In this document: piece by piece, positions 1 through 64,000 of the stretch
Numbering within the stretch: position 1 is the stretch's first letter
How the letters are laid out: every line of letters begins with the position of its first letter
NCBI GenBank assembly: GCA_022432975.1
Contig: CM039512.1
Span: 42,755,124-42,819,123 of the forward strand
DNA length: 64,000 bases
Reading direction: 5' to 3'
DNA from: Begonia masoniana
Lineage: Eukaryota > Streptophyta > Magnoliopsida > Cucurbitales > Begoniaceae
Translations under genes and position numbers: made by a program
Notes under the pieces: generated by a model
What the model was told of the DNA's origin: nothing
What the model saw: only the letters and a program-made list of their open reading frames with translations
Databases searched by the model: none

Positions 1-3000
1 GGAAAAGGTCCCATGAAGTCTATACCCCATACGTCGAATATTTCCACTTCCAAAATATTTGTAAGTGGCAACTCGTGTTTTCTTGAGATGTTCCCTGTTC
101 TTTGACACCTGTCACATTTTTGAACAAACTCATTAGCATCCTTAAAAAGCGAAGGCCAGTACAAACCTGATTGCAAAACTTTTGCAGCTGTTCTGGTTCC
201 TCCATAATGACCTCCATATGATGCTGCATGGCATTGCTGCAGCACTGACTGCATTTCCTCTTCTGGAACACATCTCCTCAACAGCTGATCAGCACATTGT
301 TTGAAAAGAAATGGCTCATCCCAGAAGTATTGCTTAACATCTTTCATGAACTTCCTTCTCTGTTGATAATCTAAATCGAAAGGAATTATATCACTCACAA
401 TAAAATTCACAAAATCAGCGTACCAGGGAGTTGAAGAAACTTCCAGTTTCAGTATTTGTTCATCAGGGAAGGATTCTTTAATCATTCCTTCGGCTTGTTG
501 CTCCCCCACATTCTCCAGACGAGATAAGTGATCCGCTACCTGATTTTCACATCCCTTTCTATCGCGAATCTCCATATCAAACTCTTGGAGTAACAACACC
601 CATCGAATAAGCCTAGGTTTAGCATCCTTCTTGGCAACCAAATATTTTATTGCTGCATGGTCAGTATAGACGATAACCTTGGCGCCAATTAAATATGCTC
701 TGAATTTGTCAAATGCAAAAACCACAGCTAGTAGCTCTTTCTCTGTTGTTGTGTAGTTCTTTTGAGCTTCATTCAATGTTTTGCTTGCGTAGTAAATAGA
801 GTGAAAAATTTTCTCTTTCTTCTACCCAAGAACCACTCCCACTGCATAGTCGCTAGCATCACACATTAAAATAAAAGGCGAGTTCCAGTTGGGTGCAGCT
901 ATTACAGGTGCCGTGATCAGCTTTTGTTTCAGCATGTTAAAAGCTTCCAGACAGTTTTCATCGAAGTTAAATGGTATATTCTGCTCCAGTAAATTGCATA
1001 AAGGCTTTGATATTTTAGAAAAATCTTTAATGAAGCGTCTGTAAAATCCTGCATGCCCCAAAAAGCTTCTGATTCCCTTCACTGTTTTTGGTGGAGGCAG
1101 TTTCTCAATAACTTCAATTTTTGCTTTGTCCACCTCTAAACCTTTTGCTGAAATTCTATGCCCCAAAACTATTCCTTCTGGAACCATGAATTGACACTTT
1201 TCCCAGTTTAAAACTAGGTTAGTTTCTATACATCTCTTCAGTACTTTCTCTAAATTTTCCAAACAACTCTTGAAAGAATCTCCAACAATGGAGAAATCAT
1301 CCATAAAAATTTCCAATCCTTCTTCAATCATGTCTGAAAATATCGCCATCATGCAGCGCTGGAATGTGGCAGGAGCATTACATAACCCAAAAGGCATCCT
1401 TCTAAAAGCAAAAGTTCCATATGGACAGGTGAAAGTTGTTTTCTCCTGGTCCTCCGGGGCTATTGTAATCTGATTGTACCCCGAGTAACCGTCTAAAAAG
1501 CAATAAAAATCTTTACCAGCTAATCTATCCAGCATTTGGTCTATGAAGGGAAGAGGAAAATGGTCCTTTCGGGTAGCTTTATTCAGCTTCCTGTAGTCCA
1601 TGCAAATCCGCCATCCGGTCACTGTCCTTGTTGGTATCAATTCATTTTTTTCATTCTCTATGACAGTTGTCCCTCCTTTCTTTGGAACACAATGAACTGG
1701 GCTAATCCAGGAGCTGTCAGAAATGGGGTAAATTATTCCTGCATCTAACCATTTGAGTATCTCTTTCTTTACAACTTCCTTCATAATGGGATTCAGTCTT
1801 CTCTGCTGATCTATAGTTGCGGTAGCTCCTTCTTCTAATCTGATCTTGTGCATGCAAATGCTTGGACTTATCCCTCTTATGTCTTTCACTGTCCATGCTA
1901 AAGCTAGCTTATATTTCTTTAGAACTTCCACTAATTCTTGCTCCTGCATGTTAGACAAAGTGGTAGAGATAATAGCAGGAAATGTTTCATTGAGTCCAAG
2001 AAATACATACTTCAAATGTGGTGGCAGCTGTTTGAGCTCCACTGTTGCTGCTTCCTTGCTGGAATGCTCTCCATCTTCTTTACCATCTTCTGCTCGAATT
2101 AATGCCTCGAACTGCCTTCTGTACCCGCCTGATAATTGTTTAATTTCTGCTGATTTGATTTCATCAGAAATATTGAAGCACTCTTCATCATCATAAGGGC
2201 ACTTCATGGCTTTCAAAACATTGAAAGTAACTTGCTGGTCGTTTACTCTCATTGTCAGTTCCCCTCTCTGAACATCGATCAGTGTTCTGCCAGTAGCCAA
2301 AAATGGCCGCCCCAAAATTATCGGTACTTCTCGATCGGCTTCATAATCAAGTATAATGAAATCTGCCGGGAAAATGAATTTATCCACCTTTACCAACACA
2401 TCTTCAATCTTTCCCTGAGGGTGGGTTAATGATCGGTCAGCAAGCTGCAAAGTTACTGTTGTTGGCCGAGCTTCTCCAATTCCCAGCTTCTTAAAAATTG
2501 ACATGGGCATCAAATTTATGCTGGCTCCAAGATCGCAGAGAGCTTTTCCGAAATAATTATTTCCGATGGTGTAAGGTATGGTGAAGCTACCAGGATCCTT
2601 CAATTTTGGTGGAATCTTATTTTGCAAAATGTAGCTGGTTTCCTCAGTCATAGCCACCATTTCATATTCTCCCAACCTCCTCTTTTTGGATAGGATGTCT
2701 TTCATGAATTTAGTGTAGTTGGGCATCTGCTCAAGAGCTTCCACCAGAGGTACGTTGATGTGGAGTTGCTTTAGAACATCTAGAAACTTTTTAAACTGTT
2801 TTTCCTGGTTGTGTTTTTGAAGTCTCTGTGGAAATGGTGGAGGTGGTCTCTGGAGTTGCACTTCTGTAGGTCGATGCTGCTGCGATGCTGCGGGCGGAAC
2901 TGCGGCATTTATATTAATTTCTCCAGATTCAGAATTATTCTCTTCGGCCTCCTGAGTTCTTTCTTTCTCAATCATTAATTCTCTTTCTTGTAAACCCTCA

Positions 3001-4478
3001 GTATTGGGTAGTTGTTCGGCTTCTTTTTCTTGACTATTACCCTGTGACTTTTCCATCCTCCGTGGCTTGTCAGGAATCTTTACCTCCCTTCCATTCCTTA
3101 ATAAAATTGCTTTGCAATGTTCTTTTCCCTGTCTCTGTGGAATCTCAGTGTCGCTGGGTAATTGTCCAATGCTCCTTGAGTTTGCAGATTGTGCTAATTG
3201 CCCCAGTTGGGTTTCAATATTCTTTATCGAAGCTGATAAATTCTGCAAAATTATATCTGTTCTTGCAGCATATTCCCTTGCAAAGTTGTCTGGTTTTTCT
3301 TGAGCTGCAGGTTTCTGAGCTTGCTGGGTGTAATTCGGGGCATAGTTATCGGCAGATCTTGCAGGTTGTGCATTGTTCTGTTGCTGCGAATTCCATTGGA
3401 AGTTCGGGTGTTGTCTCCATCCAGGGTTATATGTCTGTGAATATGGATTATTGTTTCGATTGAACCCCACATAATTTGCAGATTCAGGATTTGTCGGGCA
3501 TGCACTATCATCATGGTTCTCCCCACAGAAAATGCAAGAAACCTCTCTGGTTACTGGTTGTTGCTGTTTGTTCATGGCTTTAAATGCATTTTCAAGTGAA
3601 GCTATTTTTGCATTAAGAGCAGCAACTTCATCCACTTCATAAACTCCAGGAGCTCTCCTTGCTGCTGCATTCCTGTCTGATGGCCACTGATAACTGTTCA
3701 CTGCCATTCTCTCCAGTAGATCGTAAGCTTCGTTAAAAGATTTTGACAGCAATGTTCTATTAGCAGCTGCATCAATAATCGATCGGGTCTGTCCATTCAG
3801 CCCGTTGTAAAAAGTTTCTAGCTGAATCCAATGAGGAATCCCGTGATTTGGACACTGTCTCAACAACTCTTTAAATCTATCCCAAGCTTCGTAGAGTGAT
3901 TCTCCATCTCTTTGTTGAAAGCTTGTTATTTCGTTTCTCATCCTAGCATTCCTCACTGGTGGGTGATACTTCATAATGAACTTCTTCGCTAAATCCCCCC
4001 AAGTGGTGATCGTGTCTGAAGGAATGCTGTTTAACCAGTCTCTCTCTCTGTCTCTTAAGGAGTATGGAAACAGCTTTAGCCTCAACGCTTCAGCAGATAC
4101 TCCAGGGAAGTTAAATGAGTCACTGACTTCTCCAAAAACTTTCAAATGACGATGCGGGTTGTCTGTAACTATTCCACTAAACTGCCCAACTGTTTGAAGC
4201 ATTTGGAACATCACTGGTTTAAGCTCGAATCTAATGGCACGAAGATCAGGTCTGACTATTCCAGGATTAAGATCATTCAGTGTAGGAATTGCAAAATCCT
4301 GAATAGGTATATCTCTGTCATCAACAACTCTTTCAGCATTTTCTCTTTCTCTCTCTACGTTTGCCATATTTTCTCCTTCAAGAAACTGCTGTTGTTGTTG
4401 TCTTCTTCTAGCTCTGAAAGTTTTTTCAATTTCTGGATCTATGGGTACAAGATCCTGCTCGTTTTCTTCGTCCGGCAT
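1..4478 (-). pseudogene. gag-pol: Athila gag-pol polyprotein (one nonsense codon, 3' end off window)
   Basis: Starts at 4478 (MPDEENEQDL) about 100 bp after the primer site. Domains: capsid-type gag near residues 95-260; a zinc knuckle (CIFCGENHDDSAC) near 314; aspartic protease (LCDLGAS) near 646; RT with MDDFS near 1059; RNase H from about 1195. The open frame stops at 822-824, where the family usually has Gln after VGVVLG (a CAG to TAG change fits). Past that stop the same frame stays open: RNase H ([14 protein letters not shown]), then the integrase H2C2 finger and the start of the core (IDFMGPF) at the window edge. The rest is uninterrupted, so inactivation looks recent. The product would copy and insert the element's own RNA. 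Confidence 0.9.
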
Positions 4479-4574
4479 AAATCAATTATATCTGAAAATA
4501 GATAAACAAACTAAAATAAAATAACGTAAAATAAAATAAAATAATTATAGCAAAATAATCACAACTAAGCAATA

Positions 4575-4592
4575 TCCCCGGCAACGGCGCCA
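4575..4592 (-). other. Primer binding site, tRNA-Asp
   Basis: On the minus strand the site reads TGGCGCCGTTGCCGGGGA, complementary to the 3' end of plant tRNA-Asp. It lies 6 bp inside the LTR end, the usual position for Athila and related elements, and fixes both orientation and LTR boundary. Confidence 0.9.
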
Positions 4593-4598
4593 AAAACT

Positions 4599-6300
4599 TG
4601 TTAGTGATTTTACACACTTACACGCAAGTGCACGTGTCGCTAACAAAGTAATAGAGTAAGTAGAGTATCGATCCCACGAGGATAACGTTAGCTATATTTA
4701 AATTGCTATAAAAATATGATAAAAATACTAAATTGATAATTGAAATTAATTAAAAATAAATTTGAATAACTATGCAATAAAAGAAAACAAATTAAACGAG
4801 ATAAATTTGATGGATAAAAGCCTTGGCTAGGATCGATTTCTTCGTTACGATGATTCTGCTACTAATGCTGTGGTAATGCTCTGCAGCATTATCTAAAAAT
4901 ACAGCAAGAATAAAATTGATTTCTAGGATTCTTTCGAATTGCCTAGGTAAATTCAAATCAGTATTTCTTTCTACCTTGAAAGAATGTGACTAAAATTGAA
5001 TTTCCGATATGTGCTTTTCTTATTGCCAATCAAATTAATGTTAACTATGTTGTAACAAAGTAATTCAATTAATTATTCATGCATCTAAAATTTATATCTA
5101 TCTATCGATACAATATAAATATGAATAGTCAACCTATCTATCGATATGATCTGACTTAAGCAAGAAACATCACAAATAATTGTTTAATAGATAATCGCAG
5201 AAACAAAACCAAGATCGTAGCAAAGTATCGCAACAAATACTATCGTCCTAACCAAGATAATAAGTTTAGCTACTAGACATAATTAAAAATAAACTAAAAA
5301 CAATGGTGTTCATAAAAATCATAAAATAGTAAGAAGTTAAGGAGAGGAAAATGAAGGAATGGTGTTGTCTCCCTTCTCTGGTCCAGAACTCTATCTCCAG
5401 CAAAAAAAGTCTCCTCCAGAATGCCTCTGCGTAGTCTCTTCTATGGTTGAAAAGTATCCCCTCTTTTTCTGCATGCAATCCTCCCTTTTCTCTCTCCAAT
5501 TTATTATTCATTTAATTGTTTCCTTTTTGTTTTAGCTTTCCAGCATGGATTTGTCTTTCTCTCTCCAATCTCTCTGTTAAGCTATTTCGTCTTTTAGTGC
5601 TGCCCAAGTTGCTTTCTTCCGCTGCCCGTCTTCCATCTTTTATTTTTCTTCTCTCAGCATCATCCGCTGCCCAGCTTCTGCCATCATCCGCTGCCCAATT
5701 TCTTTAGATCATCCGGTTGCTTCCTGCCTTTTTATATCCACCAATTGCTTTTGTCTTTTTTTTGCTGCCCATTCTTCAAATCATCCGCTGCCCAGTTTTC
5801 TTTTCTTTGTAGATCTTCCGCTGCCCGTTTCTTCTTTCTTGTTTCCTTCGCTACCCAGTTTCCTTTTCTTTCTAGTCTTTACATCATCCGCTGCCCAGCT
5901 GCCCAGCTGCCCATTCTTCAAATCATCCGCTGCCTCATTTAATTAAATCCAAATCTAATTCTTCCATGAATTCAACATTCTCTTCTCCATAATCGGCAAC
6001 TAATTTCCTCAATTTACGTGATTTGATTCCTCTCTCTCCATGATCTTCAGCTTTTGAATTTGATTTTGCCTCTAATAAAAATTACATTTAAATATGAAAA
6101 TACAAAATTCAAAATAAGGAGAAAAATATGCTTTTAATGGAAAATCTACATAAATATATTAAATTGAATCAAAACACTAATGCTGCAAGATTATTTAGCA
6201 ATTGCAGTAAATCATACTAATTTATTATTGCAATCACTCAATTCATATAAGTTTTCTTATGTAAAATTAGTATAAAATGACTCTAAAATAAGAGTCATCA
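4599..6300 (-). repeat. Athila 5' LTR
   Basis: On the minus strand it begins TGATGACTCTTATTTTAGAG at 6300 and ends in ACTAACA at 4599, giving TG...CA termini and a length of 1702 bp. The right edge is set by the break in the copia-1 integrase frame, the left edge by the tRNA-Asp primer site. It contains a pyrimidine-rich repeat block (about 5595-5935). Short open frames inside it have no recognisable content. Confidence 0.88.
5595..5935. repeat. Short interspersed repeat of CCGCTGCCC in the Athila LTR
   Basis: The motif (C)ATC(A/T)TCCGCTGCCCA recurs around ten times with irregular C/T-rich spacers (for example near 5618, 5658, 5684, 5778, 5816, 5886 and 5927). The spacers vary in length, so this is not a clean tandem array. 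It may be a repeated U3 protein-binding block or slippage-derived sequence. Confidence 0.7.
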
Positions 6301-7901
6301 CAGTACTAAAAGCATAAGGACAATATCGTTGAGGTACAGAGGAGTGGAAAAGGAGTGCTAAACCAGTTTCAACGACATGACGATTTTTACATTCTACACG
6401 CCCATTTTGATTTGGCGTGTAAGGACAAGAAATACGATGATGGATGCCAAGAGATTTGAAAATCGGAGACAATGATTGGAATTCACCACCCCCAATCAGA
6501 TTGAATATTTTTAATATGAGAATCAAAATGGATTTGAATAAATTTATGAAAGTTCAAAAAAGTTTGATGAACGGCATTTTTCAATTTTAAACAAAAAATC
6601 CAAGTAAACCGGGAGTAGTCATCAACACAGAGAAGAAAATACCGGTCACCAGTAACAGAGTTAATAGGGAAAGGACCCAAAACATCTATATGCATAAGTT
6701 CAAACGGAGACAACACATGAGAAGTAGAAAGTGGAAAAGGAAAACGATGAGTCTTACTCATTTGACAAGCAATACAAAGTTCAGTGGAACTAGATTTAAC
6801 AAATGGAACATGACATAATTTTAATGCAGAAGATAAAGCAGCATTGGATGGGTGGCCGAGTCTGAAATGCCACAGTTTGGAAGTCTGAAGAGTTGGTGAA
6901 AAAGTAGGGACAGAGGAGCTAGCTGTCAAGGACAAGGTGTGAGATGCAAAAGGGATTGTGTAAAGGCCGTTACTGAGTGTACCCCGAAGGAGTGTCTGGT
7001 GGGAGCTTCGATCCTTATTCAAAAAATAATTGGAGTGAAATTTAACAAAAATTGGATTGTCACGACAAAATTGATGGATACTAACAAGATTGTGAGATAA
7101 ACATGGAGCATGGAAAACATTGTTTAATAGGAGAGGACGATTTTTAGTAGGAATAAGAGCAGAGCCAGAATTTGCAATAGAGAGAGAATTACCCGAGGCT
7201 GTCAAAATTTGAGTAGAGCCACTGTATGGAGTTCGGTTTTGCAACAGAGAGGGATCCGACGTGAAATGGTGCATGGCACCAGAATCAAGCATCCAATGCG
7301 CTGTAGGTGCAGAGGAAACGGGAAATGGTAGGAGTCCGACAAAGTTAGCCTGAGCTGGGGAGGGAGAGGAGTTCGGGTAATGAGAGGTGGTGGTATGCGG
7401 GTAAATAGAATTCGGGTAGTGGTTATATGGGTGATTGGGTTGGGGGTACGTGGTGTTTGGGTAAAATCTAGATTGTTGATTGGGCCGGTAGGATCCGTTT
7501 AACCTATGGTAGCAAACCGCTGTTGAATGACCCACCTTCAAACAAATTTGGCATTTGGGCTTATTGGACTCAGGTCTTGGGCGCCAGCTGGAATTCGGGT
7601 ATGGTCCAGAACTCGATCTACGCACAAACTGATGGTTCGACTGTGGAGGCGTGAAATTAGGTTTGAAATCTGTTTGGTTGAACAACGGCTGAGGAGGACA
7701 GAACGGCCTCTGACAGTGACGTTGGCTTGAAGGGAGCTCGGAGGCGGAAGCTGGGAGGCTGAATGCTATTTTTCCAATCGAAAATCATAGCTCTGAAGGA
7801 GACTATTTATCTCTTCCATAGGTGGTTGATCGGTGTGATTGGTGATGAAGGTGACAAACGGGTTATATTCGATGTCCAACCCTCCAAGAAAATAGAGTAG
7901 A

Positions 7902-8278
7902 TGTAACGACCCATTTTCCCAGCAAGATATTGTCCGCTCTAGGGATTGGGCCGTAACCCAGTATCCTCCCCTCACGGCTTTGTTTGGCGAGGACTTCCCA
8001 GTCGGTCACACAACCTGGTATTACTCTCGCCGAAGCACTTTTAACTTCGGAGTTCTTATGGGATCCGTTGTCAGTTGTGCTCCAAAACGCGTCTTGCTAT
8101 TTTGGGAGAGTCTCTTTACATATGTTTCATTTCTACATACTTCCCCAAACGATGTGGGATTGTGACAACCCCCTTTTTACGACCCGACACCTTCCGGTTC
8201 ACCCGCGTGGACGTACCGCCATCTAGGTTTCGGTTCGTGCAGCCATCGTACACATACTTACACATCCGGTTCATCACA
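7902..8278 (-). mobile_element. Cassandra solo LTR in copia-1 gag
   Basis: A 377-bp LTR, minus orientation, running from TGTGATGAACC at 8278 to GGTCGTTACA at 7902. It is flanked by a perfect 5-bp duplication GTAGA (7897-7901 and 8279-8283), and removing it rejoins the gag frame. It carries the 5S rRNA-like segment that defines Cassandra (complement of 7985-8067). No internal region or second LTR is present, so it is a solo LTR left by recombination between two LTRs. Confidence 0.93.
7985..8067 (-). promoter_or_regulatory. 5S rRNA-derived segment with Pol III promoter boxes (solo Cassandra LTR)
   Basis: Read on the minus strand it follows the 3' two-thirds of plant 5S rRNA: GGATCCCATAAGAACTCCGA, then an A-box-like AAGTTAAAAGTGCTTCGG, a GGTTGTGTGACC C-box and GGGAAGTCCTCG. 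In Cassandra this segment lies in the LTR and is thought to supply an internal Pol III promoter. The C-box here reads GGTTGTGTGACC instead of GGTTGGGTGACC, so this copy is probably weakened. Confidence 0.85.
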
Positions 8279-8504
8279 GTAGACGGTCGCGGTACGACAC
8301 CGGTTTGCCAATTGCGGCTAAAGCATTACATATTGAGGTCAGTTTCTGTATATATGCCACGGCTGAAATGCCATCCTTCGATAAACTGTGAAGTTGGCTA
8401 CGGAGTTCGGTTATTCTGGCTAAGGATGCAAAAGAATACATTCGATTAAGTGCCAACCAAATATCCTTTAAGGTGTCTAGACTGACTATTTGGGAAGAAA
8501 TTAC

Positions 8505-9435
8505 GGATCTAATTAATTCAATATGAGGCGAAATATATGTCATACCATCTTTAATAATTAAATTTAAAATATAACAAAGACATCTCATATGGAAAAAAGA
8601 ATCTTGAGTAGTATCTAATTGAAAATCAATGAGAAATAGCAGCATCGTTAGTACTAGCATTATCAAGTGTTATGTTAAATATTATATCTCGAATAGAATA
8701 TTTTTGCAATATCGTTACAATACATCTATAAATTGTAATATCAGTGTAGAGATATTCACAATTACGAAATCCTAAAATTCTTTTATTTAATTGTCAAGAG
8801 TTATCAATAAAATGAGAAGTTACAACAACATAACTTATAGAATTAAGCGCACTCCATAAATCAGAGGTGATACAAATAGACATTGAAGGGCACTTCAAAA
8901 AAATAAAATTAGTTCATTTTTCATATTATTAAACATTTAATAATATCAATTCTAGTTGTACTTCTAGGAACACGTTTAAAATTAAGAGTAGCTTATTCTT
9001 TCATAAATTTTTCAAATTTAACACTATCGGTGAATGCTAAAGGCAACTCACATTGTGTTACAAATTTTGTTATTCATTCTCTCATTTTATTTTGTGAATA
9101 CAAAAAAATGTCACTACCACTAGCATTCAATAATATTTGTGTAGGGTCTCTAACTTGCTCGTTTAAGTGACATTTTTGATAATGCCTGCCTAGTGCTCTA
9201 GTTGAACTACCAGAAATATATGCATAATTTTTAATACAACAGTTACATTGAGCTCTAGATTCTACTTTTACACCAATTTTAATTTCTTTCATTGTAAATT
9301 ATTTTCATACTTCAGACATTTTTTTTGAGGTGATGAAGTAAATGCTTGTGCAGAGGATTGCCCTATTGAAAATGCAGAATTTATTTCTCTAATTTTCTCA
9401 ATATCATCATCAATATTATAATTACGTGGATCCAT
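8505..9435 (-). pseudogene. hAT-family transposase fragment (BED zinc finger plus start of catalytic region)
   Basis: Starts at 9435 (MDPRNYNIDDDIEKI). A BED finger follows at about 9150-9245 (CNCCIKNYAYISGSSTRALG, then HYQKCH). Next come RVPRSTTRIDII and the conserved hAT catalytic wording SICITSDLWSALN ... HFID ... KRILGFRN ... NITLDNASTNDAA (about 8880-8640) and FHMRCLCYILNLIIKDGM (to about 8520). Several frameshifts and stops break it (for example after SQNKMRE at 9074). The C-terminal dimerisation domain is missing because copia-1 gag joins at about 8505. It resembles the RICESLEEPER/Tag2 type. Inactive. Confidence 0.85.
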
Positions 9436-10176
9436 AACTATTAAAAATAAAATTTTAAAGTAAATTTCAAATAAGAAAATGATACCACAAAATCAATGTC
9501 CAACAAAAGCTTGTAGGTAGTGTGAATTGATCAACTTCACGAATACGAAACCTACAAAAAAAATTAATGTAAAAAAATTTAGTTAATATAACTACAAATA
9601 TAATTAAAAATTATGTAAATATATGTAAAAAAATAAACTAAATTTTACATTGTTGAAGCAAATTGAAGAATAGATTGAGAGCGCCAAATGGATTGAGAGA
9701 AAATTGAAGAATGAATTCAAGAGATTGAGAGAGATAGGTGAAAAAAATAGAAAGAGTGGAAGAGAATTTATAGGAGAAGAGGAGGGGTGGGCAACGGTCA
9801 CAAAACCGTTGCAGCGTTGCTGCCCAGGCCTGCTGAGGGAATCAGAGCAACGATCATAAGATCGTTGCTCACTGCTGCTGCTGCGTGCACATCGACGAGA
9901 GAGAGGGATAGATAGCAACGGGGGAGGGGAGAGAGAGAGAGAGAGAGAGCAACAACGGTTTTTATGACCGTTGCTAGCTGCTGTTGCATGTCGATGAAAG
10001 AAAGAGAGAGAGAGAGCAGCAACGGGGGAGGGAGAGAGAGAGAAGCAACGGTCATAAGACCGTTGCTTGCTGTTGTTGTACATCAACGAGAGAGAGAGAG
10101 GGTCTTAGTTTTCCACTTTTCATTATCTTCTTTCTTAGTTCAGAACTCTTTAAATGTTTATATCTACTTACCACTG
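9436..10176. repeat. hAT upstream region: four hairpins in GA-rich repeats
   Basis: No gene. AT-rich to about 9650, then GA-rich DNA with four inverted repeats of the type GCAACGGTC ... GACCGTTGC at 9790-9811, 9847-9868, 9950-9975 and 10045-10066. They are separated by (GA)n tracts and partial copies of a GCTGCTGTTGCATGTCGATGA-like segment. Both strands are open for 80-160 codons, but the translations are low-complexity Ser/Leu or Arg/Glu tracts and I do not call a gene. Confidence 0.7.
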
Positions 10177-10200
10177 AAAAAAAAAAAAAAAAAAAAAAAA
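10177..10200. repeat. Poly(A) tract
   Basis: A run of 24 A residues after CCACTG. It could be a retroposed 3' tail or a homopolymer. No SINE or LINE body was recognised on either side. Confidence 0.6.
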
Positions 10201-10586
10201 CAACTTCTGCATGCTTTCCTGATATGTCCACAGAAATCATGTTTTGAATCTGTTTCAAAGTTTTGAAGCTTCGGACGTTAGATGCTTCTTCCTTTTTTAA
10301 TTTCTTTTTGTTTCCTGTCATCGTAGAAGTACTTCNNNNNNNNNNNNNNNNNNNNNNNNNNNNNNNNNNNNNNNNNNNNNNNNNNNNNNNNNNNNNNNNN
10401 NNNNNNNNNNNNNNNNNNNNNNNNNNNNNNNNNNNTTTCAGTCTTACTCATGATTGTAGAGATCCCATACCTCATTAAGGAGCAAGTTGTCAAGTATTTA
10501 CACTCCTCTATAGCAGGGTACGACATAATCAACTTGAATTCAAAATCCTCAGTACCTTTGCCCACAACAGTTTGGTCTTTGATTTT
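10201..10586. other. Unrecognised low-copy-like sequence around a gap
   Basis: About 135 bp before and 150 bp after a 100-N gap do not match any element in this window. On the minus strand the right piece is open (MSYPAIEECKYLTTCSLMRY) with natural-looking composition and could be an exon scrap, but I recognise no family. Confidence 0.3.
10336..10435. other. Assembly gap (100 N)
   Basis: Exactly 100 unknown bases, the usual placeholder for a gap of unknown size. Order and distance across it are uncertain. Confidence 0.99.
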
Positions 10587-10814
10587 CGTAACGCCCCGGT
10601 TTTTCCCCTCAAACGCGGGTTGCTACGTTGCTCTCTCTTTATAAATCATTAAAAACAATAATTAAAGTAGTTTTTTGATAAAATTTCGACTCTATTTTGG
10701 GTTTTTTCACACAACTTGAAAACGTGTGAAAAACGTTCTAAAAATACGTACAAAGACGTCGAAAAGGTCGGGTAAAACATAATTCGAAAAGGAAAAAATT
10801 AAAAAATTCTGTTG

Positions 10815-10849
<35 letters not shown>
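10587..10849 (-). repeat. Gypsy LTR 3'-end fragment, inverted, ending in a 30-T run
   Basis: The segment beginning CGTAACGCCCCGG is the reverse complement of the terminal ~230 bp of the LTR fragment ending at 19516 (shared runs such as TTTGATAAAATT, GTCGGGT and AAAACATA). It is therefore a U5 end in minus orientation. It degenerates into T(30) at 10820-10849 and then abuts Sirevirus RT sequence. The T-run next to a gap suggests a fragile or collapsed assembly spot. Confidence 0.6.
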
Positions 10850-11047
10850 CTTCCTAGGATTCCAGATTAATCAGTCTCCTGATGGAATCTTCTTCTGTCA
10901 AGAAAAGTACATTAAGGAACTCCTTAAGAAATTCGGATTAGAAACTGTCAAATCTTCTAAAACTCCCATGAGTACCACTACTAAATTGGACAAGGATGAA
11001 AATGGTATAAGTGTGGATATCAAGAAATATCGTGGTATGATTGGTTC

Positions 11048-13660
11048 TGTAATATCCGGCTTAATCGGATTTTGGATTTAATATATTATATTAATATATT
11101 ATATTATATGTGGCATTTTTGGTAAATATGTCAAATTAAGTCAGTTTCGCAAACGGAAAGCGTTAATACGATCCTAACGATTAATTGGAATTTTAAGGAA
11201 TTTTGGAGAAATTTTCGGAATAATAACGCTATATTCCGAGTAATTACGTTTCTCGTAAAACGAATGACGTTTTAGTAAAAATAGTAAACGGGGTCCGATT
11301 TGCGAACGAACAGTTTTAATAGAACCCAGATAATAAGTTGGAATTATTGGCGAAATAAGAAAATTCGAATGGTCGAAAACACGAGAGGGCAAAATTAATG
11401 TTTTGTTAAGAAATAGTTTTAATTATAATAATAATAATAATAATTATTATTATTATTATTATTAATAATAATAATCAAAACAAAAACAACGAAAAACGTT
11501 GTTTTTCGTTGTTGATTCGAGCCCGAGCACCCGCGACGAACGACGAACGACGAACGCGAACGGCGAGCGGCATCCCTCCAACGACGACGCGGCTCCGACG
11601 ACGAGCAGACTCCGGCGAGCTGAAGCCAGAGTGCGGTTCGGCCTTTCCGCACAAAAACCCGATCGAAAACGGTGAGTTCTTCCCTGTTCTTGCTCGATTT
11701 CTGGCCGCGAACGTCGAGCTCTGTTGAGCTCCGATCGCCGGCCCTTCGTGGCCGTTCTTGGCGTCGAATGGTCGGCTTAACACCGGCGATGGTTGCCGAG
11801 CGTTGGTGTGCCCAATTTGGGTCGAAAACAGGGAATCCCGAATTGGGGATTTCGGGTTTTCGGTGAATAACATCTAAATTTTGGTTAGTTTATGTTAATT
11901 AGGTATAAGAGGGATTGATTGGTGAGAAAATGAGCGTGAATTGATGAAAAATCGAAAAGGGGGAAAATTCCGGGAAAGGGCAGTTCGGGTTTTTGATAAA
12001 TTGACCTAGCTCCGGTCGTTTGTTTTTAAATTCCTTTTGGCATATTAAAATAGGTTATTAGAGGAGTACGTGGCCGCTGGAATCGTTCGATTCCGATAAC
12101 CGACGCGAAAGTTACGCGCGTTCGAAGTTTTAGGTCGGTTTTTACCCAACCCGAATTAGTGGCCCGTTAAGTTAGGTTTTAATTGGATTAGACTAGAAAT
12201 AGTAATTTGAGAGTAATTGGAGAATGTAGGCTTGATTTTAATGAAGTCTGAATGTTTGACATAGGTCGAGCCATATGTGACCGGATGTGCCAAAACCAGC
12301 AAGCTACGGACGACAGGTAAGTTTTCGTGACTTACTTTGACCAATCGGTCTACACCATACTTCGATGTCGTATCGAGGATTCCTGAGGACTTGTTTGCTT
12401 TAAATCGCTTTCGGTTGGGTAGTTAGGTTTAAATGGTTTATAGGTTATTCTATTTCGGTCTTGATGGTATATATGTTGATTGTTTACTTTCTGTTCATTA
12501 TCTGTTCATGCATCACGTATTTCAAATGACATGAAAACGAATTCTACACGATGTTTTCAAAGAAAAATCTATGTGGCCCGTACGGGGGGACTTTGATCTA
12601 TTGGTGGACTATTTCCGGGTCTGACCAATACCACATCATCTGGTTACGCGAGATGGGGCTCAGGCATGGCTGTAGGGTTTATGAGCATGTACCCCCCTCC
12701 TCTAGGTCGAAAGTGGTAGTCCGACCGCGGGATGTATCCTTTCCATTTAGAGGGCTGATATCTCGGTGGCAATATGTATGAAATGATCTGATATGTCTGA
12801 TGAGCATGTTTTTCTGAACTTCATATGCACGACACGCATGCATCTGCATTTACGTAGCTTACTGAGATTTCCATATCTCATATGTGTCTGTATGGTGTAG
12901 GTGACGTTCTAGGTTACGTTGACCCAGGTGAGGATGATATTCCTTCTCCTGACGTAGGAGCAGCTGATGGATGATGGCCGTGGGAGTGCGCTGAGCAGTC
13001 GAGGCGCGTTTTGACCCGTGGGGAATGATGTAAAGGTATTTTGGGATGTATGTGAGTGTTTTGGAGGAGTTGGTATTTTGGGATGTATGTAAGTATTTTG
13101 GAGGAGTTAATGGTATTATAAAATGTATAGTTGATCATATTAGGATGCTTGGATCTGGTTAGGTGATAGATTTATGTTAATGGTATTATAAAATGTATAG
13201 TTGATCATATTAGGGTGTTTGGTTCTGTTTAGTTGATAGATTTGTTTTATAAAACGTTTGTTAAGGTTTTTATTTGGATTTTTATGAACTGCTTGGTATT
13301 TTGTAAACAGGAGGATATGTTAAACTTTTAAACGGAACCATGCAGTTTGTTTTCGTGAAAATGTGTTTTGTTTAATTATATCTCGAGTCGTTCTGAGTGA
13401 GATTTCGGAGATGTAGGAGTATCGGTGGTTTAAAGTTAAGTCGTATTGGGAAGTGTATGTTTGTGATGTAGTTATAATTCGTGGTATAGATAGAATTGCG
13501 TTAGTGAAATGGTGAGGTGTATTTTGTAGGTGTTTGTGCGCGTGTTAGTTTAAATAATAGTTTTGAAATTTTTTAAACGTTTTATTAAATCGTTTTCCAC
13601 TTAAACGCTAAGTATAAAAAGAAAAAGAAGAAAATAGGGTACAGTGTCTGGGTCGTTACA
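11048..13660 (+). repeat. Tekay-type gypsy solo LTR with GGTTC duplication
   Basis: A 2613-bp LTR from TGTAATATCCGGC to GGTCGTTACA, flanked by a perfect GGTTC duplication (11043-11047, 13661-13665) inside SIRE-A RT. Its first 300 bp closely match the LTRs of the palindromic element (shared ATATATTA runs, TGTGGCATTTTTGGTAAATA and CGAACG...ACAGTTTTAATA). It contains an AAT/ATT microsatellite (about 11424-11476) and CGACGAACG repeats near 11530. Compared with 33766-36170 it lacks the hairpin cassette before the U5 end. Confidence 0.92.
11424..11476. repeat. (AAT)n/(ATT)n microsatellite
   Basis: ATAATAATAATA runs followed by ATTATTATTATT and back to ATAATAATAAT. It is self-complementary and able to fold back. 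It sits in the LTR between the conserved U3 start and a GC-richer region. Confidence 0.85.
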
Positions 13661-14311
13661 GGTTCTCTGTTGTATCTGACTGCTAGTAGGCCAGATATAT
13701 TCTTTAGTGTGTGCCTTTGTGCTAGGTTTCAGGCTGCCCCTAAGGAATCTCATTTATCTGCAGTAAAAAGAATTTTCAAATATTTGAGTGGGTCTTATGA
13801 CTTAGGTTTATGGTATCCTAAGGGAACTTCCTTTGATCTGATTGGATATTCAGATTCTGACTATGCTGGTAGTTTAGTTGATAGGAAAAGCACCACAGGA
13901 ACATGTCAATTTCTTGGTGAATCTCTAGTGTCTTGGTATTCTAAGAAACAGGATTCTGTTGCACTCTCAACTGCAGAAAGTGAATATATTGCTGCAGGCA
14001 GTTGTTGTGCACAAATGCTTTGGATGAAACAGACTTTGGAGGACTATAATCTGTTCTTTGATAGGATTCCTATTCGGTGTGATAACACCAGTGCTATCAA
14101 CATTTCTAAAAATCCTATTCAACACTCTAGAACAAAACATATTGATGTAAGATATCATTTCATCCGTGAACATGTTCAAAGAGGAGATATCTCTTTAGAA
14201 TTTGTTAATTCTGTAGATCAATTGGCCGACATCTTTACAAAACCCTTGGATGAGAAGACACTCAATAATATCAGAATAAGGTTAGGTCTCATTAGGGTTG
14301 ATAGAAAATAA

Positions 14312-14652
14312 TTCTGTTTCTTTTGGAAAATTCTGAAGTGTTAGCAATTCCTTGTTGTGAAAGCATCGGTAGATGCTGATTTTTCTCTATGCATCGGAAG
14401 ATGCATTTCTACCGGTAGGTATCGGCAGATGCAGTGTTTTCTATCCCATCAGAAGCTGTTCTGATCAATCTGCCGACACGTGTAACCCATCGGAAGATGT
14501 ATTCCTCAATCTGCCGACACGTATATCTTCTTCGTCTGGCGATGAGTTATTTATTTTAAATTCATTCTTCTTCGCCCAGACACTCTACTTTTCGCGCTCT
14601 TTCTCTAAACCCCTGCCCTACAAAATTTTCTCTGTCGAATCCTCTTCTAGCA
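14312..14652 (+). promoter_or_regulatory. SIRE-A pol-to-accessory-ORF spacer with CATCGGAAGATGC-like motifs
   Basis: The 340-bp spacer carries repeated CATCGG(T/A)AGATGC and CTGCCGACACGTGTA motifs (about 14363-14525), with CATCGG...CCGACACGTG pairs that are partly self-complementary. The same motif set follows pol in SIRE-C (63855-64000) and related CTGCCGATGACGTG motifs fill the LTRs. It may supply an internal promoter or splice context for the downstream ORF; no direct evidence. Confidence 0.6.
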
Positions 14653-16833
14653 ATGGAATCTCAAGGTCAATCATCTCGCGCCGTTTCCAAACCGACCAAG
14701 AAGATGACCAAAGTTTCTGATCGTCCTTCCCGAGAGATTCCTCGTGGAACGGAGTGGCCAACCTTCTACTTTCTTACTCAAGCTGCTGAGGTAAAGTACC
14801 ACAATGACTATCGGTTCAAATCGTTAATTCCTAGTAAGGGTATTTCTTTTGAAGAGTTAGCCGGATTGGACTTTATTGAACCCTTGACTGATCTCGGGTT
14901 GATAGGTCTCTTTGAGACCGAATCATTCTTCTACCCGGAAGCGATTAGGATGTTTTATGCAAACCTTAGCTTTTTCACTGATTACCCCTCCATTAAGAGC
15001 TACGTCTACAACACTCATATTGAAATTACTCCTCAGTCCATAAATGCCCTTCTGGGAGCTCCTCATTTGGATAATTGCCCTTACAAGTATGTGACAGGGC
15101 CTGAGCTACCCTTCTTTGGAACGTCTGATGGACTACAATTTCTCCGGGAAATTACTGTGGACCCCAATTCTTCCCCTGATCCGTTAAAGGGCAAACATCT
15201 GACCCCTAGAGCCAGAGTTTTTCGTCATATGATTGATTTCAATATTGTTCCCAAGGGTGGACATTATGACGAAGTGAGCTCAATGGAACTATTTGTTCTG
15301 TATGCAATCTATCTCAAGACACCCTTCAACATTGGGTATATAGTTGTTCGAAGGATGATTCTTGCTGTCTCCTCCAGAGCTACATCTCTACCGTATAATC
15401 TGCTTCTCATGCGGTTATTTGCTCGTCTTGAGGTTGTTCTTCCAGAGGAGGAGGAGCCTGTGAGACTTCTGCCCTCCAATTTTTATTCCAACTCCACACT
15501 CAGCAGGATGGGATTCAAAAGTATCGTAAAAGGAAAACCTGTTGTGGATAAGGCCAAGAAAAAGGCTTCTTTGGCAGCACCTGTCAGGCGTGGTAAAAGG
15601 AAACTTATCCTGCCAGATGAATCAACTGCTGAAGGAGGAGATGACTCTGTAAGTCAATCTCAGGATTCAAGCCCCCGACCTTCTCCTTTAGTGCGTAGGC
15701 GTAGGATTGCTCCTTCCTCCATGGCACCCATTTCAGAGGCCACTTCTGCTCCCTCATCTGTACCTCTTCCTATTCCTGAACAGCCTCCTTCACCTCCACC
15801 TTCTCTCATCCTACCTTCTCAGCCTGTTTTTCCTTCCATCTCTCCGGTAATTCGAGCTATTTCTTCAATTTTCACTCATGGTCCTCCAGCTCTACCATCT
15901 CCAGTTCCTCCACCTCCCTCTCCACCTACACTTCCCTTACCATCTTCAGCTCCTCCATCTCCAAACCATGAACTTTCAGCTCCTCCATCTCCAATTCATG
16001 AACCTTCACCTCATCCATCTCCCGATCAGCAAGAGGTGCTCCCTCCATCACCTGTCCAACCTGCTCCAATTTCTCTGCCAGTCCAACCCCTTCTCTCCAA
16101 TACTCCTGCAACTCCTGCAACTCCCATAACATATCACAGGAGATTTTCCTTAACAGAGGCTCAGTACAATGAGATGCAAGCCTCTATTACCAACCTTGGC
16201 ATTGCCCTCGGAACAATCCAAAGTAAAATGGATCAGAATCATCAGACCATGGGCGTTGCTCTGGATACAGGTCTTGGCCTGCTGTCTACAAAGATTGATG
16301 GTGATAGGCGAATGGTTGTCAGAGAACTTGAGAAACTCCAATTGTCCATTGCCGCGTTGACACCTGAACCTGAGCCTGAACCCGAACCATCATGTTCTGG
16401 TCTCAATGTTCCCGAGGCCTGCTTTGAAGATTTGCTTCTTCCCCTTTCCAGGCCTGCTGTTTTTGAAGATGTGCGTCTCATGTCCCTAGATATTCATGAG
16501 GCTGAGCTCAAGTTCACTCTTCCTACATCTTCCTCAGCTCCTGAATCTTCCTCTCCTCCAGCCTGTCCAATGGAAGCTTCTCCTCCACCATGTATGGATG
16601 TGTGCTCTGGTCCTTCTGTCGAGTCTCCTTCCTGCATGGACGTGGAGTTGTCCCGAGAGCCTTCTCCACCTCCTGCTCCCTGTCTGGCAATGGTGGTCTA
16701 TCAATCGCCTCTCCCAAGAGATCGTGCTTTCCTTCAAGCTCTGGTGGAAGGCTTTTTCAATCCCCACCGTGACGTGCCCTCTTATGTTCAGAGAGCATTT
16801 TGGAATCGTCATTTAGATCTCTTCAAATATTGA
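14653..16833 (+). CDS. Sirevirus accessory ORF (plant-transposon-protein domain, Pro-rich, coiled coil)
   Basis: An intact 726-codon frame between pol and the 3' LTR, where Sireviruses often have an extra or 'env-like' ORF. Residues about 30-270 are globular (TEWPTFYFLTQAAEVKYHND ... NALLGAPHLD ... GGHYDEVSSMELFVLYAIY) and resemble the domain annotated as 'putative plant transposon protein'. Then come a basic stretch (VRRGKRKL, PLVRRRRI), a Pro/Ser-rich segment (about 350-490), a likely coiled coil (about 503-575), EPEPEPEP and a conserved-looking tail (VVYQSPLPRDRAFLQALVEG). I see no signal peptide or membrane segment, so an envelope role is unlikely. Function unknown. The start was chosen as the first ATG, 342 bp after the pol stop; the frame differs from pol, so simple readthrough cannot express it. 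Confidence 0.85.
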   Translation: MESQGQSSRAVSKPTKKMTKVSDRPSREIPRGTEWPTFYFLTQAAEVKYHNDYRFKSLIPSKGISFEELAGLDFIEPLTDLGLIGLFETESFFYPEAIRMFYANLSFFTDYPSIKSYVYNTHIEITPQSINALLGAPHLDNCPYKYVTGPELPFFGTSDGLQFLREITVDPNSSPDPLKGKHLTPRARVFRHMIDFNIVPKGGHYDEVSSMELFVLYAIYLKTPFNIGYIVVRRMILAVSSRATSLPYNLLLMRLFARLEVVLPEEEEPVRLLPSNFYSNSTLSRMGFKSIVKGKPVVDKAKKKASLAAPVRRGKRKLILPDESTAEGGDDSVSQSQDSSPRPSPLVRRRRIAPSSMAPISEATSAPSSVPLPIPEQPPSPPPSLILPSQPVFPSISPVIRAISSIFTHGPPALPSPVPPPPSPPTLPLPSSAPPSPNHELSAPPSPIHEPSPHPSPDQQEVLPPSPVQPAPISLPVQPLLSNTPATPATPITYHRRFSLTEAQYNEMQASITNLGIALGTIQSKMDQNHQTMGVALDTGLGLLSTKIDGDRRMVVRELEKLQLSIAALTPEPEPEPEPSCSGLNVPEACFEDLLLPLSRPAVFEDVRLMSLDIHEAELKFTLPTSSSAPESSSPPACPMEASPPPCMDVCSGPSVESPSCMDVELSREPSPPPAPCLAMVVYQSPLPRDRAFLQALVEGFFNPHRDVPSYVQRAFWNRHLDLFKY

Positions 16834-16941
16834 TTTTTAGTTATATACATTTTCTTTCTTAGTTTTTTTTTTAATGACTATTTTTTTATAAACATACTCT
16901 GATGTTGAATGCATTGTTTTTTTTTTTTTGATAATGTCAAT

Positions 16942-17121
16942 GGGGGAGAATACTATATTTGATTGAGTCTGATTAGATAATTTTGAATGTACTCTGTGAT
17001 TTTGGATTTGCTCTGAATGGTTAATTGAATAAAATGCATATACTATGGGGGAGCGGCTAGAATTATGGGGGAGTATCAAAGTTAATCAAATTTATATTGC
17101 CATAATCAAAAAGGGGGAGAT
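16942..17121 (+). other. Multiple polypurine tracts before the SIRE-A 3' LTR
   Basis: Four GGGGGAG tracts (16942, 17047, 17067 and 17113), the last in AAAAAGGGGGAGAT directly before the LTR at 17122. PPTs prime plus-strand DNA; multiple PPT copies are a known feature of Sireviruses. Confidence 0.8.
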
Positions 17122-18563
17122 TGTTGACTTATAGAGTGTTTAATTCATAATTTGTTTTTGATTATGTATTTGTATAATTAATGTACAATTTGATTATGTG
17201 TATTTAAAGAAAATAATGAATATGAGTTTATATGGAAATACCCTTGAAAAAGGTATTTTAGTTGTCTAATAAATCGGTTTGAGTATACAGAATGAAATAG
17301 CAACAAGCTTGCATATACCGATCGCTACACGACAAAGAAATGTTGCATCTGCCGATAGCTGTTGAAGCTACTCCTGCCGATGCCGCTTCATCACGTGTTG
17401 AGGTGTATATGCCGATGACATTTACAAGTCTCATCTGCCGAAGCGTTTTTGAAGACATCTACCGATGACGTGGTCAGCGCTTATTTGTTTCATCTGCCGA
17501 AGCGGTTTTGAAGATATCTGCCGATGACGTGTCAAGATGGATCTACCGATAGCATTTGACGCTACTCATACCGATGTCGTTCAAGCTTGCACATGCCGAT
17601 CACTAGACGACAATTTCAAGAGTTCATCTGCCGATGGTTTTTAAAGAGACTTCTGCTGATGGCGTTTTTAAAGAAACATCTGCCGATGGCTTTGAAGATA
17701 GAATGTGCCGATGAGTTTTACGGATTGTCTCTGCCGATGAGTTTTACGAAGTGTCTCTGCCGAGGGGTTTTGAAGATGCTTCTGCCGATGGAATTCAAGG
17801 ATATATCTGCCGATGGCATTTCAAGCAGCATTCACCGATGACGTGTCTCCGCTCATTAGTTGCATCTGCCGGTGAACTTCTGCCAGAATTCAAATTAGCC
17901 GCGAATATACAGTGACGTCGTTTTCAGCCATAACTCCAGAACATTAATGGCGACGACGATTTGCAACTACAAACGGCAACGGCTACCTGAACTTGTACGG
18001 ATGCTTCCCAACGGTAACAAAGTTTCTATTATTGGTTTAGAAGCATTGAAGTCAAGCAGAAAATGGACAGAGTATAAAAGCCGAGCTTAGAGCACAAAGG
18101 AACAACTTTTGCGAATTTTCTATTGAGCCCTAACTTGCGTTTAATTATACTCTGTATCAGTTTTCTACATCTCTCTATTCAAAACTTGAGATTCTGTTTT
18201 GAGAGCTTGTAGATTATTGTAATCTTCATTCAAATCTGAAAAACTTGTAAGGCAGTGGATTGACGCCCGTAAAGTTCAATCCAGGATTGTGTAAGGTTGT
18301 GGATCGACACCCGAAAGCTCGATCAGGATTTCTCGTTGAGGAGAAGTAAGGAATCTTCAAGGGGGAGCCTTGGAGCGTGGACGTAGACAGTTTGGCCGAA
18401 CCACGTAAAAATACTGGTGTCGAATTTCTCTCTCTCTCTCTTTACATTATCTGATCACTTGTGATAAATCTATAAGTTTAATCTAGGAGAGAAATTAAGT
18501 TGACTAGTAATTAAAATTTAAAAGGTCTAATTCACCCCCCTCTTAGACAATAACGATCCTACA
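17122..18563 (+). repeat. SIRE-A 3' LTR
   Basis: 1442 bp from TGTTGACTTATAG to GATCCTACA. U3 holds a diverged array of TCTGCCGATG(ACGT) motifs (17340-17870), then TGACGTCG at about 17911, a TATAAAAG box at 18073-18080 and a CT run near 18425. The last ~200 bp (GGCAGTGGATTGACGCCCG ... AAGGGGGAGCCTTGGAGCGTGG) are shared with SIRE-B and SIRE-C LTRs. No target duplication can be tested because the 5' end is lost; GAAAT follows. Confidence 0.88.
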
Positions 18564-19516
18564 GAAATTGCATCATAGGGTTGAGTCAAGCATGTATTGT
18601 TTTAAAGTGCATTTTTCCCTACTTGCTAAGCATTAAGTTTATGTTTTGTGTTCTATGATGTAGGTGACGAGATTTACTTAGGTGAGGTAGATGAGACAGC
18701 CCAGGACTAGGCAGCAGTTGATGAAACATGGAGTATGTCGGTGCGGGCTATTGTCGGGGCGTCACGACCACTTCCTCGGGTAGTTTGTGGGAGTTTGATG
18801 TAGATAGTTTTGTAAGTATTTTTGGATTATTGTGATCAGTGTTTTGAGGACTGGTTTGTGTATGAATTCTGGTAGTTTGAAACTATATGTTTTTCGATTT
18901 TGATTGCAGGTTTTGGGTTTATAGAATTTTAGGCGTTATGCCGCTCGTTTTGGTTTTAAAACAAACTACGTCGGGTTTAGTTTCTCTATTTTTCTTTATT
19001 ACCGTTTTAAGTCGGTTTTTCAAGATTTTTACGAGACACAGAGTTAAGGGTGTCAGAATCGTGTGGTAAAAATTTTAGAATTTTTGGAGGTGTTTGGCTC
19101 AATGAAAAATGAAGAAAAGTGAGGAAAGTTGAAAAAAGTTGAAAAAAATAGCATTTTTTGGCAGAAAAACCCGAGCAGGCTCGATCGATCGGGCGCTGGG
19201 CACGCAGGCGCGCGCCAGGCGCCCAGGCGCGAGGCGCCCAGGCGCGAGCGCGGCGCCCAGGCGCGCGCGCGGCGCCTAACACCTTTTTTTTTTGAATTTT
19301 TTTTTTTAAAATTTCCTATTTCTACTATGTTTTGACCCGACATTTTCTGACATATTTTAAACGTATTTTGGGCACGTTTTTCAACAAAATTTGAGGGTTC
19401 GAGAAACCCAAAAATCGAGTCATAATTTTATCAAAAATGATTTTAAACGTCATTTTAAACACGGGATAGCTTAGCAAAGTAGCGCACCGAGCCGGGTCGG
19501 GTTCGGGGGCGTTACA
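18564..19516 (+). repeat. Gypsy LTR, 3' part, truncated at left
   Basis: Ends GGGGGCGTTACA at 19516 against copia-2. It has the order of Tekay-type LTR tails: TGTAGGTGACGAG...TTAGGTGAGG, GGCGTCACGACC, a GC-rich repeat block about 240-335 bp before the end, then an AT-rich tail. The left end starts where the SIRE-A LTR stops, so SIRE-A may have inserted into it. The element's 5' side is not found. Confidence 0.7.
19181..19278. repeat. GC-rich GGCGCCCAGGCGCG repeat block in gypsy LTR
   Basis: Several imperfect copies of GGCGCCCAGGCGCG with overlapping self-complementary GGCGCC and GCGCGC, in otherwise AT-rich DNA. Its distance from the LTR end matches the hairpin cassettes in three other LTRs of this window. 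Confidence 0.8.
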
Positions 19517-21609
19517 TTCACTCAATAACAATCTGTATCAGACTCCCTCTGCCCCTCTGGCTCCGTCCGTGACTGCTCTATCGGTGGCTCATGTCCCTTT
19601 TTCAGCCTCTTCCTCCTTCCACTTGTGGCACATTCGTCTTGGCCATCCGTCTTTTTCAGTGTTACAGTACATTTTGAAGTCTTCTAATGTTGTCTATTCA
19701 AAGACTAAAATTCCAAATGTTTGTATTGCATGTCAAATGAGCAAAACTCACCGCTTACTATTTTCAATTTCATTTTCTCATGCCTAATTTTCATTTGACA
19801 TTGTACATACTGATATATGGTGTCCTTGCCTGGTTAATTCCATTTTAAGTGTCCGCTATTTTATGTTATTTGTAGATGACTGCACTCATTTCACTTGACT
19901 TTACTGTTTGAAACTAAAAAGTGAAGTGCATAATCTGTTTATGCAATTCTATAACCGTGTCCAAACTCAATTTGATCTCAAGATTAAAAATGTGCACTCT
20001 GAATGGGGTGGAAAATTTCAATATCTCTAAAATGTTTTTAAGTCCCTCGGTATTCATCATCGGGTCTCTTGTCCGTACACTCCAAGTCAAAATGGCCGTG
20101 TTGAGCGCAAAAATCGTCACGTTGTTGAAACTGGCCTTGCTCTAATGTTTCACTCTTCAGTTCCTCAACATTTATGGCCTTATGCTTTTACAACTGCAAC
20201 TACCCTCATTGATTTCTTACGTACTCATGTCTTGAACAATAAATCTCATTTTGAGTGTCTGTTTGGTTCTCCTCCCCCTTACTCTTCACTTCATGTCTTT
20301 GACTGTTTATGTTTTCCTCTCCTACGTCCTTTTAATCATCATAAATTGCAGCCACGATCCCTTCCCTATGTTTTTCTTGGTACTAGCCCCCATCATAAGG
20401 GATCCATTTGTCTAAATCCTATATCAAACAAACTCTATATTACCTATCACGTTATCTTTGATGAATCATCATTCCCCTTTTCATCATTGTCTCCACTCCC
20501 TTCTAAATAAACTTCTATTTCCATCCTTATCTTCTATTTACCTTTCCCTCCCTTAACTTCTTCATTATCTCCCTTACTACAATCTTCCTTATTCCCTCAA
20601 AATCCCACTGCATCCCCTTCGCCCTCTCCCTCTCCTTTTCATTCCCTCACAAATCTACCTCCAACCAACACTAGACCACATACAGTCAATGATCATCTTA
20701 TGAGGAACTAGTCGAAAATTGGAATTTTTAAACCTAAGGCCCTATTGTTGAAGCTTCTTTTTGAACCCCAGACTTTTCAACAAGCTTCAAAATGCCCAAT
20801 TTTGCTAAATGTAATGCAGGATGAGATTTCTGCTCTACACCAGAACGATACTTGGCAACTTGTATCTCTACCCAAAGGTGCAAAATTAATTGGATGCAAA
20901 TGGGTGTTTAAAGTCAAACTCCATCCTGATGGCTCAGTCAATCGCTATAAAGCTAGGTTAGTGGCAAAATGCTATGATCAAACTGAGGGCAGTGACTTCA
21001 CTGAAATTTTCAGTCCAGTGGTGAAACCTACCACCATCCACACCACTCTCTCCATCGCCATCTCTTTTGGCTGGTTTATTAGGTAACTTGATATCAACAA
21101 TGTCTTTTTCCATGGGGATCTTACAGAAATGATTTTTATGCAACAGATGCCGGGATTCATGGATTCATCTCATCCATCATCGGTTTGCTTCCTAAAAAAA
21201 AGCCTTTTATGGTCTCACACAATCCTCTTGGGCGTGGTACTATAAACTATACACTGCTATTCGAGAATTGGGCTTATCAGCATCCAAATCTGATACATCC
21301 TTGTTTGTATGTCGTAAGCCCTCATCCGTTCTGATTATGCTGGTTTATGTCGATGACATCATCCTTACGGGTAACTCCTCTGCACTTTTGGACCAGTGTC
21401 TCTCTTATCTGCACTCCAAGTTTGTGGTCTGAGATCTTAGCCCCCTCTCGTTTTTTCTTGGAATTTTGGTTACTCCTACTGATCATGGGATCTCTCTCAC
21501 TCAATCACTTTACATTTCTGAGCTCCTCCACAAATCTTACATGACGAACTACAATCCGGTTCCAACCGCCATGGTTTCGAGGCCAACTTTGTCTAAACAC
21601 TTAGGTAAA
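19517..21609 (+). pseudogene. Copia-2 pol remnant (integrase, RT)
   Basis: Starts inside the pre-integrase region (NNLYQTPSAPL, LWHIRLGHPS, CIACQMSKTHR). The integrase core has stops and shifts (WGGKFQ, QNGRVERKNRHVVETGLA), then comes VFDCLCFPLLRPF. RT begins near 20815 (MQDEISALHQNDTWQLV, CKWVFKVKLHPDGSVNRYKA); LVYVDDIILTGNSS is readable near 21340-21375, and it continues to SRPTLSKHLG at 21609. Many frameshifts and in-frame stops make it old and dead. It is close to copia-1 but on the opposite strand. The left end is cut by the gypsy LTR (TTCAC follows it); the right end is lost at a different sequence. Confidence 0.85.
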
Positions 21610-21720
21610 CCTAGAGATGTTAAACAAGCCAGCCGAGCCGAGCCTAATGAGCTGAGCCTAACAAGTTGACCCCAAAAAATTTCCAACCCGAGCCGGCTCG
21701 CGAGCCATGAGTCTAACAAA
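21610..21720. other. Possible hAT-type terminal sequence
   Basis: AGAGATGTTAAACAAGCC followed by repeated GAGCCGAGCC and GAGCCGGCTCGCGAGCC resembles ends of plant hAT elements (AGATGTCAAAC then GC-rich subterminal repeats). A similar stretch occurs inverted at about 47257-47292. No partner end or 8-bp duplication was found here. Confidence 0.35.
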
Positions 21721-23760
21721 TATATGTTAGGAAAACCTCAGGGAAGTCTCGGACTACCGGGACTCTGGTAAACCCTACCGGGACTCTGGTGTTTAGATTT
21801 AAAACTCTGCTAGGATTCTGTGTTTTTGTTTTAAAAACTCTGTAGGAAATTCTGTTGAATATTCTGCAAATATATGTTAGGTTCTGTACCGATCCTCAGA
21901 TTTTAAAACAATGCACAGATTTTGATGTCTAAGTTTAAAAAAAAAAACTACTGTATTTGACAGTTTAATTCGTGTTCTGAATGTTCTGGAAATTGTTGGG
22001 GATATTTTCTGTTAGTTTGTGCATGGATGACCTCTGGTTTTTAGTACTATCCATGCAGTCTGTTTCTTTGAATCTGTCAATTGTAAAGTATGTCTTACAA
22101 CCTTGTTTAGAATCGAGTATTGAAGATCTACAACTTTCATGCCTTCTGTTTGCGCTGTATTTGACAGTTGGATTAAGTTCTGAAGTATTCTGAAATGGTT
22201 TGGAGTATTTTTTGTATCCTTAAGTTTCTGTTATACTTTCTGTTGTGCTCGAGAACCATGTTTTGATGTGGTTTGAGAATCTGAGACTTTTGGGTCTTCT
22301 GTTTTATGCTCTCTGTCTGTTTGTTTTCCTGTCAAAAGTTGTAAATTCTGCCTTTGAAACTATATCTACCGATTGATACTGTTCATATTTTGTCTTATTC
22401 ATATCCACCGCCAAACAGTGTTTCTGCCTTAGGCTTTCTTCTGCCGATTACGATTAATGTCTGTATCTTCCGGTTGACGTCATCCATCGTCCGGCTGACG
22501 TCATTACCCCATCCGATTCCATCTGCTGCCTGCATCTTCCGTCTGACGTCATCTCCTCTTCTGATGATGTCACCATAGCTTTTCTTCTGCCGATTTCGTA
22601 AATGCTTGTATCTTCCAGTTGACGTCATCCATCATCCGGCTGACGTCACCACCTCATCCGATTTCATCTGCCGCCTGCATCTTCCGTCTGACGTCATCTC
22701 CTCTTCTAATGACGTCACCCGTAGTTTACATTCTTCGAATCCCGTCTGCTGCCTGTATCTTCCGCCTGACGTCACCCATCTTCCGGCTGACGTCACCACC
22801 TCTTCCGCCCAGTTTTACTCAGTCTCTTCTGCTGAACACTGTTCGTCTTTTGTCTTATTATATCCACCGATTGCACCGTTTCATTTCTCCTTGCTTCCAA
22901 TCTTCCTGCTCTCCTTCTGCCATTCATTCTGTAGTCTAGTTTTAACTGTTTCTTTTTCTCTGTTTTGATTTCAGATTCCGAGAATGTTTTCCCTTCTCTG
23001 TTAAGCTTTAAGGTTTTACTCTTAAAAGTTCAGTCTGTTTTTTGTTTGTTTCCTAATGTTCTGTTCACTTATGTTTAAAAAAAAAAAATGTGTATCCTGT
23101 TTTCTGTTAAATGTCCCGGCGTGATGGCTCTCGGACCCCGATCGGGTCGGGGGTCGTCAGAGACCCGCAACCTCAACCCCGATTCCTGACATTCCTGCTC
23201 CGTTGCTTCCGACCCCGACTTCGGCTCCCTGCTCGATTCCCATTCGTGCTCGGCTCTCCTCTGTTAGACTATCCTTATCTCAACTTCTTGTTAAAATCTT
23301 AGCCTATGAAACTCAGCTTTCTGAAAGTAGTCAAATTCAGAGAGACAAAAAGCTAATTTTCTCCTTTAATAGCTTCGGTCTTGAGTCGTTTTCATATACA
23401 CTTTTCTGCGGAATCAGAGCCGAACCTGGAGGCTATTTTAGTTCTCTGTTTCTGTTGATTTTTTACCGTATTTCCTAATTGCTGCATATCTAGTTCAAAT
23501 CTGGTTGTTTGTAAAATCTCGTTGTGTTGGCTGATTTCCATTTTCTGTCCTAAATTTTTTGACAGAATTGCAGCATATTCTTAATGTGTTTTTAATTGTT
23601 GTTGGTTGGTGAATTTTTTGCTCTTATTATTCTGATGGTTCGATTTTCGTATAGCTTAACAAATTTTTTGGACTTTTCATTTGGAAGGCTATTTGTTAAA
23701 ATGTTTAAATGTGTATTAAGTTGTTTTGAATTTAAATACCAAAACTAGTTTCACGGAATT
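21721..23760. other. Unassigned region upstream of the MULE, with TGACGTCA repeat block
   Basis: No coding sequence recognised. It holds a doubled CTACCGGGACTCTGGT motif (about 21750-21795), T-rich DNA, a repeat block (22438-22830) and a GC-richer part (23110-23280). It runs without visible break into the Cassandra array and, after it, into the MULE leader, so its right part may be the MULE 5' leader or an intron (GTAACCTTGCAG precedes the start codon). I could not identify a terminal inverted repeat. Confidence 0.4.
22438..22830. repeat. ~146-bp tandem duplication with TGACGTCA palindromes
   Basis: Unit 1 starts at 22438 and unit 2 at 22584 (both CTTCTGCCGATT), with a partial third from about 22732. 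Each unit carries three TGACGTCA or near copies (TTGACGTCATCC, GGCTGACGTCA, TCTGACGTCATC). TGACGTCA is the perfect bZIP/CRE-type site, so this looks like a repeated enhancer-like block. Confidence 0.75.
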
Positions 23761-24146
23761 TGTGATGGCCCGGATCTGCAAGTATGGTAGAGGGCTGCCA
23801 CGAACCGGAACCAGGATGGCGCTACGTCGCGGTTCTGGGGGGAACCGGAAGGGACGGGTCGTAAAAAGGGGGTTAGTCACATCCCCGAGCTGGGGGAAGT
23901 TATGGGAAATGGAACATATGTAAAGAGATCCTCCCAACATAGCAAGACGCGTTTTGGAGCTCAATGAGGGGGCGACGGATCCCATAAGAACTCCGAAGTT
24001 AAGAGGGCGTCGGCGAGATAATTCAGTTGGGGGGGCCCTTCAGGGAAGTGCTCTCGCCAAACAAAGCCGTTTTGAGGGGGGAGGCTATTGGGCTACGGCC
24101 CAATCCCCAGAGCGGACAATATCTTGCTGGGAACAGGGGTCTTACA
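23761..24146 (+). repeat. Cassandra LTR 1 of array
   Basis: 386 bp from TGTGATGGCCC to GGGGTCTTACA. The 5S-like segment is at 23977-24058, with a damaged C-box (GTTGGGGGGGCCC in place of GGTTGGGTGACC). It is the most diverged of the three. Confidence 0.88.
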
Positions 24147-24221
24147 AAATGGGAGTCAGAGCCTGTAACAACAGGAATTGTGGCCAACGAGGACGTTGGG
24201 CCCCTGGATGGGGGGGGTGAT

Positions 24222-24602
24222 TGGGATGGACCCGGATTGCAAGTATGGTCCGATGGCGCACGAACCGGAACCGGATGGCTGCGGTACGTCAGCGCCGGGC
24301 GAACCGGAAAGGGGACGGGTCGTAAAAAGGGGGTCGTCACAATCCCACAGCGCTTGGGGAAAGTATGGGGAAATGAAACATATGTAAAGAGATCCTCCCA
24401 ACATAGCAAGACGGTTTGGAGCTCAATTGACGAAAGGATCACATAAGAACTCCGAAGTTAAGAGGGCTTCGGCGAGAGTAATCCAGGTCTGGGTGACCTT
24501 CAGGGAAGTGCTCTCGCCAAACAAAGCCGTGAGGGGAGGATATTGGGCTACGGCACAATCCCCAGAGCGGACAATATCTTGCTGGGAACAGGGGTCGTTA
24601 CA
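24222..24602 (+). repeat. Cassandra LTR 2 of array
   Basis: 381 bp from TGGGATGGACCC (first bases mutated from TGTGATG) to GGTCGTTACA. The 5S-like segment at 24436-24518 retains GGTCTGGGTGACC. It is followed by an intact primer site. Confidence 0.88.
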
Positions 24603-24604
24603 AA

Positions 24605-24616
24605 TGGTATCAGAGC
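24605..24616 (+). other. Primer binding site, tRNA-Met (Cassandra)
   Basis: TGGTATCAGAGC, complementary to the 3' end of initiator Met-tRNA, two bases after LTR 2. Confidence 0.88.
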
Positions 24617-24673
24617 CTGTACCCAACCGGAATTGTGGCCAACGAGGACGTTGGGCCCCCGAGGGGGGGTGAT

Positions 24674-25051
24674 TGTGATGACCCGGATCTGCAAGTATGG
24701 TACGATGGCTGCACGAACCGGAACCCGGATGGCGGTACGTCCGCGCGGGCGAACCGGAAGGTGACGGGTCGTAAAAAGGGGGTCGTCACAATCCCACAGC
24801 GCTTGGGGAAGTATGTGGAAATGAAACATATGTAAAGAGATCCTCCCAACATAGCAAGACGCGTTTTGGAGCTCAATTGACGACGGATCCCATAAGAACT
24901 CCGAAGTTAAGAGGGCTTCGGCGAGAGTAATTCCAGGTTGGGTGACCTTCCGGGAAGTGCTCTCGCCAAACAAAGCCGTGAGGGGAGGATATTGGGCTAC
25001 GGCCCAATCCCCAGAGCGGACAATATCTTGCTGGGAACAGGGGTCGTTACA
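24674..25051 (+). repeat. Cassandra LTR 3 of array
   Basis: 378 bp from TGTGATGACCC to GGTCGTTACA. It is the best preserved copy; its terminal A at 25051 is followed by the GAATT duplication. Confidence 0.9.
24885..24966 (+). promoter_or_regulatory. 5S rRNA-derived Pol III promoter segment (LTR 3)
   Basis: GGATCCCATAAGAACTCCGA, AAGTTAAGAGGGCTTCGG, then GGTTGGGTGACC and GGGAAGTG, parallel to nucleotides of plant 5S rRNA that contain the A-box, intermediate element and C-box. The boxes here are the best preserved in the window. Transcription would run toward the MULE leader about 35 bp past the LTR. Confidence 0.85.
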
Positions 25052-25084
25052 GAATTGAATCTATGTAACCTTGCAGGGAAGAAA

Positions 25085-25967
25085 ATGGACACATTTTCAA
25101 TTGACTTTCACTATGGAGGGAAGTTCATCAAGAAAAAAAATTTACAGTACGTGGGTGGAGATGATGCACTAGTGACAAATATTAATGTGGATAAGATGTC
25201 TTTTTTTGTGATTGTAGACATGGTTGTAAATGTCAGAGCTGGAGTATGGAAGACTCTGTATTACGTGGAGCCTCCATTAAGAATGGAAAATGGATTGTGA
25301 AAAGTGAAGTCTGATAATGACGTACTTCAAATTGTTGGGGCGTTGAATGACAAACGTCACATTCATATGTACGTAGACCATGAATGCATTGACGTATTTG
25401 ACCAGGAAGAGGCTAGAAATGTTTAGTCATCTGATTCATCAAAGTTTGAGGGTGGTCCTCAAGTTGGTGAAGCGGAGGATCCAACTCATGCAGATGAGGC
25501 AGCTGTTGGTGAAGCAGGGTATCCAATTCATATTCTGATTCCATCAGTTTCAGCCTCCTTATCCAATGACAATCTTTCAACCGCTAAATCCGATGATACG
25601 ATGCATGAAGCGAATACCGCAGAATCAGTCAACAACTCTTTAGAAATATATTTGGAAGACAGTTTCAGCTCATTGGTTGAAATTTAGAAAAAAATCGTCG
25701 ATTATGCTTTGGTTAACGGATTTGACATCAGATTTGCCAAACATGAGAAAACAAGAATAGAACCTAGATGTCAGAAAGGTTGTGTTTGGAGACTCTACAC
25801 ATCAAAAGTGACAAATGAAGAGTCTTTCCAAGTGAAGAGGTTGAATGATGTTCTGACTATGCTCGCACAATGGAGAGTCGCCATGCAACAGCTAAGTGGG
25901 TGGCAGAACGTTATTTGCATCGATTTAGAAGTCAACCTCAGTGGGAAATATCATCTATCATTGACAC
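25085..25967 (+). pseudogene. MULE transposase N-terminal half
   Basis: Starts MDTFSIDFHYGGKF with the PB1-like N-terminal domain common to plant MuDR transposases (YVGGDDALVTNINVDKMSFF ... YYVEPPLRMENGL). A TGA at 25298 replaces a codon expected to be Arg before KVKSDNDVLQ. More stops lie near 25424 and 25685. The MuDR DNA-binding region follows (FDIRFAKHEKTRIEPRCQKG, then after a frameshift WVAERYLHRFRSQ) and is cut at 25967 by the palindromic gypsy element. CCTTGCAG at 25068-25075, just before the ATG, may be a leader splice acceptor. Multiple lesions: not functional. Confidence 0.88.
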
Positions 25968-28348
25968 TGTCACGACCCTAAACACTGTACCCAATTCCCG
26001 TACTATTTTTTTTTTTTTTTACTTTAAACGGAAACTAAACCGAAATCGAAACCAGAATCGAAATCGGAATTGAATTCTAACTTTTAAAACAAATTAAATA
26101 AAACCTAAATTAATTAATTAAAACTTAAATTAATTAAAATAAAACCAATTTTAAAAATAAATACAATAGGGAGGCGATTGCTCGCCACAGTTTGTGGCGA
26201 GCAATCGCCACTCCCTCTGGATTTCTCCAGAGGGAGGCGATTCAATCGCCAGGCTTGGCGACCATTCGCCAAGCCCTCTGCCCTGTTTCCATTTCTACAT
26301 TCATTCTTTCGATTTCTCCTACGCCAACTACACAATATAACTTATTCTTACACCCTAAACCATACAATACATCACGACGCAAAACTAAGAACATTTTAAA
26401 ACTAAGAACATTTTCATGAAAACGAACTGCATGGATACGTTTAAAACCTAAACAAATCCTCCTGTTTTCAATCACCACGCAGTTCCAAAATACATTCAAT
26501 GAAAGACTTTTCAAACCATTATAAAACAGTTTCCAAAACATCAACATATACATATATATCTATCAACTATCCAGAATCAAACAACTTAAAATATTTCTAT
26601 ACAAACATCATTCCAAAATATCCCAAACTCTCAAAATCTATACATACTGTCCCCACGGGTCAGGTAACCCTCGACTGCGCCATCACACCACCGCAGCCAT
26701 CCCTCGTCAACTGGACTCATGTCTCAGGAGGAGGGACATCGTCCTCACCTGCCTCGATGTCTAAGTCACCTACACCATACAATACACTATGAGATGAAAT
26801 CCCAGTAAGCTCTACGTAAATGCAATGCATGCTGTGCATATGAGTTTATTAATCATGTATGTTTTCTTTACTATGCAATGCTCAATAGGTGTCACCGAGA
26901 TCCTATCCCTCTAACCAAAGAGAGCTCATCCAGCGGGCGGACTACTCTTTCCAGCTAGAAGCAGGGGGTGCACGCTTACAACACGTACAGCCGTGCCTGA
27001 GCCCCACCTCGCGTGACCGATAACAATACGCCTTTCGGCCAATACGCCTTTCGGCCAGTAAGCCTTTCGGCCGATGCTATGCTTTACATTATCTTTAAAA
27101 CTCTGTGAGGAAGTTCATTTTCATGTTTTTCTTTAAAACAAGTGATGCGTGAACAGTTCAATATCTTAAAGTAAACAAGCAATAATGTATACCATCAAAG
27201 ACTGTAAAACATAATCTATAAAACAAATAAACCTAGCTACCCAACCAAAGCAATATAAAACAAGTGCGTCTCCAAAATTCCTCGACACGACAGTCGACGT
27301 ACGGTGTAGGCCAATCGGCCAGAGAAGAATCACGAGAACTTACCTCGTGTCCAAAGCAACTCAAGCTCCGTCCACGAGCGTTGTTTGTCTGAAGCAAAAC
27401 ACAATATCGACGTTAAAACCAATTTAAGCTATCGATCGTCCAAATTTACAAAACCTTAACTAAGGAATTTCCTAACGTTCCAACTTAACTTATCGAGGCA
27501 TTAAATCCATTAATCTACGCTCGATACCCCGAAATCCAATTTACGAGTTTTCCGAAAAGCCGAAATTTACAAATTTAACATTTCTCCTAAATCGTCCTAA
27601 CTTCTTTCAATAACGCTTAATACGTGAAATACGTTCGTAAACTATAACAATCTATCAACTTCGAGCCCTAAATCTCGACTTTTAAACGAAACCTAACGAA
27701 ACCCTAATTGTTCAAACTCCGTAAACATTGAAATAAAAGCTCTAAGATTGTAGGTTCATACCTAGAACGTCGATTGTAGGAGAAAGCACGAAGAAAACGG
27801 AACGAACGGAGGTCGAATCGGAGGTAAAATGTCAACGGCTCGCGTGAGGGAGAAAGGGAGAAGCTCTCTGTTATCGTGAGCTCCAGGGAAGAAGAAGAAA
27901 GAAATGAGGACGAAAAGGATTTTGTGATATTTTATAAAATTGATTTGGTAAATCACTAAAATGTCATTCCATAGTTTTTATATATGTTTCGTCATTCGTA
28001 TCATTAATCGGCCAAAGATTCGGATTCGCCAAATTTCCTTATTTCGCCAATAACTCCAACTTATTATTTGGGAATTATTAAAACTGTCCGTTCGTAAATC
28101 GGACCCCGTTTACTGTTTTTACTGAAACGTCCTTTACATTACGATAAAGGTAATTACTCGGAATATAGTGTTATTATTCCGAAAATTCCCTAAATTTTCC
28201 TAAAATTCCAATTAATCGTTAGGATCGTAATGACGCTTTCTTTTCGTGAAACGGACCTGATTTGACATATTTACCAAAAATGCCACATATATAATAAAAT
28301 ATTAATATAATATATTAAATCCAAAATCCGTACAAGCCGGGTATTACA
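25968..28348 (-). repeat. Left-arm LTR of palindromic element
   Basis: 2381 bp. On the minus strand it starts TGTAATACCCGGC at 28348 and ends GGGTCGTGACA at 25968. It matches the right-arm LTR along its length except in the hairpin cassette (about 26165-26280), which differs. It contains three CCTTTCGGCC-type repeats near 27030-27075. Confidence 0.9.
26165..26280. repeat. Hairpin cassette, left-arm LTR
   Basis: A perfect inverted repeat GGCGATTGCTCGCCACA / TGTGGCGAGCAATCGCC with a 3-bp loop (26172-26208), then CCTCTGGA/TCCAGAGG, and GGCTTGGCGA / TCGCCAAGCC (26252-26275). It lies about 200-310 bp from the U5 end. Confidence 0.88.
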
Positions 28349-28388
28349 TTCCACCCACCTTATTTAGAATTTTGTCCACAAAATTTAA

Positions 28389-30147
28389 CTATACAAACAA
28401 CTCAGGATATCTAGTCATCATATCATGCTGTCGCTCCCACGTAGCCTCTTCCACCTCGTGGTTCCGCCACAAAACTTTGATCAGTGGAATCTCTTTGTTG
28501 CGCAATACCTTGATGGAAGTCTCCAAAATACGCACCGGCCTCTCCTCATAAGTCAAGGTAGGCTGTACCTCGATCTCTGTCGCTTCCACGGCATGTGATG
28601 GGTCACGTATACATCTCCGAAGCATAGATACGTGGAATACATCGTGGATACACTCCATAGAAGTCGGAAGCTGCAATCTATACGCCAACTTCCCGATCCT
28701 CTTCAGAATAGGAAAGGGCCCCACAAAACGAGGGTTTAGCTTACCCCTCCTTCCAAATCTCGCAACACCTTTGAAAGGAGAAACCTTAAGATAAACTTTG
28801 TCACCTTCCTCGAACTCTAGCTCTCTCCGTCTCGTGTCAGCATAGCTCTTCTGTCTGCTCTGAGCTACCTCTATACACTGTCGGATAATGGTAATCTTCT
28901 CTGCCGTTTGCTGTAGAATCTCCGGACCAACGATGCTGGCCTCGCCAACCTCGTCCCAATATAACAGAGACCTACACTTCCAAACATACAACGCCTCATA
29001 CGGAGCCATGCCAATAGTAGCCTGAAAACTGTTGTTGTACGAGAACTCAATTAGAGGCAAATATCGGCTCCATGAGCCCTGGAACTCCAGCACGCAAGCT
29101 CTGAACATATCCTCAAGTATCTGATTCGTCCTCTCTGTCTGACCATCAGTCTGAGGATGGAATGCCGTGCTGAAATTAAGCTGAGTCCCCATAGCTCTGT
29201 GTAAACTCTTCCAGAACTTCGATGTGAATCTCGGATCTCTGTCTGAGACAATAGAAACTGGCACTCTGTGCAATCTCACAATCTCCTGTACATAGAGCTC
29301 TGCGAGCTGATCCATAGAAGACGCCATCTTCACAGACAAGAAGTGGGCCGACTTTGTCAATCGGTCCACAATAACCCATATGCCGTCATGGCCCTTCGTC
29401 GTCCTCGGGAGCCCCACAATGAAATCCATGGAGATCTGCTCCCACTTCTACTCCGGAATCGGCAGTGGCAATAACGTTCCGGCTGGTCTCTGGTGCTTTG
29501 CCTTCACCTGTTGACATACTAAACAGGCCTCAACGTACTTAGCAACCTCCCTCTTCATGTTCGGCCACCAGAAATGTTGCTTTAGGTCCCGGTACATCTT
29601 AGTACTTCCCGGGTGCACAGAATACGCCGAAAGAATATGCCTCGGCCAATATCTCCTCTTTCAGATCCTCGTCGCTAGGCACGTACCACCTATGCCTGAA
29701 CTTTAGAATACCATCCTCCGATAAATGGAAATCCGACGAGTCTCCCAATGTCATGCTGGATCGAAGCTCCTCACACTCCGTATCATTCTGTTGAGCCTCA
29801 CGTATCCGATCCAGAATAGTCGGCCCGAGAGAAATGTTGGTGAGCATACTGGACAACTCTGCCACTATCTCCACGTCGAACCTCTCAATCTCAGACCGCA
29901 GCGTAACTGACATCGCTGCTAATGAAGGCTGACTCGCAGAAGGCACTCTACTCAAGGCATCAACAACCTTGTTCGCCTTTCCTGGATGGTACTTGATATC
30001 AAAATCATAATCTTTGACGAACTCAAGCCATCGTCTCTGTCGCATGTTCAGCTCCTTCTGCGTAAATAAATACTTCAGGCCACTGATCCCAGGATCTTCT
30101 CCACACCAATAACATACACCAATAACATACATTAGCGGACAGTCCAC
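28389..30147 (-). pseudogene. Left-arm pol fragment (RNase H tail and integrase, with lesions)
   Basis: Nearly the same protein as residues 630-1191 of the right arm, on the opposite strand. It starts with a scrap of zinc knuckle (VCYWCGE) joined directly to RNase H wording ([15 protein letters not shown]). An extra T near 29626 shifts the frame at the integrase finger ([13 protein letters not shown] instead of [12 protein letters not shown]), and TGG to TAG near 29451 stops it before the core ([15 protein letters not shown]). The core and C-terminal chromodomain-like tail are open (29429-28389). Degenerate compared with the right arm. Confidence 0.9.
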
Positions 30148-30200
30148 TGATGGTGGCGAAGATCCTGGGATCAGTGGGCACGAATGTATGTTATTGGTGT
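30085..30200. other. Palindrome centre / arm junction
   Basis: GAAGATCCTGGGATCAGTGG occurs on both strands (minus near 30094-30075, plus near 30159-30178). TATGTTATTGGTG also occurs on both, and twice in tandem on the minus strand (about 30106-30132). On the minus strand GATCAGTGG is fused directly to RNase H (CCTGAAGTATTT). This patchwork with microhomology fits repeated template jumps by reverse transcriptase. Confidence 0.75.
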
Positions 30201-33200
30201 GGAGAGCCAGGCCATTTTGCTAAAGACTGCCCGAAGCGGGGTCGAGATCAGTCGGGCAGTGATCAGAGGAGAGTTATGCCCAGGATCTTCGCTTTTATCG
30301 AGCCTGGTGATGTTGATAACGAGGATCAGCCTGCCGTGATAGCAGGTACTATATTGTTTACTGGCGTTCCTGTATTTTCTTTATTAGACACGGGAGCTAC
30401 GCATTCTTTTGTTTCCACCGCTTGTGTGTCGAGATTGAGGCTTGCGCCTGAGTTAGCAGAATGCGAGTATAGTGTGATGCTACCTTCAGGAGAGCGTATG
30501 CAGTCAGGTCGTGTAGTCCAAGATAATATTATCTCGATTGGGGATCGTACCCTCTATGCTCGCCTTATTATTATGGGCATCGAGCACTATGATCTTATCT
30601 TAGGGATGGATTGGCTATCGCAGCATTTCGCCACCATCGATTGTCGATCCGGGATTGTGACCTTCCGACCCCCGGATAGAGCCGAGTTTTCTTATCAGGC
30701 GATGAGCAGAATGAGTAGCGCCCCTATTTCTTATTCTATGAAGGTCAACGAGCAGTTTAAAGGTGCGTGCTCTATTTATTTGGCCTCTGTATTTGATTGT
30801 CAGTTGCTCAGTAGAGAAAAGCCGAGCGACATTCCTATTGTCAGAGAGTTCTTTGGGATCTTTCTTGATGATCTTCCCGGGTTACCACCAGACCGGGAGA
30901 TCGAGTTCACTATTGATGTCTACCCAAACTCCGCGCCGAGGTTTAAAAACCCGTATCGATTGGCACCAGCTGAGTTGAGAGAGCTGAGAACTCAGCTTGA
31001 TGAGTTGTTAGAGAAGGGATTTATTCGACCCAGTGTATCGCCTTGGGGTGCGCCCGTTCTGTTTGTCAAGAAGAAAGACGGGACCCTCAAGATGTGCATT
31101 GATTACAGGGAGTTGAACAAATTGACGGTGAAGAATAAGTATCCACTGCCTCGGATTGATGATTTATTTGATCAGCTGCAGGGTGCCCGAGTATTTTCGA
31201 GGATTGATCTACGCTCGGGTTACAATCAGCTGAAGGTCCGGAAGGATGATATACCGAAGACGGCATTCCGAACGAGGTATGGGCATTATGAGTTCCTTGT
31301 TATGTCTTTCGGACTTATTATTGCCCCTGCAGCGTTTATGGACTTGATGAACCGTGTCTTCAAGGAGTATCTGGACAAGTTCGTGGTGGTTTTCATTGAC
31401 GATATCCTGATTTACTCTAAGACGAAGGAAGAGCACGAGGAGCATCTGAGGATCGTTTTACAGATTCTGAGTCAACGCCAGCTATATCCCAAGTTTTCGA
31501 AGTGCGAGTTCTGGCTTGACAGAATGAGCTTCCTTGGCCATATCATATCACAGGACGGAGTTTCTGTGGATCCGAGCAAGATTCAGGTGGTCAGAGATTG
31601 GCCACAGCCAAAGAACGTACGTGAGGTGCGTGGATTTCTCGGATTGGCCGGTTATTATCGGAAATTTATAGAGGGATTCTCGAAGATCGCACTTCCCCTC
31701 TCACGATTGACTCGGAAGAACGAGAGGTTTATATGGTCGTCTGCTTGTGATGACAGTTTTATGGAGTTAAAGCAGAGATTGACCACCGCTTCAGTACTGG
31801 CGCTACCTGTTGAAGGTGTCAGATTCAGTATTTACTGCGATGCGTCAGGAGTTGGACTAGGTTGTGTGTTGATGCAGGAGGGGAGAGTTATTGCCTATGC
31901 TTCTCGGCAGTTGAAGCCGTACGAGCAGAACTACCCTACGCACGACCTTGAGCTAGCAGCTGTGGTCTTCGCACTGAAGATATGGAGGCATTATCTGTAT
32001 GGGCAGCAGTGCGAGATATTTTCTGACCACAATAGCCTGAAGTATTTATTTACGCAGAAGGAGCTGAACATGCGACAGAGACGATGGCTTGAGTTCGTCA
32101 AAGATTATGATTTTGATATCAAGTACCATCCAGGAAAGGCGAACAAGGTTGTTGATGCCTTGAGTAGAGTGCCTTCTGCGAGTCAGCCTTCATTAGCAGC
32201 GATGTCAGTTACGCTGCGGTCTGAGATTGAGAGGTTCGACGTGGAGATAGTGGCAGAGTTGTCCAGTATGCTCACCAACATTTCTCTCGGGCCGACTATT
32301 CTGGATCGGATACGTGAGGCTCAACAGAATGATACGGAGTGTGAGGAGCTTCGATCCAGCATGACATTGGGAGACTCGTCGGATTTCCATTTATCAGAGG
32401 ATGGTATTCTGAAGTTCAGGCATAGGTGGTACGTGCCTAGCGACGCGGATCTGAAGGAGGAGATATTGGCCGAGGCACATTCTTCGGCGTATTCTGTGCA
32501 CCCGGGAAGTACTAAGATGTACCGGGACCTAAAGCAACATTTCTGGTGGCCGAACATGAAGAAGGAGGTTGCTAAGTACGTTGAGGCCTGTTTAGTATGT
32601 CAACAGGTGAAGGCAGAGCACCAGAGACCAGCCGGAACGTTATTGCCACTGCCGATTCCAGAGTGGAAGTGGGAGCAGATCTCCATGGATTTCATTGTGG
32701 GGCTCCCGAGGACGACGAAGGGCCATGACGGCATATGGGTTATTGTGGACCGATTGACAAAGTCGGCCCACTTCTTGTCTGTGAAGATGGCGTCTTCTAT
32801 GGATCAGCTCGCAGAGCTCTATGTACAGGAGATTGTGAGATTGCACGGAGTGCCAGTTTCTATTGTCTCAGACAGAGATCCGAGATTCACATCGAAGTTC
32901 TGGAAGAGTTTACACAGAGCTATGGGGACTCAGCTTAATTTCAGCACAGCATTCCATCCTCAGACTGATGGTCAGACAGAGAGGACGAATCAGATACTTG
33001 AGGATATGCTCAGAGCTTGCGTGCTGGAGTTTCAGGGCTCGTGGAGCCGATATTTGCCTCTGATTGAGTTCTCGTACAACAACAGCTTTCAGGCTACTAT
33101 TGGCATGGCTCCGTATGAGGCGTTGTATGGTCGGAAGTGTAGGTCTCTGTTATATTGGGACGAGGTTGGCGAGGCCAGCATCGTTGGTCCGGAGATTCTA

Positions 33201-33725
33201 CAGCAAACGGCAGAGAAGATTGCCATTATCCGACAGCGTATAGAGGTAGCTCAGAGCAGACAGAAGAGCTATGCTGACACGAGACGGAAAGAGCTAGAGT
33301 TCGAGGAAGGTGACGAAGTTTATCTTAAGGTTTCTCCGTTCAAAGGTGTTGCGAGATTTGGAAGGAGGGGTAAGCAAAACCCTCGTTTTGTGGGGCCTTT
33401 TCCTATTCTGAAGAGGATCGGGAAGTTGGCGTATAGACTGCAGCTTCCGGCTTCTATGGAGGGTATCCACGATGTATTCCACGTATCTATGCTTCGGAGA
33501 TGTCTACGTGACCCATCACATGCCGTGGAAGCGACAGAGATCGAGGTACAGCCTACCTTGACTTATGAGGAGAGGCCGGTGCGTATTTTGGAGACTTCCA
33601 TCAAGGTATTGCGCAACAAAGAGATTCCGCTGATCAAAGTTTTGTGGCGGAACCACGAGGTGGAAGAGGCTACGTGGGAGCGACAGCAGGATATGATGAC
33701 TAGATATCCTGAGTTGTTTGTATAG
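30150..33725 (+). CDS. pol: Tekay-type pol without gag (protease, RT, RNase H, integrase, chromodomain-like tail)
   Basis: An uninterrupted 1191-codon frame. It begins just before a zinc knuckle ([14 protein letters not shown], residues 14-27). Protease [10 protein letters not shown] (Asp about 80); RT with [13 protein letters not shown] and FIDDILIYS (Asp pair about 417); RNase [12 protein letters not shown] (about 564); integrase finger ([11 protein letters not shown] ... CLVCQQVK), core Asp in MDFIVG (about 846), SDRDPRFTS (about 908) and QTERTNQ (about 942); tail [16 protein letters not shown] (about 1165) as in chromovirus tails. Oddities: [10 protein letters not shown] where TN is normal, and no capsid domain, so the start codon is incidental. 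A source of enzyme at most; it cannot form particles alone. Confidence 0.9.
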
Positions 33726-33765
33726 TTAAATTTTGTGAACAAAATTCTAAATAAGGTGGGTGGAA

Positions 33766-36170
33766 TGTAATACCCGGCTTGTACGGATTTTGGATTTAAT
33801 ATATTATATTAATATTTTATTATATATGTGGCATTTTTGGTAAATATGTCAAATCAGGTCCGTTTCACGAAAAGAAAGCGTCATTACGATCCTAACGATT
33901 AATTGGAATTTTAGGAAAATTTAGGGAATTTTCGGAATAATAACACTATATTCCGAGTAATTACCTTTATCGTAATGTAAAGGACGTTTCAGTAAAAACA
34001 GTAAACGGGGTCCGATTTGCGAACGGACAGTTTTAATAATTCCCAAATAATAAGTTGGAGTTATTGCGAAATAAGGAAATTTGGCGAATCCGAATCTTTG
34101 GTCGATTAATGATACGAATGACGAAACATATATAAAAACTATGGAAGGACATTTTAGTAATTTACCAAATCAATTTTATAAAATATCACAAAATCCTTTT
34201 CCTCCTCATTTCTTTCTTCTTCTTCCCTGGAGCTCACGATAACAGAGAGCTTCTCCCTTTCTCCCTCACGCGAGCCGTTGACATTTTACCTCCGATTCAA
34301 CCTCCGTTCGTTCCGTTTTCTTCGTGCTTTCTCCTACAATCGACGTTCTAGGTATGAACCTACAATCTTAGAGCTTTTATTTCAATGTTTACGGAGTTTG
34401 AACAATTAGGGTTTCGTTAGGTTTCGTTTAAAAGTCGAGATTTAGGGCTCGAAGTTGATAGATTGTTATAGTTTACGAACGTATTTCACGTATTAAGCGT
34501 TATTGGAAGAAGTTAGGACGATTTAGGAGAAATGTTAAATTTGTAAATTTCGGGTTTTCGGAAAACTCTTAAATTGGATTTCGGGGTATCGAGCGTAGAT
34601 TAATGGATTTAATGCCTCGATAAGTTAAGTTGGAACGTTAGGAAATTCCTTAGTTAAGGTTTTGTAAATTTGGACGATCGATAGCTTAAATTGGTTTTAA
34701 CGTCGATATTGTGTTTTGCTTCAGACAAACAACGCTCGTGGACGGAGCTTGAGTTGCTTTGGACACGAGGTAAGTTCTCGTGATTCTTCTCTGGCCGATT
34801 GGCCTACACCGTACGTCGACTGTCGTGTCAAGGAATTTTGGAGACGCACTTGTTTTATATTGCTTTGGTTGGGTAGCTAGGTTTATTTGTTTTATAGATT
34901 ATGTTTTACAGTCTTTGATGGTATACATTATTGCTTGTTTACTTTAAGATATTGAACTGTTCACGCATCACTTGTTTTAAAGAAAAACATGAAAATGAAC
35001 TTCCTCACAGAGTTTTAAAGATAATGTAAAGCATAGCATCGGCCGAAAGGCGTATTGGCCGAAAGGCGTATTGTTATCGGTCATGCGAGGTGGGGCTCAG
35101 GCACGGCTGTACGTGTTGTAAGCGTGCACCCCCTGCTTCTAGCTGGAAAGAGTAGTCCGCCCGCTGGATAAGCTCTCTCTGGTTAGAGGGATAGGATCTC
35201 GGTGACACCTATTGAGCATTGCATAGTAAAGAAAACATACATGATTAATGAACTCATATGCACAGCATGCATTGCATTTACGTAGAGCTTACTGGGATTT
35301 CATCTCATAGTGTATTGTATGGTGTAGGTGACTTAGACATCGAGGCAGGTGAGGACGATGTCCCTCTTCCTGAGGCATGAATCCAGTTGACGAGGGATGG
35401 CTGCGGTGGTGTGCTGGCGCAGTCGAGGCTTACCTGACCCGTGGGGACAGTATGTATAGATTTTGAGGGTTTGGGACATTTTGGGATGATGTTTGTATAG
35501 AAATATTTTAGGTTGTTTGATTCTGGATAGTTGATAGGTATATATGTATATGTTGATGTTTTGGAAACTGTTTTATAATGGTTTGAAAAGTCTTTCATTG
35601 AATGTATTTTGAAACTGCGTGGTGATTGAAAACAGGAGGATTTGTTTAGGTTTTAAACGTATCCATGCAGTTCGTTTTCATGAAAATGTTCTTAGTTTTA
35701 AAATGTTCTTAGTTTTGCGTCGTGATGTATTGTATGGTTTAGGGTGTAAGAATAAGTTGTATTGTGTAGTTGGCGTAAGAGAAATTGAAAGAATGAATGT
35801 AGAAATGGAAACAGGGCAGAGGGCTTGGCGAATGGTCGCCAAGCCTGGCGATTGAATCGCCTCCCTCTAAAGAAATCCAGAGGGAGTGGCGATTGCAACA
35901 GGCGATTATTCTCCTGTTGCAATCGCCTAGGGGCGATTATTCGCCCCAATTATGGGCGAATAATCGCCTCCCTATTGTATTTTTTTTTAAAATTGTTTTT
36001 AATTTAATTAATTTAAGTTTTAATTAATTAATTTAGGTTATATTTAATTTGTTTGAAAAGTTAGAATTCAATTCCGATTTCGATTCTGGTTTCAATTTCG
36101 GTTTAGTTTCCGCTTAAAGTAAAAAAAAAAAATAGTACGGGAATTGGGTACAGTGTTTAGGGTCGTGACA
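33766..36170 (+). repeat. Right-arm LTR of palindromic element
   Basis: 2405 bp, TGTAATACCCGGC ... GGGTCGTGACA, preceded by a weak purine tract (AAGGTGGGTGGAA). CCGAAAGGCGTATTGG is doubled near 35041-35070. It ends at the GAAAC duplication. Confidence 0.9.
35814..35972. repeat. Hairpin cassette, right-arm LTR
   Basis: Three perfect inverted repeats: GGCTTGGCGA/TCGCCAAGCC (35822-35845), GGCGATTGCAACAGG/CCTGTTGCAATCGCC (35888-35927) and GGCGATTATTCGCCC/GGGCGAATAATCGCC (35932-35968). The first is shared with the left LTR; the other two are not. Confidence 0.9.
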
Positions 36171-37673
36171 GAAACAGTTAGGCGAGACTTTAATGTCAAC
36201 ATCAGCCCTAGCCTAGCAATTAGGGTAAGGAGGAGGGCTATAAATGTGGATTCAACTATGCAATATAAATAGCTGGGGTCGTATGCGTAAGAAGTTCTGA
36301 GATCCAGTCCTAGTAGAACCTTCATTATCAATGTTGACAGTGTTGATGGTCAAACAGAGCCCATATTCAAGCGACTTTACATGTGTTTAAATGCCTGTAA
36401 GAAAGGCCTTTTAACCGGATGTCGACCATTAATAAGTTTGGACGGATGTCACTTGAAAGGGGCATGTCCTGGTTAACTTCTAACCACTATCAGTGTAGAT
36501 GCAAATGACGAAATATATTCTGTTGCAGTAGCTGTTGTCGATGTTGAGTCAAAGAAGTCTTGGAAATGGTTTGTCAGGTTGTTGTTGACGGATATTGGAC
36601 TGATCATGGTGAAGGCTGGACAATCATTTCCGATCAACAAAAAGTAAGTATATGTGATCATTATCAAAGTTTATTTGCTTTCACCTACTAACATATGACA
36701 TATCTTTTATGCAGGGTTTGGAAGTAGTACTTCGAAAACATGTACCAGATGCGGAGGTTCGATTTTGTGTACATTATATGTATGCAAATTTCAAGAAGAA
36801 GTTTCACGGAAAACTCTACAAAGACATTATGTGGAATGCTTCGACTGCGACAACACGTGAAATGTTTGTGAAAGAAATGAAGAGGCTATGGAACTTCGAT
36901 GAAGCAGCATATAGATATCTTGCGGAGTATGATGCGAAGCACTGGTGTAGACATACTTTCAATCATAGATCGAAGTGTGAGCTAACGTTGAACAATCTGA
37001 TCAAGTCATTCAACGCCTTCATCTTACCAGCACGTGATAAGCCAATTGTGACCATGATATAAATGATAAGAATGACAATAATGACAAGAATTTGTAAGAG
37101 GCATGAACAAATGGAGCAACAAAACGGACTACTATGCCCTCAGATACGAAAGAAATTAAACAAACTACGAGTTGAAGGTAGAAATTAGTGTGCAACTGGA
37201 GCTGGGGATGAAAGATTTCAAGTTAGTGATGTCAATCAACAATTCGTCGTTGACTTAGCCAACGCTATTTGCAGTTGTAACCGGTGGCATCTCGCAGGCA
37301 TACCATGTGTTCATGCTGTACCATGCATATCATTAATGAGAAGAGACATTGAATCATAAGTTGATCGTTGCTACCATCGGCAGACATGGTCAAAAAAAAA
37401 AAGAGAACGAGGGATGTTAATGAACCTCAAGGTCAGAGTAAATTGGGCAAGATGCGTAAAGTTATTAAGTGTAGTAAATGTCGGGATCTGAACCATAATG
37501 CTAGAACATGCAAAGGAGTAATCATTGATTCTAGCATGGAAGCCAGTGCCTCAACATCACGAGGAAGATCAACTTTGTTTGGTCTTTCTGCAGCTTGCAT
37601 TAGAATCCAAGTTAGTAATGTTTTTTCTCTTTCCCAATTTGTTATATCGTACTTAATTATTGTTAACAATTAA
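36171..37673 (+). pseudogene. MULE transposase C-terminal half
   Basis: Resumes with VRRDFNVNISPSLAIRVRRRA, then the catalytic region (RLYMCLNACKKGLLTGCRPL, SLDGCHLKG at about 36440). A 71-bp intron (36644-36714, GTAAGT...TTTTATGCAG) lies between the DQQK and GLEVVLRK codons. Then come VRFCVHYMYANFKKKFHG, a SWIM finger (CSCNRWHLAGIPCVHA, about 37270-37320) and a zinc knuckle (CSKCRDLNHNARTC, about 37468-37510). Stops occur (after DSTMQYK, CPG, RVEGRN and DIES), so it is dead. A further splice donor (CCAAGTTAGTAATG) follows near 37608. The order of domains is that of MuDR/MURA-type transposases. Confidence 0.88.
36644..36714 (+). other. Intron in MULE transposase
   Basis: GTAAGTATATG at the 5' side and CTTTTATGCAG at the 3' side. 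Removing it joins QQK to GLEVV in frame, as expected for the family. Confidence 0.8.
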
Positions 37674-38010
37674 TTGTGATCATGCATGAGTCTTCAGTGC
37701 AACCAGGCATTCGCAGAGGCTGATCTTATAACGCTGATATGAATTTGATGTTGATATGAATATGGATATGATTTTTATTATGGATATGGATTATAGACAT
37801 GTATTTTATAATGTTCGTTATGTATATGTAGTTGGATGTAATTATGGAATGAAGTTTGATGTGGATAGCCGAATATTTTTACATTTTCTATATAGCTGGA
37901 TTTTTGTAACAATCTGAGTGAATGAAACAGAAAACACTGATGAACTCCAAAATTGATGAGATTTTTTGAGTTTTGGATACAAACTACATAATTATTATCA
38001 TACGAGTCTA

Positions 38011-38536
38011 CTAAAACAATTGATACAAATTGATCAACAATAATGCAGTAGTGAGATCCCATAATACCAATAACCATAATTTATCCCTCTGCAGCTGCGC
38101 ATTCTTTGACTTAGCTTGTTCGAGTCTTCCTGCAGCTTGTTCGAGTCTTGATTCAGCATGTGCGACTTTTGCTTCAACTTCTTCGAGTCTAGATTGTAAA
38201 ATGTTATGCACATTCTTATGTCTCTCTCCTAATGGTTTGTCGTACTAAGGAAAGAAATTGCATCATCTTATGCTTCTTTGAAAAAGTATCAACCGTTATT
38301 TACAATAGAAATTTATACATCAATTATGACAATCAATAAAAATTTACCTTAAACTTCGGACAATTAAGAAACCTTCGTCCAGGATTCTTCCGTGTCCATC
38401 CTGTTCGCATTCCTGCTCTTACGTTGCAATAACATCTAATTTGAAACATGGAATCTCCACTATTTATTGAAATTTTGCCTCCGGCAATTTGACTGTCTAG
38501 AGTGCCCGATGTTTGTCCATTTCTGCACCTCCTCAT
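38011..38536 (-). CDS. Small GRF-like zinc-finger protein with coiled coil and C-terminal membrane anchor
   Basis: Two exons: 38536-38348 (63 codons) and 38244-38011 (77 codons plus stop), with a 103-bp intron (38347-38245, GTAAATTT ... TTTCCTTAG). Exon 1 ends with a GRF-type finger (CYCNVRAGMRTGWTRKNPGR, then RFLNCP) in which the last Cys/aromatic motif (CxFFxW) is missing. Exon 2 gives YDKPLGERHKN, a charged coiled coil with repeated RLEQA units, and a hydrophobic tail (LWLLVLWDLTTALLLINLY) that could anchor it in a membrane. No lesions. It converges on the transposase with about 340 bp between them. It could be a second MULE gene, a captured host gene or a host gene. The role of GRF-tail-anchor proteins is not known to me. 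Confidence 0.6.
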
Positions 38537-39275
38537 TTTTCTCTCCTATACTTTCACAGCTCAAAACAAAAGTAGAAAACAAAATAATTATAAAAAGAAT
38601 GAACAATAATAACCTCAAACAAAGGAGTAAGACATCATTCCTAGAATCTTCAGATTGCCGCACCTTTACAACCAGTGTTTAGACATTAAGTTGATGTGAA
38701 GAAAACTGTAAATAACATGTAAATCAAGTAAACACCACAGTAGCTTTTTAGTTAAGGAATAAATGGACAACATACAAACTTGAAATAATGCTTATAATCT
38801 GTCATATATCTCTAGCATTGAGTAAAATTCCAGGTTAACTACTCTATAACAGCAAATCAATTAGAAATTTAACATGTCTAACTAATGGCCAAACGTTCTA
38901 ACAAAGACGAAAAAAATTTAACTGATTACCAATTCTAACAGTTTCATAGATTATTTAATACGAAATAGGTATGCAACAATTTAAGCAAACATAATAAACA
39001 GAATTAAAATCATCAACCAACAATAAAAAACACAGGAGGAACATGCTGTAATTCTGTTAACAAATTTAGAACAGAAAATGAACTTCAATAAATTGTTATC
39101 AATATTCAGCAAAATCAACAGAATCAGAGAACTAAAATAACCTCCAGGTTTGGCTCTGATATCGCAGAAAAGTTTATATGGGAACGACTCAAGACCGGAG
39201 CTATTAAAGGATAGTCTTACAGAAGAGAGCTGAGCGCGAATGAGAATCGAGCTGGGAGCCGAGGTTGGGGTCGGA
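38537..39275. other. No gene seen
   Basis: AT-rich, probably upstream DNA of the GRF-like gene. CAGGTTTGGCTCTGATATCG near 39146 and a GC-richer stretch (39230-39275) lead up to the Cassandra array. I found no terminal repeat or coding sequence. Confidence 0.5.
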
Positions 39276-39534
39276 TGTAACGACCCCTTATCCCAGTAAG
39301 ATATTATCTGCTCTGGGGATTGGGCATCCGAATGTGCACGTATGAGTACGACTGCGGGGCAAACCTCGGGTTGCAGGACAAAGCTCGGGACCTAAGCCGA
39401 GTGTAGGCGAATCCCGGGTCGTAAAGAGGGGGTCGTCACAATTCCACATCGCTTGGGGAAGTATATGGAAATGAAACATATTTAAAGAGACTCTACCAAC
39501 ATAGCAAGACGCGTTTTGGAGCACAATTGACAAC

Positions 39535-39614
39535 GGATCCCATAAGAACTCCGAAGTTAAAAGTACTTCGGCGAGAGTAGTACCAGGTTGGGTGACCGAC
39601 TGGGAAGTCCTCGC
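39535..39614 (+). promoter_or_regulatory. 5S rRNA-derived segment, LTR 1 (second copy 40010-40090)
   Basis: GGATCCCATAAGAACTCCGA, AAGTTAAAAGTACTTCGGCG, AGAGTAGTACCAGG, TTGGGTGACC and GGGAAGTCCTCG. AGAGTAGTAC is closer to plant 5S than in the other array. Confidence 0.85.
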
Positions 39615-39770
39615 CAAACAAAGCCGTGAGGGGAGGATATTGAGTCATGACCCAATCCCCAGAGTGAACAATATCTTGCTGGGAAAATGGGTCATTATAA
39701 ATGGTATCAGAGCCTGTACCCAACCGAAAATGTGGCCAACGAGGACGTTGGGCCCCCGAGGGAGGGTGAT

Positions 39771-40174
39771 TGTGATGACCCGAATGTGCACGTATGAGTA
39801 CAACTGCGGGACAAATCTCGGGTTGCGGGGCAAACCTCGGGACCTAAGCCGAGTGTAGGCGAATCCCGGACTCGAGTATAGGCGAATCCCGGGTCGTAAA
39901 GAGGGGGTCGTCACAATCCCACATCGCTTGGGGAAGTATATGGAAATGAAACATATTTAAAGAGACTCTCCCAACATAGCAAGACGCGTTTTGGAGCACA
40001 ATTGACAATGGATCCCATAAGAACTCCGAAGTTAAAAGTGCTTCAGCGAAAGTAGTACCAGGTTGGGTGACCGACTAGGAAGTCCTCGCCAAACAAAGCC
40101 GTGAGGGGAGGATATTAAGCCACGGCCCAATCCCCAGAGCGGACAATATCTTGCTGAAAAAATGGGTCATTACA
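39771..40174 (+). repeat. Cassandra LTR 2 (second array)
   Basis: 404 bp, TGTGATGACCC ... GGGTCATTACA. It is longer than other copies because of a doubled TAGGCGAATCCCGG segment (about 39855-39894). Confidence 0.85.
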
Positions 40175-40189
40175 AGGTCGTGACCCAAT

Positions 40190-41511
40190 TGTTGACTTAA
40201 TTAGTGTTTAAGTCTAACTAAGTTTTTGATGATGTATTTGAATGTTAAATATTTAATTTGATTATGTTTTTTAAATGAGAATAATGAATTATGCAAGGTT
40301 TTTAATCTGTTGGAAATACCCTTAAAAAGGGTATTTTAGTTATCTAATGAATGTGGTTAAGTATACAGGGCTGTATAGTTATTTAACAGGGCTGAAACAA
40401 TCGTTAGTCAAAGGCGGATGAGATAAATGAAGAACTCCACCGCTCGCTACATGACAAAGGCGGATGAGATAAATGAAGAACTCCACCGCTCGCTACAAGA
40501 CAAAGGCGGATGACTTCAAGAAGATATCCTACGCTCGCTAGACGACAAAGGCGGATGATTTCAAGAAGATATCCTACGCTCGCTAGACGACAAAGGCGGA
40601 TGACTTCAAGAAGATATCCTACACTCGTTAGACGACAAAGGCGGATGACTTCAAGGAGACATCCTACGTTCGCTAGATGACAAGGGCAGAAGACTTCAAT
40701 AAGACGTCTAACACTTCATCATCCGACACCGGTTCAGCAAATAAAGATTTATCATCCTATGCCGGTTCAACATTTTGAAGTTGCATCCACCGATGGCGGT
40801 TCAAGACTAAAACAACATTGTCTTCCTCCAGAATTAAAAATTAGCGCAAAGCTACAGTGACGTCGTTTTCAGCTTTAACTCCAGTACATTAATGGCGACG
40901 ACGAACATCAATTTCAGATGCAACGGATATCAGCTTAAGTACGGATGCTTCCCAACGGTAAAATTTTTCCATTTGAGGAAAGAAGCATTCAAGTCTGTGA
41001 AGCAGAAATCAGACAGAGTATTTAAGCCGAGGTTAGAGCACAAAGGAACAACTTTTGCGAATTTGAATCTTGAGCCGTAACCTGCGAATTCTATCATACT
41101 CTGTATTTCCACTACACCTCTTTGCTTTAACTTGAGATTTAATTCTTGTGAGAGTGTAGTCTGTGCTTGTAATTTACAAACTCAAAAACTGTAAAGGCAG
41201 TGGATTGTCGCCCGTGAAGAACAATCCAGATTTGTGTAAAAGGCAGTAGATCGAAGCCCGACAATTCGATCTGTGTTTTCTCGTTGAGGAGAAGGTTAAG
41301 AATCTTCAAGGGGGAGCCTTGGAGCGTGAACATAGGCAAGTTTAGCCGAACCACGTTAAAAATCCTGGTGTTAATTTCTCTCTCTCTCAACTTTATTTGA
41401 TTGTCTGCTGTTAGCCTTTAAGTTTTAAGAACACGAGAGAAATTATCTAGATTACTAAATTAAGCTTAAAAGTCTAATTCACCCCCCCTCTTAGACAATC
41501 TCGATCCTATA
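40190..41511 (+). repeat. SIRE-B 5' LTR
   Basis: 1322 bp, TGTTGACTTAATTAG ... CGATCCTATA (terminal CA mutated to TA). U3 contains a 45/46-bp minisatellite (40409-40725), CAGTGACGTCG near 40855 and a TATTTAAG box near 41018. The distal part matches SIRE-A and SIRE-C. Confidence 0.88.
40409..40725. repeat. 45/46-bp minisatellite in SIRE-B U3, seven units
   Basis: Units start with CAAAGGCGGATGA at 40409, 40455, 40501, 40546, 40591 and 40636, plus a degenerate one at 40681. The first two are one subtype (AGATAAATGAAGAACTCC), the rest another (CTTCAAGAAGATATCC). The sequence differs from the tandem unit in SIRE-C. Confidence 0.9.
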
Positions 41512-41513
41512 AT

Positions 41514-41525
41514 TGGTATCAGAGC
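41514..41525 (+). other. Primer binding site, tRNA-Met (SIRE-B)
   Basis: TGGTATCAGAGC, two bases after the LTR end, followed by AAGG as in SIRE-C. Confidence 0.9.
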
Positions 41526-41577
41526 AAGGTTTAATATTGTCTAAGTTATTTATCTAGAAAATATTGTGATATTTGAA

Positions 41578-43156
41578 ATGGCATTCAACACACACTCTAC
41601 ACAAATAGAAGGTCAATTTACCACTATACATCCATTCTTTGATGGTAATGATTATGTGTACTGGAAATCTATGATGATAATTTATGTTCAGGCTATGGAC
41701 TATGACATGAAATAATATAGAATTTGGTCCATTTAAAGCCATGAAAACTGAAAACGGGGTTAGCATACCAAAAAGGTCTAATGAATTAACTGAATCTGAC
41801 AAGAAGAATTTAAGCTTAAATGCCAAGGCTGTAAACACTCTACACTGTGCTCTGAACAGAGATGAATTTAATAGAGTACAAGAGTGTGAGAGTGCACAAG
41901 AGATCTGGCACTTACTAGAGGTCACACACGAGGGCACAAATCAGGTGAAGGAGAGCAAACTGAATTTGCTCATACATGAGTATGAACTATTCTCTATGCC
42001 TAAGGATGAGTCTGTCTCTTCTATGTTTACAAGATTTACTAACATAACTAATGGTTTGAAAGCTCTTGGTAAATCTTACTCTAGTGAAGAACAGGTCAGG
42101 AAGATCCTTAGATGTCTTCCAAGAAGTTGACAGCCGAAGGTAACCGTCATTCAGGAAGCAAAGGATCTTAAAGCTCTAAAGCTTGAAGAGCTCATTGGAT
42201 CTCTCATGACGCATGAGATCATAATGAGGTCTAATGAGAAGGAAGACCTCAAGGAAAAGGAGGCTACAAAAAGGAAAGATATTGTCCTGAAAGCTTCCTC
42301 CAGTAAACAAGAAGTATCCGAGGAAGAAGAAGAAGAAGATGATGAGGATATTGCCCTCATTACAAGGAGGTTCAGCAAATTCCTCCAGAGAAAAAGAATG
42401 CAAGGAAGGAGATTTCCAAGGGCTGAGAAATCTCAAAAGGAAAAGGAAATCACATGTTTTGGGTGCAGCAAGTCTGGCCATATGAAGGCAGATTGTCCAC
42501 AGGCCAAGAAGAATCCCAAGAAATTTAAGAAGAAGGCTATGAAGGCCACTTGGGATGACAGTGAAGGTGACACCTCCTCTTCAGAAGATGAGGAAGTGGC
42601 AAATCTATGCTTCATGGCCAAGGAGGATGAGGTTAGTCATTCTTCTAGTGTTAATGAATCTGATGATGATAGCGAAAGTGAGGAGGATAATTTAATTGAT
42701 GCTTTTAATGATCTAGTAAAGCAGTATAACATACTTAAATCCAAGTACAATTCCTTAAAGAAGGAAAATGCAAATGTCGTAGAAAATCATGCTAAGGAGT
42801 GTAATCTACATGTCAAGGAAATAGATAAGCTCAAAAGCAAAAATGGAGATTTGAATGCAATTATTCTAAAATTTACTAATGGCACTAAGTTGTCTAAGAT
42901 GTTATTAGGTAGTCAGAGAGCAAATTTTGACAGAGCTGGTTTAGGGTACAACAAGTCTAATAAAAAGAAAGTTTTTAAAAATTTCTTTGTTAAATCCTCT
43001 GTCTGCCATGCATGTAATGAAGCAGGACATAAATCTTTTGTGTGTCCGTTAAAAGCAAACAATATGAAATCAAGTGGTAAACTTCAATGGGTTCCCAAGG
43101 GAACCAGACCTAACGCTAGGACCCAAAAGATTTGGGTACGTAAGAAGACAACCTGA
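41578..43156 (+). pseudogene. SIRE-B gag
   Basis: MAFNTHSTQIEGQF starts like SIRE-C gag. A 2-base deletion near 41712 shifts the frame, and a TGA at 42128 replaces the Trp of CLPRAWQPK. Otherwise readable: capsid part (AVNTLHCALNRDEF, THEGTNQVKESK), zinc knuckle 1 (CFGCSKSGHMKADC), an acidic/coiled middle and zinc knuckle 2 (CHACNEAGHKSFVC), ending KKTT-TGA. Two knuckles and the long acidic linker match SIRE-C. Confidence 0.9.
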
Positions 43157-43164
43157 TTTCTGTC

Positions 43165-45056
43165 TTGCAGGATGATGCGTCTCCATTAAGGAATCAATGG
43201 TACCTGGACAGTGGCTGTTCAAGGCACATGACTGGAGATGCATCTAAGTTTGCTGTTGTCAATAAGAAGAAAGGAAATGTTACTTTTGGTGGAAACCAAA
43301 AGGGCAAAATTGTTGGCATTGGCAATATAGATAATCCTTCTAATCCAATCATTGAAAATGTTTTATTAGTAGAAGGATTAAAACATAATCTGTTGAGAAT
43401 AAGTCAATTGTGTGACAAAGGCTATAAAGTAATATTTAAATCAAATGCTTGTGTGATCAAAGACATTTCAAATAACAATGTTCTGTTTAAAGGCTTTAGA
43501 AAAGAAAATGTCCATATTATTGATCTGACTGATTTTGAGCATGTTGATGAGAAATGTTTTACTGTTAATTCTTCCAATGTCTGCTGGACTTGGCATAGGA
43601 GATTAGGACAGGTAGGAATGGATACCTTAGCTAAGATTACTAGGGAGAATTTAGTTAGAGGGATCCCTAAGATATCCTTTGAGAAGGATAAGGTCTGTGA
43701 AGCCTGTCAAATGGGAAAGCAGATCAAAAGTTCCTTTGCATCTAAGAATGCAATTTCTACTTCAAAGCCTCTCTAACTCCTTCATATGGACCTCTTCGGT
43801 CCTTCCAATATAGCCAGCTTAGGAGGCAAATTCTATGCCTTTGTTATTGTAGATGACTTCTCTAGATTCACCTGGGTATATTTTCTGAAGTCCAAGGATG
43901 AGACTTTTGATACCTTTTCTAGCTTTAGGAAAAGAGTTCAAAATGAAAAGGAGCTCACCATTATTGCTATTCGTAGTGATCATGGAGGAGAATTTGAAAA
44001 TGAAAGATTTGAACTCTTGTGTCTCAAACGTGGAATTGAGCAGAACTTCTCCTCTCCTAGAACCCCTCAGCAAAATGGTGTTGTTGAGAGGAAAAATAGG
44101 TCTCTCCAAGAGCTAGCTCGAACTATGCTTAATGAAAACTCTCTTCCTAAGTATTTCTGGGCTGAAGCTGTTGCAACAGCCTGTTATGTGCTTAATCGGG
44201 TCTCAATAAGACCTATTCTTGAGAAAACTCCATATGAGCTCTGGAGTGGAAAAACTCCTTCTGTAAAATACTTTAGAACCTTTAGTTGTAAATGCTTTAT
44301 CTACAACACTAAGGATAACTTAAGAAAATTCGATTCCAAATCTGATCTTGGAATTTTTCTTGGTCATTCTCTTTCAAGTAAAGCATATAGAGTATTCAAT
44401 AGGAGAACTCTAGTTGTAGAAGAATCAGTTCATGTCAACTTTGATGAGTCCCTTCAACCCACAATCAATATGGATGAGGATGATTCTTTGGATAGACAAC
44501 TGGACTCTCTTTCTTTAGAAAAGCTTAGTGATCCCCTTTAAGCAGAAAAATCTTTAGAACCCTCTTCTACTTCTCTAGATATTATTCCTGTCAAGGATGA
44601 AAATCCTGTTCTTCCTAGAGATTGGAAGTATGTCAAAGACCATCAAATAGATGAAATTTTAGGTGATCCTTCCTTAGGAGTTAAAACTAGATCCTCTCTT
44701 AGGAATCTCTGTGCCAATGTGGCATTCATCTCTCAAGTAGAGCCCAAGAAATTTGAAGAGGCCGAGAGTGATGATAATTGAATTTTAGCTATGCAAGAGG
44801 AGCTAAATCAATTTTGGAAAGGAGCAAGGTATGAGAACTTGTTCCACGGCCTATGGATCATCCCATCATTGGAACTAAATGGGTTTTCAAAAATAAGTTG
44901 GATGAAAATGGGATTGTGGTTAGAAATAAGGCTAGACTAGTTGCTAAGGGATACTCTCAAGAAGAGGGTAATGATTTTGAGGAATCCTTTGCCCCTGTAG
45001 CTAGATTAGAGTCAATTAGGATGCTCCTAGCCTTTGCCTGCTACAAGAACTTCACT
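43165..45056 (+). pseudogene. SIRE-B pol fragment (protease, integrase, start of RT)
   Basis: Protease YLDSGCSRHMTGD, finger WHRRLGQVGMD ... CEACQMGK, integrase core MDLFGPS ... IRSDHGGEF ... [10 protein letters not shown], then RT to [11 protein letters not shown] at the gap. Stops: TAA at 43774 (Gln in SIRE-C), TAA near 44539, TGA near 44779 (Trp), plus a small insertion near 44815. Because of a one-base loss between gag and pol, the frames no longer match as they do in SIRE-C. Confidence 0.9.
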
Positions 45057-45156
45057 NNNNNNNNNNNNNNNNNNNNNNNNNNNNNNNNNNNNNNNNNNNN
45101 NNNNNNNNNNNNNNNNNNNNNNNNNNNNNNNNNNNNNNNNNNNNNNNNNNNNNNNN
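45057..45156. other. Assembly gap (100 N)
   Basis: 100 placeholder N. The element changes across it (Sirevirus RT on the left, unrelated AT-rich DNA on the right), so the two sides may not be adjacent in the genome. Confidence 0.99.
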
Positions 45157-47547
45157 TCATGGGGAATTTCAAGTATGGCCTTCCACATAGACAATAAAAA
45201 GTTATGTTACATTCATTCATCATCTAGTTCTACACAAAAAGTTCTATTTTGATAAATTCCACATTTTCGAAAGACGAAAGTTATAAACACTACTCAAATA
45301 GAATAGTCATAGGCCAAGAAAAGGGATTTCTAATGCTTACCAGATTAGTCTGGTAACAAAGAGACAATTACAAATATTTCATCCACAAAATACTTGATTA
45401 TCCAGTGAATTACTAATCTTTACTAGAAAATTTCCAAACTAGAGATATTAAGATTCCATAAATACTCTAAATCATTGGCTCCTCAAAATGTAAAATATAA
45501 CAAAGCCGCAAAACAACTGAAAGAAATTACAAGACACATGACCCAAATTTAGCAAGGAAAAGAATTATGGTAAAAACTTAAGTTGATATATTGCTGACAT
45601 TTCGGCAATCAACATTGATATCTAGTACAGAACAAATATAAAAGAAACACGAGAACAGTACCCAAAAAAAAATTTAATTACTGTTAGAAGAAAAAAAGGT
45701 ATGGTTGGTCAAATTCACCTTATACAGACAGATAACAAGACAAACAAAATCAATATCTAGTCAACGCACACATGGGTCTGACACCAAACCTTTTTCTTTC
45801 TTTTCAGAACTGATTTTTCGATAACGCAAAAGACAAAATATGGAACAAACTCGAGATTAAAGCTTTCTCGGTTTTTAGAGAAGGCAAGCAAAACTCCCAT
45901 TTGATTGAACATCAAATAAATAATCTTAAAAAATCTTTATAAAAAAAGTACCAAACAACCTATCAATCTCTAACCTAAAAGAGTTCATTCAATTTTAAAT
46001 ACTTCAAATGCAATAGGAAGATTCAAAACTTTGAAAACCAATTCGTTTAGATTATCAAATAATCGATTGGCCAGCGGAATTCGCACCACGAAACCCCAAA
46101 AAAATCAAAATAACGACGAAAGGAAGCGAAAAGATTGATTTTACCAGAGAAATTGCAGGAAAAAATGACCCCTATAAAAGCTTTCCAGTGGAGACGTATC
46201 GCTACAAACTCATTCAGAATAATACGACGAAAATTCAACAGCTTTCTTCTCCGATTAAACGACCTCAGAAGTAATCGCGCATGCAAATAACTGCCAACAC
46301 AGATGGAGAAAAAAAAGATTGAAGAAACAACAGAGAGAATCGAGGCCACTGTAATTGGTAAAACCTTGAGCTGTATTCTCTCACAAAAACCGGAATCTTT
46401 TGAGAGAAAGATAAAAGAAGAACAGATGGTTGGCCCACAGCAGTGAGAATGATTGAAAGAGAGGAGACGAAAAGGGAGAGGGAGAGGAAGAGGGAGAGGG
46501 GGCTGAAGCTGAAGGAAGATGGTGGCACTGGGGATTCAACTGCATTTAGAAGGGTTTTGATGCCCAAATTTATAATTAAAGAAAACTGTAGGGACTTGAT
46601 AAATAAATAATACTTTAGTTTGGACTGCTCTCCTTATCCCCTTGTAGTACGAATGTACGACGACTTCAATCTGTCATTTTTACGCACGTGCACAATGTGT
46701 GCACAAGTATTTTAAAGATAAAATGTAATCTATGCATTCACATTTAAAATTATATACTAATTAGTTTTTAGACTATTTTTTTAACTAATAAAATTTCTAC
46801 CTTTCAATTGTCAGTAATTTGAATTTTGTCATTAATTTATTGAATATATCCAACACACGTGGTATCAGTAATTTAAATTTTGTCATTAATTTATTGAATA
46901 TATCCAACACACGTGGTATCACATTTTTTATTTACTCTGGTGTTTCAAGTCAATTTCTAACTTCTCCAGTAATTTTTGACACGATTTTATATGTTGTAAG
47001 TCTAAAAAATAAACATCTAATGAAATAAAAAACATAGTATAAACATGTTGAATTTATCAGATAAATTAACAATAAAGTACAAATTACCGATTAAAAAGTG
47101 AATGTTTCCTTCGTCAATAAATTAATTTAAGATCTAGTGTATAAATGACCTTAACCATTAGAGCTTAAATACATTTATGTTTCATGTTTTTATGAACACC
47201 AATAATTACATAAAAGTGAATTCATGTTTTTATTAATTTAAGATCTATTTTTCTTAGACTCGACTCGGCTGGTTTGACATCTTTACTATTAATGTGTAGA
47301 GAAAATCAGAACTAGGTTGAACTGAATCTGATATAGCTTCACCTGCTATCAAGTTGTGGTATTTCGTCCGTAAGTAATCATTTCATTTATTTTCATCACT
47401 AATTTTAACGAACAATATATCACTTGACAATTCTTTATTTATGTCATGAGTTGACATTTGTCAAAGTGAAAACAAATATACGTTTCCACACAAGACACAA
47501 AAGGGTGGAGGTCAAAAATCATATTCTTAATTTGTTACGATGGTCGT
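45157..47547. other. AT-rich region without recognised genes
   Basis: No domain-bearing frame. A minus-strand open stretch (46567-46265) is Ser/Leu/Phe-rich; with CT-rich DNA upstream it could be the 5' end of a host gene, but nothing identifies it. It holds a 54-bp duplication (46811-46918) and a hAT-end-like motif (about 47257-47292, inverted relative to 21612). This may be the oldest, least element-derived DNA here. Confidence 0.5.
46811..46918. repeat. 54-bp tandem duplication
   Basis: Two adjacent copies starting TCAGTAATTT at 46811 and 46865, differing by about one base, each ending in CCAACACACGTGGTA. The near identity indicates a recent event. Confidence 0.88.
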
Positions 47548-49483
47548 TGTAAAACCCGTCAATTTTAATAGTTGTAAAAATTTAAATAAATTTTTCGCGA
47601 GTTTTAAGTGTAAATAATTGGGATCCATTTCGTTAATTTATGGTAGGAATTTAGACCGTGAAACCGAACGTTCAATTAAAGGTAATCAATTGTAAAAATT
47701 TAATAAAAAGAATTAACTAAAATTTAAAATCAAAAATTAAATAAAAAGAATTAAATAGATTAAATATAAAATAAAACAATTAATAAAATAATTAATAAAA
47801 TAAAAGAGAAAAGTTAAAAGATAAGGTTTCAAAAGAAACCTTATCCCTGCTGCCGACAGAACCCAAAAACCAGAAGAGAGAGAGAGAGAGAGAGAAAGGG
47901 GAGAAAGAGAGCCGCGCGAGGGAGAACCGCCGACGACGGAACGACCTCCGTTCGTCGAGATCTTGGTGTCAAAACGTTCGCCTCGAAGCGTAGATCAACG
48001 TTTGTGAATGGCATTTTCGAAGGAAACGATTGGAGAGGAGTCGAGTAACGCGTTGGAAACAATTTTCGGCGAAAAAAGAGATTCTGAGGATTTTGCTGAT
48101 TTGGAAGCAATTCCTGAGGAGCCACGGTTCACTGAGGATAGGAGGACTCGCCGCCGGGGTATGGATTATTATACTTACTACGTTATACATATATGCACAT
48201 GCACGTATATTATTTTGGGTGGGATACCACTATTATTGAGGTCGGCATTTTTATTGGCATGATCATATTGCATTATTGTGGCATATATATTGATGACTGA
48301 TCTAACTACCTAGTGGAATTTATATGCCATGTTTTACTTACCTTTGCCGACGGGTTGTATTTGAGATTTCCCTGAGATTTATTATCTTTAGCATGCAGAT
48401 AGCTTCGTACTTGCATTTGATATTGTTCATGCATTGGTTTTCTGCTGTGCCATTTGGAGTTTGATACTGGAAATAACCGTCTGGCACTCTTAGCTGGGCC
48501 CTTATGCTAGGAGTATCAGGGGGTTTTGCCCAGTTGTTGTGGTACTCCCCACGCTTGTTTGGATAGGGTACGCCCCCTGAGAATAGGCAGAATGTAGGGT
48601 ACGCCCCCTTAGAATAGACGGAATGTAGGGTACGCCCCCTGAGAATAGGCGGAATGGGCTCGGAGTATGCTCGCCCAGTTACCCGACCTGGCCAGTGTCT
48701 GTTCGTTGCTACCCCGGTATGTTAAGTCCACCTTGTGGACCCCTTGGGCCCAGGGTTGAGTGGTTCGTCCCTCCTGGTGTGCCCTAGCGAGTGTCCCGGT
48801 GGCCCAGGGCTGAGTGGTTCGTCCCTCCTGGTGGTTGACCTTTTCTCTTCTCCCTATGAGGCCCTGCTTGGTGTTATCGCGGCCTTTCTGTGTTGGTGTG
48901 GTTCGGAGGATTCGTGAGTGACCTCCCTTTTCACTGTACACCTGGACATATATTTTTATGATAGAATTGTTGATGTGGGCCTATTTTCACTATATATACT
49001 TATTTTATCGTTAGCCCCATTAACCGTTTTAAATGGATAATAAGAAGAGAAATGAATAACATTAAAACTGGTTTTGATCTTTAAAACGTGCATTGATTTA
49101 ATAAGGCATGCATCATTGGGTGGTAGGTATAACATCTCATACTGAGTTTGTCACTCACCCCATCGACTCCCCCTCTACAGGTAAAGGAAGGAAGGCTAGG
49201 AAGTAAGGCCTGTCGTGTTTGGATTTTCCCTAGAGTCTTACCTTTTATTTTCCACAGCTCTGTACTATGTAAGACATTCGAGATTGTACCTTATTTTGGC
49301 ATGTAATTATTTTCATTTATCTTGTATTTCTAGGTATGTTTGTACTCTCTTTTATTTGTTGCTTCGAGGAGGTCTTGGATTAGTGCTAAACTTTCGCATT
49401 TAGCCTTAGGTTAGACGGTGGACCTCTCCGAGGTTGATCGTTTAACCTGGCGTTTCTGTTAGGCCCCCTCTCGGGTTGTGACA
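47548..49483 (+). repeat. Gypsy-B 5' LTR
   Basis: 1936 bp, TGTAAAACCCGTC ... GGGTTGTGACA. It contains a GA run (47875-47896), three 31-bp TAGGGTACGCCCC units (48564-48656) and a doubled GAGTGGTTCGTCCCTCCTGG (near 48760 and 48813). An 84-codon frame (48008) has no recognised content. Confidence 0.88.
48564..48656. repeat. 3 x 31-bp tandem repeat in gypsy-B LTR
   Basis: Units start TAGGGTACGCCCC at 48564, 48595 and 48626, each with GAATAG(G/A)C(A/G)GAATG. Confidence 0.88.
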
Positions 49484-49492
49484 GAAATTTAT

Positions 49493-49504
49493 TGGTATCA
49501 GAGC
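49493..49504 (+). other. Primer binding site, tRNA-Met (gypsy-B)
   Basis: TGGTATCAGAGC, nine bases after the LTR end, followed by GCAAGG. Confidence 0.85.
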
Positions 49505-52500
49505 GCAAGGTTCAATGACCTCTTAGTGACAAATGTTTGAGATCAAGTATGAGCAGATAGTAGGATACGTGGAAAGAATGATTGATGAAAAATGCTAATG
49601 TAGTACAATCTCATATTTTGCAGAAGAGTCACAATGCCACAGAGGAGGAGAGTTCCTCGTAACCCCGATCAGGACCCTAGCACCATGTCATCTATATTGG
49701 AGGCTTTGCGGAACCTGGTGAGCGGTGCTCAGGCTCCACCTCCACCTCCGGCTCCTGTTCCTACCCCTGATCCCACCCCTACTTCGACGATCACCCGGGG
49801 GGTATACTTTCGTGAGTTCAACGAACTCAACCCTCCAACTTTTGTGGGTGGTACTGATACAACGGAGGCTGAGAACTGGCTCGAGGTTATGGAGCTTAAC
49901 TTCGAGACTCTCCAGACGCCGGCTGAGTCCAGAGTTCCTATAGCTGTCCATTTTCTGAGGGAGGCAGCTAGGCGCTGGTGGTTAACCATCCGCGGTGAGT
50001 TTAATGTCGAGTCTATGGGATGGGCTGAGTTCACTTCTCTGATTCGTAGCAAGTTCAGCAGCAGAGAGTATAGGGGCATGATGACTAGAGCATATTACGA
50101 GCTGGTGCAGGGGTCTACATCTGTGACTGATTATTACAATCGTTTTATTCACTTGTTACCATATTCTGGAGGGGTCAGTGTGGAGGCCCAGGTTATTAAA
50201 TTTATTCAGGGCTTAAATTTTAGTATCAAGCGAATTGTAGCTGTGAACCAGTATGATAGTTTGCTTCGGGCTTATGAGGCCACCCTGAGGATAGAGAGGT
50301 TGTGTAGCTCGGGTGATAGCACCTCTCAGCACGGATCAGACCGTCGATTTTCAGGGAGGAAGATGACTAGGAGGGGTCAGCGACAGGTGTCAGATCAGGG
50401 TGGCAGTGCTAGTCGCTCTTCTGGATCTAGTGGTGGATCGTCCGGGAGCAGTAGGTACTCCCCTTATTCTTGCCATACCTATGGCCAGCCTGGTCATTTT
50501 AGGAGGGAATGTCCGTTGAACCAACCTCAGGGGCAGCAGCCGCGACACTCCTTTCACATTCCTGCAGCTGCTGAGTCATTCTCCCCTCCGAGGCAGCAGC
50601 CGCGACACTCCTTTCATATTCCCACAGCTACCGATTCATTCTCCCCTCCGGGCCAGCATCGGGGACAAACCCGACCACCTTTTCAGCAGGCTCAGTTTCA
50701 GACACCCCAGCGCCGAGCAGAGGATAGGCCTGTTACTGATACTCCTTATCGACCGATCGGGCAGCCCTTTGCTAGTGGTTCACCTCCTGTTCAGCAGCAG
50801 AGGACAGGTGGATTTCGTGGATCTACCACCAGAGCCAGTGGCCGTGGTCGCGATTATAAGGGCAAGGGAGTTGCTGGTCAGTCATATGCAGTGGACCAGG
50901 CCGATTATTTTCTTCTGCCAGACCAGCCTGCGGTTGTGGATGGTACGATTATGATCTTCCATACTTTTGCTCAGGTTTTATTTGATACTGGGGCGTCGCA
51001 TTCGTTTATTTCTGCTGATTTTGCTGAGGTGTTGGGATTGGCCATCGAAGAGATGAGAACCCCTTTCTTCTTGAATACTCCGCTGGGCGACAGGAGTGGG
51101 GTTGCTTATATCTGCAGATCAGTTTGTGTGGTGATCGACGATTGCAAGTTTTTAGCCGATCTTATTGTCCTGCCTTTAAAGCAGTTTGACGTCATTCTGG
51201 GTTGTGATTGGCTGATGAAATATCAGGCGATAGTTGATTGCCACTTGAGGCGGGTTACAGTTACCTCGAAGTCTGGCAGGGTTGTTACCTACCACCGAGG
51301 TCCTTGTACGGGGATTGTAAACTCTATGTTTCGGGTATGTTTACGAGGTAGGAGTGGATTGGAACAGTATGGGGGACTTTGGTCGATGGACCTAGACCTT
51401 GAGACCGCGGTGCAGGAGATTGATGTCTCAGTCGTCAGGGAGTACGATGACGTCTTTCCTGATGAGCTACCGGGTTTACCTCCAGACAGAGAGATTGAGT
51501 TTTGTATCGATCTCGTTCTAGGGGCTACTCCAGTTTCTATACCTGCCTACAGGATGTCACCTGCTGAGTTAGTGGAACTGCGTAAGCAGTTAGAGGATCT
51601 GCAGAGCAAAGGATTTATCAGGGAGAGTGGGTCGCCCTGGGGCTCTCCCATTTTGTTTGCTAAAAAGGCGGATGGATCGTTGAGGTTATGTGTTGATTAT
51701 CGGAGGCTGAACAGGGCTACTGTTAAGAACAAGTACCCGCTTCCACGTATTGACGACCTCTTTGATCAGCTCGGTGGTTCACGATATTTTTCGAAGATTG
51801 ATCTGAGGACAGAGTATCATCAGGTGAAGATTCGGGAGGAGGATATACCCAAGACTGCTTTCCGGACCAGATATGGACATTTTGAGTTCTTGGTCTTACC
51901 GTTCGGGCTTACGAATGCCCCAGCGGTGTTTATGGATCTTATGAACAGGATATTCCGGCCTTATCTGGATCGGTTTGTGGTAGTCTTCATTGATGACGTC
52001 CTGATTTATTCGAAGACTCGTCGTGAACATCGTGAGCACCTCCGCATTGTCCTGCAGACCTTGAGGGAGCATAAGTTGTATGCGAAGCGCAGTAAATGTG
52101 ATTTCTGGGCTTCTGAGGTGAAGTTCTTGGGCCATATTGTTTCGCGGGATGGTATTTCTGTTGATCCTGCGAAGATTGAGGCGGTAGTGGGCTGGCCACC
52201 ACCCAAGAACGTCTCGGAGATTCGTAGCTTCCTCGGGTTAGCTGGATATTATCGGGGCTTTGTGCAGAACTTTTCTTCTATTGCGGCGCCGCTTACCAAA
52301 CTCACTCGCAAGGATGTGCGGTTTGTTTGGGATGTCGACTGTCAGAATGCCTTCGAAGAATTGAAGCGAAGGTTGACCAGTGCTCCTATTCTGACAGTTC
52401 CGGATGGGAACCTTCCCTATGCTGTGTATACCGACGCCTCCGGGGTTGGTTTGGGGTGTGTTTTGATGCAGCAGGGTAAGGTTGTGGCTTATGCCTCTCG

Positions 52501-53773
52501 ACAGTTGAAGCCCCACGAGCGGAATTATCCTATCCACGACCTAGAACTCGCTGCCATCGTCTTTGCTTTGAAGATATGGCGGAGTTATTTATATGGGGTC
52601 AGCTTCCAGGTTTTCTCCGATCACAAGAGTTTAAAGTACTTGTTCACTCAGAAGGACCTCAACTTGAGGCAGCGCAGATGGGTGGAGTATTTGGAGGATT
52701 ATGATTTTAGTCTGGAATACCACCCAGGCAAGGCTAATGCAGTGGCTGATGCATTGAGCCGGTATCCTCGTGCTTCCATTTCCTGCATGATTCTGGATGA
52801 GTGGAGGAAATCTTTGGTGATTGGGGATTTTCAGTTGCAGTATCATGATACTGGGAGCCAGGCTTACATCTACCATGTAGTGGCTACACCATCGATGCTC
52901 ACGAGGGTGAAGCAGCTACAGCAGCAGGATGAGGAGCTTGTATTCAGGGTGGGACAGCTTCAGAATGGGGAACAGCTTGAGGGTTGGTCGGTGAATGCTG
53001 TTGGGGACCTATTCTATCGTGGTAAGGTGGCGGTTCCTCACATCGCCAACTTGAGGCAGGCTATTTTGGATGAGGCGCACAGATCCAGTTTTGCCATCCA
53101 CCCTGGCAGTACCAAAATGTACCAGGATCTGAAGCGTCAGTACTGGTGGGTTGGCATGAAGAGAGAGGTAGCAGAATTTGTTGCCCGATGCATGACCTGC
53201 CAGAGAGTTAAAGCTGAGCACCAGCGGCCAGCTGGTTTGCTCCAGCCATTACCGATTCCGGAATGGAAGTGGGAGGACATTACCATGGACTTCGTTACCC
53301 ATCTTCCCAGGACTCCTCAGAGATTTGATTCTATCTGGGTTATTGTTGATCGATTGACGAAGTCGGCACATTTCATTCCTATTCGGATGACTTTTTCTGT
53401 TGCCAAGCTCAGTCGGTTATATGTGCAGAACATTGTTCGTCTTCATGGGGTACCTTTGAGCATTGTATCTGACCGTGATCCTCGTTTCACTTCGGATTTA
53501 TGGAGAGGATTGCAGAGGGAGCTCGGTACGAAGACCCAGATGAGTACTGCACATCATCCCCAGACAGATGGAAGTCCGAGAGGACTATTCAGATCTTAGA
53601 GGATATGTTGAGGTCCTGTATTCTGGATTTTGGTAGCAGTTGGATAGACCACTTGCCACTGGTTGAGTTTGTGTACAACAACAGCTTCCAAACCAGCATC
53701 GGGGTTTCTCCGTTTGAGGCTTTGTATGGTCGGCCATGTCGTTCTCCTTTGTGTTGGGCTGAAAAAGAAGAAC

Positions 53774-56271
53774 TGTAACACCCCAGACACTATACCCAAT
53801 TTCCCCGTATAAATTTTTCATTTTATACTTATTACTTTTCTTTACTTTAAATAAAACTTTGTGCGGAATAAAAACTGAGGTTGAAGTCAGAACTGAAATC
53901 GGAAATCAATTCGAACCTTAAAATCATTTAGAACAAGACATTTAATAATTAATTGAAAACTTAAAACATTAATTTAAAAACATTTACAATAACACACAAA
54001 AGGGGAGGGCAGAATCGGGATTCTGCCCCCCAAGAGTATCAGTGATCGGGCGCTGCAATTTGCAGCGCCCGGGCGCCACATTCGCTGCATGTTGCAGCGC
54101 CCAGTCGCTGCAACCATGCAGCGCCCGGTCGCTGCAACCTTGCAGCGACCCACACCTCTTTCTCGCTTCATTCTTTTCCTTACACTTGCTCTCTGGAATC
54201 ACAATTTCCAGAGAGCAACACAATTTCCTCAAGCTCTCTGGAGTCCGATTCCAGAGAGCAGAATTTCACACTCTTCTTTACCCATTCTCTCAATTTACCT
54301 CATAACACTTATAACTTAAATCCAACCGACTCGCAGCGGACTTTGCGAAATCCAACTGCGTGGATGTATCTAAACATCGAGCATAACCGTATCAACCTAA
54401 AACCAATCAAAACATTTCCATAACATTCATTAAACAGTTTAAACCAAAACGTTTTACATACAATTATCAAAACGTTATCTAATCCCTATCCAGATCCAAA
54501 CAACCTAAATATTCTATACAATAATCAATTCAAAACATCCCAAAATAACCCCAGAGTCCAGACATACATCCCCACGGGTCAGAAAGTGCCTCGACTACAT
54601 AGCGCACTCCCACGGCCGTCATCCATCAACTGCATCAGACGGAGGAACGCCGTCCTCACCTGGTTCGATATCACCTAAGAGGTTACCTACACCATACAGA
54701 CACATATGAGATATTGAAATCTCAGTAAGCTACGTAAATGCAGATGCATGCGTGCGTATGTCATTCAGAAATCATGCTCAGATTCAGATTACAGATACAG
54801 AATTACAGATTACAGATTCATTACGTCACAGACAGACAGAATTGTCACCGAGACCTCGACCCACTAACCCAAGGGGGCCCGTCCGGCGGTTGGACTACCC
54901 CGTGGGGTTAGAGAGGGGGGTACACGCTTGCAACACGCACAGCCGTGCCTGAGCCCCATCTCGCGTGACCAGAAACAGACAGATTACGTTTATTCATTCA
55001 GATTCCGTTACAGATTTCATTTCAGATATACGTTCCTTTTCTTAAAAACACGTGCAGAAATTCCTTTTCATGACTTTCGAAAACCGTGATGCATGAACAG
55101 TTCATATCAGCGGAAAGTAAACAAACAACGTGCATACATTCATGGCAGTAAAGCAGAACCTATAAACAACTAACCTAACTACCCAACCAGAGTAACATAA
55201 AACAAACAGTTCCTCGAGTATTCCCGAGACGACGACGGAGTATGGTGCAGACCTTTGGGTCAAAGTAAGTCACGAAAACTTACCTCGAGTGCGCAGAACC
55301 ACGAGCTATGTCCACGAGAGTCGTGTGTCTGAGAAAAATACGACATTCACAGTTAAAACCAATTTAAACCATAAATGTCCAAATTTCAAAACTTAGCTAA
55401 AGAATTCTCCTAAATTCTTCACTTAGCTAATTAAAGCTTTTCTAACATTAATTATAGCTCGATTATCCAAATTAACGAGTTTTCCCCTAAAACCCGAAAT
55501 TTTACCAATTTATAACTTTTTCGCAATTCGACTTTTCTTCGTCCAATAACGTTCAATACGTTCAATATATACGTAATTATAGCTAACCTATTAATTACGA
55601 AGCCTAAATCGCGTTTTTAACGGAAAACCTAATTTAAACCCTAACCCTAAATCGAACTAAAACTCGAAACAAACGCTCAGAGATTGAAGCTACATACCGA
55701 GAGTAGCGAGAGGAGGAGAAACTGTGAAGAAATCAGAACGAACGGAGGTCGGACGGAGGTCGGATCGTTGGAAGTCGTCGGCTGAGGGGTGAAGAAATCG
55801 CCTCTGGCGATTGTGATTTCCAGAGAGAAGAAGAGAAGTGAGGGAATAGGGAGGTGATTGTTATTTTTATAAAATTTAGTTTGCAAATTACTATTTTGCC
55901 CTTAGTACTTAATTCTATTAGTTTCGTCCTTCGTTTCGTTAATCGTCCAACTATTCGGATTCTCGAAAGTTTCATATTTTGCCAATAACTTCTATTCATT
56001 GCCAGGGATTTATTAAAACTGTCCGTTCGCAATTTGGACCTTGTTTGCTATTTTTACGAGAACGTCTTTTACATTACGAAAAGCGTATTTACTCGGAATA
56101 TAGTGTTTGATCTCCGAAAATTTCCGTAAATTCCTTAAAATTCTAATTAATCGCTAGGATCGTAATGACGTTTTCTTTTCGTAAATCGGACCTGATTTGA
56201 CATAATTACAAAAATGCCAATAACAATATAATCATAATATAATAAAAGGTCCGTACAAACCGGATATTACA
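53774..56271 (-). repeat. Tekay-type solo LTR in gypsy-B integrase
   Basis: 2498 bp. On the minus strand it runs TGTAATATCCGGTTTGTACGG ... GGGGTGTTACA, flanked by a perfect AGAAC duplication (53769-53773, 56272-56276). Same LTR family as the palindromic element and the solo LTR at 11048. No polypurine tract, primer site or coding sequence adheres to it. It carries a hairpin cassette at about 54007-54260. Confidence 0.93.
54007..54262. repeat. Hairpin cassette, solo LTR
   Basis: GGGCAGAAT/ATTCTGCCC (54007-54028), GGGCGCTGCAA/TTTGCAGCGCCC (54048-54070), then further GCTGCA...TGCAGC pairs to about 54150, and two GCTCTCTGGA/TCCAGAGAGC hairpins (about 54188-54260). Distance from the U5 end is about 235-490 bp. 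Confidence 0.88.
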
Positions 56272-56862
56272 AGAACGACTGGCGCTGAGGCCTGATATCA
56301 TTCGAGAGACCACAGAGAAGATCCACCAGATTCGTGAGAGGCTGAAGGTCGTGCAGAGTCATCAAAAGAGTTATGCAGACCTGAAGAGACGTGAGGTGGA
56401 GTTTGATGCTGGGGACTTTGTCTTCGTGAAGGTTCATCCTACCCGTGGTGTCAGCAGGTTTGGGGTGAAGGGAAAGTTAGCCCCGAGGTACATTGGACCG
56501 TTCCAGATTGTTGAGAGGATTGGAGTGGTGGCTTACCGGCTGGAATTACCTCCTCAGTTGGGGCATGTGCACAATGTTTTCCATATATCCCAACTGAGGA
56601 AGTACATTCCTGATCCGTCTCACAATGTTTCGTGGGAGAAGGTAACGGTCCAGGCTGACGCGACGTACGACGAGGTGCCAGAAAAGATTTTGGGACGCGA
56701 GCTTCGGCGTTTTCGTCGTCGGGAGGCTCCGTATGTTCTGGTGCAATGGAGGAACCACACAGACAAAGAAGCTACATGGGAGCTAGAGTCCGATATGGTG
56801 AATAGGTACCCTAGATTTTTCTACGATGTGTAATTGGGGCGAATTTCGGGGGCGAAATTCAT

Positions 56863-56878
56863 AAAAAGGGGGAAAAGA
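56863..56878 (+). other. Polypurine tract, gypsy-B
   Basis: AAAAAGGGGGAAAAGA immediately before the 3' LTR; the plus-strand primer for reverse transcription. Confidence 0.88.
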
Positions 56879-57473
56879 TGTAAAACCCGTCAATTTTAAT
56901 AGTTGTAAAAATTTGAATAAATTTTTCGCGAGTTTTAAGTGTAAATAATTGGGATCCATTTCGTTAATTTATGGTAGGAATTTAGACCGTGAAACCGAAC
57001 GTTCAATTAAAGGTAATCAATTGTAAAAATTTAATAAAAAGAATTAACTAAAATTTAAAATCAAAAATTAAATAAAAAGAATTAAATAGATTAAATATAA
57101 AATAAAACAATTAATAAAATAAATAAAATAAAATAATTAATAAAATAAAAGAGAAAAGTTAAAAGATAAGGTTTCAAAAGAAACCTTATCCCTGCTGCCG
57201 ACAGAACCCAAAAACCAGAAGAGAGAGAGAGAGAGAGAGAGAAAGGGGAGAAAGAGAGCCGCGCGAGGGAGAACCGCCGACGACGGAACGACCTCCGTTC
57301 GTCGAGATCTTGGTGTGAAAACGTTCGCCTCGAAGCGTAGATCAACGTTTGTGAAGGGCATTTTCGAAGGAAACGATTGGAGAGGAGTCGAGTAACGCGT
57401 TGGAAACAATTTTCGGCGAAAAAAGAGATTTTGAGGATTTTGCTGATTTGGAAGCAATTCCTGAGGAGCCACG
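56879..57473 (+). repeat. Gypsy-B 3' LTR, first 595 bp
   Basis: Matches 47548-48129 with few substitutions and an extra AAATAAAATAAAAT-type block near 57120. It is broken at GAGCCACG, where SIRE-C begins. Confidence 0.9.
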
Positions 57474-59023
57474 TGTTGACTTATAGAGTGTTTAAGTCAT
57501 AATTTGTTTTTGATTATGTACGTGTGTATTAAATATTCAATTTGATTCTGTGTACTTAATGAGTATTATAAATATGAGTTTATTTGGAAATACCATTGAA
57601 AAGGGTATTTTAGTTGTCTAATAAAATCGGCTTGAGTATACAAAGCAGAACAGAAAAATAGGGCTGTAAAACTCGGGCTTCTGCCGATGACTGTACAATG
57701 GAAGCCTCTGCCGATTGCTAAGCAGAAGAAGACGCCGTTTTGAAGTTTTCATCTGCCGATAGCATCCTTGAAGACATATGCCGATGACGTGTCAACTGCT
57801 CTTATGCCGATCGCTAAAAGACAAAGAAGCATTCCTATGCCGATCGCTACACGACAAAGTGAAGGAAGGCTTCTGCCGATGACGTGGCCGATTACACTTG
57901 AAGCTTCTGCCGATGACGTGGCAAGTTGTTCTTGCCGATTACACTTGAAGCTTCTGCCGATGACGTGGCAAGTTGTTCTTGCCGATTACACTTGAAGCTT
58001 CTGCCGATGACGTGGCAAGTTGTTCTTACCGATTACACTTGAAGCTTCTGCCGATGACGTGGCAAGTTGTTCCTGCCGATTATATGTGAAGCCTCTGTCG
58101 ATGACGTGTCAAGAACAATCATGCCGATGAAGTGGTCTGAGCATTTAGGTTGCATCTGCCGATGTCGTTCAAGTGTCTCATGCTGATCACTAGACGACAA
58201 AACTTCAAAGACTCATCTGCCGATGGCATTCAAAGAATCATCTGCCGATGGCATTCAAAGAATCATCTGCCGATGGCCCTACAAGTTGCATTTACCGATG
58301 ACGTGGCATTAATTTAAACTGTCTCTGCCGATGCATTTCCGCCAGAATTCAAAGCCAGCCGCGAAGCTACAGTGACGTCGTTTTCAAGCTTTAACTCCAG
58401 AACATTAATGGCGACGACGAACAACACTTTCAGATGCAACGGATAAATGTTTCGTACGGATGCTTCCCAACGGTAACATTTTCTCATTTGAAGATAGATG
58501 CATTCAATTCGGAGAAGAAGAATATACAGAGTATATAAGTCAAGCTCAAAACACGAAGGAAGAACTTTTGCGAATTTTCAATTGATAGCCCTAAGCTGCA
58601 AAAGTTTTCATACTCTGTAATCACTGTACATCTCTCAAAACTCGAACTTGAGACTTCTGCTGTGAGAGTGTAGTCTGTGATCTATTTCACAAATACAAAT
58701 CATTTGTAAAGGCAGTGGATTGACGCCCGGCAAGTTCAATCCAGAATTGTAAAGGCAGTTGATCGGAGCCCGGAATCCCGATCTAGTTATTCTCGTGAGG
58801 AGAAGGGTAAGGATCTTCAAGGGGTGAGCCTTGAAGCGTGGACGTAGGCAGTTTGGCCGAACCACGTAAAAAGTACTGGTGTCGAATTTCTCTCTCTCTC
58901 TCTTTACATTATTTGAATACTTGTGTTAAATTTAAGTTTTAATCAAGAAGAGAAATTAAGTCTAAATTAGTAAAATCAAAAAGTCTAATTCACCCCCCCC
59001 TCTTCGACAATTACGGTCCTACA
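57474..59023 (+). repeat. SIRE-C 5' LTR
   Basis: 1550 bp, TGTTGACTTATAG ... CGGTCCTACA. U3 is packed with CTGCCGATGACGTG motifs, including a 47-bp tandem repeat. CAGTGACGTCG lies near 58372, a TATATAA box at 58532-58538, and a CT run near 58889. R/U5 is shared with SIRE-A and SIRE-B. Confidence 0.9.
57904..58091. repeat. 4 x 47-bp tandem repeat in SIRE-C U3
   Basis: Units start CTTCTGCCGATGACGTGG at 57904, 57951, 57998 and 58045, nearly identical. Each has one TGACGTGG (bZIP/G-box-like core) and a TGCCGATTACAC half. A partial unit precedes at 57870. Confidence 0.92.
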
Positions 59024-59025
59024 AT

Positions 59026-59037
59026 TGGTATCAGAGC
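59026..59037 (+). other. Primer binding site, tRNA-Met (SIRE-C)
   Basis: TGGTATCAGAGC, two bases after the LTR. Confidence 0.92.
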
Positions 59038-59088
59038 AAGGTATTTATTGTCTAAGTTGTTTATCTAAGAGATATTGCTGTATCTGAA

Positions 59089-60681
59089 ATGGCATTCAAC
59101 ATTAACAACTCCCAAATAGAAGGTCAGGCAACAAATAGACCTCCATTCTTTGATGGTAGTGACTATGTCTATTGGAAGTCTAGAATGAAAATATTCATTC
59201 AAGCCATAGACTACGAGACCTGGTGTATTATAGAAAATGGTCCTTTTAAGGCCATGAAAACTGTTGAAGGGAAAAGTATCCCTAAGGTCTCCTCTGAGTT
59301 AACTGAGTCCGATAAGAGAAATCTAAGCCTTAATGCTAAGGCTGTAAACACCCTGTACTGTGCTCTTAATAGAGATGAATTTAATAGAGTGCAAGGGTGT
59401 GAGAGTGCCCAAGAGATTTGGCATCTTTTAGAGGTTACACACGAGGGCACGAATCAAGTAAAAGAGAGCAAATTAAATATGTTAGTACACGAGTATGAAC
59501 TTTTTATCATGATAAAGGATGAGACTATTTCATCTATGTTTACTCGGTTCACTAACATTACTAATGGTTTAAAAGCTCTCGGTAAGACTTACACAGGTGA
59601 AGAACAGGTAAGAAAAATTCTAAGATGCCTACCCAGAGCCTGGCAACCAAAGGTGACAGCCATTCAAGAAGCTCGGGATCTTAAGGTTCTCAAGCTCGAG
59701 GAACTCATTGGATCTCTCATGACGCATGAGATCACAATGAGGGAAAATGAAAAGGAGGACCTCAAAGAGAAAGAGGTCTCTAAGAGAAAGGACATTGCCA
59801 TGAAGGCCTCCTCTGCCTCCTCCAGTAAACATGAAGAATCTGATGAGGAAGATGTAGATGAAGGTGATGAGGATATAGCTCTCATCACTAGGAGGTTCAG
59901 CAAATTCCTCCAAAGGAAGAGAATGCAGGGAAGAAGATTTCCAAAGGGTGAAAAACCCCAAAAAGAGAAGGAAATCACCTGCTTTGGTTGCGGCAAGCCT
60001 GGCCATATGAAGGCAGATTGCCCTCAGGCGAAGAAATTTCCCAAAAAGCTCAAGAAGAAGGCCATGAAGGCTACTTGGGATGAATGTGAAAGTGACACTT
60101 CTTCTTCAGAAGATGAGGAAGTTGCTAACCTCTGTTTTATGGCTCACGAAGATAAGGTTAGTTCTATATCTCCTTGTACCTTAAGTGACAGTGAAATTGA
60201 TGACGATGATGGAGATATAGTAGATGCTTTTAATGATCTAGTAAAACAATTCAGCATGTTAAAAACTAAGTACAATGCATTGAAAAAGGAAAATGCAAGA
60301 TTAATTGAGAAGCAAGAAAATGAAAACAATCAGCTTGAAAAGGAAGTGTATGAACTGAAAAAGAAAAATGAATTTTTAGACTATTTTGTTAAGAAATTGA
60401 CTCTTAGTAGTAATAAACTGAACATGTTGATAAATGATCAAAGAATGACCTTTGATAGAGCAGGCATTGGATATACTGGTGATAACAAAAAGAGAGAATA
60501 TAAGACTTTTTTTGTTAAATCTGTTGTTTGCCATGCATGCAATGAGGCAGGACATAAATCATATGTATGTCCACTCAAAACAGGAAAAAGTAGGCCTGAT
60601 TGTAGACTTCAATGGGTTCCCAAGGGAACCAGACCTAACTCTAGGACCCAAAAAGTTTGGGTACCAAAGAAGACAACTTGA
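59089..60681 (+). CDS. gag: SIRE-C Gag
   Basis: 530 codons, intact. Start MAFNINNSQIEGQ, 51 bp after the primer site and conserved in SIRE-B. A copia-type capsid region (residues about 20-215: FFDGSDYVYWKSRM, CESAQEIWHLL, THEGTNQVKESK, FTNITNGLKALG), a Lys/Glu-rich segment, zinc knuckle 1 (CFGCGKPGHMKADC, 298-311), an acidic Ser/Asp stretch, a predicted coiled coil (about 385-450) and zinc knuckle 2 (CHACNEAGHKSYVC, about 481-494). Gag packages the RNA in cytoplasmic particles. It ends at TGA 60679-60681, in the same frame as pol. Confidence 0.93.
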   Translation: MAFNINNSQIEGQATNRPPFFDGSDYVYWKSRMKIFIQAIDYETWCIIENGPFKAMKTVEGKSIPKVSSELTESDKRNLSLNAKAVNTLYCALNRDEFNRVQGCESAQEIWHLLEVTHEGTNQVKESKLNMLVHEYELFIMIKDETISSMFTRFTNITNGLKALGKTYTGEEQVRKILRCLPRAWQPKVTAIQEARDLKVLKLEELIGSLMTHEITMRENEKEDLKEKEVSKRKDIAMKASSASSSKHEESDEEDVDEGDEDIALITRRFSKFLQRKRMQGRRFPKGEKPQKEKEITCFGCGKPGHMKADCPQAKKFPKKLKKKAMKATWDECESDTSSSEDEEVANLCFMAHEDKVSSISPCTLSDSEIDDDDGDIVDAFNDLVKQFSMLKTKYNALKKENARLIEKQENENNQLEKEVYELKKKNEFLDYFVKKLTLSSNKLNMLINDQRMTFDRAGIGYTGDNKKREYKTFFVKSVVCHACNEAGHKSYVCPLKTGKSRPDCRLQWVPKGTRPNSRTQKVWVPKKTT

Positions 60682-63600
60682 TCTCCTGTTTTGCAGGTTG
60701 ACAGCTCTCCTGAAAGAAATCAGTGGTACCTCGACAGTGGATATTCGAGGCATATGACAGGAGACTCAACCATGTTTGCTGTTGTCAACAAAAAGAAAGG
60801 AAATGTTACTTTTGGTGGAAACCAAAAGGGCAAAATTGTTGGCATCGGCAATATAGGTAACAGTGTTAATCTTATTATTGAAAATGTGCTGTTAGTTGAA
60901 GGATTAAAGTATAATCTGCTTAGTATTAGTCAATTATGCGATAAAGGATATGAAGTGATTTTTAAATCTAACTCCTGCATAATTAAAGATGCATCTAATG
61001 ATAAAACTCTGTTCACTGGTTATAGAAAAGAAAATATCTATGTTATTGATATGGATGTTGTTGAGCATGTTAATGAGAAATGCCTTGCTGTTAATTCTTC
61101 TCATGATGCTTGGATTTGGCATAGAAGATTAGGACACGTAGGAATGGATACCTTAGCTAAGATTACTAAGGATGACTTAGTTAGAGGGATTCCTAAGATA
61201 TCCTTTGAAAAGGATAAAGTCTGTGAGGCTTGTCAAATGGGCAAGCAGATCAAATCTTCTTTTAAATCTAAGAGTGAGATATCTACCTCTAAGCCTCTCC
61301 AACTCCTTCACATGGACCTCTTCGGTCCTTCTAATATAGCAAGCTTAGGAGGCAAATTCTATGCTTTTGTCATCGTAGATGATTTCTCTAGATTCACCTG
61401 GGTTCATTTTCTAAAGTCTAAGGATGAGACTTTTGAAATCTTTTCTAGTTTTAGGAAAAGAGTTCAGAATGAAAAGGAGCTCACCATAATTGCTATTCGT
61501 AGTGATCATGGTGGAGAATTTGAAAATGATAGATTCGAACTCTTGTGTCTCAAACATGGGATTGAACACAACTTCTCTTCTCCTAGAACCCCTCAGCAAA
61601 ATGGTGTTGTTGAGAGGAAAAATAGGTCTCTCCAAGAGCTTGCTCGGACTATGCTGAATGAAAATTCCCTTCCAAAATATTTCTGGGCAGAAGCTGTTTC
61701 AACAGCTTGTTATGTGCTTAATCGGGTCTCAATAAGACCTATCCTAGAGAAAACTCCATATGAGCTCTGGAGTGGAAAAACCCCTTCTGTCAAATACTTT
61801 AGAGCGTTTGGCAGTAAATGCTTCATTCTAAATACCAAAGATAACTTAGGAAAATTCGATTCTAAATCAGATATTGGAATTTTTCTTGGTTATTCTCTGT
61901 CAAGTAAAGCATATAGAGTCTTCAATAGGAGAACTCTTGTTGTTGAAGAATCTGTTCATGTCAATTTTGATGAGACCCCTCAACCCACAATCAATGTGGA
62001 TGAGGATGATGTTTTGGACAATCAACTCGATTCTCTTTCTGTGGAAAAATCTAATGATCCTTTTCAAATTGTAAAGTCTTTAGAACCATCTTCTACTTCT
62101 TTGGACATCATTCCTGTTAAAGATGAATCTGCAGATCTTCCTAGAGATTGGAAATATATTAGAAGTCATCCAATAGAGGAAATTTTAGGTGATCCTTCTT
62201 TAGGAGTTAAGACTAGATCCTCTCTTAGGAATCTCTGTGCCAATGTGGCATTTATCTCTCAAATAGAACCTAAGAAGTTTGAAGAGGCCGAGAGTGATGA
62301 AAATTGGATTATGGCCATGCAAGAAGAGTTAAATCAGTTTGAAAGGAGCATGGTATGGGAACTTGTTCCGAGGCCTAAGGATCATCCAATTATTGGAACA
62401 AAATGGGTTTATAAGAATAAATTGGATGAAAATGGGATAGTTGTTAGAAATAAAGCTAGACTTGTAGCTAAGGGATACTCTCAAGAAGAGGGAATTGATT
62501 TTGAAGAATCCTTTGCCCCTGTAGCTAGATTAGAGTCAATTAGAATGCTTCTAGCTTTTGCTTGCTACAAAAACTTCACACTCTTCCAAATGGATGTAAA
62601 GAGTGCTTTTTTAAATGGTTATATAACAGAAGAAGTTTATGTAGAACAACCTTTAGGTTTTGAAGCCTTTGATAAACCCGACCATGTCTTCAAACTTAGG
62701 AAAGCTCTCTATGGACTTAAGCAGGCTCCTAGAGCTTGGTATGACAGATTGAAGAATTTCCTTGAGGAAAGGAATTTCAAAAAGGGTAACTCCGATTCAA
62801 CTCTGTTTACCATGCAAAAGGAGAAGGACATTTTGTTGGTTCAAATTTATGTCGATGACATTATCTTTGGCTCAACTAATGTCAAATTGTGTAATGAGTT
62901 TTCATCCCTCATGCAAAGTGAATTCGAGATGAGTATGATGGGGGAGTTAAAGTTTTTCTTAGGATTCCAGATTAGTCAATCTCTTGATGGAATTTTCTTC
63001 TGCCAAGAAAAGTATATTAAGGAACTCCTTAAGAAATTTGGTTTAGAATCTGTCAAGTCTTCCAAGACTCCCATGAGTACCACAACTAAGCTGGATAAAG
63101 ATGAAAAAGGAATAAATGTTGATATTAAGAAATATCGTGGTATGATTGGTTCTCTGCTATATCTGACTGCAAGTAGGCCGGATATACTCTTTAGTGTTTG
63201 TCTTTGTGCTAGATTTCAGGCTGCCCCTAAGGAGTCTCATCTCTCTGCTGTCAAAAGAATTTTCAAATATTTAAGTGGGACTCTTGACTTAGGATTATGG
63301 TATCCTAAAGGCACTTCTTTTGATCTGATTGGCTATTCAGATTCTGACTATGCTGGTAGTCTTATTGATAGAAAAAGCACTAGTGGCACTTGTCAGTTCC
63401 TAGGAGAATCTCTAGTGTCTTGGTATTCGAAGAAACAGAATTCTGTTGCATTGTCAACTGCTGAGAGTGAATATATTGCTGCCGGTAGTTGTTGTGCACA
63501 AATGCTTTGGATGAAACAGACTTTGGAAGATTACAATCTGTTTTATGATAGGATTCCTATTCGGTGTGATAACACCAGTGCCATTAACATTTCTAAAAAT

Positions 63601-63798
63601 CCTATTCAACACTCTAGAACAAAGCACATAGATGTCAGATATCACTTCATCCGAGATCATGTTCAAAGAGGTGATATTTCTTTAGAATTCGTTAACTCTG
63701 TAGATCAACTTGCTGACATCTTTACCAAGCCTTTAGATGAAAAGACTTTCAATAATATTAGGATAAGGCTAGGTCTCATTCGGGTTGAGAAAAACTAA
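60682..63798 (+). CDS. pol: SIRE-C Pol (protease, integrase, RT, RNase H)
   Basis: Open from the codon after the gag UGA to 63798, in the gag frame; the first ATG is at 60691. Numbered from it: protease WYLDSG (Asp 15; the usual Cys of DSGCSRH is Tyr), finger [10 protein letters not shown] ... CEACQMGK (about 145-187), integrase D209, D272 and E308 ([24 protein letters not shown]) with exact DD35E spacing, RT with YVDD at 720-723, RNase [10 protein letters not shown] (about 884), then the STAESEYIA block and [14 protein letters not shown]. All catalytic residues are present. Expression probably needs UGA readthrough or splicing past the gag stop, since no separate start lies in a good context. 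Confidence 0.93.
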
Positions 63799-64000
63799 GA
63801 TTATTTCTTTGTCGAAAAATTTCTAAGTATTGGAGTGTTTTTCTCTTCTGTGTTGGCATCGGCAGATGCTATGTTTTTCAATAGGCATCGGAAGATGCAT
63901 ATCTATAGGAAGGCATCGGAAGATGTTTTTCTTATTTCTGCCGACACGTGTAATCCATCGGAAAATTATATTTTTCTTAATCTGCCGACACGTATGTCTT
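63799..64000 (+). promoter_or_regulatory. SIRE-C spacer after pol with CATCGG(C/A)AGATGC motifs
   Basis: GGCATCGGCAGATGC, GGCATCGGAAGATGC (twice) and CTGCCGACACGTGTAA occur in the same order as after pol in SIRE-A (14363-14525). An accessory ORF probably follows beyond the edge. Confidence 0.6.

Follow-up and report, generated by a model that had tools for sequence, protein, structure and literature searches.

DIRS elements have inverted LTRs, use a tyrosine recombinase, and are not known to produce a target duplication. Self-primed minus strong-stop DNA of HIV-1 is reportedly to be found in work of Guo et al. from 1997. In Begonia masoniana, a MULE gene carries one 10.2-kb Ty3/gypsy insertion (25968-36170 of the window, i.e., the whole 64,000-nucleotide stretch of DNA analysed) that shares the inverted LTR orientation of DIRS elements but, unlike them, has integrase domains and a target duplication. 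It is comparable to template-switch complexes from Poaceae, which have been explained by wrong template use in a two-RNA particle (Sabot and Schulman 2007, PMC1950507): both result from a single integration with a 5-bp target duplication, and both have outer LTRs that are alike. However, the Poaceae complexes have three head-to-tail LTRs and ordinary outer ends, whereas the Begonia insertion has two inverted LTRs and U5 at both ends. Pairwise recombination among Arabidopsis copies of the plant LTR element ONSEN (PMC5668417) is a precedent for template switching between two co-packaged RNAs, yet those switches follow homology and keep orientation, which is reversed here. Another precedent is HIV-1, whose minus strong-stop DNA can self-prime via a hairpin, with the minus strand folding back and copying itself (PMC4668388), and a palindrome at a second Begonia locus (C5, below) suggests the same; the HIV-1 product is described there as an unintegrated by-product, whereas the Begonia molecules seem to have been integrated, with target duplications. 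Fold-back templated insertions with 0-5 bp microhomology at yeast double-strand breaks (PMC11724301) contain short inverted templated pieces like those of a 94-bp joint in our insertion; they arise at chromosome breaks, whereas the joint may be of particle or break origin. A literature search by title and abstract, which reached few subscription journals and had older work on palindromic unintegrated retroviral DNA outside its scope, found no U5-U5 or palindromic LTR insertions.

The insertion consists of two inverted arms of about 4.1 kb that are 98.2% alike (72 mismatches in 4,090 aligned columns, gaps apart) around an unpaired core of 1.86 kb, which confirms the outline given in a preliminary description (arms of ~4.1 kb, core of ~1.9 kb). 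An inverted-repeat search returned five blocks, which are 90-99% complementary. The left arm (25968-30080) is antisense and comprises an LTR (25968-28348; LTR and end-tag comparison) and an inner part with integrase and the end of RNase H (28349-30080; inverted repeat and Pfam). The right arm (30175-36170) lies on the plus strand and begins with the core (30175-32034), in which Pfam places the zinc knuckle, protease, RT, and part of RNase H. Its paired part (32035-36170) comprises the end of RNase H and integrase (32035-33765; arm alignment and Pfam) and the second LTR (33766-36170; LTR and end-tag comparison). The LTR 3' (U5) end is outermost on both sides (TGTCACGACC... on the left, ...GGTCGTGACA on the right), and the outward-facing U5 tags agree with the earlier reading of both outer ends as LTR 3' ends. 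The insertion thus lacks the canonical arrangement of U3 at one end and U5 at the other, an arrangement that two LTRs elsewhere in the window do show. Its LTRs begin with TG and end with CA, a purine tract precedes the 3' LTR, and protease, RT, RNase H, and integrase follow each other in one open frame in the order of Ty3/gypsy elements. Pfam matches to the zinc knuckle, aspartic protease, RT, RNase H, and integrase zinc-binding domain were above cut-offs, and those to the integrase core (rve) were below (24.2 and 22.7 vs 32.6 bits). A C-terminal motif presumably resembles that of the chromodomain/Tekay-type clade. The arms are G-rich on the sense strand.

The flanks, GACAC on the left (25963-25967) and GAAAC on the right (36171-36175), match at four of five bases, and the MULE frame is open across the site once the insert and one flank are taken out, as expected from the preliminary description, in which the flanks were one base apart and the frame continued. 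The host has lost no base, and the flanks represent a single 5-bp target; we saw neither the separate target duplications nor the lost host bases of nested or twice-inserted elements. Among 39 other MULE matches listed, we compared the first 20, one of which (L100) shows a large gap away from the site within the 221 bp aligned. All 20 siblings lack the insertion and are uninterrupted at the site, where 19 read GACAC once and one reads GACAT. Since GACAC is the state in 19 of these 20 siblings, the left flank is the original and GAAAC is a mutated target copy. With one target site and empty siblings, DNA with two U5 ends was therefore integrated once. This single integration is strongly supported by the 5-bp target duplication and the compared siblings, and in this respect the earlier proposal of an insertion through two U5 ends stands.

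The arms meet in a joint of 94 bp (30081-30174) without a single untemplated base. It is a gap-free patchwork of eight snippets of 11-21 nt, in both orientations, all taken from the gag, zinc-knuckle, and protease region of the element itself; neighbouring snippets overlap by 1-5 nt, and there are nine switch points. We tiled the joint against copies L011 and L012 with a random control: 9-mers of either copy cover 78 of 82 bp and those of L028 cover 66 of 82, compared with means of 15-17 for random pieces, for which the value was reached by 0, 0, and 1 of 1,000. The gag used lies about 700 bp upstream of the zinc knuckle, and neither arm holds that sequence. A chimeric 20-nt stretch of gag and protease region occurs twice, at 30080-30099 (plus strand) and as its reverse complement at 30158-30177 (minus strand), and no other place in the loci compared has its junction 11-mers. 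Newly made DNA was therefore itself copied. The patchwork is absent from the preliminary description, as are the differing hairpin-cassette blocks and the further U5-U5 insertions described below.

Most differences between the arms are changes found in few or no other copies. Scored against other copies, 49 fall on the left arm and 24 on the right (one unscored, 74 in total); a strict rule assigns 29 to the left and 13 to the right and leaves 30 of 72 ambiguous (p = 0.02). On the sense strand, the strictly scored differences include 23 G>A vs 7 C>T. In U3, the arms are closest to each other (99.1%; next copy 88.6%), and in the mid-LTR the right arm is 97.7% identical to the solo LTR L062 and 97.5% to the left arm. 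A hairpin-cassette block also differs in the LTR comparison: the left LTR has unit a (26173-26209, minus strand), which it has in common with several other copies, and the right LTR has units c and b (35888-35968, plus strand), in common with L062. The unequal changes, the mid-LTR similarity to L062, and the differing block suggest that the arms may have been non-identical at birth. Two different parents were considered on the basis of the block, an idea that is weakened by ordinary elements with a confirmed target duplication: in two of three, the blocks of the 5' and 3' LTRs differ likewise (L068/L079, TTTAT, and L072/L081, GCTTG, differ; L070/L077, CTAAT, are alike), and the block is therefore weak evidence. 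The blocks also differ in the pair L074/L080, whose target duplication is unconfirmed; L082/L083 have alike blocks and the same flank and hence look like a segmental duplicate. Of 44 listed loci, several of them overlapping parts of a single copy, 43 agree with the right arm at more alleles than with the left (the exception is L027, 7 vs 6), and no left-arm lineage was found among them by allele sharing.

A search for other U5-U5 insertions with target duplications, as had been suggested, identified at least two elsewhere in the genome among the first 100 of 1,098 U5 tag matches. At C5:23511575-23519357, which has GAAGT flanks on both sides, a U5 palindrome replaces the 5' LTR. It folds in the U5 hairpin with a contiguous 178-bp stem and a 57-bp loop, and a 7-nt self-match (GCGATCG) was read by eye. 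This insertion fits a simple snap-back well. The other (C1:8015659-8016225), flanked by GCGCT and GTGCT, consists of a U5 palindrome of 567 bp.

We consider it somewhat probable that the insertion in the MULE gene arose by fold-back or template switch of minus-strand cDNA, followed by integrase use of two U5 ends. With reverse transcriptase as the presumed polymerase, and in the order suggested here, minus-strand cDNA would lose its template once the long arm is made (U5-R-U3, integrase, RNase H, RT, and protease, as far as a point slightly upstream of the zinc knuckle). Its 3' end would make a short series of microhomology jumps to gag, protease-region, and zinc-knuckle sequence and its own new end, and come to rest in RNase H, 1.86 kb back, on a minus strand, either its own or that of a second packaged genome. 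Sense-direction copying of this strand would then run as far as its U5 end. Because a hairpin offers a single duplex end, one further step, which the preliminary description leaves out, is required: second-strand completion would yield linear double-stranded DNA with U5 at either end, and the complementary strand might be made, e.g., via tRNA priming on a primer-binding site created by copying past U5. Integrase would then accept two like U5 ends, producing one insertion with a 5-bp duplication.

The gag snippets support this fold-back or switch reading, as both arms lack the gag sequence upstream of the zinc knuckle, and a simple form of the proposed process is visible at C5. The target duplication with its empty siblings, the outward U5 tags, the gap-free tiling of the joint, and the inverted chimera also speak for it. 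The U3 similarity of the arms, with mostly rare or private differences, appears to support it as well. Against it, patchwork fillers with 1-5-nt overlaps are equally typical of end-joining repair (PMC11724301), and the possible non-identity of the arms at birth and the extra step that a hairpin requires also count against it. The minus-strand snap-back or template switch of the preliminary description holds in kind, given the joint of copied snippets, the inverted 20-nt piece, and C5, but the nine switch points and the gag held by neither arm mean that a simple snap-back is not shown for 25968-36170.

A serious rival, which we regard as unlikely but weighty, is host end-joining: two cDNAs held via their U5 ends in one integrase complex would be co-inserted, and their inner ends, cut back to RNase H and the zinc knuckle, joined by polymerase-theta-type repair that leaves patchwork filler. 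A filler built from short, slightly overlapping pieces, templated and inverted, fits break repair, and two sister molecules would fit the uneven share of private changes and the difference in the cassette block, although that block carries little weight in view of the ordinary elements, and C5, with its fold contiguous around the 57-bp loop, needs no such joining. The long and short arms, previously taken as a prediction of snap-back, are present, but joining two unequal cDNAs gives the same asymmetry. It is improbable that a head-to-head (U3 to U3) dimer of two full-length cDNAs was integrated via its outer U5 ends and later lost an unstable centre asymmetrically with templated filler. Such a dimer would provide the gag snippets with a template in cis, and long palindromes are well known to suffer loss at the centre, but this reading calls for one more molecule, one more joining step, and a subsequent deletion, and no longer form was seen in this assembly. 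An assembly artefact is very improbable: fold-back reads and collapsed repeats are general hazards of assembly, but the 1.8% arm divergence, consisting mostly of rare or private changes, disfavours a fold-back read, and a misjoin of two loci would not yield flanks matching one site in all siblings compared. Finally, two independent opposite insertions fused via deletion of intervening DNA, conceivable as inverted neighbours are common in repeat-rich genomes, are contradicted by the sibling empty sites, with no host base lost from the single 5-bp target and a chance of only 1.6% for agreement at four or more of five bases, before the exact reading-frame fit is counted.

Returning to fold-back of the minus strand, we tentatively propose, as a possibility that we hold with reserve, that it is a regular side path in this Ty3/gypsy family, aided by the U5 hairpin cassettes. 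At the second strand transfer, strong-stop DNA that has folded and carries a copied primer-binding site at its end could stand in for plus-strand strong-stop DNA, giving otherwise complete elements with U5 at both ends (C5 type) and solo-type derivatives (C1), late fold-back could give large palindromes such as 25968-36170, and integrase would accept two U5 ends in vivo. Self-primed cDNA is commonly considered abortive; judging from the U5-U5 loci, it can be completed and integrated through two U5 ends, which would make the U3 end dispensable in vivo for this family. Annotation tools that seek direct LTRs may miss these insertions, and genome-wide counts of them would directly measure fold-back during reverse transcription. 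The loci are also ready-made inverted repeats, which could make hairpin RNA and silence the family.

The insertion at 25968–36170 in the MULE gene of the window (C11:42755124–42819123, in a 795-Mb assembly of 308 contigs) is a single Ty3/gypsy-type element shaped as an imperfect palindrome. Its left arm (25968–30080) is antisense and carries the LTR, integrase, and the RNase H end, and its right arm (30175–36170) is sense and carries the zinc knuckle, protease, RT, RNase H, integrase, and LTR. The preliminary description of a palindromic retrotransposon with U5 at either outer end is borne out by these inverted arms and by the LTR 3′ (U5) end, which is the outermost sequence on each side. In their paired parts, the arms mismatch at 72 of 4,090 aligned positions (gaps excluded). 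Immediately left of the MULE, a tandem-like repeat with a spacing of ~450 bp occupies 24078–25056, and its units are 88–95% alike.

The 94-bp joint between the arms (30081–30174) is tiled without gaps by eight snippets of the element, read against copies L011 and L012; the native region preceding the zinc knuckle is present in 29 loci (L010–L038). From left to right, the snippets derive from gag at −707 from the zinc knuckle and the protease region at +90 (both sense), the zinc knuckle twice (antisense), gag at −719 (sense), and then, all antisense, the protease region at +438, the protease region at +90, and gag at −707, after which the right arm begins. There are nine switch points, and adjacent pieces overlap by 1–5 nt. 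The 9-mers of L011 or L012 cover 78 of the 82 bp of a test piece of the joint, the last 4 bp falling in a snippet that the edge of the piece truncates; those of L028 cover 66. When 1,000 random pieces were scored against each copy, the observed coverage was reached 0, 0, and 1 times for L011, L012, and L028, respectively (means 15–17). The chimera CCACTGATCCCAGGATCTTC lies at 30080–30099 and again, inverted, at 30158–30177. Its junction 11-mers were not found elsewhere among the loci compared; one copy was thus templated by the other, so that freshly made DNA was itself copied back. The joint carries gag from upstream of the zinc knuckle although both arms lack it, and the templates therefore included a molecule longer than the final palindrome, e.g., genomic RNA or another cDNA.

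In the window, the likeliest course is that a long minus strand jumped serially and, starting in RNase H, copied back as far as the U5 end. ONSEN offers a documented case of template switches between RNAs packaged together (PMC5668417). The earlier proposal of minus-strand snap-back or template switching is supported in kind by the copied-back DNA in the joint and by a fold at another U5-U5 insertion on contig C5; for the window, with nine switch points in its joint, simple snap-back is only a possibility. The main rival holds that two U5-ended cDNAs underwent bridged integration and were subsequently joined; the joint filler is also compatible with break repair (PMC11724301), and we regard this joining as a serious but less likely alternative.

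The flanks, empty siblings, and open frame observed are not the expected outcome of two independent insertions or of recombination between nested copies. The insertion is bordered by GACAC and GAAAC, and the site is intact in all of the first 20 fetched of 39 other MULE matches, with a single GACAC in 19 and GACAT in one. The MULE frame stays open across the site once the insert and one flank copy are removed, as noted earlier, and the single insertion event is upheld by these siblings. A fold-back read artefact is disfavored by the 1.8% divergence between the arms. At 1.3e-8 and 7e-9 substitutions per site per year, this divergence translates into ~0.7–1.3 million years.

Of 74 differences between the arms, a simple-majority rule over the compared copies attributes 49 to changes in the left arm and 24 to changes in the right and leaves one unscored; a strict rule assigns 29 left and 13 right, with 30 of 72 ambiguous (p = 0.02). 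Across 26201–35896, scored changes are about twice as common on the left arm as on the right, and strictly scored sites include 23 sense-strand G>A versus 7 C>T. U3 identity is 99.1% between the arms (best other copy, 88.6%), and in mid-LTR the right arm is 97.7% identical to L062, a solo LTR with GATTG at either side (C1:44972983–44975616), and 97.5% to the left arm. The hairpin-cassette block comprises unit a in the left LTR (26173–26209) and units c and b in the right (35888–35968), the latter shared with L062. This difference is weak evidence for two parents, because among three ordinary elements with confirmed target duplications, two (L068/L079 and L072/L081) have LTRs that differ likewise. 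Cassettes a, c, and b, on the U5 side of the LTR, vary among copies and within one element's LTR pair, as if units were skipped during copying. The arms were possibly identical at birth; two sister RNAs within one particle are also possible. The window also contains two other LTRs from the broader family, at 11048–13660 and 53774–56271, which have perfect 5-bp target duplications (GGTTC and AGAAC) and look like solo LTRs with the usual end arrangement.

A search for other U5-U5 insertions with target duplications, as the preliminary description had suggested, yielded two further loci. An exact U5 tag has 1,098 genome matches, and among the first 100, all on C1, there is one outward U5-U5 pair less than 20 kb apart. 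The C1 locus (L104, C1:8015659–8016225) is a palindrome of 567 bp that is 93% self-complementary and stands between GCGCT and GTGCT. Searching with it recovered C5:23511575–23512147. In this C5 insertion (L105/L106, C5:23511575–23519357), read at its two ends, the 5′ LTR is replaced by a U5 palindrome followed by primer-binding-site-like sequence, an ordinary U5 end lies 7.2 kb beyond, and GAAGT flanks the whole on either side. A second tag, specific to the subfamily of the window element, matches 14 times, and the sole outward pair within 20 kb is the window's own.

The C5 palindrome has a mismatch-free 178-bp stem and a 57-bp loop, and as single-stranded DNA the region has a strong predicted fold (z −4.0; 0 of 200 shuffles equal it). 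By eye, the minus strand ...GCAGGCAGCGATCG continues as GGCGCCGCGCACAC, which indicates that the 3′ end matched its own upstream GCGATCG. Minus strong-stop DNA, beginning exactly at the U5/tRNA border, would have folded at the U5 hairpin and copied itself, ending in U5 plus a primer-binding site gained by reading into the tRNA. The folded product would resemble plus-strand strong-stop DNA and be usable in the second transfer, giving rcU5-U5 at the 5′ end with the border exactly where observed. In HIV-1, minus strong-stop DNA has been documented to prime itself at a hairpin (PMC4668388). The centers of the C1 and C5 palindromes are nearly identical, and the C1 locus may therefore be a solo-type derivative of a C5-like element or the product of a further event at that hairpin.

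The nearest natural insertions we found described are template-switch complexes of Poaceae, which are head-to-tail with the usual outer ends (PMC1950507), whereas the window insertion has U5 at both. No title or abstract found in our literature search reports an LTR insertion that is palindromic or has U5 at both ends. The enzymes are ordinary and the aberrant chemistry is already known; the integrated product is what we did not find described. U5-U5 loci number at least three.
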